Below are positions 1 to 64,000 of a stretch of 64,000 bases of DNA, piece by piece; within the stretch, counting starts at the first letter, position 1, and the number at the start of each line of letters is the position of its first letter. The stretch lies in assembly GCF_023983475.1 (NCBI RefSeq), contig NZ_CP092712.1:372001-436000 (forward strand), written 5' to 3'. The position numbers and the translations under genes were made by a program. A model generated the notes under the pieces. That model had not been told where the DNA came from. It saw nothing but the letters and a program-made list of their open reading frames with translations, and made no database searches. This stretch comes from Aliivibrio fischeri ATCC 7744 = JCM 18803 = DSM 507 (GTDB lineage: Bacteria > Pseudomonadota > Gammaproteobacteria > Enterobacterales > Vibrionaceae).

Positions 1-1
1 G

Positions 2-520
2 TCGGGTAAAAATGATTGGATCGGTGGTTTTGCTGTAACTGGTGGTATTGGTGAGCGTGAACTAGCTGATGAATATAAAGCAAATGGTGATGATTATAAC
101 GCTATCATGATTCAAGCGGTGGCTGATCGTCTAGCTGAAGCTTTTGCTGAATATTTACATGAAAAAGTACGTAAGGAAATTTGGGGTTACTCTCCTAATG
201 AGACGCTTTCAAATGATGATTTAATCCGTGAAAAATACCAAGGCATTCGTCCTGCTCCTGGTTACCCAGCTTGTCCTGAACATACAGAAAAAGGGGCTTT
301 ATGGGAGTTAATGAATGTTGAAGAATCTATTGGAATGTCTTTAACATCAAGCTATGCAATGTGGCCCGGTGCATCTGTGTCAGGAATGTATTTTTCACAC
401 CCAGATTCTCGTTATTTTGCGATTGCTCAGATTCAGCAAGATCAAGCCGAAAGCTATGCCGATCGTAAAGGTTGGAATATGCTTGAAGCTGAGAAGTGGT
501 TAGGTCCAAATTTGAATTAA
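2..520 (+). CDS. metH: Methionine synthase, cobalamin-dependent (C-terminal part)
   Basis: This is the last 172 codons of a gene that starts before the window; the frame is open from base 2. MetH transfers a methyl group from methyltetrahydrofolate to homocysteine through cobalamin. The part visible is the C-terminal reactivation domain, which binds S-adenosylmethionine and remethylates oxidised cobalamin. The diagnostic signature [15 protein letters not shown] lies near the middle, followed by the [15 protein letters not shown] stretch and the usual W-L ending. The gene runs toward lysC, with which it shares a convergent terminator. The identification is firm from the signature; the earlier homocysteine, folate and cobalamin domains cannot be seen. 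Confidence 0.95.
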
Positions 521-543
521 TAGTCAATTGACCTTTTAAACTA

Positions 544-575
544 AAAAATGCCCATTAAATGTAATGGGCATTTTT
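544..575. terminator. Bidirectional Rho-independent terminator between metH and lysC
   Basis: A perfect inverted repeat AAAAATGCCCATT / AATGGGCATTTTT surrounds a six-base loop. It has A and T runs on both sides, so it can end transcription of both convergent genes. Confidence 0.85.
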
Positions 576-586
576 GTATGTATCAA

Positions 587-1939
587 TTATTGTTCAAAAA
601 GTTCTTTGTGCAAGATTTTAACGGCTTGTTTAGATTCAGACTCATGAAGTAAGAAACATAAGTTATGTTGACTAGCTCCATAACAAATCATACGTAAATT
701 AAACTCCTCTAAAGTACCAAATACTTGTTTTGCAGAGCCTTTTGAATGACTCATTTTGTTACCTATTAATGCGATTAAACAAAGATTATGTTCAACTTCA
801 ACAGTACACAATTCTTCTAATTCTTTTTGTGCTTCAAGTGGAAGCTCTGGTGCTTTACCATTGGTGTTTGTTTGATCTAAAGTAAGAGCAACGCTTACTT
901 CTGAAGTTGTAATTAAATCTACAGAAATTTGGTATTTAGCTAAAATCTTGAAAACTTCAGCTAAGAAGCCATATGCATGGAACATACTTGGGCTATGCAG
1001 TGTTACCATCGTTTGGTTACAACGAAGGGTTAGCGCCCTAAATAAAGGAGTACTATCAACTTTTTCTTTAATCCAAGTGCCTCCTTTTTCAGGTTCTTTT
1101 GATGAACCAACAAAAACAGGAATTTGATGACGAAGCGCAGGGAGAAGTGTTGATGGGTGTAAGATCTTTGCACCGTAGTTTGCCATTTCAGAGGCTTCGC
1201 TAAAGCTAATTTCTGGAATTGGTGACGCTTTAGGAGCAATGCGAGGATCTGTGGTATAAATCCCAGGTACATCAGTCCAAATTTCTAAACCACATGCATT
1301 TACAGACTCAGCAATAAGTGCTGCACTATAGTCACTGCCACCACGGCCCAAAGTCGTTGTATTTCCTTCGCTATCAGAACCAATAAAACCTTGAGTTACC
1401 ACAATCTGTTGCTGACAAAGTGGTGTCAGTTTTTCTTGAGCTAAACGAGATATATCATTAAGTTGTGGTTCACCTTTTCCAAAACGAGAATCAGTGCGCA
1501 AAACAGTGCGAATGTCAAAACGTACTGCAGGGTTTCCTCGCTCAATGAGTAATTGAGTGAATAAGTGAGTAGACATGAGCTCACCACAAGATACGAGATG
1601 ATCGGTTAATTTATCATTTGATTGGGATGTTGCTGTATCTGCTGCTTTTTCAATATCATTCAATATATCTAAGATAGCTTGCTCTGGAATGAGTGGATCT
1701 GCGAGCTGATCTAATACAGAAAAATGAATGGTTTTTAATTCTTCAAGAATTGCTTTTTTTCTGTGATTATCTTGAACGCCATTAGCAAGCTCAACAAGAA
1801 GATTAGTAACGCCAGAGCAGGCGCTAATCACTACAAGGTGAGTATTTGGATTTTGTTCAATGACACTTGCACTTTTCGTCATTGCTTCGAAATTTGCAAC
1901 GCTAGTACCGCCAAATTTGGCAACATTAATAGGGTTCAC
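587..1939 (-). CDS. lysC: Lysine-sensitive aspartokinase (LysC type)
   Basis: Aspartokinase phosphorylates L-aspartate, the first step to lysine, threonine and methionine. The N-terminal kinase signature VAKFGGTSV is at residues 6-14, the GRGGSDYSAAL substrate and nucleotide motif is in the middle, and two ACT-like regulatory segments fill the C-terminal third (from about residue 305). I place the start at the GTG at 1939 because GGAGACAGGATA stands just before it and the 450-aa product matches the monofunctional LysC family (E. coli 449 aa). The open frame continues upstream to 2041, but that part overlaps the riboswitch leader and gives a non-homologous N-terminus. A lysine riboswitch and terminator-like hairpin precede it, so lysine repression is expected. 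Confidence 0.95.
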   Translation of the reverse strand: MNPINVAKFGGTSVANFEAMTKSASVIEQNPNTHLVVISACSGVTNLLVELANGVQDNHRKKAILEELKTIHFSVLDQLADPLIPEQAILDILNDIEKAADTATSQSNDKLTDHLVSCGELMSTHLFTQLLIERGNPAVRFDIRTVLRTDSRFGKGEPQLNDISRLAQEKLTPLCQQQIVVTQGFIGSDSEGNTTTLGRGGSDYSAALIAESVNACGLEIWTDVPGIYTTDPRIAPKASPIPEISFSEASEMANYGAKILHPSTLLPALRHQIPVFVGSSKEPEKGGTWIKEKVDSTPLFRALTLRCNQTMVTLHSPSMFHAYGFLAEVFKILAKYQISVDLITTSEVSVALTLDQTNTNGKAPELPLEAQKELEELCTVEVEHNLCLIALIGNKMSHSKGSAKQVFGTLEEFNLRMICYGASQHNLCFLLHESESKQAVKILHKELFEQ

Positions 1940-1965
1940 TATCCTGTCTCCGACTACATCCAGTG

Positions 1966-2175
1966 TAAAAATAAATGTGAAGAAGCGATAGCAATAAGAG
2001 TGGTTTGCTAGAAGCTCTTCACTTAATAAATTAAGTGACAATCGTTAGGATTCAGCCTAAACGACCGACAATCCTACTCCCAATAGGATCATCTCGGCAT
2101 TACTCTCCCTCACTTATTTGTGTTGGAGTTTGGGCTCCACAAATTAAGCTACCTAGGTAATGCTCCTCTTCTTTA
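1966..2175 (-). promoter_or_regulatory. Lysine riboswitch (L box) with terminator-type expression platform
   Basis: The minus strand upstream of lysC carries the L-box landmarks in order. These are GAAGAGGAGC (about 2163-2172), GGTAGC, TGGAGCC...CTCCAA, AGTGAGGGAGAGTAATGCCGA, and a GGCTGAATCC...GATTGTCAC close near 2035-2055. Downstream, GTGAAGA (2022-2016) pairs with TCTTCAC (1983-1977), and inside it TAGCAA pairs with TTGCTA. A T-rich tract (ATTTATTTTTA) follows, so this looks like an intrinsic terminator. An alternative perfect hairpin CACTTAAT/ATTAAGTG (2037-2020) shares bases with both the aptamer end and the terminator, as expected of an antiterminator. Aptamer boundaries are approximate. 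Family: Rfam lysine riboswitch, from memory of its conserved core. Confidence 0.88.
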
Positions 2176-2202
2176 TATTTCCAAAATGAAATACGTTTCA
2201 AT

Positions 2203-2231
2203 AATGTGCTTTTTTATGAATCAAATGTCAA
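2203..2231 (-). promoter_or_regulatory. Probable lysC promoter
   Basis: A perfect TTGACA (2231-2226) is followed after 17 bases by CACATT (2208-2203), a weak -10. Transcription would begin a little upstream of the riboswitch aptamer, which is the right geometry. The weak -10 keeps confidence moderate. Confidence 0.45.
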
Positions 2232-2389
2232 TTGTTGGTAATGCTTTTTTTACTTTTCTTTTGTTTTAAGTAAAAAGTACCTTTATAGGGCTATTTTTCG
2301 TAATTAAGTCACTCTAATCAAATAGTCTAATTGAGTTTAATTTTTCTTATGTCTATTCTTTAATCACCTCATATTGATAGGAGTTTATA

Positions 2390-3502
2390 ATGCAAAGTTT
2401 TATACCACCGAAAAGAACCCTTATGGGACCTGGTCCTTCTGACATTTCTCCTCAAGTTTTACAAGCATTAAGCCGTCCCACTATCGGTCACCTTGATCCA
2501 TTATTTATTAAAATGATGGATGAAGTTAAAGAGCTACTCAAGTACGCATTTCAAACTAAAAATGACTTTACTATTGCGGTTTCAGCCCCAGGTAGTGCAG
2601 GGATGGAAACATGCTTTGTGAATTTAGTTGAAGAAGGCGAGAAAGTACTAGTATGTCGTAATGGTGTATTTGGTGAACGAATGCGACAAAATGTAGAACG
2701 CTGTGGTGGTATTCCTATTATTATCGATGATAAATGGGGTGAACCTGTTTCATTAGATAAAGTCGCGCAAGCATTGGAAGAAAACCCTGATATTAGCGTT
2801 GTTGCTTTTGTGCATGCGGAGACATCTACTGGTGTTCTTAGTGACGCAAAAGCGATTGCACAAATTGCGAGACAATATAATTGTTTAACCATTGTGGATG
2901 CGGTGACTTCGTTAGGTGGCGTACCTTTGTTAGTTGATGAATGGCAGTTAGATGCGGTTTATTCTGGTTCTCAAAAATGCTTATCTTGTACTCCTGGATT
3001 ATCTCCTGTTACTTTTTCTGATAAAGCGGTTGCTAAAATGAAATCGAGATCCTCGGTAGTACAAAGTTGGTTTTTAGATCAAAGTTTGGTTCTTGGGTAT
3101 TGGAGTGGAGAAGGAAAGCGTAGTTATCACCATACTGCACCAGTAAATAGTTTATATGCTTTGCATGAATCACTGTTAATGCTTAAACATGAAGGAATTG
3201 AGCAGGCGTGGCAGCGTCATGCTGATTATCACCAAGAGTTAAAACAAGGCCTTGAAGCGTTAGGGATTAAGTTTATTGTTGATGAAGAATATCGTTTACC
3301 ACAATTGAATGCCGTATATATACCTGTAGGTATTTCTGATATTCAAGTTAGAGAGCAGTTGCTAGAGGAATATAATTTAGAGATTGGTGCAGGTTTAGGC
3401 GAGCTTGCTGGCAAGGCATGGCGTATTGGTCTTATGGGATACGCAGCAAAAAAAGAGAATGTCGCATTGTGCTTAAAAGCATTATCTGATGTTTTAAAGT
3501 AA
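2390..3502 (+). CDS. PLP-dependent aminotransferase, class V (alanine/serine-glyoxylate aminotransferase family)
   Basis: A 370-aa fold-type I PLP enzyme. The opening LMGPGPSDISPQVLQAL and GHLDP match the serine-pyruvate / alanine-glyoxylate aminotransferase family. The cofactor aspartate is in TIVDAVTSLGGVP (about residue 170), and the Schiff-base lysine is in SGSQKCLSCTPGLS (about residue 195). The C-terminal substrate arginine is in KAWRIGLMGY. Such enzymes move an amino group from serine or alanine to glyoxylate or a related keto acid; the true substrate cannot be read from the sequence. AGGAG precedes the ATG. It is divergent from lysC and ends at a terminator shared with pglL. Confidence 0.85.
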   Translation: MQSFIPPKRTLMGPGPSDISPQVLQALSRPTIGHLDPLFIKMMDEVKELLKYAFQTKNDFTIAVSAPGSAGMETCFVNLVEEGEKVLVCRNGVFGERMRQNVERCGGIPIIIDDKWGEPVSLDKVAQALEENPDISVVAFVHAETSTGVLSDAKAIAQIARQYNCLTIVDAVTSLGGVPLLVDEWQLDAVYSGSQKCLSCTPGLSPVTFSDKAVAKMKSRSSVVQSWFLDQSLVLGYWSGEGKRSYHHTAPVNSLYALHESLLMLKHEGIEQAWQRHADYHQELKQGLEALGIKFIVDEEYRLPQLNAVYIPVGISDIQVREQLLEEYNLEIGAGLGELAGKAWRIGLMGYAAKKENVALCLKALSDVLK

Positions 3503-3512
3503 ATGTTAAATA

Positions 3513-3540
3513 AAACAGCCACTTAATCCCGTGGCTGTTT
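3513..3540. terminator. Convergent terminator (aminotransferase / pglL)
   Basis: The perfect ten-base stem AAACAGCCAC / GTGGCTGTTT has an eight-base loop and lies between two convergent genes. The T-run is short on both strands. Confidence 0.7.
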
Positions 3541-3553
3541 ATGCTAATAGTTT

Positions 3554-5314
3554 TTAGTTAGTCATCCGTAATTTCTCATCGAGTTGTACGGATTCAAATT
3601 TACTTTTTGGAAAGAGGAATATGGCTTCTCTTCTTATATCTTCCGCTCTTTTTTCATCTCCCAACGCTTGATAAGCAATGATTAAGTTTTGATAAAAAGC
3701 AGGTCTTGGTTTGGTTTTTATTAATTCTTGTGACCACTCAATATAGGGTTTAATTAGCTCTGGCTTTTTATTAATAATACCGATTTTTAATTGTGTTGAA
3801 AGTACGTCCCAATTGAATCTATCCTCCCACACAACAGGGTTGGTTACTCGACTTAAAATGTCTGGGTTCATTGGTTTTGTGGTTTCAAATTGAGTTAATA
3901 CCCAGTTTGTATGTAGCGTTGATAGCATATAAAAACCAGTCACAATCGGTAATACTAATGAACTGACACGTAGGGTTATTTTACTGATATCACTGATTCG
4001 ATATTTTTTGTATTTACAGCTTAATTGGTCAATCCAAAATAAAAGAATAATAAAGGTAAACCAATGAATCATTGAATGATAAAAAGGATACTCTAACTGA
4101 CTATGAATAAAAATGGGGGCAATTAAAGCGAGTAGAGCAAATTGAGTATCCAGCTTGCTGCGTCGTATCTTGGCTAAAACACCACCTGCGGCAAGTAATA
4201 AACCTAAAATAGCGACAATACCACCTTCAACTCCCCAGTATAAGATCTCGTTATGAGGGTGATCCATTGAAGGTAGCCCCGGTTTGTAGTCAGAAGATAA
4301 TTGATGTTGTTTCGCTGTATAAAGAATGTATTCAGCTTCGTAATTACCGTAACCATAACCTGTGACGGGTTTTTCTAAAAACATATCTAGAGCTTGGGGG
4401 AAGGTGTATCTTCTTGGGCTATCTAAATCCGCTTTTTGGCTAGCAAGCGATACCTTTGAAATATCATCATTTTTGGATACATCGAGTAGAGCAAAACTTC
4501 CACTAAAACCAATGACTAGCGCTAACAGCCAAGAAATAAAACGCGGTTTAGTACAGTATTTCCACATATAAGGAACAAGCAGAACTAAACTGAAAGTAGC
4601 TGATAACCAACCTGTACGAGAAGCTAAAACAACAATTAAAGGTAGAGTGAATATGATTGTTGCGTAGAGCAAAGTTAATGCAATGATATTTTCTCGATAC
4701 TTTATAGGTTGTCTTGCAAGGAAATAAGAAGCAATGGCTAAACCAGTTACAAGAAAGCTCGCCATAACATTGGGTTGTTGGAAAATGCCATAAGGGCGAT
4801 TTGCTATTACGTTATAACCAAATGAATTCCCAGCTTCTAAAAACAGATATTGAATATAACCAAATAGAGTTTCAATAAGAACTGAACCAATGATGCACCA
4901 TAACAGCCATTGCTTCTGTTTATTTGAAAATGAAAACTGTTGTAGAGTAATAAAAAAGAGCAATCCAGCCCATAGGCCTAAAAATTTTCCGGTAGCAAGG
5001 TGTGGGGATGCTTCTTGATAAAGTAATGGAATTGATAATAAACATACCGAGATGAATAGTACGATGGTTAATGTCGAAAACTTAAGTATGCCTTGCTTTG
5101 CAATATGAAAAAGAGCAATGGCAATGGCGATACTTGCAGGGATCCAAGAAGCGGCATTAAATGCAAGGTGAAGGCCAGAACCGCCAGGGTTTGGCTGAAA
5201 AAAGTGGGCACAAACAAAGAAAAGAATGGTAAGGCTGAGTAAAAAAGATTTGGTTAGAGGCTTTTTGATTTTTTTTGCTTCTAATAGGGTGCCTTGAGTT
5301 AAGAGCGTAGCCAT
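3554..5314 (-). CDS. pglL: PglL-family O-oligosaccharyltransferase (Wzy_C superfamily)
   Basis: A 586-aa polytopic inner-membrane protein with about a dozen hydrophobic segments. It carries the family mark FQPNPGGSGLHLAFNAASW after the first membrane span and the long periplasmic loop with MDHPHNEILYWGVEGG (about residues 350-365), the conserved Wzy_C/WaaL-type histidine region. A soluble C-terminal tail of about 110 residues looks helical and TPR-like (YQNLIIAYQALGDEKRAEDIRREAI). PglL enzymes transfer lipid-linked glycans onto serine residues of periplasmic proteins such as pilins; WaaL relatives act on lipid A core. The GGSGL mark and the tail favour PglL over WaaL. The gene stands alone, downstream of uvrA, in the place vibrios keep it. 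Whether it uses the polysaccharide made by the cluster at 9.5-21 kb is unknown. Confidence 0.8.
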   Translation of the reverse strand: MATLLTQGTLLEAKKIKKPLTKSFLLSLTILFFVCAHFFQPNPGGSGLHLAFNAASWIPASIAIAIALFHIAKQGILKFSTLTIVLFISVCLLSIPLLYQEASPHLATGKFLGLWAGLLFFITLQQFSFSNKQKQWLLWCIIGSVLIETLFGYIQYLFLEAGNSFGYNVIANRPYGIFQQPNVMASFLVTGLAIASYFLARQPIKYRENIIALTLLYATIIFTLPLIVVLASRTGWLSATFSLVLLVPYMWKYCTKPRFISWLLALVIGFSGSFALLDVSKNDDISKVSLASQKADLDSPRRYTFPQALDMFLEKPVTGYGYGNYEAEYILYTAKQHQLSSDYKPGLPSMDHPHNEILYWGVEGGIVAILGLLLAAGGVLAKIRRSKLDTQFALLALIAPIFIHSQLEYPFYHSMIHWFTFIILLFWIDQLSCKYKKYRISDISKITLRVSSLVLPIVTGFYMLSTLHTNWVLTQFETTKPMNPDILSRVTNPVVWEDRFNWDVLSTQLKIGIINKKPELIKPYIEWSQELIKTKPRPAFYQNLIIAYQALGDEKRAEDIRREAIFLFPKSKFESVQLDEKLRMTN

Positions 5315-5333
5315 TTTCCAACTATTTCCTTAT

Positions 5334-5360
5334 ATAATAAAGCCAACAAAAATGTTGGCC
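5334..5360 (-). terminator. Terminator after uvrA
   Basis: On the minus strand GGCCAACA and TGTTGGC form a stem with a short T loop, followed by TTTATTATATAAG. It sits between the uvrA stop and pglL. Confidence 0.6.
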
Positions 5361-5410
5361 TTATTCTATCTTATCCATAGGTGAAAGTGCGGACTTTCTG
5401 CTGAGTTACG

Positions 5411-8236
5411 TTATTTTAGCATCGGTTTTAAGAAGCGTGCCGTATGAGAGCCTTCAACTTGTGCAACATCTTCAGGTGTGCCTTCTGCAATGATCTCACC
5501 ACCGCCTTGTCCGCCTTCTGGACCTAAATCAACAATCCAGTCAGCTGTTTTCACTACATCTAAGTTATGCTCAATTACGACGATTGTATTGCCTCGCTCA
5601 CGTAGACGATGAAGAACCGTTAATAATTGTTGTATATCATGAAAGTGAAGACCTGTTGTTGGTTCATCAAGGATATACAGTGTTTTACCTGTATCTCGTT
5701 TTGAGAGCTCTCTTGCTAGTTTTACACGTTGAGCCTCACCACCAGAAAGAGTCGTTGCAGCCTGACCTAAACGAATATAAGAGAGGCCAACGTCCATTAA
5801 GGTTTGTAGTTTACGAGCAATAACAGGAACTGGCTCAAAGAAGGTATGAGCATCTTCAATGGTCATTTGAAGGACTTCATCGATACTCTTTCCTTTGTAT
5901 TTTACTTCTAATGTCTCACGGTTATATCGCTTACCCGCACACACATCACATGGAACATAAACATCTGGTAGAAAGTGCATTTCTACTTTGATAACACCAT
6001 CACCTTGGCACGCTTCACAACGTCCACCTCGAACGTTAAAGCTAAATCGGCCTGGTTTATAACCGCGAGATCGTGATTCTGGCGTTCCAGAGAAAAGTTC
6101 ACGTATCGGTGTGAAAATACCAGTATAAGTTGCTGGGTTTGAACGAGGTGTTCGACCTATTGGGCTTTGATCAATATCGATAACTTTATCAAAATGTTCG
6201 ATACCTTTAATTTTTTTATACGGAGCTGGCTCTGATGTGGTGGCTCCGTTCAATTGAGTATGAGCAATTTTAAAGAAAGTATCATTGATTAAGGTTGATT
6301 TACCTGAACCGGAAACCCCTGTGATACAAGTAAATAATCCCACTGGCAGTTTTAACGTCACGTTCTTTAAGTTGTTTCCTGTTGCTCCAATAAGTTCTAC
6401 TTGTTTTTTAGGATCGGCCTTAACACGTTCATTTGGTACCGCAATTTTTTTTGTACCATTTAAATATTGGCCAGTTAATGAGTCTGGATTTGAAATAATG
6501 GCTTCATAATCACCTTCGGCAACAATATGGCCACCATGAACACCTGCACCAGGGCCAATATCAATAATATGATCGGCACTGCGAATAGCATCTTCATCAT
6601 GCTCTACTACGATAACTGTATTCCCTAAATCTCGGAGGTGATTTAGCGTTTTTAATAGGCGTTCATTATCTCGTTGATGCAGGCCAATAGATGGTTCATC
6701 AAGGACATACATTACACCGACTAGGCCGGCTCCGATTTGACTGGCTAAACGAATACGTTGGGCTTCACCACCGGATAAGGTATCGGCACTGCGTGATAAA
6801 TTGAGGTAATTAAGGCCAACATTAACCAAAAAGTGAAGGCGTTCGTTAATCTCTTTCATTACTTTATCGGCAATTTGTGCTTTTTGTCCTTGTAACGTTA
6901 ACGAACTAAAGAAAGCCATTGAGTCTTGAATACTCATTTCGCAGATTTCAGGTAATGTGGTATCACCCACAAACACATTTCTCGCCTCTAAACGTAAGCG
7001 TGTACCGTGACAACTTGAACAAGATTGAGTTGAAATATATTTGGATAGATCATCTCGAACGGCACTTGATTCCGTTTCTTTATAGCGACGATCTAGGGTG
7101 TTTAGTATTCCTTCGAATGGATGGCGTTTGACTCGTAGATCGCCGCGATCATTACTGTATTGAAATTCAATTTCTTCACTGCCTGAGCCATTAAGAATAA
7201 TGTTTTGGAATTTTTTTGAGATGGATTTAAATGGTGCGAATAAATCAAAACCATAATGTTTAGCTAATGACCCTAGCATTTGAAAATAGTAATAATTTTT
7301 TTGATCCCAACCTTTAATAGCACCTTCTGCGATACTTAGCTTATCGTCTAAAACGACTCTATCGGCATCAAAGTATTGTTGTACGCCTAATCCATCACAA
7401 GTGCCACAGGCCCCTGCTGGATTATTAAAAGAGAACAGGCGAGGCTCAAGTTCCTGCATGCTATAACCACAATGTGGACAGGCAAAGTTCGCAGAGAAGA
7501 TTAAAGGATCGTGTTCGCTGTCATCCATATAATCGACAACCGCAATACCGCCTGTTAATTCCAAAGCAGTTTCAAATGATTCTGCGAGGCGTTGTTGAAG
7601 ATCATCTCTGACCTTAAAGCGATCAACCACAACTTCAATGGTGTGTTTTTTATGTAATTCTAGTGTCGGAGGATCAGAAAGATCGCAAACTTCTCCATCA
7701 ATACGAGCCCGAATAAACCCTTGCGCAGCTAGGTTTTCAAGGGTTTTAACATGTTCACCTTTGCGTTCTTTAACAATAGGAGCTAATAGCATCAGCTTTG
7801 TGCCTTCAGGCAATTCCAATGCTTTATCTACCATTTGGCTGATGGTTTGTGCGGTTAATTCAACATGGTGCTCAGGGCAGCGAGGCTCACCAATACGAGC
7901 ATAAAGAAGACGCAAATAATCGTAAATCTCGGTAATAGTTCCAACCGTTGATCTAGGGTTATGAGAGGTGGACTTTTGTTCTATTGAAATGGCAGGAGAG
8001 AGACCTTCAATGTGGTCTACATCAGGTTTTTCCATTAGAGATAAAAATTGACGAGCGTACGCTGATAAAGATTCAACATAACGTCGTTGGCCTTCTGCAT
8101 ATAAGGTATCAAAGGCTAAAGAAGACTTACCTGAACCTGAAAGTCCTGTAATTACAATCAACTTATCTCTTGGGATAGTTAAGCTGATGTCTTTTAGGTT
8201 ATGGGTTCTGGCCCCTCTAACTTCAATTTTATCCAT
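5411..8236 (-). CDS. uvrA: Excinuclease ABC subunit A (UvrA)
   Basis: UvrA is the damage-sensing ABC ATPase of nucleotide excision repair and works as a dimer with UvrB. The first Walker A is GLSGSGKS at residues 31-38 and the second is GVSGSGKS near residue 645. Two ABC signatures read LSGGEAQR. The zinc-binding cysteine pairs are present ([20 protein letters not shown] and CDVCAGKRY). I start at the ATG at 8236, which gives [15 protein letters not shown] and 941 aa, the E. coli length; the frame runs 15 codons further up without family similarity. An SOS box lies about 73 bases upstream, so LexA control is expected. Confidence 0.97.
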
Positions 8237-8308
8237 GGGAGTCTCACTGCAATAAAAATAACTAAGGGTTAAGTATTGCACAGAGTAAGAAAACAGAAAA
8301 GCATTTTA

Positions 8309-8324
8309 CTGGATAAAAAAACAG
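8309..8324. promoter_or_regulatory. LexA (SOS) box for uvrA
   Basis: The 16-mer CTGGATAAAAAAACAG keeps the outer CTG and CAG and most of the A/T core of the enterobacterial and vibrio SOS consensus CTGT-N8-ACAG. It lies in the uvrA upstream region, where other gammaproteobacteria also carry one. Confidence 0.7.
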
Positions 8325-8357
8325 TGTAGTGATGATGGGATTAGAGAGGTGAAACAA

Positions 8358-8385
8358 AACGCCCCATGTCTAAACATGGGGCGTT
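8358..8385 (-). terminator. Terminator after galU
   Basis: A perfect 12-base stem AACGCCCCATGT / ACATGGGGCGTT with a four-base loop lies just after the galU stop. Minus-strand T residues (TTTTGTTTC) follow. Confidence 0.85.
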
Positions 8386-8407
8386 ATTATTTATTTAAGT
8401 GTTAGGG

Positions 8408-9277
8408 TTATTTTTTACCCGTTACTTTTTTTGCTAATTCTGATGATTTTTTATCTTTTAGATAAATGTTTTCATAACAGTGGTTCGTTGCTTCGATATA
8501 ACCTTCAACGCTGCCACAGTCAAAACGCTTACCTTTAAATTTATAAGCTAAAACACAGCCTGATTGTGCTTGTTTTAGTAGAGCATCGGTGATTTGAATT
8601 TCACCGCCTTTACCTGGTTCTGTTTGCTCGATTAATTCAAAAATATCAGGAGTTAGGATGTAACGACCAATAATAGCTAGGTTGCTTGGTGCTGTTCCTG
8701 GCTCTGGCTTTTCTACCATGTTATCAACACGGTATAAATCATCTTTGATCATTTCACCAGAAATCACACCGTATTTATGTGTTTCGTTGTCTGGTACTTC
8801 TTCTACAGCAACGATAGAACAACGGAATTGCTTGTATAAAGCAACCATTTGAGCCAATACGCCTTGCTCTTCGTTCACACATAAGTCATCAGCAAGTACA
8901 ACTGCGAAAGGTTCATCACCTACAAGTTCACGACCGGTTAAAATTGCATGACCTAAGCCTTTCATTTCACGTTGACGAATATAAGTGAAATGAGCTGAAT
9001 CAATCAGTTCACGAACATCTTCAAGAAGTTCTTCTTTGTTTGTACCACTGATTTGGTGTTCTAATTCGTAGTTTTTATCAAAGTGATCCATTAAAGAATG
9101 TTTACCACGACCAGTAACAATACACATACCGTCCATACCAGCATTGATTGCTTCTTCAACACCGTATTCAATAAGAGGCTTGTTTACAACAGGCATCATT
9201 TCTTTTGGCATTGATTTTGTTGCTGGTAAAAAGCGTGTGCCGTAGCCTGCGGCAGGAAATAAACATTTTTTGATCAT
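8408..9277 (-). CDS. galU: UTP-glucose-1-phosphate uridylyltransferase
   Basis: GalU makes UDP-glucose from UTP and glucose-1-phosphate, the precursor for exopolysaccharide, LPS core and galactose use. The 289-aa product starts with the nucleotidyltransferase signature FPAAGYGTRFLPATKSMPKEM and has VLADDLC (metal site) and VEKPEPGTAPSNLAIIGRYI. It lies directly downstream of the polysaccharide operon, with about 180 bases between. UDP-glucose supply therefore sits next to its probable consumers, although galU also occupies this position beside uvrA in vibrios without such a cluster (established knowledge). A short C-terminal lysine-rich tail is usual. Confidence 0.95.
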   Translation of the reverse strand: MIKKCLFPAAGYGTRFLPATKSMPKEMMPVVNKPLIEYGVEEAINAGMDGMCIVTGRGKHSLMDHFDKNYELEHQISGTNKEELLEDVRELIDSAHFTYIRQREMKGLGHAILTGRELVGDEPFAVVLADDLCVNEEQGVLAQMVALYKQFRCSIVAVEEVPDNETHKYGVISGEMIKDDLYRVDNMVEKPEPGTAPSNLAIIGRYILTPDIFELIEQTEPGKGGEIQITDALLKQAQSGCVLAYKFKGKRFDCGSVEGYIEATNHCYENIYLKDKKSSELAKKVTGKK

Positions 9278-9313
9278 AATTCAGTCCTAGAAAGACAATA
9301 TTTAAAAATTTAA

Positions 9314-9335
9314 TGGAGGCTTCATTTTGAGCCTC
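9314..9335 (-). terminator. Hairpin between polysaccharide operon and galU, possible terminator
   Basis: On the minus strand GAGGCT and AGCCTC enclose an eight-base loop, followed by CATTAAATTTTTAAA. The stem is short and the T-run interrupted, so read-through into galU is possible. Confidence 0.4.
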
Positions 9336-9457
9336 ATTATTATCGACGCAGTTTATCGACTTAGGTGCATGAAATGAAGTGCTTTCATCAAAAATAGAGC
9401 TCCGTATCATTATTAATGTGATTTTCTCTTTAATAAGCATGAAAACCACATGTAAAA

Positions 9458-9862
9458 CTAATGCTGCATTAACTCTTTAAACCAATCCCAAACACCAAAA
9501 GAAAAGTTATGGAAAATATCAATTCCTAAGGCCGATTTGATCAGATACAAAGCAAAAACAGCTAGCCCTAATATACAAAAAATGCCGATAGATATAAGAA
9601 AGGTAAGCATTAATAATGCAAAAGGGGATTCTTTACGTAACTGCTGTCGATAATCTCGTCCGAGAAGGAAAACGAAAAAGTAGCGCTTATTAAAAACAGA
9701 AATACTTTTTCTAATATCAACGCGATTATTTGAACCTAACCCCGTCGCAATGATCGCGCGTTCAATGGATTCTTTTTGTTCTTCAGTGAGCTCATCAATG
9801 ACATTCTCATCTAAAGATGAGTAGAAATGCTCAAGTAACTTTTGTTGTTTATGATTGTTCAC
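9458..9862 (-). CDS. Small membrane protein of unknown function, last gene of the polysaccharide operon
   Basis: A 134-aa protein I do not recognise with certainty. Residues 1-80 are charged and helical (LDENVIDELTEEQKESIERAI) and include a basic stretch (FLLGRDYRQQLRKES). Residues 82-116 form one long or two short membrane spans (FALLMLTFLISIGIFCILGLAVF). A short aromatic tail ends in DWFKELMQH. The start codon overlaps the end of the preceding glycosyltransferase gene by 14 bases, so it is co-translated and probably belongs to the same pathway. The N-terminal part recalls small proteins found in other marine gammaproteobacterial polysaccharide clusters that are sometimes labelled, I think wrongly, as shikimate enzymes. 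It has nothing of EPSP synthase. Confidence 0.7.
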   Translation of the reverse strand: MNNHKQQKLLEHFYSSLDENVIDELTEEQKESIERAIIATGLGSNNRVDIRKSISVFNKRYFFVFLLGRDYRQQLRKESPFALLMLTFLISIGIFCILGLAVFALYLIKSALGIDIFHNFSFGVWDWFKELMQH

Positions 9863-10982
9863 TTGATGCCTTCTTAGTTAACGCGTTTTGATATACCGCC
9901 ATAGTTTGAGTCGCTATTTTTTCCCAGTCGTAGTATTCAAGATAGGATGCATAATTGATGTTGCTATATTCATTTTTAGCATGCTGAACGAGTTGTACTG
10001 TTAACTCTTCGGTATTACCAACAGAAAAATATGTATCTGGAGTTAGTTTCACCTCTAAGTTAGCCGGAATATTACTGACAATTGCAGGTAAAGAATAAGA
10101 CATAGCCTCAAGTAGAGCGATAGGCAAGCCTTCATGATATGACGGCATTACAAATGTTTTTGCTTGAGAGAAAATGGCTTGCAGTTCGTCACCTTTTAAA
10201 AAACCAGTAAGAATGACGCCATCAACATCTCTTGCTTGTTGTTTGAGTTTTTCACTATAAGGCGTAGGGTGATCGGTATCGCCCATAATAACCAATGGAA
10301 TATTAAGGTTAGCTTGTTGGTAAGCATTAATGAGGTCATGAAACCCTTTCTCTTCAACAAACCGGCCTACTGCAACAAAGTAACTTCCTGCTGTGAGTGA
10401 AAATTTAGATAGAGTAGAGTCTATTTTTTCTTGCGGCAATTGTGTAGGTAGTTTCACACCATTATAAATAAGGTGAGCATCGTAGCGATTGTATTTTTCT
10501 TTGATGATGTTATTGATTACTTCTGAAATAACAATAACTTCATTTGCGTAAGTAGCCGCTAACTTTTCACCTAATTGAAGAATGCGTTTGGCAAACCCTC
10601 CCCATTTTTGACGGTCATAATCAGGACCATGGTGGGTGAAAACAACTTTTTTTCCTAATAAGCGCAATAAGGGAACAACGAGTCCTGGTCCTATTGCGTG
10701 TACGTGTACAACTTTAGAACCGTCAAATAGTGTGGTTAACGATGCGAGTGTTGAATGAATTATCGCTTCAAGGGATTTTTTCTTAGGAGCCCAAACGGCT
10801 TTAGTTTGAACCCCTTGATATGAGGATATTTTATAGTCCACATAAGGTGAGCGTGCTATTACGCAGATATCATTATTAAATTGACGATGAATTTCAGGAT
10901 AAAGGTGTTGGCAATGAGTTTCTACGCCACCTAATACATTAGGGATGCCTCTAGTGCCAATGACGGTGATTTTTTCTGTCAT
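9849..10982 (-). CDS. Glycosyltransferase family 4
   Basis: A 377-aa cytoplasmic GT-B retaining glycosyltransferase. The N-terminus TVIGTRGIPNVLGGVETHCQ is the glycine-rich acceptor loop typical of the rhamnosyl or DUF1972-like GT4 branch. HVHAIGP and FTHHGPDYDRQKW follow. The donor-binding C-terminal half has YFVAVGRFVEEKGFHDLI and the EX7E motif in MPSYHEGLPIALLEAMSYSLP. It is expected to add one sugar to the lipid-linked repeat unit; donor and linkage cannot be told. It lies four bases after the preceding glycosyltransferase gene in a tightly packed operon. Confidence 0.85.
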   Translation of the reverse strand: MTEKITVIGTRGIPNVLGGVETHCQHLYPEIHRQFNNDICVIARSPYVDYKISSYQGVQTKAVWAPKKKSLEAIIHSTLASLTTLFDGSKVVHVHAIGPGLVVPLLRLLGKKVVFTHHGPDYDRQKWGGFAKRILQLGEKLAATYANEVIVISEVINNIIKEKYNRYDAHLIYNGVKLPTQLPQEKIDSTLSKFSLTAGSYFVAVGRFVEEKGFHDLINAYQQANLNIPLVIMGDTDHPTPYSEKLKQQARDVDGVILTGFLKGDELQAIFSQAKTFVMPSYHEGLPIALLEAMSYSLPAIVSNIPANLEVKLTPDTYFSVGNTEELTVQLVQHAKNEYSNINYASYLEYYDWEKIATQTMAVYQNALTKKASSEQS

Positions 10983-10986
10983 GTTA

Positions 10987-12192
10987 TTATCCTTTCAATA
11001 ATTCTTGATATAGATTTAGTAAATCGTTTTTATGTTTAGTTAGCGTGTACTTACTTAAAAAACGCTCTCTTGCATTTTTTCCCATATCAATGGTTTTTAC
11101 AGGTTCTTTTACCAGTAGATCCAGTTTATCAGCAAGCGCTTGAGCATTACCGGCTTCAAATAAATAGCCGTCAATCTCATCTCTAATTTGTTCTGGTATC
11201 CCACCAATTTTTGAACCAATAACTGGCTTTCCATAAGACATGGCTTCTATCACTGACATCGAGCAGTTTTCATAACACTCTGATGGGACAATCACGGCTT
11301 TAGCTTCTTTAATTAGCGTTAAAAGCTCTCCACCACTTTTAAAACCAAGTAGCTCTGCTGTGGGGTAATTATCTTTTAATTGATTAAATTCAGGACCATC
11401 TCCAACGATTTTTAAGCCAGCTTTCTCTGTCATTAATTGATGAGCTTCTGCTAGCGTAGGAACTCCTTTTTCTTGACTTAAACGCCCAAGATAAAGGTAG
11501 TAACCACTATCTTTTATTCCCTCTAAAGAAACGTTTTCATCAATACCATTAACGATGACTTCAATGCGGTTATGTGGCAGTTTTTGTTGAATGAATCGTC
11601 CTAAAAAGCGACTTGGAGAAACGATAGCATCTAGATATTGATAATTTTTGCTGATTTTTTGATATATCGCTTCTACAGATAATAAAAAGCTTTTACTTAG
11701 AGACCCTTCTTGGCAGCGATACTTAGTCGCATTCCAAACTGAGCCATGAACACAAGCTTCACATGTATGGCCATTGCGGTACATGGTGTAGCTTGGACAA
11801 GCTATTTTAGTATCGTGGGCAGTAAGTACTGTTTTACAGCCAAACTGCTTAGCTACTTTAATAATTGATGGTGTGAGCTGATGATAGATATTATGAAAAT
11901 GCACCAAGTCGGGCTTTTCTTGTTCTAATAGAGCCTGCAACTTTTCACATGCTTGTCGGTTATGAATGAAATTCATAGCTGTTGCTAGTTTATCTTTTAT
12001 GGTCTGCTTCTGATAATAATCGACATTTTGAACAAAAAACTCAGAGTATTCTGATTCAATATTTTTCTCATGCTGCATCGAGAACTCAACAATTTTTACT
12101 CCTTCAGAAAGGAGCATATCTCGTTCTTGGAAGTAAACCGTTTCTGCGCCACCTTTCATAAAAAAGAATTTATTAACTAATAGAATTTTCAT
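10987..12192 (-). CDS. Glycosyltransferase family 4
   Basis: A 401-aa GT4 enzyme. The acceptor domain starts ILLVNKFFFMKGGAETVYF, and VHFHNIYHQLTPSI and LTAHDTKIACP follow. A four-cysteine cluster typical of some GT4 enzymes (C-P-S ... HTCEACVHG ... KYRCQEGS) lies near residues 130-165. The donor domain has YYLYLGRLSQEKGV and the EX7E region VPSECYENCSMSVIEAMSYGKPVIGS. The start codon overlaps the stop of the GT2 gene upstream by four bases, which points to coupled translation. It should add one residue to the repeat unit; specificity is not readable. Confidence 0.85.
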   Translation of the reverse strand: MKILLVNKFFFMKGGAETVYFQERDMLLSEGVKIVEFSMQHEKNIESEYSEFFVQNVDYYQKQTIKDKLATAMNFIHNRQACEKLQALLEQEKPDLVHFHNIYHQLTPSIIKVAKQFGCKTVLTAHDTKIACPSYTMYRNGHTCEACVHGSVWNATKYRCQEGSLSKSFLLSVEAIYQKISKNYQYLDAIVSPSRFLGRFIQQKLPHNRIEVIVNGIDENVSLEGIKDSGYYLYLGRLSQEKGVPTLAEAHQLMTEKAGLKIVGDGPEFNQLKDNYPTAELLGFKSGGELLTLIKEAKAVIVPSECYENCSMSVIEAMSYGKPVIGSKIGGIPEQIRDEIDGYLFEAGNAQALADKLDLLVKEPVKTIDMGKNARERFLSKYTLTKHKNDLLNLYQELLKG

Positions 12193-13187
12193 TTTTTACC
12201 CTCGTTAATAACGGTATGTGGTGGTGGTGTTTTTGGGTCTTTTAAAGGGATAAATAATCCTCTAATTAATCCTGCTGCAAAGACTGAAAGATTTAATACG
12301 CTTTGAAGGGCATCTCTGATAGAGCGATTTTTTAGTGTTTTTAATCCGAGGAAAGCGAATAAAGGTAAGGAAGTCGCTCCAATTAACATCGGATTAAACG
12401 AAAATAGTGAGGCGAATAGAATAAATAAATAAACAGCAAAGATAGCTTCATTCTTAATGGTTTTTAGAGCATGTGAAAATAATGGCGTCCCAAAAGCGCC
12501 TTTCACTAATTCTCCTGGAGCAAAAAGGTAACCGCCTTTCCAGCGATGTTTCATTAATGCTAATGATGACATGGTATATGATGTATGGAAAAAATAAGGA
12601 ACATCAAGTCGATGTAATTTATATCCTGCGTGAGTTAAACGCATTCCAAGCTCTGATTCTTCATAAGCATGAAGGTTGCGATTGGTTAAATACCCAATCT
12701 CATCAATGGCCGTTTTTCGATAAAGACCGCCACCACCTAAATGTGAGCAATCACCGATAGGATAAATTTGATGCAGGCGCTGTTTACGAGATTTAAACTC
12801 ATAACTATCAACATCATCCATTTCTACAGAACCGGCAACACCTGCATATTGAGTGTTTTCAAGTAAGAAGGAGACACCTTGTTTAATAAATCCTGATTCC
12901 AATTCCATATCACCATCAAGAAGTAGCAGGAAATCACCTTCACTATAAAGGTAACCAAGTTGATGTCCTACACCGCAACAACGATCTTCTGGTTCAGTAA
13001 GAGAAACAACCGTTACGTTCATTTTGGTGGCGATATCTTGAGTGTTGTCGGTAGACAAACTATCCGCAACAATAATTTTATGAGGGAATACCCCCATATT
13101 TTTTTTGATACTGGAGATAGTTTTCTCTATGCCTGCTTCTTCATTATAAGTCTTGATAATGACTGAGATAAATGGAAGTTTAGTCAT
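12189..13187 (-). CDS. Glycosyltransferase family 2, membrane-anchored
   Basis: A 332-aa inverting GT-A enzyme. The N-terminus ISVIIKTYNEEAGIEKTISSI and VADSLSTDNTQDIA is the GT2 nucleotide fold. LLLLDGDMELE is the DXD metal motif (about residues 90-100), and HAYEESELGMRL supplies the catalytic ED region. The C-terminal part has hydrophobic spans (AVYLFILFASLF and LSVFAAGLIRGLFI), so it probably works at the inner face of the inner membrane. It overlaps the Wzy gene upstream by eight bases and the next GT4 gene by four. Confidence 0.85.
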   Translation of the reverse strand: MTKLPFISVIIKTYNEEAGIEKTISSIKKNMGVFPHKIIVADSLSTDNTQDIATKMNVTVVSLTEPEDRCCGVGHQLGYLYSEGDFLLLLDGDMELESGFIKQGVSFLLENTQYAGVAGSVEMDDVDSYEFKSRKQRLHQIYPIGDCSHLGGGGLYRKTAIDEIGYLTNRNLHAYEESELGMRLTHAGYKLHRLDVPYFFHTSYTMSSLALMKHRWKGGYLFAPGELVKGAFGTPLFSHALKTIKNEAIFAVYLFILFASLFSFNPMLIGATSLPLFAFLGLKTLKNRSIRDALQSVLNLSVFAAGLIRGLFIPLKDPKTPPPHTVINEGKK

Positions 13188-14559
13188 GGTTTTCTGCCGC
13201 CGTGATCAGTGATTTTCGGATCACTAGGTTTGAGCCTAATGATAAGTAAAAAAGAAATTGAAGCATGGGAACAAGCATCAATATTTGACTATATGGAAGG
13301 CTTAATAAACACCCGATGGCAAATGCATTAAATGCTGGCGGGTAGCTCATTAACCTGATGTCTTCTTTGGCTACATCCTTGCGATTAAATAAGGGAGTAG
13401 GTTTACAGACCTTAAGGATATAGATTGTCATTGAAATGAAAAAAAGCGTACCTATGATGCCTAATTCCCACAAAAGAACACTGAGAGCTGTTGAATCGAG
13501 AATGACATTAAAAACCACATTTAAAAAACCGGGAGCTACAGCACTACCGTGGTTGGTGGTATTTAACCCATAACCAAATAATGTACTTGGTAAACCGAAT
13601 AAATCGTTATGCTCTAACCAAAAGAAAATAGTGGTCATTCGGCCTAGCTCACCTGATGGCATGATGTAGTTGGGATCAAAAATATATTCTAATGAATCAA
13701 TAAATATATCTAACGGTCCTTTGGTTGGGTCACTACCAAAAGCCGATGAGTAAGAGAGAGAAAGCAGTAAGATAGCGATACTCATAAGTAGTAGCATGCC
13801 ACTCACAATAGCTAAGATAATTTTAATATCATAACTTTTCATTCCCTTAATATAACTTGGAGAAAGCCATACATAAGCCAGTAGAATTGGGGAGAGTAAA
13901 ATGACAAATTTAATCTCACCTAAAATACAGAGAGTAAAGGCGGCACCAATATGTAAAATCGTCGATTTTATTGTTGTTAAACCATGCTTATATTCTGAAA
14001 GTTTTAATAGCATTATTAATAAACAGAATAATCCCATCGCAGCGGTATTCCCTCCACCCATAGGGTCGCCACCAAAGGTTCCTACGACGGAATCCCACTT
14101 TTCAAACTCACCTTCAGATGCAACCCGTTGGGGTAAAATAACAAACACTTGATATAAGACGACGGGAAATTGAGCATAGAAAATCCAATAGAGTGTTTTC
14201 GTTACTCGGTAGATTTGTGATTCACGACAAAATCGAAGTAATAAACAAAACAGTATTAATGAGAGTGCAAGTTCATTCTTTAGACCAACGATTGTTATCG
14301 TAACTCCGTTTTGTAAGTAAGTACTAACTAAGGCTATACCAAAAAAACCAAGAAAGAGTATCAATATGATCATTTCTTTATGGTCTAAATTCAGGGGAGA
14401 ATAACGAACTTGTAGTAATAATAACCCCGTCATGGCGAAAGCGAGCAAAAACGGTAGCCATAAAACAGCAGAAACACCTGTAAAATATTGTGTCGAGCCG
14501 CAAAAAATAAGAGTAAATATGGCGTAGATTTGAAGATATAAGCCCGTGTTCATTTTCAT
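13180..14559 (-). CDS. Wzy-type polysaccharide polymerase (predicted)
   Basis: A 459-aa integral membrane protein with about eleven hydrophobic segments and one larger loop around residues 290-360 (DYIFD/NYIMPSGELGRMTTIFFWLEHND ... GYGLNTTNHGSA), the usual O-antigen-polymerase pattern. Wzy joins repeat units on the periplasmic side. Sequence identity among Wzy proteins is low, so the call rests on topology and on position between a Wzx-like flippase and glycosyltransferases. It starts two bases after the Wzx stop and overlaps the GT2 gene. A second ATG two codons in is an equally possible start. Confidence 0.75.
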   Translation of the reverse strand: MKMNTGLYLQIYAIFTLIFCGSTQYFTGVSAVLWLPFLLAFAMTGLLLLQVRYSPLNLDHKEMIILILFLGFFGIALVSTYLQNGVTITIVGLKNELALSLILFCLLLRFCRESQIYRVTKTLYWIFYAQFPVVLYQVFVILPQRVASEGEFEKWDSVVGTFGGDPMGGGNTAAMGLFCLLIMLLKLSEYKHGLTTIKSTILHIGAAFTLCILGEIKFVILLSPILLAYVWLSPSYIKGMKSYDIKIILAIVSGMLLLMSIAILLLSLSYSSAFGSDPTKGPLDIFIDSLEYIFDPNYIMPSGELGRMTTIFFWLEHNDLFGLPSTLFGYGLNTTNHGSAVAPGFLNVVFNVILDSTALSVLLWELGIIGTLFFISMTIYILKVCKPTPLFNRKDVAKEDIRLMSYPPAFNAFAIGCLLSLPYSQILMLVPMLQFLFYLSLGSNLVIRKSLITAAENHD

Positions 14560-14561
14560 TA

Positions 14562-15767
14562 TTAAGCATCTTCCTTAGCTAAAAGGTGTGCTCTTTTGTT
14601 TACTTTTAAATAAATAAAGGCGTAACGAATAAAGGATAAGACCGCAAATAATAAAACAGAATAAGCGTAATCTTTGTGGAAGTAAGGAAATACAACAAAA
14701 GCGAGCACGATTACTAGTAATTGCTCAATTTGAATGCGAAGGAAATATTTTGGTGAACCAAATACCAATTCAATCACTGTTAGAGGACACACTGCCAGTG
14801 CCGGTAATAAATAAGGAAGCATATAGCGAGAGGTTGGTACCGAGCTTAGCCATTCATCATTAAAACCTAATTGCATGATTAAAGGATAAAAAATTAATAC
14901 ACCAGCGGTCGCGATTAAACCTAATACCAATAACATTAAGCGAACTTTTTTAAACTCTTGAAAATTGAAGGTGTTATTTCGAAAATCAATGGACCACTTA
15001 GAAAAAATAGAGTTTCTGACCGCATTACCAACAATGGTCACTGGAGCCAAACAAAAGCGATTAACAACAGCAAAATAGCCAGCGGTTAATGGAGAAAACC
15101 AAAAGTTAATTAATAGTGTCGGTAGGTTATTGTTGGCCATCGCAAGTACTTCTGCACTCCCAATCCCTGATAAATGAGCTCGGTTTTCTTTAATAAATGC
15201 TAAATTATTTGAAAGCGAAAAGTGAGATATTGAAATTTGAGTAAATGAGACTGAATAGGTTAGCCATGCACAGATAAGGAATAATAATCCGGCTGCCCAA
15301 CAAAAATAGAATAACTCGATATTCGGAGTAAGGAATATAGCGCCGATAACCAATAATGAAACAGAGATTCGTTGGAAGGCTAATAAACGGATATTTTCTA
15401 CGCGTAGCAATAAGTTTTCAGATACAAGAATCCAAGCATGACAAAGCGTTAGAACATAGAGTATGTATCCATTTTGCTCAAAAAATAGCGTCATGATGTA
15501 GCTGTAAGGAAGAGCAATAAGCATACTTTGAAGTAACGAGAATACGATATTTTGCGATAAAGTATGGTCATTTTGCTTTGGTAACAATAACTGTGATGCA
15601 AAAGTACAAATTTGAGCCCCAATTAAAACAATACTGTACACAAGTGCGTAAATGCCGACCTGTGACATATTGTATTTATGAGATATCAGCCAAATTGAAA
15701 CTGCACCAATGATCTGAGAAATCACTGATGCTCCTGCTATTGTAGTAATACTTTTTAGCAAGCTCAT
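14562..15767 (-). CDS. Wzx-type polysaccharide flippase (MOP superfamily)
   Basis: A 401-aa protein with about twelve membrane spans. The N-terminus SITTIAGASVISQIIGAVSIWLISHKY has the pattern of oligosaccharide flippases of the MOP/PST family. It should move undecaprenyl-linked repeat units across the inner membrane for Wzy. It lies four bases after the co-polymerase gene in the same operon. The length fits Wzx (about 400-480 aa) and there is no sign of truncation. Confidence 0.8.
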   Translation of the reverse strand: MSLLKSITTIAGASVISQIIGAVSIWLISHKYNMSQVGIYALVYSIVLIGAQICTFASQLLLPKQNDHTLSQNIVFSLLQSMLIALPYSYIMTLFFEQNGYILYVLTLCHAWILVSENLLLRVENIRLLAFQRISVSLLVIGAIFLTPNIELFYFCWAAGLLFLICAWLTYSVSFTQISISHFSLSNNLAFIKENRAHLSGIGSAEVLAMANNNLPTLLINFWFSPLTAGYFAVVNRFCLAPVTIVGNAVRNSIFSKWSIDFRNNTFNFQEFKKVRLMLLVLGLIATAGVLIFYPLIMQLGFNDEWLSSVPTSRYMLPYLLPALAVCPLTVIELVFGSPKYFLRIQIEQLLVIVLAFVVFPYFHKDYAYSVLLFAVLSFIRYAFIYLKVNKRAHLLAKEDA

Positions 15768-15771
15768 ATTA

Positions 15772-17952
15772 TTAACCTAAAACGTCATCATTTTGGTGGA
15801 TTAATTGTTGCTTGGCTTCTTCTGTTTCTAATTCGTCGTTTTGAACATCAGTAAGTATTACACCCATAATTGGTGTTTGAACTTGTCTAACTTTTTCAAT
15901 GTTAGCAAGGATATGATTAGCACTTAGTTCACCTGCTTGCACAGTGTAAATTACACCGGATAGATGGCGAGCGATTAGTTGAGCATCTTTGCTTTCTGTC
16001 ATTGCTGGTAAATTAACGATAACTTGTTCAAATTGCTTGCTTAACTCTTTTAGTTGGTTACTTAGCTCTTCTGAAGCTAAGGTGATTAATGGTGTTTCTG
16101 TTAATGTGCCACGAGGTAAAAATGTTAAGTTATTTTCAATTTTTATTAGACAATCGTTGATTGGGTGTTTTTGTTCTAATGCCTCTGCTACACCCATTAC
16201 TGTGGATGTTGGGACCGTTTCGAAATCATCACTATTCTCTGCTTTTTTAGTATCAACCTCGTTTTCTTTCTGCATTAGGATTGCTTCAGTTAACGAAATT
16301 TCCTTTCTATAATCTAAATCAATAAGTAAGGTTGAGCGGTCTTGTGAGAATGAATATGCAAGTAGATAGCTATTTAGTTCATTGCTTTCAGTCGATTCAG
16401 TTGATGCTAAACCAATGATAGGCCAAGGCTTATCATCTAAAAGAATGGTTGTACGAATAGCATGAACAGTTTCTGCTGAATAACTATTTTTAAAGAAGTT
16501 TTTAGTAAATAAAGCCAACTCATCAATATAATTTAGACTGATTAGCTCCCCTATACCTTGTAAGCCTAAGCGAGTATTAACTTGAGTTAAATTATTGATT
16601 GATTTGTTTAATGCTGATTTTATGATGATAAATAGAAGACTAAAAATGATCGTCATAGCACAAACCATAATTAACAAGAGTGCTTTATTAGGTTTGCTTG
16701 GTTTGTGAGGTGGTGTAGCAGCATCAAGTAAACGAGCAACCGGTTCACGATATAAAACGGTTAGTTCTTGTTCTTTGCTGCGTAAAAATATTTTTTCATA
16801 CAGTTCTTGAGTTTTATCAAGATCTACTTTCATTGTATTATAAGTATCTTTTTTTGCTGCTAATGCAGTGAAATCTTTTTTCTGCTCAGCAAGTAAAGCT
16901 CTGTATTTGTTTTCTCTCTCAATCGCAGCTTGATATTCTTTGTATAATCCTGTTTTAAGTTCTTTTAAAAGAGCAGTTGTTTGGAGTTCAATCGCTTTTA
17001 TTTGAGCGTTAGCTTCTAATATTTGACGGTTTTTAGGACCATACATTTTTTGAAGATCGAATAAGGTGCGTTTTGCTTGAATTAACGCAATTCTAAGATC
17101 TTGTAATTGAGCATGGTTAGAAATACTTGGTAAAGTAGCAACGTCTTCTAGAGGGTAGCCGAGAGCTTCGCTTATTGTGTTGTAATTAGCTTTGGCAGTG
17201 ATTCGTTTTTCTTTGGCCGTTGCAAGTCGATCGTTAACTAACGCTAATTGTTCTGTTTCAAAACCATCAACACCTTGATAGGTAAGTAATCCATTATCTG
17301 ACAAGAACTTATCAATATCGGCTTTCTGTTGTTTAATTTTCTCTTTTAGCTCACTCATACGAGTGTTATTCCACTGTTGAGCTTGTTGAGTTTTTTCTAT
17401 TTTTCTTTGTTCTTGTTGCTCGATATAGCTTTCAACGACAGCATTAGCAACTAATGCTGACATATCGGAGTCTTTAGATTCATAAGAAACATGAACTAAT
17501 TGGCTAAAACGTACTGGAGAGATAGAGAGCTTTTTCTTGATTGCTTTTACTATTGAATAGAGTTGCTCTTCTTCAGATTGAGGGATATTTTCGTCTTTAT
17601 CCTCAGCTTCAAAGATTGGACTATTAATAAGATCTAATTTTTTAGCGGCTGCTTCAATAACGGTTTTTGATTGAAGTAATTCCGCTTGAGTTGGGTAGTA
17701 TTCAGCTTGAGTTGCATCAAAGTCTTCTACTTGATCAATTGGAGTGGAGTTATCTGTTTTAGCTTTTAAAACGATAGTTGCCGTTGCTGTATATTGAGGT
17801 GTCATTCCGTTAATTAACGGAAATGCAGCCAATGTTATAGCCAAAACAACGAGTAGCACGCGCAGACGATATTTTTTAAACTCTTTTAAAAAGTTCGAAA
17901 AATCGATTGTACTTTCTAGCTTTTTGCCATTTTCAATAATTGATAGTGCCAT
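15772..17952 (-). CDS. Wzc/GumC-like polysaccharide co-polymerase with degenerate kinase domain
   Basis: A 726-aa inner-membrane chain-length and export protein. After a cytoplasmic start, TM1 (RVLLVVLAITLAAFPLI, about residues 31-50) leads to a Wzz-like periplasmic domain with long coiled coils (about 185-400). A proline-rich TM2 region follows (PPHKPSKPNKALLLIMVCAMTIIFSLLFIII, about 410-445). The C-terminal cytoplasmic domain has the bacterial tyrosine-kinase fold, with a Walker A' like segment STLLIDLDYRKE. The Walker A loop reads STESTESNELNS and lacks the GKT/S lysine, Walker B reads VIVNLPAM without the aspartate, and there is no C-terminal tyrosine cluster. It is probably structural only. 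The OPX gene precedes it by three bases. Confidence 0.85.
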   Translation of the reverse strand: MALSIIENGKKLESTIDFSNFLKEFKKYRLRVLLVVLAITLAAFPLINGMTPQYTATATIVLKAKTDNSTPIDQVEDFDATQAEYYPTQAELLQSKTVIEAAAKKLDLINSPIFEAEDKDENIPQSEEEQLYSIVKAIKKKLSISPVRFSQLVHVSYESKDSDMSALVANAVVESYIEQQEQRKIEKTQQAQQWNNTRMSELKEKIKQQKADIDKFLSDNGLLTYQGVDGFETEQLALVNDRLATAKEKRITAKANYNTISEALGYPLEDVATLPSISNHAQLQDLRIALIQAKRTLFDLQKMYGPKNRQILEANAQIKAIELQTTALLKELKTGLYKEYQAAIERENKYRALLAEQKKDFTALAAKKDTYNTMKVDLDKTQELYEKIFLRSKEQELTVLYREPVARLLDAATPPHKPSKPNKALLLIMVCAMTIIFSLLFIIIKSALNKSINNLTQVNTRLGLQGIGELISLNYIDELALFTKNFFKNSYSAETVHAIRTTILLDDKPWPIIGLASTESTESNELNSYLLAYSFSQDRSTLLIDLDYRKEISLTEAILMQKENEVDTKKAENSDDFETVPTSTVMGVAEALEQKHPINDCLIKIENNLTFLPRGTLTETPLITLASEELSNQLKELSKQFEQVIVNLPAMTESKDAQLIARHLSGVIYTVQAGELSANHILANIEKVRQVQTPIMGVILTDVQNDELETEEAKQQLIHQNDDVLG

Positions 17953-17955
17953 AAT

Positions 17956-18543
17956 TTAGAAAAAACTCTGTTCAATGATAACTACATCGCCCGGACCTAC
18001 AGGGTAGGTTGGAGCCACATCTTCGATTAACTCATTTGTTGCTGCTGAGCGTACGTTTATAGAATCTCGATCTGATCTATCTGTGAAGCCACCAGCCATA
18101 GCAATAGCTTGCTCAACAGTTAAACCAGGCTGAAATTCGTATCCATTTGGATTTGCCACTTCACCACTGATAAAGAACTTGCGAAATGCTTCAATACTGA
18201 CGGTTACCATTGGTTGTAGAATATAGCCGTCAGCTAATCTTGCTTCGATATCTTCTTCAATTTGCGTAGGGGTTCTACCTGATAGTTTTATTTCACCAAG
18301 ATAAGGGAAATTAACATAGCCTCCACGGTGTATTTTTAGGCGAGTTGTCATTTCTGGTTCTTTGAAAACTGAAATTTGAATAGTGTCCCCAGCACCTAAA
18401 ATATAACCAAGATCTTCTTTCGGTTGGGATTGTTCAGCTTTTGCTTTTTCTTGTGTATCAGAAGGCGTGTCTTGAGCTTCAGATGCAAATGCATTAGAAA
18501 CAAAAGATAGAAATAGGCAAAAAGAAATAAATAAGGGTTTCAT
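17956..18543 (-). CDS. Short polysaccharide export protein (OPX family, Wza/GumB-like)
   Basis: A 195-aa exported protein. A signal peptide (residues 1 to about 20, ending NAFA-SEA) has no lipobox cysteine. The Poly_export domain starts at YILGAGDTIQISVFKEPEMTTRLKIHRGGYVNFPYLGEI, and one SLBB domain follows (KFFISGEVANPNGYEFQPGLTVEQAIAMAGGF). The protein stops soon after, so it lacks the second SLBB repeats and the C-terminal amphipathic helix by which Wza (about 380 aa) crosses the outer membrane. It resembles short GumB-like OPX proteins that need a separate beta-barrel. The next gene upstream encodes just such a barrel and ends one base before this start codon. Confidence 0.88.
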   Translation of the reverse strand: MKPLFISFCLFLSFVSNAFASEAQDTPSDTQEKAKAEQSQPKEDLGYILGAGDTIQISVFKEPEMTTRLKIHRGGYVNFPYLGEIKLSGRTPTQIEEDIEARLADGYILQPMVTVSIEAFRKFFISGEVANPNGYEFQPGLTVEQAIAMAGGFTDRSDRDSINVRSAATNELIEDVAPTYPVGPGDVVIIEQSFF

Positions 18544-19860
18544 CTAAATTTGCACCTTAGTTGTAAACATAATAAGTGATTTATCATAGCCTAACGTTTG
18601 AGTAACCGTTTCGACTGAATTAATGGTGAAATCATCGAATTCCTTATTGGATTCATTCACAAGTTGTTGGTAGCTCAGTTCAAATTGAATCGAAGGTCTA
18701 AATTTATAGGTAATTTTAGCTATAGCTTCTGTTTTTGTTTCAACTTTATCTGAGCTTTTATCTTTATCTGCGCTGGTTTTATAGCGGTAACCCAATGTGG
18801 TGGAAAGTCTACTCGACCACCAAAAATGTTCCCAATTGGTTCCATATTCAGTATTTAAAACATAGCCACCAATTTCTGTAGGATCCTCTACTGATTGATC
18901 TGTGTAAAAATGAAAACTAGAGTGTCTGACTGGGCTCCATTTAATGTCTATATCCCAGTTTAACCCTCCAAAATGTTCAGAATCAGGGTTATTAGGAAAG
19001 TCCTTATAGAGCCAAGCAATATTGGCATCAATAGTTGTTTTTCCTGTTCTGATCGTTTTAATGCCAGCGATAAAAAACGTTTCATTCGTGTCTTTAAGGT
19101 TATTAATTTTGTAATGCCTTAAGTTACTAACAATAGAATAACGAAACCGAGTTCGACTGGATGCTTGATCAAATAGTTCAATAGTGAACGTGGTTTGATC
19201 CCACTCTTGATCTTCTATGTATTGGTTAAAGTTATAGATACTCCCAGATGCAGAATTGGAAGTTCTGTCATCATAAGTGAAGTCTTTGTATTGAACTGCA
19301 AAGCTTAACTTTCCAATACTATCTTGCTTATCAATACTATAGCGTAATTCTGTATGAAACATGTTTGTTTCTAAAACATCAGTAATACCATATTTTTGAA
19401 ACTGTTCAGCAGATAAGCCATCAGTTAACCCTTCGCCTCGGTTTTCATGACCAATTGTATTTTCTATGGTGAAAAGTAAATCGTTGTTCAATCCTTTTTT
19501 CCATGAGCCAATAAACGCAATGTGGTGGTCATAGTAATCATCGGATGTATTATTTTCTTGGTACTGTCTATAGTCGCCAGTGTATTGCAAGGTATAGACA
19601 TCTGCATTATGAACCCCTTTTAGTTGGACAAAGGGCTTAACATTAAAGAAATCAGATTGTACATGTGGCGTATGGTCTGATTGATAATTTACGTTATCAT
19701 CATAGCCATAATCTACCGCTACATTACTTTGGTATTCTACGCCTGCCGGGCCGATATGTGGTTTTGGTGTTAGATAAGCATAACAAGAACTGCTTACTAA
19801 TGAAGTAGTAAGCAGTATAAGTTTGTTGAAAGATATGGGCGTTTTAGTAGGCCGTATCAC
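18544..19860 (-). CDS. Outer-membrane beta-barrel protein, probable polysaccharide porin
   Basis: A 438-aa exported protein starting at GTG (AAGGA seven bases before it). The signal peptide ends near SSSCYA-YL. The remainder is strongly amphipathic beta: alternating aromatic and polar residues (YTLQYTGDYRQYQ, LSFAVQYKDFTYDD, HSSFHFYTDQSVEDP, TTLGYRYKTSADK) and a last strand ending in hydrophobic residues (SLIMFTTKVQI), as outer-membrane barrels do. About 16-18 strands are likely. It begins inside the end of the sugar transferase gene (17-base overlap) and abuts the OPX gene. Barrel partners of short OPX proteins are known in Myxococcus and in the vibrio vps system; the same role is inferred here. 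Confidence 0.75.
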   Translation of the reverse strand: MIRPTKTPISFNKLILLTTSLVSSSCYAYLTPKPHIGPAGVEYQSNVAVDYGYDDNVNYQSDHTPHVQSDFFNVKPFVQLKGVHNADVYTLQYTGDYRQYQENNTSDDYYDHHIAFIGSWKKGLNNDLLFTIENTIGHENRGEGLTDGLSAEQFQKYGITDVLETNMFHTELRYSIDKQDSIGKLSFAVQYKDFTYDDRTSNSASGSIYNFNQYIEDQEWDQTTFTIELFDQASSRTRFRYSIVSNLRHYKINNLKDTNETFFIAGIKTIRTGKTTIDANIAWLYKDFPNNPDSEHFGGLNWDIDIKWSPVRHSSFHFYTDQSVEDPTEIGGYVLNTEYGTNWEHFWWSSRLSTTLGYRYKTSADKDKSSDKVETKTEAIAKITYKFRPSIQFELSYQQLVNESNKEFDDFTINSVETVTQTLGYDKSLIMFTTKVQI

Positions 19861-21256
19861 TCACAAATCCTTTAAAAACAGTTAAGAAAATAATCTTAAG
19901 GTCCATTGATAGAGACCAGTTTTGTAAGTACTTAATATCATACTCTACACGCTTTTCCATCTTATCTAATGTATCGGTTTCTCCACGGTAGCCATTGATT
20001 TGTGCTAGCCCTGTAATACCGGGTTTAATTTTATGTCTTACCATGTAATTGTCGACTAATACTCGGTACTCCTCATTATGTGCAACAGCATGAGGTCGAG
20101 GGCCAACAATAGACATACTTCCTTGTAATACATTAATAAACTGTGGGAGTTCATCTAATGATGTTCTGCGAATAAAACTCCCAAAGCGAGTCACCCTAGG
20201 ATCATTTTTGGTCGCTTGAGTAACTACTTCAGAATTTTCCATCACTTTCATTGAACGGAACTTCCAAACTTTAATTTTTTTACCACCTAGGCCATATCTG
20301 TCTTGTTTAAATAGAATAGGACCTGGAGAGCTTAATTTCACACCTAAAGCGACAATACATAGAACCGGTAGGATTAATAATGTAATTAATGAGCCGATAA
20401 CAATATCTTCAATGCGCTTAATGATCGCTCCTAGCCCTTCAAACGGTGAGCTGAAAATACTAAATGTATGTACATTTCCAATGCGTTTTATTTGTGAAAC
20501 GCTTAATTTATACGTGTAGAGATCTGGAACAATGTAAGCATTAACGGTTGAGTTTGATAATTGATGAATGATGTCTTTGATACGATCTTTAGCCACCATA
20601 GGCAGTGCAATATACACACTTTGAATTTCATCATTTTTTACTTTTTCAATCAGCTCTGAGACTTTACCAGCATAACCGCTTTTATTTACATAACTAAAAC
20701 GACTGCTTGAACGGTCATCATAAAACTCAATACTAACTTTTTGATTTTTGTATTTTGAAATTAGTGCTTGTTCAATTGAAAGGCCTGCAGGTGTTAAACC
20801 AATGATCGCGATCTTATTGGTCTTTAATCTTGGTATTACAATGTAGGTGTAGCTTAAGGTGCAAATTGTTCGAGAAAGAGAGAGCACACACCAAACACAA
20901 ATATACCAAAGAAGGGATATATGCGAGTTTAGATTGCTGATCTTCATGCCTTCTAAATTTGCGAGACGAAGCTTTAATATAAAAAATATTGATACAGTAA
21001 GGAGTAAAGAGAAAGTTAGCCTTAAAAGATATTTCTTTAACTCAATTTTTGTATTAATAGTGTAGAGACCCGAATATTCGCTAATAAGTAGAAAAATAGT
21101 AGAAAATAAGAGACCCGCAGATAGATCGACTGCGGTTTCTTCAAGCCCATAAAAAGATAGAATAGAGGTCAGTAATAAGTTAATTGCTATAAAGTCAAAT
21201 GCCTTTGTTAAGGTACGATAACTATCACTTATCATTTTTATATTTTGTTGTTTCAT
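19844..21256 (-). CDS. Undecaprenyl-phosphate sugar-1-phosphate transferase (WcaJ/EpsL-like)
   Basis: The initiating enzyme of the operon: a 470-aa polyisoprenyl-phosphate hexose-1-phosphate transferase that loads the first sugar phosphate onto undecaprenyl phosphate. Four N-terminal membrane spans come first, then a Rossmann-like central domain ([19 protein letters not shown]). A re-entrant or TM segment follows ([35 protein letters not shown]), then the catalytic domain with [37 protein letters not shown] (the DE pair) and [25 protein letters not shown] start at the ATG at 21256 because AGGAGCG lies just before it; the frame is open five codons further. Glucose or galactose is the likely sugar, not proven. 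Confidence 0.88.
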
Positions 21257-21288
21257 ATCGCTCCTGGGCATTAGGGGGAGTAATCACC

Positions 21289-21315
21289 ATTATAAATGAT
21301 GAATAAACTTGTAAA
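21289..21315 (-). promoter_or_regulatory. Candidate promoter of the polysaccharide operon
   Basis: On the minus strand TTTACA (21315-21310) is followed by 15 bases and a perfect TATAAT (21294-21289), about 33 bases before the sugar transferase ATG. The spacing is short. I saw no ops/JUMPstart element and no sigma-54 site in this region. Confidence 0.4.
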
Positions 21316-21513
21316 GTTAGCGTTTCGTCAAAAAAATGACATCATATATTTTGATAGTTGGGAGCGCAATCTCATCTTTTGCGAACTTGATGAATTTTAT
21401 AATAAATTGAACGTTAAATTGTGAGAAATTACTCTCTAATTTTTATTACTATAGTATGCTTTCTCCGTTTAGGGGTATCAGATTTCACAATGAACGTGTT
21501 AGACTGATGACTA

Positions 21514-21529
21514 CTGTATATATAACCGG
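21514..21529. promoter_or_regulatory. Possible SOS box for ssb, imperfect
   Basis: CTGTATATATAACCGG matches the left half and core of the LexA consensus exactly, but the right half lacks the ACAG (about 13 of 16 positions). It lies 40 bases before the ssb start. LexA control of ssb is known in some gammaproteobacteria; here it is only possible. Confidence 0.4.
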
Positions 21530-21568
21530 GTGAAAACCGTTTTCCCCCTTAATAATCTGGAGCAAACT

Positions 21569-22102
21569 ATGGCCAGCCGTGGTGTAAATAAAGTTATCCT
21601 TGTTGGTAACTTAGGGCAAGATCCTGAAATCCGTTACATGCCAAGTGGCGGTGCGGTAGCGAATATTACAATTGCAACGTCTGAAACTTGGCGTGATAAG
21701 GCAACTGGTGAGCAACGTGAAAAAACAGAATGGCACCGTGTTGCTCTGTTTGGCAAATTAGCAGAAGTTGCTGGTGAGTACTTACGTAAAGGCTCTCAAG
21801 TTTACGTTGAAGGTCAATTACAAACTCGTAAATGGCAAGATCAGAATGGTCAAGACCGTTTTACAACAGAAGTGGTTGTTCAGGGCTTTAACGGCGTAAT
21901 GCAAATGCTTGGTGGTCGTGGACAAGGTGCTCCAGCTGGCGGTCAACAACAGCAAGGCAATTGGGGCCAGCCTCAACAACCTGCGCCACAGAATAATTTT
22001 GCGCCTCAGCAACAGCAGGCTCCTCAACAACAAGCTCCACAAGCAGCTCAACCTCAATATAATGAGCCGCCAATGGATTTTGATGATGACATTCCGTTCT
22101 AA
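21569..22102 (+). CDS. ssb: Single-stranded DNA-binding protein
   Basis: SSB coats single-stranded DNA in replication, repair and recombination and recruits partners through its tail. The 177-aa product has the OB fold at residues 1 to about 112 ([43 protein letters not shown]). A glycine-, glutamine- and proline-rich linker follows, and then the acidic tip [10 protein letters not shown] start at ATG 21569, preceded by CTGGAGCA; a GTG-started frame 13 codons upstream has no family match. In many gammaproteobacteria ssb and uvrA are close or divergent; here 13 kb of galU and polysaccharide genes lie between them. Confidence 0.97.
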
Positions 22103-22132
22103 GAATCGGACGTGTGTTAACTGATTTAAAAT

Positions 22133-22163
22133 AAAAAAGCCTCGATGATATCGAGGCTTTTTT
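22133..22163. terminator. Terminator after ssb
   Basis: The perfect stem GCCTCGAT / ATCGAGGC with a three-base loop is flanked by six A and six T. It serves ssb and also the convergent membrane gene. Confidence 0.9.
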
Positions 22164-22186
22164 CTATCTGTTAGTTATCTGGCATT

Positions 22187-22875
22187 CTAATCTTTTATTT
22201 GAATAGAAAGAGTTGGAAACTGCTCAGATATGTAAGTTGTTGCCGTGTAGATTAATGTTGCAATACCAAGCATTTCAAGGGTTTCTTCAATGCTGTAACT
22301 TATGGCATAAACTAACGCATCTGTACCGTGTTGCTCTGCAATTTTTCCACCAATGAGCTCCATAACTAGAGCGCCAGAAACATAAATTACACCAGCAAGA
22401 ATTAATCGATTTCGGGTCTTGATAGGAAGTCTAAATAAAAATTTAAAATAGGTTAAGCCAAAACTAAAAGCAATGCCGCATAAGGAATAACCCATGCAAA
22501 ATAGAGAATTCCTGTTGTATTTAATGAATTCCGAACTGGTCCTACTAACATCTCATGCAGCTCGGTCATTTCATCTAAAGCTAAAAATAAAAAGATAGCG
22601 CTTAACCCAGCCCAAGCTAGATATTTTTCACTTTTATTAAAGTGTACATAAGCAATAAGCCCTAAAAGAAGGCTTGCGAAAATCATGGCACAAGATGAGT
22701 ATAACGTTGGGATGTTCATTTCTTTATCCACGTTAAAGAGGCGAATAATGGTTTCCATATGAGAGTACGATAAAAAGTGCTCAGAAATGATGGCAAAACC
22801 ATTTGCTATAACAAGGAGTGCGATAATTGAAATAAAAAACATAAATAGCTTTTTGGAATTAAGTTCAATATTCAC
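22187..22875 (-). pseudogene. Membrane protein gene broken by a one-base frameshift
   Basis: Two overlapping frames fit one gene. The first (22875-22453) encodes 140 aa with about four membrane spans and the acidic motif LALDEMTELHEMLVGP, and stops at VIPYAALLLVLA. The second frame continues with FGLTYFKFLFRLP and three more spans. Adding one base in the run at 22460-22463 (gTTTTggc on the minus strand) gives a continuous 229-aa protein (690 nt). The second part contains IEETLEMLGIATLIYTATTYI. I do not recognise the family. Either the gene is inactive in this strain, or the base was lost in sequencing, or a frameshift makes the full protein. The first option is simplest because the run is only four bases and no slippery motif is evident. 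Confidence 0.75.
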
Positions 22876-23079
22876 GTTAATACCTTAAATGTAGGTTAAT
22901 GGGTTAAGTTGGTTTACTCGGGATTATATTAAGTTTCGTGTTAGCAACGTGGCGCATTGTATAGAGTTATTCGTAAAATATTTGTATTATATCTAATACG
23001 TATTTAGAGAATGTTCTAAATTTATCAATGAATTTGTGTCTTAATTCACAATCTATTTTCTTCAAGGAAGAAGAGGTTA

Positions 23080-25059
23080 ATGAGAAAAACACCTAGTTTA
23101 CGTTTAAGTAACCGCTTAATTTCGTTTGTTACTCTAATGGTTTCTGCCGCAATATTTATATTGTTTATTGGTGGTACTATATCGGTTAAACAAATTGGCA
23201 CTGAGTACCTCGATCATTATTTAACAGGGGTTGTTACTGCTGTCGATGAAGAGTTAGTGAACCCTGAAAAAGCGAAATCCATGGAAACGTGGCTACCAAA
23301 ACTACTGAAAGCCAGTAATGTGGTTAGCATGGAGCTGTCTTCTTCTACTGGGCCTATATACTCTTTTCAAAGCTTGGCTATTATTCCTGATGATAGTTTG
23401 TTGTACCACAAAACACTTCCACTACAAATTAATAAAGGATATGAAATTTCCTTTAAGTCAGTACCTCCTTACAGTGCTTTTACTTATTCATTGGGAGCTC
23501 TTTTTTCTATTACTGCTGCCATTGCTGTTATCGTTGTTTCACTTTTATGGGGTGTTGTTTGGCTGAGAAAACAACTACATGGCTCTGAGTTATTAGAAGA
23601 AAGAGGCAGGATGTTATTGGCAGGGAAACTTGACGATTACTCTATTGGTAGTGAAGAAGAATGGCCAGCCACGGCAAGTTTAGCATTAGATAATATTATT
23701 GCAGAATTAAAAGATGCAAGAAAAGAACGCAGCCGTTTTGATACCTTTATTCGAACTCATACTTTTTTAGATCAATTAACGGGCTCGGCGAATAGAGTGT
23801 TATTTGATAGTAAATTAGAATCTATTTTGCAGGAATCTCAAAGCCAAGGGGTTTTATTATTACTCCGTATTAATGGCTGGGAGGAATTGGTTGAAGAGCA
23901 AGGAAATGCTGTTGGTGATGAGTTAATTGTTGAGGTAGGAAAGCAATTAAATAATATCATGCAGCGTTACAGTGACAGCGTGCTTTCTCGTTATTATCAA
24001 TCGGATTTTGCTTTATTGGTTCCTCAGCAATCGTTGAAAGAAGCAAAATCATTAGCAGCTCAATGTTTAAAATTAATAGAAAAGATTAACCCACCTAGTA
24101 GTTTGGACCGTGATAATTGGTGCCATATTGGGGTTAGTATGTTTGTAAGTGGTGAACGACGTGGTCGTTTAATGGAAGAGCTTGATATGGCTCATCGTAG
24201 CGCTTTACTTCAAAACAATAACACTTGGTCGTTATTTAAAAAGCAGCAGCAATTAGCAGAGAGTTTAGGCAGTGTTCGATGGAGAACCTTATTTGATGCT
24301 ATTTTTCAGCAAGATAAATTAATTATTTATAAGCAATCAACTTTTTTATTTGAGGGTAATGAACTTGTCCCTCTTCATTTAGAGCTATTTTCACGAATAA
24401 AAGATGAAAATGGTGTTCAAATTAAGGCTTCACGTTTTTTACCTGCAATTAAGCAAGTGGGGTATCAAGTTAAACTTGATAGTGCGGTTTTAAAACAAGT
24501 TTTCCCTCTATTAAGTGACCCTGAATTAAGCCAACATTCGTTTTCTGTTCATTTACAGGTTAAAAGTATTACTAATGCGGCATTTATCCGTCAATTAAGA
24601 AATCGTTTATTACAAACGCCAAGAGCGCAGCTTCAGCGGTTAAGTTTTGAGTTAATTGAAGGTCAGGTTGTTACCTATTTAGATGCTGTAAGACCCGTCG
24701 CAAAAATGTTAAAAAGTTTTGGTTGTCAATTGGTGGTTGAGCAAGCGGGAAGAACAATTGTAAGTACTCATTATATTAAAGATTTGAATGTTGATTTTGT
24801 AAAACTTCACCGTAGTTTAATGAAGGACATTCATCAAAGATATGAGAATCAATTATTTGTTCGTAGTTTGTTGGGAGCATGTGAAACCACGGGGGCTCAA
24901 GTGATTGCTGTTGGTATTGAAAAAGAAAAGGAATTTAGTTTATTAAAAGATCTTGGCGTTGAAGGTGGGCAAGGACGATTTTTTGAATCAGAAACGGCTT
25001 TATATCATCGTCAAGAAAAGATATCCATACCTAAAAGAAGAAGCCGTTGGGGTAAATAA
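23080..25059 (+). CDS. csrD: CsrD/MshH-type regulator with degenerate GGDEF and EAL domains
   Basis: A 659-aa inner-membrane protein: TM at about 13-33, a periplasmic region, TM at about 137-160, then a HAMP-like linker, a GGDEF-like domain (from DQLTGSANRVLF, about 230-390) and an EAL-like domain (about 400-645). The cyclase signature reads YYQSDFALL instead of GGDEF, and the EAL position reads LELFSRI, so neither c-di-GMP synthesis nor hydrolysis is expected. In E. coli the homologue CsrD triggers RNase E decay of the small RNAs CsrB and CsrC; in vibrios the gene heads the MSHA locus and is called mshH. A purine-rich ribosome site (AGGAAGAAGAGG) precedes the ATG. Its position 120 bases before mshI is conserved. 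Confidence 0.88.
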   Translation: MRKTPSLRLSNRLISFVTLMVSAAIFILFIGGTISVKQIGTEYLDHYLTGVVTAVDEELVNPEKAKSMETWLPKLLKASNVVSMELSSSTGPIYSFQSLAIIPDDSLLYHKTLPLQINKGYEISFKSVPPYSAFTYSLGALFSITAAIAVIVVSLLWGVVWLRKQLHGSELLEERGRMLLAGKLDDYSIGSEEEWPATASLALDNIIAELKDARKERSRFDTFIRTHTFLDQLTGSANRVLFDSKLESILQESQSQGVLLLLRINGWEELVEEQGNAVGDELIVEVGKQLNNIMQRYSDSVLSRYYQSDFALLVPQQSLKEAKSLAAQCLKLIEKINPPSSLDRDNWCHIGVSMFVSGERRGRLMEELDMAHRSALLQNNNTWSLFKKQQQLAESLGSVRWRTLFDAIFQQDKLIIYKQSTFLFEGNELVPLHLELFSRIKDENGVQIKASRFLPAIKQVGYQVKLDSAVLKQVFPLLSDPELSQHSFSVHLQVKSITNAAFIRQLRNRLLQTPRAQLQRLSFELIEGQVVTYLDAVRPVAKMLKSFGCQLVVEQAGRTIVSTHYIKDLNVDFVKLHRSLMKDIHQRYENQLFVRSLLGACETTGAQVIAVGIEKEKEFSLLKDLGVEGGQGRFFESETALYHRQEKISIPKRRSRWGK

Positions 25060-25130
25060 AATTCTCTTATTTTGTTAATAACGGTCGTATCCTAAAAGAA
25101 TAGAATGTTGTATGATTGCGCGTCACTTGT

Positions 25131-25145
25131 GTTCTTTATAAGAAC
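25131..25145. repeat. Perfect palindrome upstream of mshI
   Basis: GTTCTT-TAT-AAGAAC lies 34 bases before the mshI start in the only gap ahead of the MSHA assembly operon. It could be an operator, or a hairpin in the leader mRNA. No known regulator site was recognised. Confidence 0.4.
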
Positions 25146-25178
25146 GTTGTAAGTAAAGTAAGAAAAGTCGAGCAATCA

Positions 25179-26642
25179 ATGAAAATGATGGATGCATTCA
25201 AAAAGCTGAAACTATCTCGTTCAGTAAAAACTACTACGTCAATTGTAATATTGCAGGGTGGTATTTATATTGCGAAAAGTGATGGATTTGATGAGCTTAA
25301 AGAGCATTATTTTACTCCAACAAGCCAGCCTCAAGCGTGGAAAGACGTTATTGTTGAAGCATGTGAAAAGGCTGGAGTAACCAATTCTAGTGCTAATGTA
25401 ATCTTAGGATCTCACCTATATCAATCTTTCCAAATAGATAATCCTAACTTACCAAAAGAAGAGTTAACGGGTGCTTTACCATTTTTGGTAAAAGATCTTA
25501 TTACCGATCGTATTGCTGATATTGTTGCTGATGGTATAGAAACGATAAATGGCAAGCTACAGGTTTATATCTCTCAAGTTGCTACGCTTCACACATTGAT
25601 TGACTCATTAAGTCCTCTTTCGATTCAAATAAATAATGTGACTCCAGATGAACTACTTTGGGCTTATTCTCAGCCTGAAGACGGTGGCTTTATGTTATTA
25701 AATCATAGTCAATCTGCTGATTTTAAGCTGTTAGCGTTTAATAATGGACATCTACATCTTAACCGTTCTTTACGTGGTATTGTTGCACCATTAACGGGCG
25801 ACCAAACTAATAGTTTTCAAATGGACAGCTTGGCATTAGAGTTGCAGCGCTCCCTTGACTACTTAAGCTCTCAATTGCATGGCGTAAGTATTAATAATTT
25901 GTATTTCCGTTGCGATGATGAAGATGATGCGCTTTTAGCGCTTGAGCTACAGAATCGATTGGGTGTGCAGGTTGCTTCACTACTTATTGATGAACCAAGA
26001 GCCTTTCGTTCTGGTGAGGTTTTAGCTTGGTTAGCTTTATTTAACACTCCAAATATTAATTTATTTCATGAAAGCCTTAAGCCTAAAGTTGATTATTTTA
26101 CATTACAAAATGTGATGATCAGTTGGGGGATAGGACTAGCATTAAGTATTGCTGTTGTTGGGTATTACCAATGGCAAATTTACAATCTAGAGGCAACGAT
26201 AAACGCGAATTCATTAAAAGAAAGTAGTTATAAACAAGAATTAGCGACGTTAAATAAAAAATTAGAGAGCCACAAACCTTCGGCAGCTAAGTTAGCTGCG
26301 ATTAAGCGATTAAATGATGATATTCAATCGAAAAAAGCCTCGTTAAAGGTGATTGATAATTTTGATGAGGGAATGCAAGTAGGCTACTCGGGTGTGATGA
26401 GTAGCTTGACTCAACTAGGAAAAGGAAACATCTCGCTTAATAAAATTTATATCTCTGGCGATAAGGTTAATTTTGCTGGTTATGCTCGCACACCTGATGT
26501 TATTCCTCGCTGGGTTCAGAGTTTTGATAGTGAGTTACATTTAGTTGGACGAACTTTTGATCAACTTGAAATAAAAACAGACGATAAAGGTCTGGTGTCA
26601 TTTATTCTAAATACTAAGGCATCAGAGGGTAATCATGAGTAA
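25179..26642 (+). CDS. mshI: MSHA biogenesis protein MshI (PilM/PilN-like)
   Basis: First gene of the pilus assembly operon, 487 aa. The N-terminal half is an actin-like PilM/GspL-type cytoplasmic domain (from TSIVILQGGIYIAK to about residue 300). A single membrane span follows (MISWGIGLALSIAVVGYY, about 330-350), then a periplasmic coiled coil and a PilN-like ferredoxin-type domain. It should form the inner-membrane platform with MshJ and MshK. I start at ATG 25179 (MKMMDAFKKLKL); the frame is open 21 codons further up, without a good ribosome site. The end overlaps mshJ by eight bases. Confidence 0.88.
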   Translation: MKMMDAFKKLKLSRSVKTTTSIVILQGGIYIAKSDGFDELKEHYFTPTSQPQAWKDVIVEACEKAGVTNSSANVILGSHLYQSFQIDNPNLPKEELTGALPFLVKDLITDRIADIVADGIETINGKLQVYISQVATLHTLIDSLSPLSIQINNVTPDELLWAYSQPEDGGFMLLNHSQSADFKLLAFNNGHLHLNRSLRGIVAPLTGDQTNSFQMDSLALELQRSLDYLSSQLHGVSINNLYFRCDDEDDALLALELQNRLGVQVASLLIDEPRAFRSGEVLAWLALFNTPNINLFHESLKPKVDYFTLQNVMISWGIGLALSIAVVGYYQWQIYNLEATINANSLKESSYKQELATLNKKLESHKPSAAKLAAIKRLNDDIQSKKASLKVIDNFDEGMQVGYSGVMSSLTQLGKGNISLNKIYISGDKVNFAGYARTPDVIPRWVQSFDSELHLVGRTFDQLEIKTDDKGLVSFILNTKASEGNHE

Positions 26643-27273
26643 TTGGAATCAAGTAAAAGAGAAATTTGGTGCTTTGTCGCAAAGAGAAAAAGTACTCATT
26701 ACATTGGTTGGTTGGGTTGCGGTAATCTTTATTTCATTAAGTTTGTTTATTGAACCTAAAATTGAGCAATATCATCAATCTCAACAAAAAGTAGTGCGTA
26801 TTACTAATTCTATTTCATCTCTAAAACAGCAGATAGAATTAGCTGAATTTCGTTTAAAGAAAGATCCTAATGTTGAAATCAATAAACAATATCAGCAATT
26901 AATGATAGAGAGTCAGGATTTAGCTGATCTGCTTTTTAGTCGTGTCGCGTCATTGGTTTCTCCAAGCCAGATGGCTTCTCTATTAGAAAAAGTATTAAAG
27001 AAATCGTCAAAGTTAAAGTTACAGTCTATGACCACATTGCCATCTGAACGCTTGCTTGATGAAAATAATAATGCAGGTTATTACATTCATCCGGTGAAGA
27101 TTGTGTTGTCTGGAGAATATTTTGATATTGAAGAGTACCTCTCTCACTTAGAGGCGCTACCTGTAAAATATTACTGGCGAAACTTCCGTTATGAAGTGAA
27201 AAAATACCCTATTGCAGAAGTCACAATCGAAGTTTATACCCTTGGGTCAAGTCGCGGGTTTATTGGTGGTTAA
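26635..27273 (+). CDS. mshJ: MSHA biogenesis protein MshJ (PilO/GspM-like)
   Basis: A 212-aa bitopic inner-membrane protein. A short cytoplasmic start with the GspM-like LSQREKVLITL is followed by a TM at about 20-40 (VGWVAVIFISLSLFI), a coiled coil, and a periplasmic ferredoxin-like domain (MASLLEKVLKKSSKLKLQS ... VKIVLSGEYFDIEEYLSHLEALP). It links MshI to the periplasmic parts of the assembly machine. It overlaps mshI and is followed one base later by mshK. Confidence 0.88.
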   Translation: MSNWNQVKEKFGALSQREKVLITLVGWVAVIFISLSLFIEPKIEQYHQSQQKVVRITNSISSLKQQIELAEFRLKKDPNVEINKQYQQLMIESQDLADLLFSRVASLVSPSQMASLLEKVLKKSSKLKLQSMTTLPSERLLDENNNAGYYIHPVKIVLSGEYFDIEEYLSHLEALPVKYYWRNFRYEVKKYPIAEVTIEVYTLGSSRGFIGG

Positions 27274-27274
27274 T

Positions 27275-27616
27275 ATGAAAAATCGCTTTTTAGTTTTTAT
27301 TCTTATGTCTTTACCGCTTTCTGTATCTGCATCTGAAGCGGTATTGGGGCATGATCCTACAGAACCATTAAGTTGGAGTACCCCTGCTCCAGTTCAAAAA
27401 AAGGTAATAAAAAAACGTCAATATTTCCCTTCTTTGCAAGCAATAAATTGCAATGCAGAGTCTGATTGTTATGCCGTATTAGATGATAAATCAATGAAAA
27501 GAGGCGATAAAGTTTCTGGTTATACATTATTAACAATTGGTGAAGAAAGCGTTTCGATTGGTCGTGCGGGTAAGCAATGGCAACTTTCTCTATTTCCACA
27601 AAATATTAAAAATTAA
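27275..27616 (+). CDS. mshK: MSHA biogenesis protein MshK (PilP-like)
   Basis: A 113-aa periplasmic protein with a signal peptide (residues 1 to about 20, FILMSLPLSVSA-SEA). It contains the HDPTEPL segment typical of MshK and GspC/PilP-like proteins, with a short HR-like beta domain (QAINCNAESDCYAVLDDKSMKRGDKVSGYTLL). The pair of cysteines in NCNAESDC may form a disulfide. It should connect the inner-membrane platform to the MshL secretin. I use the ATG just after the mshJ stop, because the upstream open frame lies within mshJ. Confidence 0.82.
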   Translation: MKNRFLVFILMSLPLSVSASEAVLGHDPTEPLSWSTPAPVQKKVIKKRQYFPSLQAINCNAESDCYAVLDDKSMKRGDKVSGYTLLTIGEESVSIGRAGKQWQLSLFPQNIKN

Positions 27617-27627
27617 GGTTTGCAGTA

Positions 27628-29268
27628 ATGAAAGTACGTAATGTCATCATTGGTTTCATGGTTGCCTCTTTAACGGGTTGCTCAATGGGTCATCGTGATC
27701 CTGTTGAAATTAAGCAGACCTTAGATAAATCCATTAATGAAAATGGTGGTCAGCTACTTGCTGATTTACCCGCTTCGGTGCAAGCTGATTTAATGCCTGA
27801 TCTAAACACGCCTCATGTTGAGGTTGAAGAGCCAGTTAAACGTTTCAGAGTCAGAGCAAATGGTGTAGGCGCAAAAGCATTTTTTACGAGTTTAGTGAAA
27901 GGAACTGAATACAGTGTCGTTATTCATCCTCAGGTTTCTGGTCGTATTACGATGAATTTGAGTGATGTTACGATGGATGATGTGCTTTCATCGGTTGAAG
28001 ACTTATATGGTTACGATATCGTTAAAGCTGGAAAAGTATTACAAGTTTACCCTGCGACGATTCGTACAGAGACTATTCCTGTTGATTATTTACAGCTTAC
28101 TCGTAAAGGACGTTCATTAACGACGATTACAACAGGTTCGATTACCAATTCGGATAATAATTCATCAAATAACAATAATTCAAGTTCTAAATCGAACAAT
28201 AATTCATCATCTTCGTCATCTTCTGCTACAGGTGGAACTGAGATTGAAACCACGAGTGAGAGCGATTTTTGGAAAGAGTTAGAAACAGCTATTTCTGTGA
28301 TGATAGGAAATGGAGCTGATCGAAGTGTTGTTGTATCTCCTCAAGCGAGTGTTGTTACCATTACTGCCTCTCCTGATGAATTACGTAAAGTTAAACAATT
28401 TTTAGGAACTTCTCATAAGCGATTACAACGTCAAGTGATCCTTGAAGCTAAATTACTTGAAGTCACATTAAGTGATGGTTATCAACAAGGTATTAATTGG
28501 TCTAATTTGACTGCATCGTTAGGTGGAACTGATGTTGTTTTTGGACAGACTCCAGGACTTGTTCAAGGCGCATTGCCTGGAATGGATACCATTGGAACAT
28601 TATTAGGTGGTCAAACAAACATTACGGTTTCAGATGGTAACTTCCAAGCCGTATTAAGTTTTATGGATACTCAAGGTGACTTAAATGTCCTTTCAAGTCC
28701 AAGAGTGACTGCTGCAAATAACCAAAAAGCGGTGATTAAAGTTGGTCGTGACGAGTACTACGTAACTGAAGTATCAAGTGTTACTGGTAGTGGTGACAAC
28801 TCTAATGCTTCTCCAGAAGTAACATTAACGCCTTTCTTCTCTGGTATTTCTTTAGATGTAACACCTCAAATCGATGATAAAGGCAATGTCATGTTACATG
28901 TTCACCCATCAGTTATTGATGTGGAGAACGAGGTAAAAGAGATTGATTTAGGTGATGTTGGTGGCGTACTGAAATTACCATTAGCTAAAAGCTCTATTCG
29001 TGAATCAGACTCTGTGATCCGAGCGAAAAGCGGTGATGTGGTTGTGATTGGTGGTTTGATGAAATCACAAACGGTTGACCAAGTATCGAAAGTTCCATTA
29101 TTAGGTGATGTTCCTGCTCTCGGGCATTTATTTAGAAATGTCAGTCAGTTAACTCAAAAAACGGAATTGGTTATTTTATTAAAGCCAACGGTTGTCGGTG
29201 TAGATACTTGGCAAGAAGAATTAGAACGTTCTCGTGACTTATTACAAGAATGGTTCCCAGACGAGTAA
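27628..29268 (+). CDS. mshL: MSHA secretin MshL
   Basis: The 546-aa outer-membrane secretin through which the pilus leaves the cell. The lipoprotein signal ends SLTGC, so it is lipidated. N-terminal STN/N0-like and N1-like domains follow (FRVRANGVGAKAFFTSLVKGTEYSVVIHPQ ...). A low-complexity Ser/Asn linker lies at about residues 170-200, and then the secretin core (RQVILEAKLLEVTLSDGYQQGINW; VLSSPRVTAANNQKAVIKVG; the ending VVVIGGLMKS ... ELVILLKPTVV). Length and order match vibrio MshL. The Ser/Asn tract is probably a flexible spacer between N domains. Confidence 0.93.
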   Translation: MKVRNVIIGFMVASLTGCSMGHRDPVEIKQTLDKSINENGGQLLADLPASVQADLMPDLNTPHVEVEEPVKRFRVRANGVGAKAFFTSLVKGTEYSVVIHPQVSGRITMNLSDVTMDDVLSSVEDLYGYDIVKAGKVLQVYPATIRTETIPVDYLQLTRKGRSLTTITTGSITNSDNNSSNNNNSSSKSNNNSSSSSSSATGGTEIETTSESDFWKELETAISVMIGNGADRSVVVSPQASVVTITASPDELRKVKQFLGTSHKRLQRQVILEAKLLEVTLSDGYQQGINWSNLTASLGGTDVVFGQTPGLVQGALPGMDTIGTLLGGQTNITVSDGNFQAVLSFMDTQGDLNVLSSPRVTAANNQKAVIKVGRDEYYVTEVSSVTGSGDNSNASPEVTLTPFFSGISLDVTPQIDDKGNVMLHVHPSVIDVENEVKEIDLGDVGGVLKLPLAKSSIRESDSVIRAKSGDVVVIGGLMKSQTVDQVSKVPLLGDVPALGHLFRNVSQLTQKTELVILLKPTVVGVDTWQEELERSRDLLQEWFPDE

Positions 29269-29280
29269 TCAAAAACTGAC

Positions 29281-30129
29281 ATGTATGAAGCTCACTTTGG
29301 GTTAAAGCAGTTACCATTTACGCTGACACCCAATACCTCACTGTTTCATGGGTTATCGCCTCATTATGAGGCGATTCATACTGTGTTGTCTGCGATTTCG
29401 ATGGGTGAAGGGATTATCAAGGTTACAGGTGAGGTGGGAACCGGAAAAACATTAGTCTGCCGAATGTTGATTAATGAGTTACCGTCTAATGTAGAATTAC
29501 TTTACCTTCCTAATCCGGTAATGAATGGCCATGAACTTCGACAAGCTTTAGCAAAAGAGTTATGGCTTGATCAAAGTGGTGATGATATTGCACTGATTGA
29601 TCGTATCCATGAAAAAATTATTGATCTACATGCCGAAGGGAAGTTAGTCGTAGTATTCATTGATGAAGCTCAAGCCCTAAGTGATGAAGCATTAGAAACA
29701 TTACGCTTGTTTGGCAACTTAGAAACGGACTATAAAAAATTGCTACAGATAGTGCTGTTTGGGCAACCTGAATTGGATGAGAGATTACAACAACATAACT
29801 TAAGACAATTAAGGCAAAGAATAACGTTTTCTGCTTTATTGAGAGCATTAAATTTGAATGAAACCGTCGCTTACATTCGATATAGGATAGCTGAATCTGG
29901 ATGTGAGAATAATCCATTTTCACTTGTTCAAATGAAAGCGATATGGAAGGCAACAAATGGTATTCCTCGCTTAATTAATCAGGTTTGTCATAAATCTTTG
30001 TTAATTGCCTTTTCAGAGCAAGTGAATAATGTGCCTTCAAAAGCCGTGTTTAACGCCATTATTGATACGGCTGATACTGTTAAACCTAAGCATTACTTCC
30101 CAACATTTTGGGGATGGAGAGTTTCGTGA
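29281..30129 (+). CDS. mshM: MSHA biogenesis ATPase MshM (ExeA-like AAA)
   Basis: A 282-aa AAA ATPase of the ExeA/GspA type. It begins MYEAHFGLKQLPFTLTPNTSLFHG and has Walker A GEVGTGKT (about residues 51-58) and Walker B VVVFIDEAQAL (about 120-131). The winged-helix end reads IPRLINQVCHKSLLIAF. It lacks the peptidoglycan-binding domain of ExeA. It probably helps to place the secretin through the cell wall together with MshN. It overlaps mshN by four bases. Confidence 0.9.
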   Translation: MYEAHFGLKQLPFTLTPNTSLFHGLSPHYEAIHTVLSAISMGEGIIKVTGEVGTGKTLVCRMLINELPSNVELLYLPNPVMNGHELRQALAKELWLDQSGDDIALIDRIHEKIIDLHAEGKLVVVFIDEAQALSDEALETLRLFGNLETDYKKLLQIVLFGQPELDERLQQHNLRQLRQRITFSALLRALNLNETVAYIRYRIAESGCENNPFSLVQMKAIWKATNGIPRLINQVCHKSLLIAFSEQVNNVPSKAVFNAIIDTADTVKPKHYFPTFWGWRVS

Positions 30130-31259
30130 GTGTGACTAATAAAGCGTTATTAAATATAACTCAACAAAATGAAAACAAAGAAAAACAGCACTCATTATCT
30201 CCTGCGGATATACCGAATGTTGAGTCAAAATACAAAGCATCGTTTTTCTTTGCTATTGGTGTATTTAGTTCTTTGTCGTTAATTGGATGGTCAACATTAA
30301 GTGCATCGACAGAGCAAAATGTAGATCTGCAAAAGAGTGCTCATACTCAGCAGCAAGCGCTAACAACAGAAGTGAGTGAACACTCTCCGAGTAATATTAA
30401 AACAGATCAATTATTGATTTCACCAACGAAAAAAGAATCAACATTAGCTGTGAGTTCTATTTATGCGGAGAAGCCAATATCGGTGGATAAGATTGAAATG
30501 ACAGCTTCGGTTCGTAGTCAGTCTACTCAGAATCGCTCTATAGTGGATAAACCACAATTGATGACATCGACAGAGGTCGTTAAACCAACATCAAAGTCGA
30601 CATCAATTGTTCCGGCAACGCCAAAAGAGCAAGCACAAGCTAATGAAATGTTGCAAGTTGAAGAAGTTGAATTACTGCCATCAGAGTTAGCTCGTAGAAG
30701 CAGAGAAGCGGCTAAAAAAGCATTAGATAGATCCGATTTTAAAGCGGCGATGAAAGAGTATTACACCGTACTTAAGTATCAACCTAGTGATGAAGAGTCA
30801 CGAAAAAGACTCGCAGCTTTGCTTTATGGTAAACGTGATGTGAGTGAAGCAGCAGCCATTCTTCAACAAGGCATCAAACTTAATGATGACAGTGTAGAGT
30901 TAAGATTAGCGCTGTCGAGTCTATTACAAAAAGAACAGCAGCCAGAAGCCGCTCTTTCTGTATTGGAGTATATTCCTGTTGGTGCACCAGTTGACTATCT
31001 TGCAACCCGTGGTGGCTTAGCTCAACAGTTGAAGTTGATGGACTTAGCAAAAGAAAGTTATCAAATGTTGGTTAACCAAGAACCAGATAATGGCCGTTGG
31101 TGGTTAGGTTTAGCTATTGTTTATGAAAGGGAAGCAAAAGTGAAATCGGCTTATGAAGCATACCAGACAGCATTAATTAAGCCGGGTTTATCTCGCTCGT
31201 CTCAAGCGTTTGTTCGTGATCGCATTAAATTATTAGCAACAATGGAAGGAATTGAGTAA
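30126..31259 (+). CDS. mshN: MSHA biogenesis protein MshN (TPR)
   Basis: A 377-aa protein starting at GTG 30126 within the mshM stop region (GTGA overlap). The N-terminus SVTNKALLNI is typical of MshN. A single TM (SFFFAIGVFSSLSLIGWSTL) follows at about 40-58, then a Ser/Thr-rich periplasmic spacer (about 65-175), and four or five TPR units from about 190 to the end (AAKKALDRSDFKAAMKEYYTVLKYQPSDEESR). It probably acts as a periplasmic scaffold with MshM. The 18 bases of open frame before the GTG belong to mshM. Confidence 0.88.
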   Translation: MSVTNKALLNITQQNENKEKQHSLSPADIPNVESKYKASFFFAIGVFSSLSLIGWSTLSASTEQNVDLQKSAHTQQQALTTEVSEHSPSNIKTDQLLISPTKKESTLAVSSIYAEKPISVDKIEMTASVRSQSTQNRSIVDKPQLMTSTEVVKPTSKSTSIVPATPKEQAQANEMLQVEEVELLPSELARRSREAAKKALDRSDFKAAMKEYYTVLKYQPSDEESRKRLAALLYGKRDVSEAAAILQQGIKLNDDSVELRLALSSLLQKEQQPEAALSVLEYIPVGAPVDYLATRGGLAQQLKLMDLAKESYQMLVNQEPDNGRWWLGLAIVYEREAKVKSAYEAYQTALIKPGLSRSSQAFVRDRIKLLATMEGIE

Positions 31260-32983
31260 TGCGTCTTAAGTTAAGAAAAAGACTTGGTGATCTATTAGTC
31301 GAAGAAAACATTGTTACTGAAGAGCAAATCGAACAGGCTCTTTCGACTCAAAAGAAAACAGGCCGAAAGTTAGGGGCAACATTAATTCAGTTAGGTTTCC
31401 TGAGTGAAAAACAAATGTTGACGTTTTTATCTCAGCAGTTGGGTGTCCCTTTAGTTGATTTGAACCGTGCTGAAATTGATGCGGCAGCCGTGCAGTTGTT
31501 GCCTGAAGTGCATGCTCGTCGCTTACGTGCATTAGTACTTAGCCAGCAAGGCAATACGATTCGAGTTGCCATGAGTGATCCTGCTGATCTATCTGCTCAA
31601 GAAGCCTTGTTTTCACAGCTTCAGCAATATCAAGTAGAAATGGTCATTGCTTCTGAAAGACAGCTCGTTGATAGCTTTGATCGTTTCTATCGTAGAACCA
31701 AAGAAATCGCTTCATTTGCTGAGAAGTTGCATTCAGAACACCAAGTAAACGACGATTTTAATTTTGGTATATCAGATAACGATAATGAAGAAGTAACCGT
31801 TGTTAAGCTGATTAACTCATTATTTGAAGATGCGATTCAAGTTGGTGCTTCAGATATACATATTGAACCGGATGAAAGAGTCCTACGTTTACGTCAGCGT
31901 ATTGATGGGGTATTACACGAAACATTATTAAATGAAGTTAATATCGCATCAGCATTGGTTTTACGTTTAAAACTGATGGCGAATTTGGATATTTCTGAAA
32001 AACGTTTGCCACAAGATGGACGATTTAACATCAAATCTCGTGGTCAGTCTGTGGATATTCGTTTATCGACAATGCCAGTTCAATATGGTGAGTCGGTTGT
32101 TATGCGTTTATTGAATCAGACATCTGGCGTTCAAGAGCTAGAACAATCTGGATTACCGGAACATTTACTTACTCGTCTGCGTAAACAACTTCGTCGTCCA
32201 CATGGCATGATCTTAGTTACGGGGCCAACAGGTTCTGGTAAAACGACAACATTGTATGGTGCTTTAAGTGAATTAAATCAACCAAGCAAGAAAATCATTA
32301 CAGCAGAAGATCCGGTTGAATACCGTTTACCTCGTGTTAATCAGGTACAAGTAAATAGCAAAATTGATTTAAGCTTTTCAAAAATTTTAAGAACGTTTTT
32401 ACGTCAAGACCCGGATATTATCCTTATTGGTGAAATGCGTGATCAAGAAACTGTGGAAATTGGTTTACGTGCCGCTTTAACTGGTCACTTAGTGTTATCT
32501 ACATTACATACGAATGACTCGGTTGATAGTGCATTACGTATGATGGATATGGGAGCGCCAGGTTATCTGGTTGCTAGTGCCGTTCGTGCGGTATTAGCGC
32601 AACGTCTAGTTAAAAAAGTGTGTCCAGAGTGCTCCGCTCCTGATGAGTTAGATGAAGCGAGAAAACAGTGGGTACAAAGCCGTTTTCCAAATCAAGTCGG
32701 AGTAACTTTCCAACGTGGAAATGGATGTCAAAGTTGTAATTTGACAGGCTACCGTGGCCGTATTGGTGTGTTTGAATTACTAGAGTTGGATCAGCCAATG
32801 ATGGATGCATTAAGAGCAAATGATGCGGTTGGCTTTTCACAAAAAGCACGTCAAAATCCTGATTATAAACCACTGCTTGCCTCTGCTATGGAGCTTGCGA
32901 TGAGTGGTGTGATTAGCTTGGATGAAGTAATGGTATTAGGTGAAGGAGATAATGCATCTTCTCATCAACCAATATTGATGTAG
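31259..32983 (+). CDS. mshE: MSHA pilus extension ATPase MshE
   Basis: A 574-aa PilB/GspE-type motor that drives pilus polymerisation. The N-terminal MshEN domain has two tandem copies of the c-di-GMP-binding pattern (RLGDLLVEENIVTEEQIEQAL and KLGATLIQLGFLSEKQMLTFL), so control by c-di-GMP is expected as in V. cholerae. Further on come the Walker A GPTGSGKTTTL (about 321-331), the Asp box with ITAEDPVEY, Walker B IILIGEMRDQETV, the His box LSTLHTNDS, and a four-cysteine zinc site (CPECSAP ... GCQSCNLTGYRG). The ATG shares a base with the mshN stop codon. Confidence 0.95.
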   Translation: MRLKLRKRLGDLLVEENIVTEEQIEQALSTQKKTGRKLGATLIQLGFLSEKQMLTFLSQQLGVPLVDLNRAEIDAAAVQLLPEVHARRLRALVLSQQGNTIRVAMSDPADLSAQEALFSQLQQYQVEMVIASERQLVDSFDRFYRRTKEIASFAEKLHSEHQVNDDFNFGISDNDNEEVTVVKLINSLFEDAIQVGASDIHIEPDERVLRLRQRIDGVLHETLLNEVNIASALVLRLKLMANLDISEKRLPQDGRFNIKSRGQSVDIRLSTMPVQYGESVVMRLLNQTSGVQELEQSGLPEHLLTRLRKQLRRPHGMILVTGPTGSGKTTTLYGALSELNQPSKKIITAEDPVEYRLPRVNQVQVNSKIDLSFSKILRTFLRQDPDIILIGEMRDQETVEIGLRAALTGHLVLSTLHTNDSVDSALRMMDMGAPGYLVASAVRAVLAQRLVKKVCPECSAPDELDEARKQWVQSRFPNQVGVTFQRGNGCQSCNLTGYRGRIGVFELLELDQPMMDALRANDAVGFSQKARQNPDYKPLLASAMELAMSGVISLDEVMVLGEGDNASSHQPILM

Positions 32984-32992
32984 GCATAAATC

Positions 32993-34219
32993 ATGGCAAT
33001 TTTTAAATACAGTGGAAGAAACCTTCGAGGTGAGTCAGTTTCTGGTTCAATTGAAGCGACATCTCAAGAATCTGCTGCTGAACAGTTGATGAATGATGGA
33101 GTGATTCCTACAGGGATAAAAGCCAATAAATTTGGTGGAACATCTCGCTCCATGGACTGGAAAAAATGGTTGCAGCCGAGCATTCCTTTAGAGGTTTTAG
33201 TTATTTTTTGTCGCCAAATGTACAGCTTAACTAAAGCGGGTGTGCCTCTACTGAGAGCAATGAATGGTTTAGCTCAGAACAGTAATAACAAATTATTAAA
33301 AACAACATTGGAAGAGGTTACTGCTGATTTAACTAATGGGCGAAGTTTGTCTGTATCTATGCAGCAACACCCACAAGTGTTTAGCTCTTTGTTTGTTTCA
33401 ATGATCCATGTTGGTGAGAATACCGGTCGATTGGATCAATCTCTCATGCAATTGGCTAATTACTACGAACAAGAGATGGAGACCCGTAAGCGAATTAAGT
33501 CAGCAATGCGTTATCCCGTATTTGTTTTAACTTTTATTTTGCTTGCGATGTTTGTACTAAATATCAAAGTGATCCCTCAGTTTGCAGGGATGTTTGCTCG
33601 TTTTGGTGTGGAATTACCATTGCCAACTCGAATACTTATCGCAACATCGAGTTTCTTTGTTAATTATTGGCATTTATTAATTGGCGTAATGACTGGCGCG
33701 ATGTTTGCTTTTCAAGCTTGGATTAGTCGAGCTGAAGGCCGAGAAAAATGGGATAAATTTCGATTACGCTTACCGATTGTTGGTGGAATTGTCACTCGAG
33801 CTCAAATGTCTCGTTTCTCAAGAACATTTGCACTGATGTTGAAGTCGGGGGTTCCATTAAATCAATCCCTTGCATTATCAGCAGAGTCTCTAGGGAATAA
33901 ATATTTAGAGAACCGATTACTAGAGATGAAAGCTGGCATTGAATCGGGTACCAGTATGTCTGCGACAGCGGCACAAAGTGGAATCTTTACTCCTTTGGTA
34001 CAACAGATGATTGCGGTTGGCGAAGAGACGGGTCAAATAGACGATTTACTATTGGAAGTCTCTGATTTTTATGATCGTGAAGTGGATTATGATTTGAAGA
34101 CGCTAACTGCACGAATTGAACCTATTCTATTGGTCATTGTGTCGGGGATGGTATTGATTTTAGCATTAGGTATTTTCTTACCGATGTGGAATATGTTGGA
34201 TGTAGTAAAGGGAACCTAA
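32993..34219 (+). CDS. mshG: MSHA inner-membrane platform protein MshG (PilC/GspF-like)
   Basis: A 408-aa polytopic protein with two T2SS-F domains: one from about residue 70 (FCRQMYSLTKAGVPLLRAMNGL) and its repeat from about 270 (FSRTFALMLKSGVPLNQSLALS). Each is followed by a membrane span (YPVFVLTFILLAMFVLNI; LLVIVSGMVLILALGIFLPMWNM), with a further span at about 220. The GxxTG-like motifs VGENTGRLDQSL and VGEETGQIDDLL are diagnostic. It couples the MshE motor to the growing pilin filament. Confidence 0.94.
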   Translation: MAIFKYSGRNLRGESVSGSIEATSQESAAEQLMNDGVIPTGIKANKFGGTSRSMDWKKWLQPSIPLEVLVIFCRQMYSLTKAGVPLLRAMNGLAQNSNNKLLKTTLEEVTADLTNGRSLSVSMQQHPQVFSSLFVSMIHVGENTGRLDQSLMQLANYYEQEMETRKRIKSAMRYPVFVLTFILLAMFVLNIKVIPQFAGMFARFGVELPLPTRILIATSSFFVNYWHLLIGVMTGAMFAFQAWISRAEGREKWDKFRLRLPIVGGIVTRAQMSRFSRTFALMLKSGVPLNQSLALSAESLGNKYLENRLLEMKAGIESGTSMSATAAQSGIFTPLVQQMIAVGEETGQIDDLLLEVSDFYDREVDYDLKTLTARIEPILLVIVSGMVLILALGIFLPMWNMLDVVKGT

Positions 34220-34221
34220 TT

Positions 34222-34677
34222 ATGTCAGCAACCCGGATTTTATGGGGCGCGCTTGTCATTATTTTACTGGCTGTGATTTTTATTAATTGGGAGAAAATCG
34301 AACCCGAAGTAGAAGATACAGCAATCATTATGACAAGTAGAGAGATACTCTCTTCGGCAAATGAGTTTAAAAATTATTGGGTTGTTAACGGGCAACCTAA
34401 GACAATGGTAAAAGATGATATAGAAGTCAGTTTCAGCTCTTTAGGGTGGCCGATAGTACTTAAAGAAAATGATGAGATTGACTGTCTGCAGTGGTTACAT
34501 CTTTTGTTACCCAATAAAGACAAAATTTATGCGGACAGCATCGAAATTAAAAAACCAGAATTAGTAAAAAAAGAGCAGTATCGTTGTGACTATAGTATGG
34601 CAAATGGTAAGGTGGTTTCGGTAATGTTAGTAAAAGATGCATTAAAAGTAAGTGTCGGATTTATAGATAAAAAATAA
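34222..34677 (+). CDS. mshF: MSHA biogenesis protein MshF
   Basis: A 151-aa protein with one N-terminal membrane span (ILWGALVIILLAVIFINW, residues 5-22) and a periplasmic domain with two cysteines (DCLQWLHL ... RCDYSM). It is known only as a conserved member of MSHA loci; no biochemical role can be read. Start ATG 34222, two bases after the mshG stop. It is the last gene of the assembly operon before the mshB promoter. Confidence 0.8.
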   Translation: MSATRILWGALVIILLAVIFINWEKIEPEVEDTAIIMTSREILSSANEFKNYWVVNGQPKTMVKDDIEVSFSSLGWPIVLKENDEIDCLQWLHLLLPNKDKIYADSIEIKKPELVKKEQYRCDYSMANGKVVSVMLVKDALKVSVGFIDKK

Positions 34678-34688
34678 GTGGCAAATTT

Positions 34689-34719
34689 TTGACGAACGCC
34701 GTATTTTTTTTTGTATAAT
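34689..34719 (+). promoter_or_regulatory. Probable mshB promoter (pilin operon)
   Basis: A perfect TATAAT at 34714-34719 lies 19 bases after TTGACG at 34689-34694. The leader to the mshB ATG is about 40 bases. A separate promoter here agrees with the two-operon organisation known for V. cholerae MSHA. Confidence 0.6.
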
Positions 34720-34763
34720 CCCTTACAATTCATGGAAAAATTAAGATAGAGAGAAGCAGTACA

Positions 34764-35327
34764 ATGAAGACACAAAAAGGTTTCTCACTGGTTGAGCTAG
34801 TGATTGTAATTGTTGTAATTGGTCTATTAGCTACAGTGGCATTACCTCGTTTTTTAGATGTCAGTCTTGAAGCGAAAAAAGCGAGTATTGAAGGTGTCGC
34901 AGGTGGCTACGCCACGGCTGTTCTTTCTGCAAGAGCGCAGTGGGAAGCGGAAGCTCGACCAAAAACCGATGGTTATAATGCGGTTAGCTATGATGGTACT
35001 GAGTTTTGGTTAACGGATCCTTCTCAAGCTAATCAAGCAAACTACCGTCCAGGTTATCCAATTGCACCAAGAGAAGATTTGGATGGTAATGATACGGGAA
35101 GTTACCCTGCATCATTAACATCAAAAGAGTGTATTTTGTTGATGGAAATGTTGTTACAGAATGCACCGCATGTGACTGATGATAAAAATGATAATGAAGG
35201 TAAATATCTGGCTGAAGTGATCAGTGAGAATAGCCGTAGTCAATGTAAATACACACAACAAGAAAATGAAGGTCACTTTTTTACTTACGAGCCTGAATCA
35301 GGTCGTGTTGTCGTGACATTACAATAA
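34764..35327 (+). CDS. mshB: MSHA pilin-like protein MshB
   Basis: A 187-aa class IV pilin-like protein. The leader MKTQKG is cut before FSLVELVIVIVVIGLLATVALPRF, with the glutamate at mature position 5. The C-terminal part has two cysteines (ECILLMEML ... SQCKYTQQ) that may close a disulfide loop. It is probably a minor or priming pilin. It is longer than MshA by 34 residues and is the first gene of the pilin operon. Confidence 0.9.
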   Translation: MKTQKGFSLVELVIVIVVIGLLATVALPRFLDVSLEAKKASIEGVAGGYATAVLSARAQWEAEARPKTDGYNAVSYDGTEFWLTDPSQANQANYRPGYPIAPREDLDGNDTGSYPASLTSKECILLMEMLLQNAPHVTDDKNDNEGKYLAEVISENSRSQCKYTQQENEGHFFTYEPESGRVVVTLQ

Positions 35328-35408
35328 GTAATTTAAGCGCTTGTAGATGAGCTAGGATAGCGATATACGGGTGAATAAATCTGTTTTAACCGATGGTGTT
35401 TTGACAGT

Positions 35409-35437
35409 TTGCGTTAATAATTTTTGGGTTTTAACAA
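35409..35437 (+). promoter_or_regulatory. Possible mshA promoter
   Basis: TTGCGT and TAACAA are separated by 17 bases, 54 bases before the mshA ATG; a TTGACA at 35401 has no suitable -10. A private promoter would fit the need for much major pilin, but the elements are weak. Confidence 0.3.
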
Positions 35438-35491
35438 TAATGATGGCACTGGTTTGGTGCTATCGATTTTATAATAAAAGAGAGAAGTAAC

Positions 35492-35953
35492 ATGAAAAGA
35501 CAAGGTGGTTTCACCCTTATCGAGTTAGTGGTTGTTATCGTGATTTTAGGTATTCTTGCAGTAACTGCTGCACCTAAATTCTTAAACCTGCAATCTGATG
35601 CGCGTGCATCATCTCTGCAAGGTCTAAAAGGTGCAATGGCTGGTGCTGCTGGTATCGTTTACGGTAAAGCAGCGATTGATGGTAAAGAAACGGCTACAGT
35701 AGAAACTGATGTTGATGGTATTGCTACAAAATACGGTTACCCAATGGCTAAAGATACAGGTATTGGTGAAGCGGTAGTTGGTCTATCAGAAGACTGGAGT
35801 AGTGCAGTATCTGGTGCAACTTTAGTTGTTGGTTTTAAAGCTGACTCAGCAACAGCTGCAACAATTACAGCAACTAATTGTTTTGTTACATACGGAGAAG
35901 CAACAACGGTATCTTCTGGCGTATCAACAATCGTTACTGATACTGGTTGTTAA
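35492..35953 (+). CDS. mshA: MSHA major pilin MshA
   Basis: The major subunit of the mannose-sensitive haemagglutinin pilus, used for surface attachment and early biofilm. Leader MKRQGG, then FTLIELVVVIVILGILAVTAAPKFLNL with glutamate at mature position 5; mature length 147 aa. The body is small and rich in Ala, Gly and Thr. A C-terminal disulfide loop is formed by the cysteines in ATNCFVTYG and TDTGC (last residue). AGAGAGAAG precedes the ATG. A strong terminator follows, so most transcripts should stop after mshA. Confidence 0.94.
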   Translation: MKRQGGFTLIELVVVIVILGILAVTAAPKFLNLQSDARASSLQGLKGAMAGAAGIVYGKAAIDGKETATVETDVDGIATKYGYPMAKDTGIGEAVVGLSEDWSSAVSGATLVVGFKADSATAATITATNCFVTYGEATTVSSGVSTIVTDTGC

Positions 35954-35974
35954 TCTAATTCAACCTCTTTAGTT

Positions 35975-36003
35975 AAAAACCAGCGATCTCCGCTGGTTTT
36001 TTT
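35975..36003 (+). terminator. Terminator or attenuator after mshA
   Basis: The perfect stem AAAAACCAGCG / CGCTGGTTTTT with a five-base loop is followed by two more T. Partial read-through would lower the minor pilins relative to MshA. Confidence 0.88.
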
Positions 36004-36079
36004 GTATCTAAAAATAACAAACCATTCGCTATATCTATAATTTCCGTTATCCTAGTAACAGGAGATTATAAGGTAACGG

Positions 36080-36676
36080 ATGATGACTTTTCCTCTCAAA
36101 AAAAATCAAATAAAACAACGGCAAAATAGGAATGGCTTTACTTTGGTTGAGCTCATCGTTGTGATCCTGCTACTTGCGATTATTGCAGTTTACACCGCCA
36201 GTAAATACATGGGAGCAAGCCGTTTTTCATCGGCTGCAGCTCAAGAGCAAGTGTTGTCTATTTTGCGTCATGTTCAAATTGCATCAATGCAAACGAATAC
36301 TTCTCATATCAATAATGCGTGTCGTTCTGTTCACATTGCATCAAATCAATTTGGTGTGGATTCTGCGTGTCAAAGTCAAGGGATGACGAGTGCCGTATTA
36401 TCCGATTACTCCAAAGAAAATGATCGTGAAAATCTAGATATGATCCGTTTAAGTTATGTTTTTAATACGGCAAGTGGTGCGGTGACTATTTCTGAGCTTT
36501 CGTTTGACTTATTAGGACGACCAACAATTCCGGCATCATCAGATTTGACTCTTTGCACTCAAGAAGATTGTCGTATCACGATTACAACCCCATCAACAAA
36601 TGAAAGCCGTTCTGTTTGTATCAATAACGAAGGCTTTATGTATCGTTCTTTGCAAAGTACGAGTTGTAAAATATGA
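36080..36676 (+). CDS. mshC: MSHA minor pilin MshC
   Basis: A 198-aa type IV pilin-like protein with a longer leader (19 residues, ending QNRNG) cut before FTLVELIVVILLLAIIAVYTASKYMG; glutamate at mature position 5. Several cysteine pairs are present (NNACRSVHI ... DSACQSQ; LCTQEDC; VCINN ... TSCKI). It is expected to form part of the pilus tip complex. The end overlaps mshD by four bases. Confidence 0.88.
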   Translation: MMTFPLKKNQIKQRQNRNGFTLVELIVVILLLAIIAVYTASKYMGASRFSSAAAQEQVLSILRHVQIASMQTNTSHINNACRSVHIASNQFGVDSACQSQGMTSAVLSDYSKENDRENLDMIRLSYVFNTASGAVTISELSFDLLGRPTIPASSDLTLCTQEDCRITITTPSTNESRSVCINNEGFMYRSLQSTSCKI

Positions 36677-37254
36677 AAAGGGGCTTGAATGTACAACGAG
36701 GGTTAACCTTGATTGAGTCGATCGTAGGCATTGTGATCTTAGGATTTGCATTATCGGTCTTGGTATCTGGTGTGTTTACTTCTTCTTCCATATCTCATAA
36801 GGCGACTTATCAAGCACAAGCCGCCACGCTTGGTCATTCTGTAGCAACGGATATTTTAAGCCGTCAGTTTGATGAAAATAGTGATCCTAATGGTGGTCAA
36901 TATCGATGTGGTGAAAAGGATGGCAGTGGAACACTCATTAGTTGCTCTACGAATTTAGGTAAGGATGGGGCTGAAACCATTGCAGCAACATTTAATGATG
37001 TTGATGACTTTATTGGTTGTTGGGGGGAGCTCTCTGTATGTTCTTCAAATAGTTTGCCGCAATATCAATTAGGCGATCTTATTGGTGCTTCTAATGCGGA
37101 TGAATATAAAAACTTTACGGTTGAAATAACGGTTAACTATAACGATGTTGATAATTCAGGTACGGTAATAACACCGTATAAGCTTATTAGAGTAACCCTC
37201 TATGGAAGTAACCATGCCAAGTATTCTTTTAGTGCGTATCGAGGTAATTACTAA
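36673..37254 (+). CDS. mshD: MSHA minor pilin MshD
   Basis: A 193-aa pilin-like protein, leader MKRGLNVQRG, then LTLIESIVGIVILGFALSVLVSGVF. The first mature residue is leucine rather than the usual phenylalanine, while glutamate 5 is kept. It resembles GspI/PilV-type minor pilins in its short, hydrophobic start. The genes on both sides overlap it (four bases with mshC, one with mshO), so it is made together with the other tip proteins. Confidence 0.86.
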   Translation: MKRGLNVQRGLTLIESIVGIVILGFALSVLVSGVFTSSSISHKATYQAQAATLGHSVATDILSRQFDENSDPNGGQYRCGEKDGSGTLISCSTNLGKDGAETIAATFNDVDDFIGCWGELSVCSSNSLPQYQLGDLIGASNADEYKNFTVEITVNYNDVDNSGTVITPYKLIRVTLYGSNHAKYSFSAYRGNY

Positions 37255-37979
37255 TGAAACGTGCATTAGGGTTTACGTTAATTGAGCTTATTTTAACCAT
37301 TGTTGTTGTTGGACTTGTTGCTTTGGCTGCGAGTAATACACTACAACTTGGTTTTCAAAGTTATAATGACAGCATTGATCGTCAAGATAATCAAATGCAG
37401 GCTAAATTCTTAATTGAAAAGTTAAGCCGTGAATTGCGTCACGCCGTTCCCAATAGCGTTGAAGTTATTTCAAATAATCAGTGTATTAGTTTTGTTCCCA
37501 TTGAACGCAGTGCCTTTTATTTGTCTTTTCCTTTGATAAACCAAAAAATAATCGACGTAGTTTTATTGTCAGAAGTTCCTTTGAATACGAATAATCTACG
37601 TTTGATAATTAACCCAAGTACCCAAGATGATTTACTTCAAGAAGAAAACCATAGATACGTAACGGTAGATAGCATTGGTGTTTCAGGTGGTGTATCAACG
37701 GTTGCCTTCTCAAGTAATAATAATCCAGCCTTCATATCAAATTCAGTTTCTGAAAGAGCATTTTTCTATCACCCGAATCCTATTGAATATTGCATTGTGG
37801 GAGATGGTGTTTTTCGTTCAAATACACAACTCATTAATCAGGTTCATAGCGGTCATTTTTCTTTTGAAAATGCATCAATCCAACGTAATAGTATAATGAC
37901 GTTAGTGCTAGCTTTTAAAAATGATCTTGGTGAAATTACTCAATATCAACATGATGTGCAGGTGATAAATGTTCCCTAA
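37254..37979 (+). CDS. mshO: MSHA minor pilin MshO
   Basis: A 241-aa pilin-like protein with the leader MKRALG, cut before FTLIELILTIVVVGLVALAASNTLQ and keeping glutamate 5. It is of the larger GspJ/PilW-like class, with a beta-rich C-terminal domain. It lies between mshD and mshP with overlaps of one and 11 bases. Confidence 0.87.
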   Translation: MKRALGFTLIELILTIVVVGLVALAASNTLQLGFQSYNDSIDRQDNQMQAKFLIEKLSRELRHAVPNSVEVISNNQCISFVPIERSAFYLSFPLINQKIIDVVLLSEVPLNTNNLRLIINPSTQDDLLQEENHRYVTVDSIGVSGGVSTVAFSSNNNPAFISNSVSERAFFYHPNPIEYCIVGDGVFRSNTQLINQVHSGHFSFENASIQRNSIMTLVLAFKNDLGEITQYQHDVQVINVP

Positions 37980-38403
37980 TAAAAGAAAGCAAAAGGGTAA
38001 TTTGTTGGTTATGTCCATTGTTGTCATGGTGGTGGTGGGCTTTTTATCTCTTAATTTATTAAAAGTGGAAAGCAGCAATCATGACACGCTTTCTAAAGAA
38101 GTATTGGGTACTCAAGCATGGTTTTTAGCGCATTCGGGGGCTGAATGGGGATTAACTCAACTTTTTCCTCTTGGGGCTTCAGGTGCTGATACAAGTATCT
38201 GTAATAGCGTGGTTCGTCGCCCTAACATGAGAGCAGATGAGAGCGGCTGTAAACAAGAACCAGAAGTGGTATGCGTGAGAAATACGGTGAATTATCACGG
38301 TGAAGAGATTCAATATTTTAAAATTACAAGTTCAGCAACTTGTGGTTCTGGTATTGATCAAGTTACACGAGTTCAAGAAGTATGGGCAAAGGAGATTAAT
38401 TGA
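37969..38403 (+). CDS. mshP: MSHA biogenesis protein MshP (PilX-like)
   Basis: A 144-aa pilin-like protein. The leader MFPNKRKQKG is followed by NLLVMSIVVMVVVGFLSLNLLKVES. It keeps the glycine before the cut and the hydrophobic helix, but the fifth mature residue is methionine instead of glutamate, as in the GspK/PilX class that caps the tip. Four cysteines (SICNSVV, SGCKQEPEVVC, ATCGSG) follow. It overlaps mshO by 11 bases and shares a base with mshQ. Confidence 0.85.
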   Translation: MFPNKRKQKGNLLVMSIVVMVVVGFLSLNLLKVESSNHDTLSKEVLGTQAWFLAHSGAEWGLTQLFPLGASGADTSICNSVVRRPNMRADESGCKQEPEVVCVRNTVNYHGEEIQYFKITSSATCGSGIDQVTRVQEVWAKEIN

Positions 38404-41400
38404 TGAATAGAATTTGTATTTACTTTATTAGTTGTATTTTCTTATTTTGCTTTTCTATGAATTCTAATGCAGAAGTAAAGAAAGAATTAAATACGATTGA
38501 TGATATGTGTCAGTATTTTCCATCTACTGCTCAAACTTGGTTTGATGGTGGTGGCTCAAAACAATTAATCGTTGATGGTGAAAAGGGACGTAATCGTTCT
38601 TATATTGAGACACCTAATCGCAAGGTTGGATTTCCTCTTGGGTCTATGAATTTAAGATCAGGAAATACCTGTGAAGACGGTAACGGAGAAGGTGGAGATT
38701 GTATTGCGGACCCTTCTTTAATGGTACCCCAATTATCAATACCACTTGAATTTACTGGAGTAGATGGTTCTATTACGGGATTAAGTGATATTACAATTAA
38801 TCCTGGTCATTACACTGCAATAAATTTAATGGGAGGGAATGCTGTTGATTATATTCAAGTTAATATTGAGCCTGGGGTTTATTGGGTTGAGCAGTTTAAT
38901 GCAACTGGCTTTGCTGAAATACATTTTTCTAACGAAAAAAAGACAATCATTCATGTTCAAAGTTGGAATGATCCCGGAAATGTTATTTATAATCATGAAG
39001 CTGAACCTGATAATTTATTAATTGCTGCTCACGGAGTAAGTTCAAATATATTGATGGCTGGTTCTAATTTATTAAAAGCGCATCTGTACAGCGAAAATAA
39101 TATTGCATTGAATGGTAGCGTTTCTATTTATGGGGCCGTTACTGCAAAAACACTTAAATTATTCTCTGATTCACGCATCATTGGACAAAGTGAGTGTATC
39201 AACCCTAGTAATGATATTCAGTTAGTCATCTCTCCAACTTCGGGTAAAGGCCTTGCTTGTGACGGTATAGAAATTGATTTTTCTCTTGTTGATACCAATG
39301 GTGATGTGGTTGAAGGTAAAGGACAAGAATTACAAGTAACCAGTGCTCCGGTTGCTACTGGAGATAGCAACTCAGCATGTTGGAGTGACGATGGATACAT
39401 TACAACTCCCGAGTGTAACCATGCTGATGACAGTCGTTTTGAAACGGTGTTTCCATCAAGCGGTCCTGCTGTGGTTACTCGATATATTCATAGTAAATTC
39501 TTAAATTCTTATAACGTTTCAGCCAGTGTTAGTAGTGAAAATCTAACTACGACAGAAGGACCGTATGAGTTTATCGCTAAAGCAATCAGCATTGTTCCAT
39601 CTGAAGGTGTTGATGGTTCTGATAGCAATCAAGTAGCAGGGCGTCCTTATCCTTTTAGACTGAAGATTCGTGGTAAAGAAAACGGAAATGGCAACATGTT
39701 AAATTGTCATATTATTAAAGAAACGACGGACATAGATGTTACTTTTTCGAATTCAGTCTTACCAGCGACGAGTAATGAGAGCATTGAAATCAAGAAAGAA
39801 GGCAGCAGTTGGGCTGAAGCAAACAAAAGTTTATCGATTTTATTTGTGAATGGTGTTGCCGGTGGAGATGAAAATCAAGCTGATGGTTCTCTTCAAGCTC
39901 GATTGAATGATGCTGGAAAGGCAAAATTAACAGCCAGTGCAAATATTCAAGGTGATACGTTTACGACCTCAGAGCAATTTTATTTCCGTCCTTTTACCGC
40001 AGCATTGTGTGATCAATCATCTACATTACCGTCTTATACTGATGAGCTTAATGGCGCTTACTTGACTTCTGGAACTGATTTTAATGCTTACTTAAAAGCG
40101 GTGAATTGGATTAAAGAATTAGATTCTGGAACTTATGGAAATGGAATTCCAGATCATGATCACCCATCTTTAGTTTGCAGTCAGACTGTGACGCCAAGCT
40201 ATATTACTCATAGTGAAGGGAGCGCTAAGTTAAGTCTATCTTCTCAATTAGATTACCCACAATCAGGTGCTATCGGCGTTGTTACTGTTGATGGACAACC
40301 TATTGCTGATTTTAATAAAGAAGTGACAAGTGAGAACCAAAATTCATCAACTAAGATAAATTGGAATGAAGTAGGTACATTAAGTTTTGATGTTTTCCAG
40401 AATGATTACTTTAACCGTTCAGGGTTTAATATTCCGTCAACGACTTCTAAGGTAGGACGCTTTTATCCTGCGTATTTTTCTATCACAAATACCGAATGGG
40501 ATTATCCTCAAAACCAAGGCACATCTGAGGGTAGTTTTGTATATATGGACCAATTCTTTGAAAATGTGGATTTTCAAGTTACTGCGTATAGTGCTTTAGA
40601 TTCAGAGGTCACCAACTATGCTCAGTTTAACAATGAGCTAAAATCTAGGTTCTCATTGGTTGGGGAATACGCTTCTCGCTTAAATATTAGTGATGTGGAT
40701 TTAGATGAAACGCTTTGGAATGATAAGGCGGTGTGGCAAGTTACGAATTTAGATCATGCTGTGATGTGGTCAAAAAAAGAGGGTGTGCCTTCATTTGGGA
40801 ATCGCACTACGGTGGTCGATGGTCCATTTAATACGTCGGAGCACTCAAGTTCAGAAATCACAAGTTTAAGCTTAAAAGTTAGTGGTGCAGATCCTGTTAC
40901 CTTCATTAAAGATCAACAATCAGCAGAGGCAGAACTTTTATCTCAACCTGATGTTCGTTATGGGCGAATGGTATTAGATAATGTAGGTGTTGCTTCAGGG
41001 CAATCTGTATCAGTGCCTCTTCGAGTTGAATATTGGGATGGTCAGCGTTTTATTTTAAGTAAAGATGATGACGCCGCGATGTTTAATGGTTCATATCATT
41101 ATAAGCAAACAATTTGGCCTGAATCAGATAAAGAAAGTACGGCTAAATTAATGGGAACTGGTGGCACTAAATCTGGTCTTAACTCGATAGATCTAATAGC
41201 TGAACCCGATAACCATCAATTAAGAGAGCAGATCCGCTTCTGGTTGTGCTTATCTGAAGTTTCGCCACAATTAAGTGAAAAGCATACATATTGTGAATCA
41301 AAACCATCGGGTTTATACCTACAACCTTGGTTACAATTCAATTGGCGAGGTAAAGGAGATGAAGATCCTTCGACGCTTGTCACTTTTGGGGTGTATCGAG

Positions 41401-41456
41401 GTAATGATCGTGTTATTTTTCGTGGTGAAAGTAACATTATTGGTACTTCTAACTAA
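38403..41456 (+). CDS. mshQ: MSHA biogenesis protein MshQ, large exported protein
   Basis: A 1017-aa secreted protein with a signal peptide (CIYFISCIFLFCFSMNSNA, cut before EVKKE). A region of about 60-260 looks like a beta-helical or adhesin-type surface module (GVYWVEQFNATGFAEIHFS; LYSENNIALNGSVSIYGAVTAKTLKLF). A long series of immunoglobulin-like beta segments with scattered cysteines follows, up to the end (VTFGVYRGNDRVIFRGE). In MSHA loci the last gene is of this kind and is thought to be carried with the minor pilins at the pilus tip, perhaps as the adhesin; this role is inference. I start at ATG 38403, overlapping the mshP stop. Confidence 0.85.
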   Translation: MNRICIYFISCIFLFCFSMNSNAEVKKELNTIDDMCQYFPSTAQTWFDGGGSKQLIVDGEKGRNRSYIETPNRKVGFPLGSMNLRSGNTCEDGNGEGGDCIADPSLMVPQLSIPLEFTGVDGSITGLSDITINPGHYTAINLMGGNAVDYIQVNIEPGVYWVEQFNATGFAEIHFSNEKKTIIHVQSWNDPGNVIYNHEAEPDNLLIAAHGVSSNILMAGSNLLKAHLYSENNIALNGSVSIYGAVTAKTLKLFSDSRIIGQSECINPSNDIQLVISPTSGKGLACDGIEIDFSLVDTNGDVVEGKGQELQVTSAPVATGDSNSACWSDDGYITTPECNHADDSRFETVFPSSGPAVVTRYIHSKFLNSYNVSASVSSENLTTTEGPYEFIAKAISIVPSEGVDGSDSNQVAGRPYPFRLKIRGKENGNGNMLNCHIIKETTDIDVTFSNSVLPATSNESIEIKKEGSSWAEANKSLSILFVNGVAGGDENQADGSLQARLNDAGKAKLTASANIQGDTFTTSEQFYFRPFTAALCDQSSTLPSYTDELNGAYLTSGTDFNAYLKAVNWIKELDSGTYGNGIPDHDHPSLVCSQTVTPSYITHSEGSAKLSLSSQLDYPQSGAIGVVTVDGQPIADFNKEVTSENQNSSTKINWNEVGTLSFDVFQNDYFNRSGFNIPSTTSKVGRFYPAYFSITNTEWDYPQNQGTSEGSFVYMDQFFENVDFQVTAYSALDSEVTNYAQFNNELKSRFSLVGEYASRLNISDVDLDETLWNDKAVWQVTNLDHAVMWSKKEGVPSFGNRTTVVDGPFNTSEHSSSEITSLSLKVSGADPVTFIKDQQSAEAELLSQPDVRYGRMVLDNVGVASGQSVSVPLRVEYWDGQRFILSKDDDAAMFNGSYHYKQTIWPESDKESTAKLMGTGGTKSGLNSIDLIAEPDNHQLREQIRFWLCLSEVSPQLSEKHTYCESKPSGLYLQPWLQFNWRGKGDEDPSTLVTFGVYRGNDRVIFRGESNIIGTSN

Positions 41457-41468
41457 AAAATGAATAAA

Positions 41469-42622
<1,154 letters not shown>

Positions 42623-42645
42623 TAACAACTAACGGGTGAGTGGAT

Positions 42646-43503
42646 ATGACTCCAATCTTTGGTAGAGGTCCTTCTCTACAATTTCGCCTGTTTATTGCAG
42701 TAATGGTATCGGCTAGCCTAATGTTAGCCGATAGTCGTTTAAATGCCTTTTCCGACATACGTTACCTATTAAATAGCTTTGTTTCCCCAATTCATTATGC
42801 GGCAAACCTTCCTCGTACAATGTTTAATGGCATGTATGAACGGTTTAATAGCCGTAATACCCTCATGCTTGAAAATCAGCGTCTTAAGCAAGAAATGTTT
42901 GTTCAAAACAGCAATTTATTGCTAATGGAACAGTTGAAACAAGAAAATAGCCGTTTACGTAATCTACTTGGTTCACCATTTATTCGTGATGAAAAAAAGA
43001 TGGTCACGGAAGTAATGGCGGTGGATTCCGCGCCTTATACACATCAAGTGATGATCGATAAAGGATCTGTTGATGGCGTATATGAAGGTCAGCCAGTTAT
43101 CAGTGATAAAGGTATTGTTGGACAAATTAACTATGTTGGAGCACATAACAGCCGAGTGTTGTTATTAACGGATGCAAATAATGCAATTCCAGTGCAGGCA
43201 GTTAGAAATGATATTCGTGTTATTGCATCGGGCAAAGGTCACTTAGATATGATGCAACTTGAGCACATACCAACAAATACTGACTTAAAAGTTGGGGATT
43301 TATTGGTAACTTCTGGTTTAGGTCAACGTTACCCTGAAGGGTATCCGGTTGGGTATATCTCTAAAATAGATAATGATAATAAACGCCCATTTGCTTCTAT
43401 TGATATAGAAACTACGGTTGAATTTGATAAATTGCGTTATTTATTGCTTGTATGGCCAACAGGAAATGAACTAGCACCAAAGGAGATGTCTGATGGCGAG
43501 TAG
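42646..43503 (+). CDS. mreC: Rod-shape protein MreC
   Basis: A 285-aa bitopic inner-membrane protein that links MreB to the periplasmic wall enzymes. The start MTPIFGRGPSLQFRLFIAVMVSASLMLADSRL matches the family, with the TM at about 13-28. A coiled coil (about 65-105) and the periplasmic beta-barrel domains (VTEVMAVDSAPYTHQVMIDKGS, GVYEGQPVI) follow. An earlier GTG at 42640 is possible, but the ATG fits the family better. It overlaps mreD by 11 bases. Confidence 0.95.
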   Translation: MTPIFGRGPSLQFRLFIAVMVSASLMLADSRLNAFSDIRYLLNSFVSPIHYAANLPRTMFNGMYERFNSRNTLMLENQRLKQEMFVQNSNLLLMEQLKQENSRLRNLLGSPFIRDEKKMVTEVMAVDSAPYTHQVMIDKGSVDGVYEGQPVISDKGIVGQINYVGAHNSRVLLLTDANNAIPVQAVRNDIRVIASGKGHLDMMQLEHIPTNTDLKVGDLLVTSGLGQRYPEGYPVGYISKIDNDNKRPFASIDIETTVEFDKLRYLLLVWPTGNELAPKEMSDGE

Positions 43504-43984
43504 TCATTTAATGCGTGGAAGGGTCATTATTTGGCTCTCTTTTTTAATCGCATTAACTTTACAAGCAGCTCCTTGGCCTGGTGCTTTAGAAGTTCTAAGA
43601 CCGTCGTGGATCATTTTAGTGACCTTTTATTGGGTGCTAGCTCTACCACATCGAGTGAATGTGGGAACGGCAATGGTGCTTGGTATTTTATGGGACCTAT
43701 TATTAGGAACCACCCTTGGTATTCGGGGGATGACCATGGCCATATTGGTTTATTTGGTTGCTGCTAACTTTAAGGTCTTGAGAAACTTAGCCTTATGGCA
43801 ACAAGCAGCAATATTCTCTGGTTTGACCCTATTAGGGAAAATATTAGAGTTTATGGGGGAGTTTTTAGTTCATGATGTGTCTTTTAACGCACATTTTTTA
43901 TGGGCAGGCGTGTTAAACTTCCTACTATGGCCTTGGTTGTTTTTATTAATGCGAAGAGTTCGCCGTCATTGGTCAATTCGATAG
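43493..43984 (+). CDS. mreD: Rod-shape protein MreD
   Basis: A 163-aa integral membrane protein with about five spans. It carries the family features WPGALEVLRPSWIILVTFYWVLALPHRVN, GILWDLLLGTTLGIRG and the C-terminal RRHW. It is part of the MreBCD-RodA-PBP2 elongation machine. It overlaps mreC and is ten bases from maf. Confidence 0.94.
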   Translation: MASSHLMRGRVIIWLSFLIALTLQAAPWPGALEVLRPSWIILVTFYWVLALPHRVNVGTAMVLGILWDLLLGTTLGIRGMTMAILVYLVAANFKVLRNLALWQQAAIFSGLTLLGKILEFMGEFLVHDVSFNAHFLWAGVLNFLLWPWLFLLMRRVRRHWSIR

Positions 43985-43994
43985 GAAAGCAAGA

Positions 43995-44570
43995 ATGGAA
44001 GCGCAAGTTTTCTTAGCGTCAGGTTCTCCGAGAAGAAAAGAGTTGTTAACGCAATTAGGTTATCAATTTGATGTGTTATCGGTGAATGTTGAAGAGATAC
44101 ATCAAGAACATGAAACGGCATTGATGTATGTTGAGCGTTTATCTAAAGATAAGGCTCAAGCTGGCGTTAAAGCGATAGAAAAAACAAAGAGTAAATATAC
44201 CCCTGTATTGGGCTCTGACACCATCGTTGTTATCGATGGTGTTATTTTAGAAAAACCAAAAGATTTTGAAGATGCTAAGAGAATGCTCTTGGCACTGTCT
44301 GGTCGTCAACATCAAGTAATGACTGCTGTAACGATTGCCACACCTGAAAAAATAAGAACCAAAACAGTAATTACTCAGGTATGGTTTAAAACACTTTCTG
44401 AACAAGAAATAGAACAATATTGGGAAAGTGGTGAACCTTGTGATAAAGCAGGGTCATACGGTATTCAAGGTAGTGGTGGGCGATTTGTCTCGCGTATTGA
44501 TGGCAGCTATCACGCTGTCATGGGACTGCCTTTGATGGAAACAGATCAGCTCTTACACCAATTTTTGTAA
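43995..44570 (+). CDS. maf: Nucleoside triphosphate pyrophosphatase (Maf/YhdE type)
   Basis: A 191-aa Maf-family enzyme that hydrolyses dTTP, UTP and modified pyrimidine triphosphates to monophosphates and pyrophosphate. It has the N-terminal LASGSPRRKELL, the metal-site GSDTIVVIDGVILEKP and the GSYGIQGSGGRFV motif. The last of these and its place after mreD mark the YhdE subgroup rather than YceF. It is transcribed with mreBCD and rng. Confidence 0.92.
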   Translation: MEAQVFLASGSPRRKELLTQLGYQFDVLSVNVEEIHQEHETALMYVERLSKDKAQAGVKAIEKTKSKYTPVLGSDTIVVIDGVILEKPKDFEDAKRMLLALSGRQHQVMTAVTIATPEKIRTKTVITQVWFKTLSEQEIEQYWESGEPCDKAGSYGIQGSGGRFVSRIDGSYHAVMGLPLMETDQLLHQFL

Positions 44571-44589
44571 AATTAGTGAGGTGCTCCAA

Positions 44590-46059
44590 ATGAGTACAGA
44601 GTTGTTAATAAATGTAACTCCGAGCGAAACTCGAGTTGCGATGATTGAAGCCGGTGTGCTTCAAGAAGTTCATGTAGAAAGAGAAGCAAGGCGCGGTATT
44701 GTTGGTAATATTTATAAAGGCCGTGTAAGCCGAGTATTACCGGGGATGCAAGCTGCGTTTATTGATATCGGTTTGGATAAAGCCGCATTTCTTCACGCCT
44801 CAGATATTGTCCCTCATACAGAATGTGTTTCTGAAAATGAAAAACGTCAATTCCAAGTAAGGGATATTTCACAGCTTGTCCACCAAGGACAAGATCTCGT
44901 TGTACAAGTAGTAAAAGATCCGCTTGGTACAAAAGGTGCTCGTCTGACAACAGATATTACTCTGCCTTCTCGTTACTTGGTGTTTATGCCAGGGGCAAGT
45001 CACGTTGGTGTATCTCAACGTATTGAAAGCGAGAAAGAACGTAATCGTTTAAAAGACACTGTCTCTGATTATTGTGATGAATTTGGTGGTTTTATTATTC
45101 GAACCGCAGCTGAAGGAGCGAGTGAAGCTGAGATCTCACAAGATGCTGCTTTCTTAAAACGTTTATGGCATAAAGTAATTGAACGTCGTAAAAAGAATAA
45201 AACAAAATCAATGCTTTATGGCGAGTTAGGTTTAGACCAACGCATTTTACGTGATTTTGTGGGCACAGAGCTTGATCTTATTCGTGTGGATTCAAAGCTA
45301 GCATTTGAGAAGCTAAAAGAATTTACAACAGAATTCGTACCTGAATTAACAAAAAAATTGGAATATTACTCAGGTGATAAACCTATTTTTGACATGTATG
45401 AAACTGAGAATGAAATTCAACGAGCACTTGATCGTAAAGTAGAATTAAAATCTGGCGGCTATCTAATTATCGATCAAACCGAAGCCATGACCACCGTGGA
45501 CATAAATACTGGTGCTTTTGTTGGTCGACGCAATTTAGAAGAAACCATTTTTAATACCAATATTGAAGCGACACAAGCGATAGCTCGTCAACTTCGCTTA
45601 CGGAATTTAGGTGGGATCATCATTATTGATTTCATTGATATGCTAAGTGAAGAGCATCGCCGCCGAGTTCTCCAGTCTTTAGGTTCTGCTTTAGAAAAAG
45701 ATCGTGTAAAAACCAATATTAATGGTTTTACACAGCTTGGTTTAGTTGAGATGACGCGTAAACGAACTCGAGAAAGTATTGAGCATATCTTATGTGGTCA
45801 ATGTCCTACTTGTGAAGGTCGTGGAGCAGTGAAAACCGTGGAAAGCGTATGTTATGAAATTTTACGTGAAATCACGCGTGTAAACCGAGCGTATGACTCT
45901 GATAAGTTTGTTGTTTATGCATCTGTAGCTGTTGCTGATGCTCTAGAAGGGGAAGAGTCTCATGCGTTAGCTGAACTCGAACTTTTTATTGGTAAACAAG
46001 TTAAAATTCAAGCTGAACCTCTTTATATCCAAGAGCAGTTTGACGTCGTTATGATGTAA
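44590..46059 (+). CDS. rng: Ribonuclease G
   Basis: A 489-aa endonuclease of the RNase E/G family that matures the 5' end of 16S rRNA and cuts some mRNAs. It has the S1 domain (REARRGIVGNIYKGRVSRVLPGMQAAFIDIG, about 35-125), the 5'-sensor region and the DNase I-like catalytic part (MTTVDINTGAFVG and IIIIDFIDM with the metal-binding aspartates). The zinc link is CGQCPTCEGRG. I start at ATG 44590, giving STELLINVTPSETRVA and the E. coli length; a GTG three codons earlier is less likely. Confidence 0.96.
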   Translation: MSTELLINVTPSETRVAMIEAGVLQEVHVEREARRGIVGNIYKGRVSRVLPGMQAAFIDIGLDKAAFLHASDIVPHTECVSENEKRQFQVRDISQLVHQGQDLVVQVVKDPLGTKGARLTTDITLPSRYLVFMPGASHVGVSQRIESEKERNRLKDTVSDYCDEFGGFIIRTAAEGASEAEISQDAAFLKRLWHKVIERRKKNKTKSMLYGELGLDQRILRDFVGTELDLIRVDSKLAFEKLKEFTTEFVPELTKKLEYYSGDKPIFDMYETENEIQRALDRKVELKSGGYLIIDQTEAMTTVDINTGAFVGRRNLEETIFNTNIEATQAIARQLRLRNLGGIIIIDFIDMLSEEHRRRVLQSLGSALEKDRVKTNINGFTQLGLVEMTRKRTRESIEHILCGQCPTCEGRGAVKTVESVCYEILREITRVNRAYDSDKFVVYASVAVADALEGEESHALAELELFIGKQVKIQAEPLYIQEQFDVVMM

Positions 46060-46070
46060 GAGAAAAATAA

Positions 46071-49000
46071 GTGACCACTAAGTTAATTCGTTTTGAACGT
46101 TGCTTGATGGGATTATTGCTGCTGGTATTTTTACTAGCAGCATTAGTCATTACCAGCCTGCGCCTTTTTCTACCTACTCTCAACCAATATCAGCCCGAAA
46201 TTGAAACCTTTCTTTCAGAAACTACAGGTTTTTCTATCTCAATTGGTGAAGTTAAAGGACGTTGGAGAAATACCAATCCGTCATTAAATCTTAGAAAATT
46301 GACTGCAGTTGATCCAAGTACTGGCAATGAAATAATTTCAGTGGGAGCGGTTGAGATTCAACTTAATATTTTATCTTCATTATGGGCACAACAGCCTCAA
46401 TTTGCTGATTTAAGAATTGATAAGTTAACGGCAGATCTTACTTCGTTAGGCCCTTCAAGTTTAGGGAAAAATGAGGAAGATATAGAAGCAGAAAAAGAGA
46501 GTGATGAGTCTTTAGCTAAGCGTTTAGAAGACTTATTTCTCGTGCGTTTAAATCACTTCTCCATAAAAAGTTCTCAAGTTGCTTTCATGGCACTTGATGG
46601 TAACGAAAAAACCATTCAGATTGACTCCCTCCAATGGCGTAATGAACGCCGAAAACACTTAGCAGAAGGCATAGTCAGCGTTATTGGTAGTGAAATCAAT
46701 CAGCTTAAAGTCATTGCTAATTTCAAAGAAAAAGGATCATTTAAAAGTTTAGATGGTCACTTTTATGTTGAAGCTAAAAATATTCAAGTGACCCCTTGGA
46801 TCACTGATTCTATCCAAAAAGAATACGGAATAACTCAAGGTGAAGTATCAGTAAATGCTTGGTTTTCTTTTAAAAATGGCCAACCAATTGATGCATTAGT
46901 CGAAGCGTCTCCTTCGTATTTAAACTGGGTTGAAGATAAAAGTATTCATCAGGTTAGTGTAGAAGGCGGCGTATTTGAACTTCAACCTGATAATGAAGGG
47001 TGGAATGTTTTTGCAACCGATGTACAGGTTAAGCATCAAGGAAATAAGTGGCCGGAAATTACAGGTAGTTTTTCTTGGCAACCTGAAAAATGGGTTTTGA
47101 ATTTAGCTCATATTGATTTGCAAAGTGCATTAGGGCTGAAAACATTATTGCCACCTTCTCAAGATAATGTGACTGATCTACTGACAACGTTAAATCCAAA
47201 AGGCAGCGTGAATGATATCCGCGTGGAATTGGATAAAACAACGGGATTGAATTATTCAGTATCGATTTTATCAGCCGGAATGAACCAGTGGGAGCTTCTT
47301 CCAGGGTTTCATAAATTGGATGTATTAATTTCTGGCAACGAAGAGAAAGGCAAAGCAAAACTGTCTTTGGTTGATGATACTCTTCCTTATGGAGATGTTT
47401 TCCAAGCGCCATTAAATATTAAAGACGGTGATGTTACGGCTTATTGGGAAGTGAATAATGACGGTTGGCGTTTATGGTCTGATTACATTTATGTTTCTAC
47501 ACCTGATTTACAAGCAAGAGGGGAGTTCCGTTTAGATTTCCCAACAGATAAACCATCAGTACTCTCTTTTTATGCAGAAGCCGATGCATTTAATGCAGAT
47601 CAGACGTGGCGCTATTTGCCAACATTAGCATTAGGTCAAGATCTTACTGATTATTTGTCTGCGGCTGTGCAAGGTGGTAATGCTAAAACCGTTCAACTGC
47701 TTTGGTATGGTGAGTTGGATGATTTTCCTTATACGAAATATGACGGTATTTTTCAGGTTAAAGTTGGCTTAAAAGATGCGCAGTTTGCTTTTGATACGGC
47801 TTGGCCTCCATTAACTAATCTTCAGTTAGATTTAATGTTCCAAAATGCATCAATGTTTTTAAGCTCGCATTCAGCGGATCTTATGGATGTTCACGCCACT
47901 CGAGTGACAGGGCGTATTGCTAATTTATCGGAAGATGGGAAGTTAACGATTCGAGCAACAGCAAACGGCTCAGGCAAAGCGGTTCGTGAATACATGACAG
48001 CGACGCCATTGGTTGATTCTGTGGGCGCGGCATTAAATAGCATACAAGTTGATAATCGTGTTGATGCATTGTTGCGTTTAGATATTCCATTCTCCGGTGA
48101 GGATGTTCGAGCGTGGGGCTATGCTGATTTAGCGAATAACCATATTGAATTGCAGTCGCCTAATATCGTATTGACTAATGCTAAAGGGCGCATCGAATTT
48201 GATAATGATGTTGTAAAAGCAAGTGGCATTAAAGCTTCGTTGCTTGGTCAGCCTGTTTCGTTATCTTTTCATGGCGAAGACCAATCTGATTACTATGGTG
48301 TGAAAATAGAAACCAAAGGCAATTGGAAAATTGCACCACTTAAAAACTATATTGATTCACCTATGATGGATAAGGTGAGTGGTACGTCTTCGTGGAACTC
48401 AAATATTAACCTTCAAGTAGCAGATGTTGGGTTTACTTATCAGATAGGCGTTTATGCGCAATTAGATAATATGACTTCAATTCTTCCTTATCCTTTAGCA
48501 TCAGAAAAAGGAACAACTGAAAAAGCATCGCTACAAGTTTCTGGAAATTCTGAAAAGCTATCAGGACGATTAACTTTACCTGATACAAAATACCAAGCTG
48601 AAATAGATATTACGGGTAAAATTCCAGAGATTACAGCTAGCCATGTAGTTGTTGGTAAAGGGAATTATAAGGTTAGTCCTATTGTTGGTAATTCGGCATC
48701 AATCAATACTAAGTATTTAGATGCTGACGCATGGATTGCAGAGCCTATTTTAAGTAAAGGGGCTAAGAAAAAATCCAAAAGTGTAGCTATGTCTCACTTC
48801 CCTGTTATTCCTGTACCTACTCGAATTGATTCAAACATTAAATCTCTTCATTTAGCATCGCTAGATTGGAATGATGTGAATGCTGATATTCGTAAAAAAT
48901 CTCAAGGTTGGTATGCACAGATCCAAAGTCAAGAGGTTGATGGTAAGGCAAGCTGGAAAGATAATGATGAACTGCTAGTACAATTGGATAATCTGCATAT

Positions 49001-49940
49001 ATTTATTCCAAGTCTTGATAAGCCTGAAAATCAAAGAGGGTTAAATCGAGCAAAAGAGAATGAGCCGCTAATATCTTCTTTTGATCGTGAGTTTTTCCGC
49101 TTAATGCCAAACTTAGAATTAACGATTAAAGATGCGTGGATTCAAGGTTACAAACTAGGGAAAGTTGACACAAAACTGCATAAGAAAGGTGATACTTTCT
49201 ATTTAGATAAATTGAAAATTACCAGTGGTGAAAATAAATTAGCCATGTCAGGTAATTGGTTGTTAGATAAAGAAAAGAGCCATTCAACCTTTAAAGTGAA
49301 AGCGTCTGGTGAAAATAACTCAGAGTTGTTAGCTCGATTTGGTATCAGTTCAGGCATTCAAAAAGCAAGCTATAGTATGGATGGTGATTTAAATTGGGAT
49401 GGTGCTCCATGGAGTATTCGAACAAATACATTATCTGGTGAGTTAGCATCGACTTTAGGTGAGGGTGTGATTACCGATGTAAAAGGCGCTGCTCGTTTCT
49501 TAGGTTTATTTAGTATCGACTCTATTATCCGAAAAATGCAATTGGACTTTAGAGACGTATTTGATGATGGTATGGCCTTTAATTCAATTACAGGTAGCGG
49601 CAAGATGCGAAATGGTATCTTTGTTAGTAATAATCTAACGATGGATGCGGTCGCTGGTGAGATGAATATAAAAGGTAAGGCGGATCTAAATACTCGTTTA
49701 GTTGATGCAGAGGTTAGCTTTACGCCAGATTTAACATCGGGAATACCAATTATTACCGCATTTGCGGTAGCACCACAAACCGCAATTATTGTTTTGGCTG
49801 TAGCGACGGCTATTGCTCCTGTTATTGACGTTATTACGCAAGTTAATTATAAGGTTGAAGGACCGTTAGATTCACCTACAGTAAAAGAGCTATCTCGTAG
49901 CCAAGGTGAATATCAATTACCTGAGAAAACGGAAAAATAA
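46071..49940 (+). CDS. yhdP: YhdP, AsmA-like phospholipid transport protein
   Basis: A 1289-aa envelope-spanning protein. It starts at GTG with an N-terminal membrane anchor (LMGLLLLVFLLAALVITSLRLFLP, about 12-35). The rest is a periplasmic, mostly beta, AsmA-like groove protein with a repeated beta-taco pattern. The ending includes GELASTLGEGVITDVKGAARFLGLFSIDSIIRKM, LNTRLVDAEVSFTPDLTSGIPI and a hydrophobic helix (AFAVAPQTAIIVLAVATAIAPVI). In E. coli YhdP, with TamB and YdbH, carries phospholipids to the outer membrane. It lies 11 bases after rng. Confidence 0.92.
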   Translation: MTTKLIRFERCLMGLLLLVFLLAALVITSLRLFLPTLNQYQPEIETFLSETTGFSISIGEVKGRWRNTNPSLNLRKLTAVDPSTGNEIISVGAVEIQLNILSSLWAQQPQFADLRIDKLTADLTSLGPSSLGKNEEDIEAEKESDESLAKRLEDLFLVRLNHFSIKSSQVAFMALDGNEKTIQIDSLQWRNERRKHLAEGIVSVIGSEINQLKVIANFKEKGSFKSLDGHFYVEAKNIQVTPWITDSIQKEYGITQGEVSVNAWFSFKNGQPIDALVEASPSYLNWVEDKSIHQVSVEGGVFELQPDNEGWNVFATDVQVKHQGNKWPEITGSFSWQPEKWVLNLAHIDLQSALGLKTLLPPSQDNVTDLLTTLNPKGSVNDIRVELDKTTGLNYSVSILSAGMNQWELLPGFHKLDVLISGNEEKGKAKLSLVDDTLPYGDVFQAPLNIKDGDVTAYWEVNNDGWRLWSDYIYVSTPDLQARGEFRLDFPTDKPSVLSFYAEADAFNADQTWRYLPTLALGQDLTDYLSAAVQGGNAKTVQLLWYGELDDFPYTKYDGIFQVKVGLKDAQFAFDTAWPPLTNLQLDLMFQNASMFLSSHSADLMDVHATRVTGRIANLSEDGKLTIRATANGSGKAVREYMTATPLVDSVGAALNSIQVDNRVDALLRLDIPFSGEDVRAWGYADLANNHIELQSPNIVLTNAKGRIEFDNDVVKASGIKASLLGQPVSLSFHGEDQSDYYGVKIETKGNWKIAPLKNYIDSPMMDKVSGTSSWNSNINLQVADVGFTYQIGVYAQLDNMTSILPYPLASEKGTTEKASLQVSGNSEKLSGRLTLPDTKYQAEIDITGKIPEITASHVVVGKGNYKVSPIVGNSASINTKYLDADAWIAEPILSKGAKKKSKSVAMSHFPVIPVPTRIDSNIKSLHLASLDWNDVNADIRKKSQGWYAQIQSQEVDGKASWKDNDELLVQLDNLHIFIPSLDKPENQRGLNRAKENEPLISSFDREFFRLMPNLELTIKDAWIQGYKLGKVDTKLHKKGDTFYLDKLKITSGENKLAMSGNWLLDKEKSHSTFKVKASGENNSELLARFGISSGIQKASYSMDGDLNWDGAPWSIRTNTLSGELASTLGEGVITDVKGAARFLGLFSIDSIIRKMQLDFRDVFDDGMAFNSITGSGKMRNGIFVSNNLTMDAVAGEMNIKGKADLNTRLVDAEVSFTPDLTSGIPIITAFAVAPQTAIIVLAVATAIAPVIDVITQVNYKVEGPLDSPTVKELSRSQGEYQLPEKTEK

Positions 49941-49954
49941 GAAAAGGACGTATT

Positions 49955-50773
49955 ATGAGTAAAGTTGGTATTGTTCAGATGACTTCGGGAGCGGAGCCCG
50001 ATGAGAATATTAAGCAGCTAAAACTCAAACTAAAAGGGCTACAACTACAAGGTGCTAAGTTAGTTTTAACTCCAGAAAATTGCATAGTCTTTGGGCAAAA
50101 AAACGATTATGAGCGATATGCCGAGCCAGTAGGTAAAGGTGTATTACAAGATCAATTGTCAGCGCTTGCTCGTCACTATCAATTGTGGCTTGTGATAGGT
50201 TCATTTCCTACAAGAAATGAAAATGGCAGTTTATCGACAACCAGCCTTGTATTTGATGATAATGGTCATTTAGTTGAACATTACAATAAATTGCATATGT
50301 TTGATGTTGATGTCGAAGATAGACATCAGAGTTACCGAGAATCCGATACTTTTACGGCTGGTAATGACATTAAAGTCGTAGATACGCCTATTGGGAAAGT
50401 TGGACTATCGATTTGCTATGATGTGCGTTTTCCTCAGTTGTATAGTGAGTTACGTAAACAGGGGGCTGAAATTATTCTTGTTCCCGCTGCTTTTACTAAA
50501 GTTACTGGTTATGCACATTGGGACATATTATTACGTTCAAGAGCCATAGAAACTCAGTGTTGGGTACTTGCTGCAGGGCAGTGGGGGAAACATGGCGCTG
50601 GACGCGAAACATGGGGGCATTCAATGATTATTGACCCGTGGGGTAATAAAGTGACCGCACAACAAGAAGGTACTGGCGTTATTATTGCTGATATAGACCT
50701 TGAGCAAATGAATCAAATTCGAAAAAAAATGCCCGTAGCTCAACACGCTCGTTTAACTAGCCATCTACTTTAA
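49955..50773 (+). CDS. Nitrilase-family amidase (deaminated glutathione amidase type)
   Basis: A 272-aa carbon-nitrogen hydrolase. The catalytic triad is visible: glutamate in LVLTPENCIVFG, lysine in VEHYNKLHMFDVDV and cysteine in GLSICYDVRFPQLYSELRKQGAEI. The HMFDVDVEDRHQSYRESD stretch is typical of Nit1/NitA enzymes that remove deaminated glutathione, a repair reaction. The specific substrate is inferred from similarity. AAGGACG precedes the ATG, and a strong terminator follows. Confidence 0.88.
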   Translation: MSKVGIVQMTSGAEPDENIKQLKLKLKGLQLQGAKLVLTPENCIVFGQKNDYERYAEPVGKGVLQDQLSALARHYQLWLVIGSFPTRNENGSLSTTSLVFDDNGHLVEHYNKLHMFDVDVEDRHQSYRESDTFTAGNDIKVVDTPIGKVGLSICYDVRFPQLYSELRKQGAEIILVPAAFTKVTGYAHWDILLRSRAIETQCWVLAAGQWGKHGAGRETWGHSMIIDPWGNKVTAQQEGTGVIIADIDLEQMNQIRKKMPVAQHARLTSHLL

Positions 50774-50780
50774 ATACAGA

Positions 50781-50817
50781 AAAGAGTGAGTTTAGCCTAT
50801 AAAACTCACTCTTTTTT
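50781..50817 (+). terminator. Terminator after the nitrilase-family gene
   Basis: The 13-base perfect stem AAAGAGTGAGTTT / AAACTCACTCTTT with an eight-base loop is followed by TTT. Confidence 0.9.
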
Positions 50818-50866
50818 CTTCATAATTAAACGATAGATTTTAAATTCTTAAAAAAGAGTATTCCTA

Positions 50867-52312
50867 ATGAGTTTGCAAGAAGTAGAACAATCCTTATTGA
50901 GTCAAGCAGGGATCGGTCAGCAGGAACTGTCTCAGACCTTAAGCACCATCGCAAAACGAGACGTAGACTACGCTGATATCTACTTTCAATCATGTTGGCA
51001 TGAGTCATTGGTACTTGAAGACAGTATTATTAAAGACGGGTCTTTTAATATAGATCGTGGTGTAGGTATTCGAGCTGTTGCTGGAGAAAAAACAGGGTTT
51101 GCTTATTCAGATCAGATTAACCTTGAAGCATTAACTCAGAGTGCTAAAGCGGCTCGTGGTATCGTTCAGCAAGGTGGTGAAGGTAAAGTTAAGGCATTTT
51201 CATCGCAGTCTATTCCTCAATTTTATCAGCCTGTAAATCCGTTAAATAGCTTAGATAAGCAACAGAAGATCGCATTGCTTGAAGAGATCGACGCTTATAT
51301 TCGTGCGAAAGAACCGCTAGTTCAAGAAGTGTCTGCAAGCATAAGTGGTGTTTATGAGCAAATGCTTGTTGCAGCTTTAGATGGTACCTATGCTGCCGAT
51401 ATTCGTCCATTGGTACGTCTTTCTATTAGCGTATTAGTTCAGCGTGGTGATAAGCGTGAACGTGGTAGCGCTGGTGGTGGTGGCCGCTATGGTTATGATT
51501 ATTTCTTAACGGAAGTAAATGGTAAATCTATTGCACTAGAGTTTGCTGATGAGGCGATTCGCCAAGCCTTAGTTAATCTTGATGCTGACGCAGCACCTGC
51601 TGGTATGATGCCTGTGGTTCTTGGTTCTGGTTGGCCAGGGGTTTTATTGCATGAAGCAGTAGGACACGGTCTTGAAGGTGACTTTAACCGTAAAGGTTCG
51701 TCAGTATTTGCTGGCAAAGTTGGTGAGAAAGTAACGTCTTCTGTATGCACTATTGTTGACGATGGCACTATGCTTGATCGCCGTGGTTCATTAAATGTCG
51801 ATGATGAAGGTGTTCCTGGGCAATACAATACACTAATCGAAAATGGTGTATTAAAAGGCTACATGCAGGATAAGCTTAATGCTCGATTAATGGGTGTTGC
51901 ACCTACAGGTAATGGCCGTCGTGAGTCTTACGCACATTTACCAATGCCTCGTATGACGAATACTTATATGCTGCCTGGTGAGTATGCACCTGAAGAAATC
52001 ATCTCAACAGTTAAAAAAGGTATTTATGCACCTAATTTTGGTGGTGGCCAAGTAGATATTACCTCTGGTAAGTTTGTTTTCTCAGCATCAGAAGCATATT
52101 TAATTGAAGATGGTAAAATTACTCGCCCAGTAAAAGGGGCAACATTAATTGGTTCTGGCATTGAAGCAATGCAGCAAATCTCGATGGTTGGTAATGATTT
52201 ATCACTCGATCGTGGTGTTGGTGTATGTGGCAAAGCTGGTCAGAGCGTACCTGTTGGAGTTGGTCAACCAACGCTTAAACTAGATGCTTTAACGGTTGGT
52301 GGTACAGAGTAA
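50867..52312 (+). CDS. tldD: Metalloprotease TldD
   Basis: A 481-aa zinc protease of the TldD/TldE heterodimer, which degrades unfolded peptides, matures microcin B17 and removes the antitoxin CcdA in E. coli. The HExxH-like zinc motif is [18 protein letters not shown] (about residue 260), and the third ligand region and the [10 protein letters not shown] motif follow. The start [11 protein letters not shown] and the ending lie where expected. Its partner TldE (PmbA) is encoded 700 bases downstream but is broken by an insertion sequence, so this subunit may be without its partner in this strain. Confidence 0.95.
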
Positions 52313-52339
52313 TACTGACAACGAAATGAATAAAAAAAG

Positions 52340-52371
52340 AGCCAAGGATCATTAAGATGCTTGGCTTTTTT
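52340..52371. terminator. Convergent terminator tldD / darP
   Basis: The stem AGCCAAG / CTTGGCT has a 13-base loop (with an inner ATC/GAT pairing) and is flanked by an A run and a T run. It lies between convergent genes. Confidence 0.82.
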
Positions 52372-52398
52372 ATTAACAAAAATATGAATTCAAAAGAA

Positions 52399-52929
52399 TT
52401 ACAGATCTTCGTTTAGGTATAAATCTTTTAAGATTTGGAAAATTTCACGGAACGCCTTTGGTGGCTTGTTCGATGCTTTTTCTTTTTTAGCTTGGCGCGC
52501 AAGTTGGCGGAAACGCTGACGATCGGCGTCAGGGTATTTCACCATTACTTCTTCAATTACTGCGTCACCTTCTTCAATCATACGATCTCGAAGTGTTTCT
52601 AGTTTATGAAGTGCGGCTGTTGCTTGTGAGTGCTTGTTGCGAATTTTATCTAGAGCTAATTGAATTGGCTCTGGATCTTCATTACGCATTAGCTTACCAA
52701 TGAATTGCAGTTGACGACGTTTCGCTTCATTTTTAAAACGCTGAGCATCATTGATCGCTTCTCTCAGATCGTCTGAAAGAGGGAATTTAGCCAGAACAGA
52801 TGGTTTTAAACCAACTAACTCTTCGCCCAATTTTTGTAAGTCTTCCATGTCGTTTTTCATCTCGGTCTTACTTACCCAGATGATCTCTTCTTCCTCTTCC
52901 CAAGGAGCTTTCTGATTTTTTCTTGCCAT
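52399..52929 (-). CDS. darP: Ribosome biogenesis factor DarP (YjgA, dual-action ribosomal factor)
   Basis: A 176-aa small, highly charged helical protein of the YjgA/DUF615 family. It associates with pre-50S particles and helps late large-subunit assembly. Visible marks are [58 protein letters not shown] and [15 protein letters not shown] start at ATG 52929 ([10 protein letters not shown]); three codons more are open upstream. It is divergent from pmbA, as is common in gammaproteobacteria. Confidence 0.92.
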
Positions 52930-53489
52930 GATCTTCATTCTTTAATGGGTGATTGACTCTATTTTAGCAAGATAAATGAATAATTGGGCGCAAATTTATC
53001 ACATAGAATGTTATTCTAGTAAAAATGTATCTATTTAGTCAGATGTTATGGGCGCAAAACAGCAAATGATGAATCAAAAAATTGAACTCGAAGCAGCGGT
53101 AGCTAAAGCTTTAGACATGGCGACACAGCATGCAAGTGCAGCAGAAGTTGCTATTACAAAAACGACAGGCATTAGTGTATCAACACTTATGGGTGAGGTT
53201 GAGAATGTTGAATTTAACCGTGATGGTGCGTTAGGCATCACTGTATACCGTGGTCATCGTAAAGGCAGCGCATCAACATCTGATCTAAGTGATAAAGCGA
53301 TTCAACAAACGGTTGCTGCAGCACTTGATATTGCAAACTACACATCAGAAGACCCGTTTTCAGGTCCAGCGCCAAAAGAATTAATGGCGAAAAATATTCC
53401 TGATTTGGATTTATTTCACCCAGATGAGCCAGAGCCAGATTATGCCGCACAAAAAGCCATTGAAGCTGAGCAAGCGGCTTTAGAGTACC

Positions 53490-53492
53490 ACT
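53490..53492. repeat. Target-site duplication ACT, left copy
   Basis: ACT stands immediately before the IS and again at 54803-54805 immediately after it; one copy is required to restore the pmbA frame. Confidence 0.9.
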
Positions 53493-53513
53493 TGTCTCGT
53501 CCTGAAATGTGTT
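53493..53513 (+). repeat. Left terminal inverted repeat of the IS
   Basis: It begins TGTCTCGTCCTGAAAT and matches the right end at 18 of 21 positions, the first 11 perfectly. Confidence 0.9.
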
Positions 53514-53533
53514 TACACATTTAGGACTTTTAT

Positions 53534-53932
53534 ATGACAAATCAAGAAAAAACAAAGAATAAGCGAACTCAACGCGATTATTCATTAGGCTTTAAATTGC
53601 AGCTTGTTGCCGCTATAGAAAAAGGCGATATGACCTATAAGCAAGCTCAAAACATTTATGGCATTCAAGGTCGATCTACCGTACTTACTTGGTTAAGAAA
53701 ACACGGTAAGATGGACTGGTCTCAATCACCTAAGATTATTATGCCTAAATCCCCGAAAGCGAAAGAATCGCCTGCACAAAAAATTAAACGTTTAGAGCGA
53801 GAGCTTGATGATGAAAGAATGCGTAATTTATTACTTAATGAAGTAGTGAATATCATGGACGCAGAACATGGTGCAGGCCTTAGAAAAAAGTATATTGCCA
53901 AGGAGCAAGAAGTCTTCAAAAGCAGAAAATGA
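53534..53932 (+). CDS. IS3-family OrfA (DNA-binding protein)
   Basis: A 132-aa protein with an N-terminal helix-turn-helix of the transposase_8/HTH-21 kind (DYSLGFKLQLVAAIEKGDMTYKQAQNIYGIQGRSTVLTWLRKHG). A C-terminal coiled coil follows (AQKIKRLERELDDERMRNLLLNEVVNIM) that probably serves dimer formation. It binds the element's ends and usually acts either alone as a regulator or fused to OrfB. It ends inside the start of orfB. Confidence 0.92.
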   Translation: MTNQEKTKNKRTQRDYSLGFKLQLVAAIEKGDMTYKQAQNIYGIQGRSTVLTWLRKHGKMDWSQSPKIIMPKSPKAKESPAQKIKRLERELDDERMRNLLLNEVVNIMDAEHGAGLRKKYIAKEQEVFKSRK

Positions 53933-54762
53933 TCAGCTTAGAGCGAGCTAGTCAGCTACTTGGCATTACAAGACAATGTATATACCAACAAGAACGTAGA
54001 GCTCTGAAACGTGCCGTTGAACTTTCACCGGTTAAAAATATGGTGCAAGAAATTCGTCGATATATGCCTCGTATTGGAGGTAAAAAATTATATTTTTTAC
54101 TTAAGCCCAAATTCATCACTCATGGCATAAAGTTAGGCAGAGATAACTTTTTTTCCTATTTAAGAAATGAGTGCTTATTAGTAAAACCTAAACGAAGTTA
54201 TACAAAAACTACCTATAGTAAGCATTGGATGAAAAAACATCCTAATTTACTTAAAGAAGTAACACCTCAAGCATCTGAAGAGGTTTTTGTTAGTGATATC
54301 ACTTACGTTCAATCACAAAAAGGTATTCATTATTTATCTTTAGTAACAGATGCTTATAGTCGAAAGATAATGGGATATGAATTAAGTGATGAAATGAAAG
54401 CTACTGATGTAGTCAAAGCTCTTGATATGGCGATAGATAGCCGTCAATATCAAAGGAGTACGATTCATCATTCAGACCGAGGATTACAGTATTGTTCAAA
54501 GGTTTATCAGGAAAAATTGAATAAAAATGATATTAAGCCATCAATGACGGATGGTTATGATTGCTATCAAAATGCATTAGCAGAGCGAATAAATGGGATA
54601 CTTAAACAAGAGTTTCTTTTGTATGACTGTAAAGATTTAGAGGAGTTAAGGCATTTAGTTGAAGAATCTATTTTTATTTATAATGAAATGCGGCCACATT
54701 TAAGCTTGGGAATGAGTACACCAAATCAAGTACACAAAAAAGCCAAGTGCGTACGCACTTAG
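53929..54762 (+). CDS. IS3-family OrfB transposase (DDE)
   Basis: A 277-aa integrase-core transposase. The HTH-like start is SLERASQLLGITRQCIYQQERR. The DDE residues are visible: D in EEVFVSDITYVQ, D in STIHHSDRGLQYCS and E in NALAERINGILKQEF, followed by the IS3-type YNEMRPHLSLGMSTPNQVH. It starts at ATGA overlapping the orfA stop, in the -1 frame. Many IS3 elements make an OrfAB fusion by -1 slippage; the A-rich run just before the overlap (AGCAGAAAATGA) could permit this, but reinitiation at the ATG is equally possible. Confidence 0.95.
   Translation: MISLERASQLLGITRQCIYQQERRALKRAVELSPVKNMVQEIRRYMPRIGGKKLYFLLKPKFITHGIKLGRDNFFSYLRNECLLVKPKRSYTKTTYSKHWMKKHPNLLKEVTPQASEEVFVSDITYVQSQKGIHYLSLVTDAYSRKIMGYELSDEMKATDVVKALDMAIDSRQYQRSTIHHSDRGLQYCSKVYQEKLNKNDIKPSMTDGYDCYQNALAERINGILKQEFLLYDCKDLEELRHLVEESIFIYNEMRPHLSLGMSTPNQVHKKAKCVRT
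54745..54760. repeat. Perfect 16-base palindrome at the end of orfB
   Basis: AAGTGCGTACGCACTT lies over the orfB stop codon region, extended imperfectly by AGC...GCT. It could act as a hairpin that ends or stabilises the transposase mRNA, or blocks transcription entering from outside. Confidence 0.6.
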
Positions 54763-54781
54763 CTTTCAATTAAAAATCGTC

Positions 54782-54802
54782 AACGTATTTTAGGACGAGA
54801 CA
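54782..54802 (-). repeat. Right terminal inverted repeat of the IS
   Basis: Read on the minus strand it begins TGTCTCGTCCTAAAAT. Differences from the left end are at positions 12, 17 and 18. Confidence 0.9.
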
Positions 54803-54805
54803 ACT
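54803..54805. repeat. Target-site duplication ACT, right copy
   Basis: Second copy of the 3-base duplication, in direct orientation, at the right border of the element. Confidence 0.9.
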
Positions 54806-55728
54806 CATCAATTAAGCAAAGCGACGGTGCTAGCTACGATAGTCATTATGGCATTAAAGTATATGGTAACAGTCATGGTATGTTGGCAAGTTACCCTTCA
54901 AGTCGTCAAAGTATCAGTTGTAGTGTGATTGGTGTTGATAAAAATGGCGATATGGAACGTGATTATAGCTACACCGTTGCTCGTCATCGTGATGATTTAT
55001 GGGATGCTAAAAAAGTAGGTTTAGAAGCTGCAAAACGCACAGTAAGTCGTTTAGATGCTAAAAAGCTAGATACTATGAAGGTACCTGTAATGTTTGCTGC
55101 TGACGTTGCTACAGGCTTATTAGGGCACTTAGTTATGGCGATTAGTGGTGCTAACTTATACCGTAAATCGACATTTATGCTTGATAAGTTAAATGAGAAG
55201 ATTTTACCTGAATGGTTTAACGTAAGTGAGCGTCCACATATTTTAAAAGGACTGGCAAGTAGTCCATTTGATAGTGAAGGATTATACACTCAAGACCGTG
55301 AAATCATTACCGATGGTGTATTAGCTACGTATCTACTAACTAGCTATGCTGCACGTAAATTAAACATGACACCAACAGGCCATGCCGGTGGTATCCATAA
55401 CTGGTTTGTTAAATCTACAGGTCAAAGCTTTGAGCAAATGCTGAATACCATGGGTACAGGTCTTTTAGTGACAGAGCTTATGGGACAAGGTGTGAATACG
55501 GTAACGGGTGATTACTCTCGTGGAGCAGCAGGTTTTTGGGTTGAGAATGGTGAAATTCAATATCCGGTCTCTGAAATTACCATTGCGGGTAACCTTGCTG
55601 ACATGTATCACAATATTGTTGCTGTAGGTAATGATGTAGAAACACGCTCGCAAATTCAAACGGGTTCTATTTTAATTGAATCAATGAAGATTGCTGGTCA
55701 GTAGTCGTAATACGAATAAAGCATAAAT

Positions 55729-55767
55729 AAAAAAGCGCGCAATCATTAAATGAGAGCGCGCTTTTTT
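55729..55767. terminator. Convergent terminator pmbA / mgtE
   Basis: GCGCGC / GCGCGC with an inner TCAT/ATGA pairing is flanked by six A and six T. It lies between the ends of pmbA and mgtE. Confidence 0.9.
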
Positions 55768-55787
55768 ATGTCATGTAAAAATCAAAA

Positions 55788-57143
55788 TTACATCAGGATG
55801 GTTGCTAGGCCAAGGAAAGCAAATAGGCCGATAACATCGGTAATGGTGGTTAATGCCATGCCACCAGCTAATGCAGGATCGATATTCATTTTTTTAAGAA
55901 TCAAAGGAATCGATACACCAGCAACACCCGCTACAGTAAGGTTAACCAACATAGCTGCAGATATAATAGCACCAAGCATGATGTCACCTTTCCAAACCAT
56001 CACAATGCCACCAATGATAGCTGCCCAAAGAATACCATTTAAGATGCCGATACCGGCTTCCTTCATAAGCAGTTCTTTTTTGTTACTGTCACCGATATGA
56101 CCCACTGCTAAGCCACGAATAACCAGAGCAACAGTTTGGTTACCAGCCACGCCACCCATTGATGGTACGATTGTCATTAAGACTGCAATAGAAGCCATTT
56201 GCGCTAAGGTTGCTTCAAACATGTTTGAAACCGATGCGGCAGCAAGTGCTGCAAGTACATTCATACCAAGCCAAACACTACGACGACGTGCAGATTTTAC
56301 TACGGGTGCAAAGGTATCTTCTTCGTCATCCATACCGGCCATACTCATCATTGAGTGTTCAGCGTCTTCACGAATAACATCGACAACATCATCGATAGTA
56401 ATACGACCTAAGAGCAAATTATTTTCATCAACAACTGGTGCAGAAACCCAGTTACGACGTTCAAATAAATTCGCAACTTCACCATCATCCGTATTTACAG
56501 GAATCGCTTCATCGGCGTCTTCCATTACATCACTGACCAGAACATCGGGCTGGGCAGTAAGAATTGTAGTTAAAGATAAATGACCGATTAAGCGGCTTTC
56601 TTCATCTAATACGTACAGTGCATCGGTGGCTTCTGGTAATTCACCTTTCATACGAAGGTAACGAAGAACAACATCGATCTCGACATCAGCACGAATCGTT
56701 ATGAAGTCGGTATTCATCATACCGCCAGCGGTGTCCTCTGGGTACGATAGAGCGGTTTCAACGCGGAAGCGATCAACCGTATCCATTTGGCTCAATACTT
56801 CACGAGAAACATCGTCAGGTAAGCTACGAAGAACGTAAGCGACATCATCTGTCTCCATACCTTCTGTTGCTTCAGCAATGCTTTCTGGAGCCATTTGAGA
56901 GACGATGCCATCTTTTACATCTTCAGATAGCTCATCAAGGATCTCACCGTAATCTTCAGGATCGGTTAACTGCCATAATACGTTACGGCTTTTTCTGGGC
57001 GAAGCTTCTAATAGATGGGCAATATCCTCGGGTTCCATGTCCTGTAATAAACGACGAACATGGACAAACATCCCACTATCAAGTGCATTAGATACTTCTT
57101 GAAGAGTTTGATGGGTTTGATCGAAATCTTGTAGCTCTTGCAT
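55788..57143 (-). CDS. mgtE: Magnesium transporter MgtE
   Basis: A 451-aa Mg2+ channel/transporter. The N domain of helical repeats (HVRRLLQDMEPEDIAHLLEASPRKSR ...) is followed by two CBS domains (about residues 135-260) that sense magnesium. Five membrane spans complete it, with the pore motifs PSMGGVAGNQTVALVIRGLA and LAGGMALTTITDVIGLFAFLGLATIL. I choose ATG 57143 because GGGGGAG lies just before it; in-frame ATG codons at 57155 and 57194 are possible but lack a ribosome site. It stands alone, with 150 bases before ptsO's end. Confidence 0.92.
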   Translation of the reverse strand: MQELQDFDQTHQTLQEVSNALDSGMFVHVRRLLQDMEPEDIAHLLEASPRKSRNVLWQLTDPEDYGEILDELSEDVKDGIVSQMAPESIAEATEGMETDDVAYVLRSLPDDVSREVLSQMDTVDRFRVETALSYPEDTAGGMMNTDFITIRADVEIDVVLRYLRMKGELPEATDALYVLDEESRLIGHLSLTTILTAQPDVLVSDVMEDADEAIPVNTDDGEVANLFERRNWVSAPVVDENNLLLGRITIDDVVDVIREDAEHSMMSMAGMDDEEDTFAPVVKSARRRSVWLGMNVLAALAAASVSNMFEATLAQMASIAVLMTIVPSMGGVAGNQTVALVIRGLAVGHIGDSNKKELLMKEAGIGILNGILWAAIIGGIVMVWKGDIMLGAIISAAMLVNLTVAGVAGVSIPLILKKMNIDPALAGGMALTTITDVIGLFAFLGLATILM

Positions 57144-57293
57144 ACTCTCCCCCATAGAAAACCGATTTCTAACTCGAATAATGAGTATAGACAATCTAGA
57201 TTAGATAATGGGCTGAATAGTAACGCAATTTGGAAGGCACGATAAGTGAATTTTGTAAGGATTGGGTTAAACAGGTGTTGAGATGAGTATTAT

Positions 57294-57572
57294 CTACTCA
57301 TCTTCATCAAAACCCGCTTCAATAAGCTCACAAATAGCATTGAGTGCTTGTTCTGCATCAACGCCATCAGCAGAGACATCTACGTATTGTCCTTGTGATG
57401 AATCGAGCATTAAAAGCCCCATAACACCATCTGCCGTTGCTTGAGTATTCTCTTCATTGGTTAAGGTAATTACAGCATCAAAGCTTTGTGCCATCTCAAC
57501 TAATTTTATTGCGGCGCGAGCATGCAAACCTAATCGATTTTTTATTAATAAGTGGCGAGATGAGATTGGCAT
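57294..57572 (-). CDS. ptsO: Phosphocarrier protein NPr (nitrogen PTS HPr)
   Basis: A 92-aa HPr-like protein of the nitrogen-related PTS. It passes phosphate from PtsP to PtsN. The active histidine is in [18 protein letters not shown] (about residue 17), and the region around the usual Ser46 reads [14 protein letters not shown]. The gene follows rapZ by 18 bases at the end of the rpoN operon, which separates it from the sugar HPr (ptsH). Confidence 0.93.
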
Positions 57573-57590
57573 AATTAAGGCTCTTTAATA

Positions 57591-58445
57591 TTAATGTCTT
57601 TCTAGGGTTTTATGACGGATCTGAACTTGTTTACCTCGCTGTTTAAAGTATTCCCCTAATTGTTGGGTAATATAAACAGAGCGGTGTTGACCACCAGTAC
57701 AACCAATCGCTACGGTTAAATAACTGCGATTGTTTTTTTCAAGAGCAGGTAGCCAGGTGGTCAAAAATTGTTGGATTTGCTCTTTAAGTTGGATGACTTC
57801 TGCGTGTTTTGCTAAATAGTCAGCAACGGGTTTATCTAACCCTGTCATCGGGCGTAAACTTGGTTCCCAATGAGGATTAGGTAAGAAGCGTACATCAAAA
57901 ACATAATCAGCATCGGTGGGTAAACCGTGCTTAAATCCAAAAGATTCAAATACCATCACCAACTCTTTAGATTCTCGACCTAGGATCCGTGAGCGTAGGG
58001 TTTCACTTAAATCATGAATCGATTTTGTTGTGGTATCTAAGACAAGATCGGCTTCTTCTCTGTAGTCACTTAAAATGCTTTTCTCAAGTGTTACGGCTTG
58101 TTCTAAAGAACATTGCTCTCCGATTAAAGAGAGCGGGTGCAAACGGCGAGTTTCGCTGTAGCGCTTAATTAGCTCTTTATCTTCAGCATCTAAAAAGATA
58201 ACCGTAACATCATGTGTTTTCTTTAATAGCGCTAAGGTGTTTTTTAATAATGCAGGATCTTTAGGTAGGTTGCGGATATCAACACTGACAGCAACATTTT
58301 GACTGCTATGTTGAATGGATTCCACAAACTGAGTGAGTAAATCAATAGGTAAATTATCAACACAATAATAACCAAGATCTTCTAATACACGTAAAGCGAC
58401 AGATTTACCTGCACCAGAGCTTCCGCTAACTACCATGAGTTTCAT
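57591..58445 (-). CDS. rapZ: RNase adapter protein RapZ
   Basis: A 284-aa GTP/ATP-binding protein of the RapZ/YvcJ family. In E. coli it delivers the small RNA GlmZ to RNase E and so controls glucosamine-6-phosphate synthesis. Walker A GSSGAGKS is at residues 8-15, and [22 protein letters not shown] and [23 protein letters not shown] follow. The C-terminal RNA-binding region includes [18 protein letters not shown]. It stands between ptsN and ptsO, as in enterobacteria. Confidence 0.95.
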
Positions 58446-58468
58446 TATTATGACCTTAAAAAAGATGG

Positions 58469-58912
58469 TTAAGATGTGATGATTTGATAAAGCTCGTCAT
58501 CATTTTCCGCATGGCGCAGCTGACGTAATACTTGTTTATCATTGAGTTTTTCAGCAACACTAGAAAGTGTTTTTAGATGAAGCTTACATTGTTCATCGGG
58601 AACGAGAAGTGCAAAAAGAATATCAACAGGACGATTATCAATAGCATCAAATTCGATGGGTTCTTGGCATTGGATAAGTACAGCTACGGCATTATCACAA
58701 TTGAACATTCGGCCATGGGGGATAGCTATCCCATTACCTATACCAGTACTTCCCATTTTTTCTCGGTTTAATAAGCTTTCAAAAAGCTCTTGAGGGCTTT
58801 GACCAATTTGAGGTGCGGCAATCTCACTAATAAGTTCTAATGCGCGCTTTTTGCTTGTGCATTGGACTGCACTTTTCGTGCAATCCAATGAAAGAATGGT
58901 GCTTAACTGCAT
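58469..58912 (-). CDS. ptsN: Nitrogen PTS EIIA component
   Basis: A 147-aa EIIA of the fructose/mannitol fold. It is phosphorylated by NPr on the histidine in [14 protein letters not shown] (about residue 73) and regulates potassium transport and other targets in E. coli. The N-terminus [13 protein letters not shown] and the middle [22 protein letters not shown] are typical. It is two bases from hpf and 23 bases from rapZ in the rpoN operon. Confidence 0.94.
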
Positions 58913-58913
58913 G

Positions 58914-59201
58914 TTAATGACTACTTAGTTTTTCTTTATGTTTATTGAGTTGGCGGATCAATTTATCAACCAAACCATCAATAGCTGCATACATATCTTC
59001 TGAGTCAGAATGAGCGTGTATGTCACCTTGATTTACGTGAAGTGTTGCTTCTGCTACATGCTGTACTTTTTCTAATTTTAATACAACATGTACATTATTA
59101 ATGTGTTCAAAAAAACGCTCTAATTTTTGGAATTTGGTATTCACATACTCACGAAGGCTATCGGTTAGTTCGACGTTTTGACCTGCGATGTTTATTTGCA
59201 T
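58914..59201 (-). CDS. hpf: Ribosome hibernation promoting factor, short form
   Basis: A 95-aa protein of the HPF/RaiA family that binds the 30S A and P sites and promotes 100S dimers in stationary phase. It begins MQINIAGQNVELTDSLREYVNTKFQKLERFF and ends with the basic helix LVDKLIRQLNKHKEKL. The lack of a C-terminal extension makes it the short HPF of gammaproteobacteria. It follows rpoN by 19 bases. Confidence 0.94.
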   Translation of the reverse strand: MQINIAGQNVELTDSLREYVNTKFQKLERFFEHINNVHVVLKLEKVQHVAEATLHVNQGDIHAHSDSEDMYAAIDGLVDKLIRQLNKHKEKLSSH

Positions 59202-59220
59202 AACACTTCCTTTTAATTAA

Positions 59221-60690
59221 TTAAAGTAAACGCTTACGCTGATTTGATGGTGCGATACCAAGTGATTCACGATATTTAGCAATGGTACGGCGTGCTACTT
59301 GGATCCCTTGCTCAGCCAGTAAGGTTGCAATTTTACTATCACTTAACGGCTTAGCTTGATTCTCAGCCGCAACCAATTTTTTCACTAGTGCTCGGATTGC
59401 TGTAGATGAGCATTCACCACCATTATCCGTACTAACATGACTAGAGAAGAAATATTTCAATTCAAAAATACCTCGAGGGGTATGCATGAACTTCTGTGTT
59501 GTTACTCGTGATATGGTGGATTCGTGCATATCGACATCTAATGCGATGTCATTTAAAACCATAGGTTTCATTGCTTCTTCACCATATTCGAAGAAATCTT
59601 GTTGATGTTCAACTATACAACGTGCAACTTTGAGCAGCGTCTCGTTTCTGCTCTCTAGGCTCTTAATTAACCACTTTGCCTCTTGCAAATTGGTTCGAAT
59701 GAATTGCCCATCCGGAGTGTTGCCCATTGTCTTACCAAGAGCCGCATATTCAGCGTTTACTTTTAAGCGAGGAACACTGTCAGGGTTAATGGTTACAACC
59801 CATTTTCCATTGTGTTTGAATACAGAAACATCAGGAATAACGTACTCAGTTTCAGTATCGATAACACGATTACCTGGGCGAGGCTCTAACTCGTGAATAA
59901 GCATCATGACTTGCTTTAAGTCACTTTCTTTAAGCTTAGTCTCTTTTGCTAGTTGTCGGTAGTCTCGATTTCCTAATAAATTAATATGATCTTTTAAAAT
60001 CAGCTTAGTTTCAGGTAACCAAGGTGTATCAGCAGGGTAAGTTGCAAGTTGAAGTAATAGACACTCAGCTAAATCACGAGAAGCAACACCTAGTGGATCA
60101 AATTGTTGAATGCGTTTTAAAACCGCTTCAACTTCATCCATTTCAACCTCTTCATCTCCAATACTTTCTAAAATATCGTCGAGAGAACTAGTCAGGTAAC
60201 CGTATTCATCTAATGACTCGATAATCGTGGTTGCGATTGTTCTATCAAGATCGGTAAATGGGGTTAAGTCAGCTTGCCACATCAGATAATCTTGCAAGCT
60301 TTCTGTGGTTTCACCTTGATAAATAGGTGTGTCATCATCAATAGCTAATCCAGTGCTTCCACTGTTTGCGCTATAAACATCATCCCAACTTGCATCCATC
60401 TCAAGTTCTTCTGAAATATTATTGCTTTCAATGACATCGCTGCTATCAGTTACTGGTGTTTCTTGTTCTGCTGATGCGGTTTCTTTTTCCGCTTGAGGCT
60501 CAGGAGAGGTAAGAGTTTCAGGTGTGCCTAATGCTTCCTCTTCTACATCTAGAAGTGGATTTGAGTCGAGCGCTTCTTGAATCTCTTGCTGTAGGTCAAG
60601 GGTCGATAATTGCAATAATCGAATAGCTTGCTGCAACTGAGGCGTCATAGCAAGTTGTTGTCCCATTTTTAACTGAAGAGATGCTTTCAT
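59221..60690 (-). CDS. rpoN: RNA polymerase sigma-54 factor
   Basis: A 489-aa sigma-54. Region I is glutamine- and leucine-rich ([29 protein letters not shown]). An acidic region II follows (about 55-115), then the core-binding part (about 120-300), the HTH ([21 protein letters not shown]) and the RpoN box [15 protein letters not shown] near the C-terminus, which reads the -24 element. In vibrios it controls flagella, nitrogen, and biofilm or luminescence regulators. The gene follows lptB by 23 bases. Confidence 0.97.
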
Positions 60691-60713
60691 TATTTAGCGA
60701 TACCTTTTGTACA

Positions 60714-61439
60714 TTACAACTTAAATTGATCACCAAGATAAACGCGTTTTACGTGTTCATCATTTAATACGTGTTCAGGAGTGCCATTTGCAATCATGTG
60801 ACCTTGACTTACGATGTAAGCGTGCTCACATACATCAAGCGTTTCACGAACATTGTGGTCAGTGATTAATACGCCTAAACCACGATCTCTTAGGTGTTGA
60901 ATGATCTTTTTGATATCAATAACAGAGATAGGGTCAACACCAGCAAATGGTTCATCCAATAAAATGAATTTAGGATTAGCAGCGAGTGCGCGTGCGATTT
61001 CAACACGACGACGTTCACCACCAGATAGCGCCATACCATTACTATTACGGATGTGCTGGATATTGAACTCATCTAATAGTTCTTCAAGTTTATCAAGACG
61101 TTCAGCTTTATTTAGATCTTTACGCGTTTGTAAAACGGCCATGATATTGTCAAATACTGACAATTTTCTAAATATAGAAGCTTCTTGAGGTAGATAGCCT
61201 ATCCCCATTTTTGAGCGGTTATGCATTGGTTGCAATGAGATGTCGACACCATCAATAGTAATCGAACCTTCATCACGAGCGACTAAGCCTACAATCATAT
61301 AGAAAGAGGTCGTTTTACCTGCACCATTAGGCCCTAATAAACCAACAATTTTTCCAGATTCAACGGTAAGGCTTACATCGGAAACTACTTTGCGGCTTCC
61401 GTATGTTTTTGCTAAATTCTTTGCTTCTAATATTGCCAT
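60714..61439 (-). CDS. lptB: LPS export ABC ATPase LptB
   Basis: A 241-aa ABC ATPase that powers LptFG to extract LPS from the inner membrane. Walker [10 protein letters not shown] (about 37-45), the Q-loop [12 protein letters not shown], the signature [15 protein letters not shown] and Walker [14 protein letters not shown] are all present, as is the switch histidine in LITDHNVRE. It starts two bases after lptA ends. Confidence 0.97.
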
Positions 61440-61441
61440 AA

Positions 61442-61939
61442 TTATTTATTATTCAATTGGCTAGGCTGAAGGATGGTTGTTACGCGATCGTCTTTACCAC
61501 CATCAGCAATTAGTTTTTGAGTCTTCATATTATAGGTAATTACTTTACCTTTTATGATGCTGTCATCTTGGGTTAGCTCTGCGCTATCAGTCATTTTTAG
61601 AAATTCGTTTTCTAATTCATAACGTAATTTATTCGCTTTACCTTTTAATGTTTTACCATCATCAGTTAATTGACTAAAGCGAGTTGGTTTTCCATATGCT
61701 TCTAACACTTCTCGTCCTTCTTTACCTTGAGGACGAATCACCACAATTTTATCTGCAAAAATTTCGATACTGCCTTGTTTTAGAGTCACGTCACCTGTAA
61801 AGGTTACTTGGTTACTCTGCATATCAAAATTCTGTGAATTTGAATTAATGTGGATCGGTTGTTCTGTATCGCTACTCAATGCCCAGCTTGAAGCACTGAA
61901 AAGTAGACTTGCAAGTAGACTAACGTGTGAAAGCTTCAT
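61442..61939 (-). CDS. lptA: LPS transport periplasmic protein LptA
   Basis: A 165-aa periplasmic bridge protein with a signal peptide ([20 protein letters not shown], cut before LSSD) and one OstA beta-jellyroll ([39 protein letters not shown]). Copies stack end to end to carry LPS from LptC to LptD. I start at ATG 61939; five extra codons upstream are open. It overlaps lptC by 20 bases. Confidence 0.93.
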
Positions 61940-62483
61940 AGATACCTTGTACATTTTCTAATAGGGTTGCTTCTTGGCTTGTGAAGTTACCTTTCATTCC
62001 AACTCCTGTTGTTTCAAAAGTAGGGCCAATGAGATTAACAACATCCTCTGTCATAAAGTCTTTTGTCGTTAGCTCGATCTTCATACTGTCCGTTGTCATT
62101 GTCTCAAATGCTGCGTCAGGCAGTAGATTTTTAACAATGACGTTACCACTTAAGTAAAGTTCGTGCTTTTTATTTAAAACGCCGAGATCGGAGATGATCT
62201 CCCATTCTTTTAATTCACCATCTTTGAATACAAAAAGGTGAGGTGTTGTGAAGTTCGTTTCACCAGTCTTACCAAATCGAGCTAATGCTTTTGCGTTTAT
62301 TTGATAGTTACGAATACCACTTACATCGTAGTTATTATTCGAAATTCCTTTACCTGTAAAAACAGGGACTTGTTGGTCTGGTGTTGTCTGTTGTTCACCT
62401 TTCACGTAGTCATAATATAAGTTGTAGCCTGACCAGCTACAAATCATCAATAGAATGGCCATGAAAAGATGTTTTAAGCTCAT
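61920..62483 (-). CDS. lptC: LPS export protein LptC
   Basis: A 187-aa bitopic inner-membrane protein with an N-terminal TM (HLFMAILLMICSWSGYNLYYDY, about 5-25) and a periplasmic OstA-like jellyroll that receives LPS from LptBFG and hands it to LptA. Marks are KDGELKEWEIISDLGVLNKKHELYLSGNVIV and TEDVVNLIGPTFETTGVGMKGNF. It overlaps kdsC by four bases. Confidence 0.93.
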   Translation of the reverse strand: MSLKHLFMAILLMICSWSGYNLYYDYVKGEQQTTPDQQVPVFTGKGISNNNYDVSGIRNYQINAKALARFGKTGETNFTTPHLFVFKDGELKEWEIISDLGVLNKKHELYLSGNVIVKNLLPDAAFETMTTDSMKIELTTKDFMTEDVVNLIGPTFETTGVGMKGNFTSQEATLLENVQGIYEAFTR

Positions 62484-63040
62484 ATGCTCAAACCTTTATG
62501 TTGCTCTAATTCACCTTTTGCTTCGAGGATCAGGTCACTTACTTCACGAACAGCACCATGACCACCTTTTATGGTTGTTACATAGTTTGCACGTTGAACT
62601 AATAAAGGGTGTCCATCAGCAACACATACCTTTAATGCAACTTTTTCCATAACAGGCCAATCAATAAGGTCATCACCAATATAGCCAGTATGCTCAGGAG
62701 CTACATTGAGTTTAGTTAAAATATCTTGGTATGCTTGTAATTTGTTGTCTTGTCCTTGATAGATCAATTTAATACCAAGAGCTGTCATTCGGTTTTCAAC
62801 AATTTTTGAGCTACGACCCGTAATAATCGCAATTTCAACGCCTGCTGACATGAGTGATTTCACACCATAACCATCGCGAGTATGGAACGTTTTTAATTCT
62901 TCGCCATCATTACCCATGTAAACAAGGCCATCAGAGAAGACGCCGTCAACGTCACAAATCAGAAGCTTAATGTCTTTTGCTATGTTAAAGATTGACTCTT
63001 CAACTTGGCCATAAAGAGTTGAAACTAATTTTGTTGTCAT
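62480..63040 (-). CDS. kdsC: 3-deoxy-D-manno-octulosonate 8-phosphate phosphatase
   Basis: A 186-aa HAD-superfamily (C0, tetrameric) phosphatase that makes Kdo from Kdo-8-phosphate. The nucleophile motif is LLICDVDGVFSDG (about residues 26-38); TGRSSKIV and the final GYIGDDLIDWPVM motif follow, and the end GAVREVSDLIL caps the neighbouring subunit. It shares a base with the kdsD stop codon. Confidence 0.96.
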   Translation of the reverse strand: MTTKLVSTLYGQVEESIFNIAKDIKLLICDVDGVFSDGLVYMGNDGEELKTFHTRDGYGVKSLMSAGVEIAIITGRSSKIVENRMTALGIKLIYQGQDNKLQAYQDILTKLNVAPEHTGYIGDDLIDWPVMEKVALKVCVADGHPLLVQRANYVTTIKGGHGAVREVSDLILEAKGELEQHKGLSI

Positions 63041-64000
63041 TACATCACTCCCGCTTTTAATAAGTCATGCATATTCAATGCACCAACTAAGCGATGAGTT
63101 TCATCACAAAGTAATAATCCATTTATTTTCTTATCTTGCATTAGGTTTAGACCTTCAACAGCAAGTAAGTTTGGATTAGCAACCGCTGGAGAGTGTGTCA
63201 TTACTTCTCCAATAGTTTGAGTATGGATATCGATCTTATTATCTAAAAGGCGACGTAAGTCACCATCAGTGAAGATACCAATTACTTTTTGCTCGTTATC
63301 AACGATAGCTGTCATTCCTAACCCTTTTTCAGACACTTCTAAAAGTGCTGTTTTAATAAGAGCATCAGCCGTAACCATTGGCAATTCATCACCTGTATGC
63401 ATGATGTCTGATAATAAGAGTAGTAATTTACGACCCAAAGCGCCACCTGGATGTGATAAAGCAAAGTCATCAGCAGTAAAGCCTCTTGCTTGAAGAAGCG
63501 CAACAGCAAAAGCGTCTCCCATAGCAAGGGTTGCTGTTGTACTTGATGTTGGCGCTAAACCAAGAGGGCAAGCTTCTTGAGGAACCGTAATTTGAAGGTT
63601 CACATCAGCGACTTTTACCATGCTAGATTCCGGTTTACCTGTCATTGTAATTAACGTGATACCTAGACGTTTAATTACTGGCAGTAAAGCAAGGATTTCA
63701 GACGCTTCACCTGAGTTAGAAATAGCAATAACAATATCGCCTTTTTCAATCATGCCTAAATCACCATGGCTTGCTTCGCCAGGGTGTACAAAGAAAGAGG
63801 GAGTGCCTGTACTTGCTAAGGTAGCTGCAATCTTATTACCAATGTGACCTGATTTACCCATTCCCATAACAACAACTTTTTGCTTGCATTCAAGCATTAA
63901 TTGACACGCTTTAGTGAAGTCATCGTTAATGTAATTGCTGAGTTGGGTAAGAGCATCGATTTCAATTTGAAGAACATTTTTTCCTGCTTTGCAGAAATCA
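63040..64000 (-). CDS. kdsD: Arabinose-5-phosphate isomerase KdsD (start outside window)
   Basis: An aldose-ketose isomerase that converts ribulose-5-phosphate to arabinose-5-phosphate, the first step to Kdo. The frame is open to the window edge: the codons before the first internal ATG read DFCKAGKNVLQIEIDALTQL, which matches the N-terminus of the family, so only about the first dozen residues are missing. The SIS domain has MGMGKSGHIGNKIAATLASTG and HPGEASHGDLGM. Two CBS domains make up the C-terminal half (DIMHTGDELPMV ...; IGEVMTHSPAVANPN). Confidence 0.96.
   Translation of the reverse strand, partial: DFCKAGKNVLQIEIDALTQLSNYINDDFTKACQLMLECKQKVVVMGMGKSGHIGNKIAATLASTGTPSFFVHPGEASHGDLGMIEKGDIVIAISNSGEASEILALLPVIKRLGITLITMTGKPESSMVKVADVNLQITVPQEACPLGLAPTSSTTATLAMGDAFAVALLQARGFTADDFALSHPGGALGRKLLLLLSDIMHTGDELPMVTADALIKTALLEVSEKGLGMTAIVDNEQKVIGIFTDGDLRRLLDNKIDIHTQTIGEVMTHSPAVANPNLLAVEGLNLMQDKKINGLLLCDETHRLVGALNMHDLLKAGVM

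Follow-up and report, generated by a model that had tools for sequence, protein, structure and literature searches.

A recently multiplied IS3-family element, associated with terminator-like sites, interrupts pmbA (tldE) in Aliivibrio fischeri

Three insertion sequences (IS) of the IS3 family, IS1397, ISKpn1 and ISPsy8, are described as targeting REP palindromes (PMC1525189, available part). Class C (group IIC) introns are reported to insert downstream of Rho-independent terminators, which has been read as a form of self-regulation limiting their proliferation (PMC3522654, available part). The element analyzed here resembles the former as an IS3-family element choosing extragenic palindromic sequences. 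However, IS1397, ISKpn1 and ISPsy8 target REP, whereas the present IS, the flanks of which were scored for terminators, is associated with terminator-like sites, 10 to 14 bp outside the palindrome arm and in one orientation. With class C introns it shares the placement behind Rho-independent terminators, but these introns are ribozyme retroelements, whereas the IS is a DNA transposon of the DDE type, bounded by inverted repeats and flanked by a duplication of 3 bp.

The gene that drew attention to this element encodes one half of TldD/TldE, a widely conserved two-part protease. In Escherichia coli, TldD and TldE are both essential for protease activity, and tld mutants resist CcdB (PMC5810440, available part). 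The E. coli complex (PDB 5nj5) is a close counterpart, as PmbA of a relative with an intact gene matches 5nj5 chain B (E value of 6.9e-186). It differs in that one subunit gene is broken in the DNA studied here.

Interruption of pmbA

The stretch analyzed (the window) comprises 64,000 nucleotides (C1:372001-436000) of the 4.50-Mb, two-contig genome of A. fischeri ATCC 7744. In this window, pmbA is split by a 1,310-bp IS3-family element at 53493-54802, with ACT duplicated on both sides. The features of the locus are as follows.

50867..52312, + strand: tldD, intact partner gene; 481-codon ORF (481 aa) with all three domains
53048..53492, + strand: pmbA 5' piece; 148 codons plus one base; PmbA_TldD_1st domain
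53490..53492, no strand: left ACT copy of the 3-bp duplication
53493..54802, + strand: IS3-family insertion sequence; 1,310 bp; terminal inverted repeats TGTCTCGTCCT
53534..53932, + strand: orfA of the IS; 132 aa; IS3 transposase model E value of 1.8e-10, below its cut-off
53929..54762, + strand: orfB of the IS; 277 aa; DDE transposase in the -1 frame relative to orfA
54803..54805, no strand: right ACT copy of the 3-bp duplication
54803..55704, + strand: pmbA 3' piece; ATG-led ORF at 54880-55704 (274 aa)
55729..55767, no strand: inverted repeat AAAAAAGCGCGC...GCGCGCTTTTTT behind pmbA, its natural terminator

The first-pass annotation had described pmbA as knocked out by a recent IS3-family insertion with both element ends and a 3-base duplication visible, and each of these points is borne out. 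The element is bounded by TGTCTCGTCCTG... and ...AGGACGAGACA, ACT occurs at 53490-53492 and 54803-54805, and PmbA/TldE is no longer encoded in one unbroken frame. Read on into the IS, the 5' frame stops after 10 foreign codons (ORF 53048-53524). Its predicted repair also holds: with one ACT counted, 151 and 298 codons are open on the two sides of the insertion site, and the empty site, with a single ACT and an unbroken 447-codon ORF, is found in A. fischeri emors.2.1 (L003) and in a second relative, G003 (L119).

A domain profile search places part of the second PmbA/TldD domain, and the third, in the 3' piece. With the NCBIfam PmbA model NF008268, this piece alone scores 526.2 bits, over the cut-off of 438, and the 5' piece scores 233.1 bits. 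Both reading frames are open, so that two separately made pieces could be imagined to keep PmbA working. This is hardly credible, as the ATG-led 3' ORF begins partway through the central domain (at position 54 of a 109-position profile) and the nearest plus-strand promoter-like site (54343-54371) lies about 430 bp upstream of the right IS end. Within the genome, the PF01523 profile matches only tldD and the interrupted pmbA, and no second pmbA was found; the full-length tldD is indeed left without an intact partner, as had been annotated. By analogy with E. coli, the strain would lack TldD/TldE proteolysis, TldD alone presumably being inactive.

Judged by the 3' piece of pmbA, A. fischeri emors.2.1 is the closest relative with a name, at 100% identity (rounded) over 274 residues and 95.8 to 96.4% over the neighboring DNA. 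The comparison with other genomes that had been proposed as a check showed full-length pmbA in all 13 other Aliivibrio genomes searched; this and the lack of a second copy are both the opposite of what the annotation had named as evidence against it. Full-length tldD is present in 13 of 14 Aliivibrio genomes, that of the window included. Across the Vibrionaceae, some pmbA match occurs in all 217 genomes, and the following six stand out by best score and pattern among the matches listed, a basis on which smaller lesions elsewhere could be missed.

G000: the pmbA insertion of the window
G025, G050 and G083: pmbA matches in pieces
G114: one in-frame TAG in pmbA
G014: only a 24%-identical relative of pmbA

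Genomes with odd match counts (e.g., G145 and G158) lay outside the closer reading. Two Vibrionaceae genomes of only 1.0 to 1.1 Mb, G192 and G193, keep both genes at full length (L178, L180, L195 and L196), and the tldD/pmbA pair is therefore strongly retained.

In G003, a 1-bp deletion in a G-run, immediately ahead of the HExxxH motif, splits tldD (L119:4773-6217); pmbA of this genome is intact, and the genes adjoining tldD are open. This may be a mirror image of the window, reflecting either a real loss or a sequencing error.

Copies of the element and their targets

The element has the features of the IS3 family. Its orfB encodes an IS3-type DDE transposase (NCBIfam transpos_IS3, 255.4 bits against a cut-off of 160; Pfam rve), the two ORFs overlap with orfB in the -1 frame as judged from the coordinates, and the TG...CA terminal inverted repeats are accompanied by a short target duplication (3 bp at 30 of 33 copies). 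A programmed frameshift is annotated in an E. coli relative of the IS. A group IIC intron, which would carry a reverse transcriptase and a ribozyme, does not fit the ORFs, both of which match IS3 transposase models. No IS names were found in the available part of the A. salmonicida genome paper.

End-pattern searches of the genome revealed 33 full copies plus one extra right end. Thirty-one of these copies are byte-identical over 1,310 bp; the other two, L174 and L176, measure 1,311 bp, and L176 is 97% identical to the element. The 3-bp duplication was present at 27 of 30 copies in the first set and at the three copies added later. The other 13 Aliivibrio genomes together hold one full-length copy (G005, 94%) and fragments in four more. 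Given this near absence elsewhere and the identity of 31 of the 33 copies, the IS has multiplied very recently in this lineage, with pmbA as one landing place, in line with the recent date assigned to the insertion by the first-pass annotation. An assembly artefact is unlikely, because the element is present at 33 different places in a two-contig assembly, 30 of them with a 3-bp duplication.

The copies without matching 3-bp flanks (L080, L081 and L093) are among the identical ones, which points to deletion, or to recombination of one copy with another, once they had inserted. The extra right end (G000:C1:709973-709994) has one mismatch and no full copy, and lies 46 bp from the full copy at 710040.

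The burst bears on whether the loss of pmbA was itself selected, the target motif being incidental and the loss of TldD/TldE bringing an advantage. Such an advantage would fit the split tldD of G003 and the CcdB resistance of E. coli tld mutants (PMC5810440, available part). However, the change in G003, located in a G-run, could be an error of sequencing; all 13 other Aliivibrio genomes and the two 1.0- to 1.1-Mb genomes retain what would be lost (pmbA in the former, tldD and pmbA in the latter); and the IS burst accounts for the hit without selection. We consider a selected loss very improbable.

When all copies are oriented alike, the majority of left flanks close with an inverted repeat rich in G+C and then a T-run, the form of an intrinsic terminator. 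This was scored with a hairpin rule (a 47-nt fold of -11 kcal/mol or lower and at least 5 T in positions -15 to -6), which 25 of 33 left flanks pass, as opposed to 1 of 33 right flanks, 113 of 12,514 window positions (0.9%) and 93 of 3,988 positions outside long ORFs (2.3%). Two further copies, L099 and L100, have hairpins of -11.6 and -17.4 kcal/mol and fail for fewer T. The mean fold energy of the left flanks is -16.4 kcal/mol, versus -5.7 kcal/mol for 990 control stretches. A strict perfect-hairpin rule (18/33 left, 1/33 right) was set aside because it misses stems with a mismatch, and the tolerant rule with its own control was preferred.

A second, arm rule required GSCTTT with its complement 3 to 25 bp before it, within 120 bp of the element. 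AAAGSC...GSCTTT arms occur to the left of 23 of 33 copies, always 10 to 14 bp from the element, and to the right of none. The IS is thus associated with terminator-like sites at a fixed spacing and in a fixed orientation.

Targeting could in principle be random, with selection keeping copies in harmless places behind genes and terminators being merely where the survivors are found. Most copies do lie outside long ORFs, but the one-sided arms at 10 to 14 bp (23/33 versus 0/33) and the rarity of rule-passing positions outside long ORFs (2.3%) are not accounted for. Since distance and orientation are fixed, selection for harmless sites is insufficient, and this explanation is very improbable.

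The pmbA site and other in-gene insertions

Besides pmbA, four genes are clearly hit by the IS, and the arms of the pmbA target and these four sites are listed below.

53453..53481, + strand: target arms in pmbA, AAAGCC (53453-53458), 17 bp, GGCTTT (53476-53481); 11 bp before the insertion point
L083:1009-3788, antisense: pyruvate kinase gene; arms AAAGGC-19-GCCTTT, 11 bp
L096:702-3670, antisense: trehalose-6-phosphate hydrolase-like gene; arms absent
L076:381-3019, antisense: SIR2-domain gene with weak similarity to defence proteins; arms absent
L085:695-4311, antisense: OmpA-domain gene; arms absent

In pmbA the arms stand at their usual spacing around a sequence without a hairpin interior, and the site has too few T to pass the hairpin rule. 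The arm rule, which was framed only after the pmbA site had been seen, is met at 43 of 125,142 window positions. These fall in nine places: four loci, each on both strands, account for eight, and the pmbA site is the ninth. One of the four loci was checked by eye and is the terminator behind pmbA (55729..55767), which was flagged on both strands in two target scans and missed by a third, separate scan. It is an unoccupied site of the kind usually used by the IS. Scored over 48 bp with a matrix built from the other 32 sites, the pmbA site ranks in the top 5.9% of all positions in the window, and in the top 1.2% when only positions -20 to -8, the near arm, are used. The position-weight matrix was discarded as proof of a good target in pmbA; the score is not high, and other positions inside pmbA score higher.

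Of the five clear insertions into genes, three (L076, L085 and L096) have no arms. Four of the five copies (L076, L083, L085 and L096) are antisense to the interrupted gene, and only the pyruvate kinase site among these four has arms; it is also the one site inside a gene among the 25 left flanks that pass the hairpin rule. In addition to these five, the copy L080 is located at the start of a methyltransferase-domain ORF or immediately ahead of it.

These sites bear on two other ways of reaching a terminator. The terminator palindrome could extrude a hairpin or cruciform in the DNA, and the transposase could recognize this structure, as proposed for other hairpin-seeking elements. Palindrome seeking is known in the IS3 family (PMC1525189, available part), and 24 of the 25 rule-passing left sites are strong hairpins adjoining the element. 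Yet at the sites in pmbA and the pyruvate kinase gene only the 6-bp arms are left, around 17 to 19 unpaired bases, and there is almost no fold at L076, L080 and L087 (-1.0, -3.1 and 0.0 kcal/mol), which makes recognition of an extruded structure unlikely. Alternatively, insertion could be coupled to transcription termination, the transposase following or meeting RNA polymerase stalled at the terminator. The left end of the IS does face the T-run side of the hairpin, but coupling is quite unlikely when four of the five copies in long ORFs, including the arm-bearing pyruvate kinase site, are antisense to the gene.

The best reading is that the pmbA insertion is an off-target hit by a terminator-homing IS at a partial mimic of a stop signal. 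More fully, the IS3 element that broke pmbA, and that had just multiplied, would be one that prefers terminators and would have hit pmbA as a rare in-gene site with arms, a reading to which we assign a probability of roughly 0.75. In an AAAGSC...GSCTTT repeat, the IS would insert at a fixed 10 to 14 bp beyond the GSCTTT arm, its left end facing that arm. In this genome such arms would form the outside of intrinsic (Rho-independent) terminators, which is why most copies would land behind genes. The stretch in pmbA, with the same arms at the usual spacing and no hairpin interior, would then permit a rare in-gene hit. What is recognized would be the arms as DNA, and not a hairpin in RNA, with the transposase or the part of OrfA that binds DNA as the reader. 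Terminator homing as proposed here is read from the sequences of insertion sites.

Related elements and significance

Outside the window's genome, 19 full-length rows were available, with two candidates scored per genome. Twelve could be examined, six being without a locus and one (L105) without a left flank. All 12 of these full-length Vibrionaceae relatives, from eleven other genomes and 64 to 72% identical, pass the hairpin rule, and 11 of them have a 3-bp duplication. Relatives without a left end (L106-L108, L220, L222, L224-L227 and L229-L231) were dropped, as were L219 (match begins at base 6), L228 (an internal fragment) and L105 (element at the very start of its contig).

Among the other relatives scored, 3 of 13 pass (15 of 25 overall). 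These are a Pseudoalteromonas plasmid, an Acinetobacter plasmid and an E. coli copy behind a tRNA-Pro gene (L234, L236 and L240). The ten that fail include L221 (a left-end fragment in a Vibrionaceae genome), a Vibrio harveyi plasmid, four E. coli copies, three elements from other gammaproteobacterial families and a Flavobacterium plasmid that misses the rule by 0.1 kcal/mol and has a clear hairpin and T-run. Some match occurs in 890 of 5,426 E. coli genomes; the five copies scored (one on a plasmid and four of the 20 chromosomal matches listed) gave one pass and four failures, of which L238 is ambiguous to the eye. A class-level search of 369 genomes found three elements outside the Vibrionaceae (64 to 67% identity), none at a terminator, and a wider scope of terminator homing was rejected on these three. 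The terminator habit belongs to the close group of this IS and fades beyond it.

In E. coli VTB97379v (L240:1313-1432), the IS relative lies directly behind the tRNA-Pro gene, at its terminator.

Extended to the group, our tentative proposal, slightly short of even odds, is that a clade of IS3 transposases reads the outer terminator arms in DNA as a spaced dyad and joins the left end a fixed distance downstream. Gene ends would then be a safe harbor for dozens of identical copies with few gene losses, and pmbA would be the price of a chance dyad. Class C group II introns are already known to use this strategy; for IS3 elements, no account of it was found in the part of the open-access literature available to us, and it is apparently new for the IS3 group, although it may have been described before.

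Because terminators occur throughout bacterial genomes, an element homing to them would have a large supply of mostly harmless sites, with shielding from outside transcription. The cost would be in-gene hits such as those in the pmbA, pyruvate kinase, trehalose-6-phosphate hydrolase-like, SIR2-domain and OmpA-domain genes. Target choice by an IS3 transposase becomes testable with simple target plasmids, and the pmbA insertion provides a natural strain with TldD but no intact TldE.
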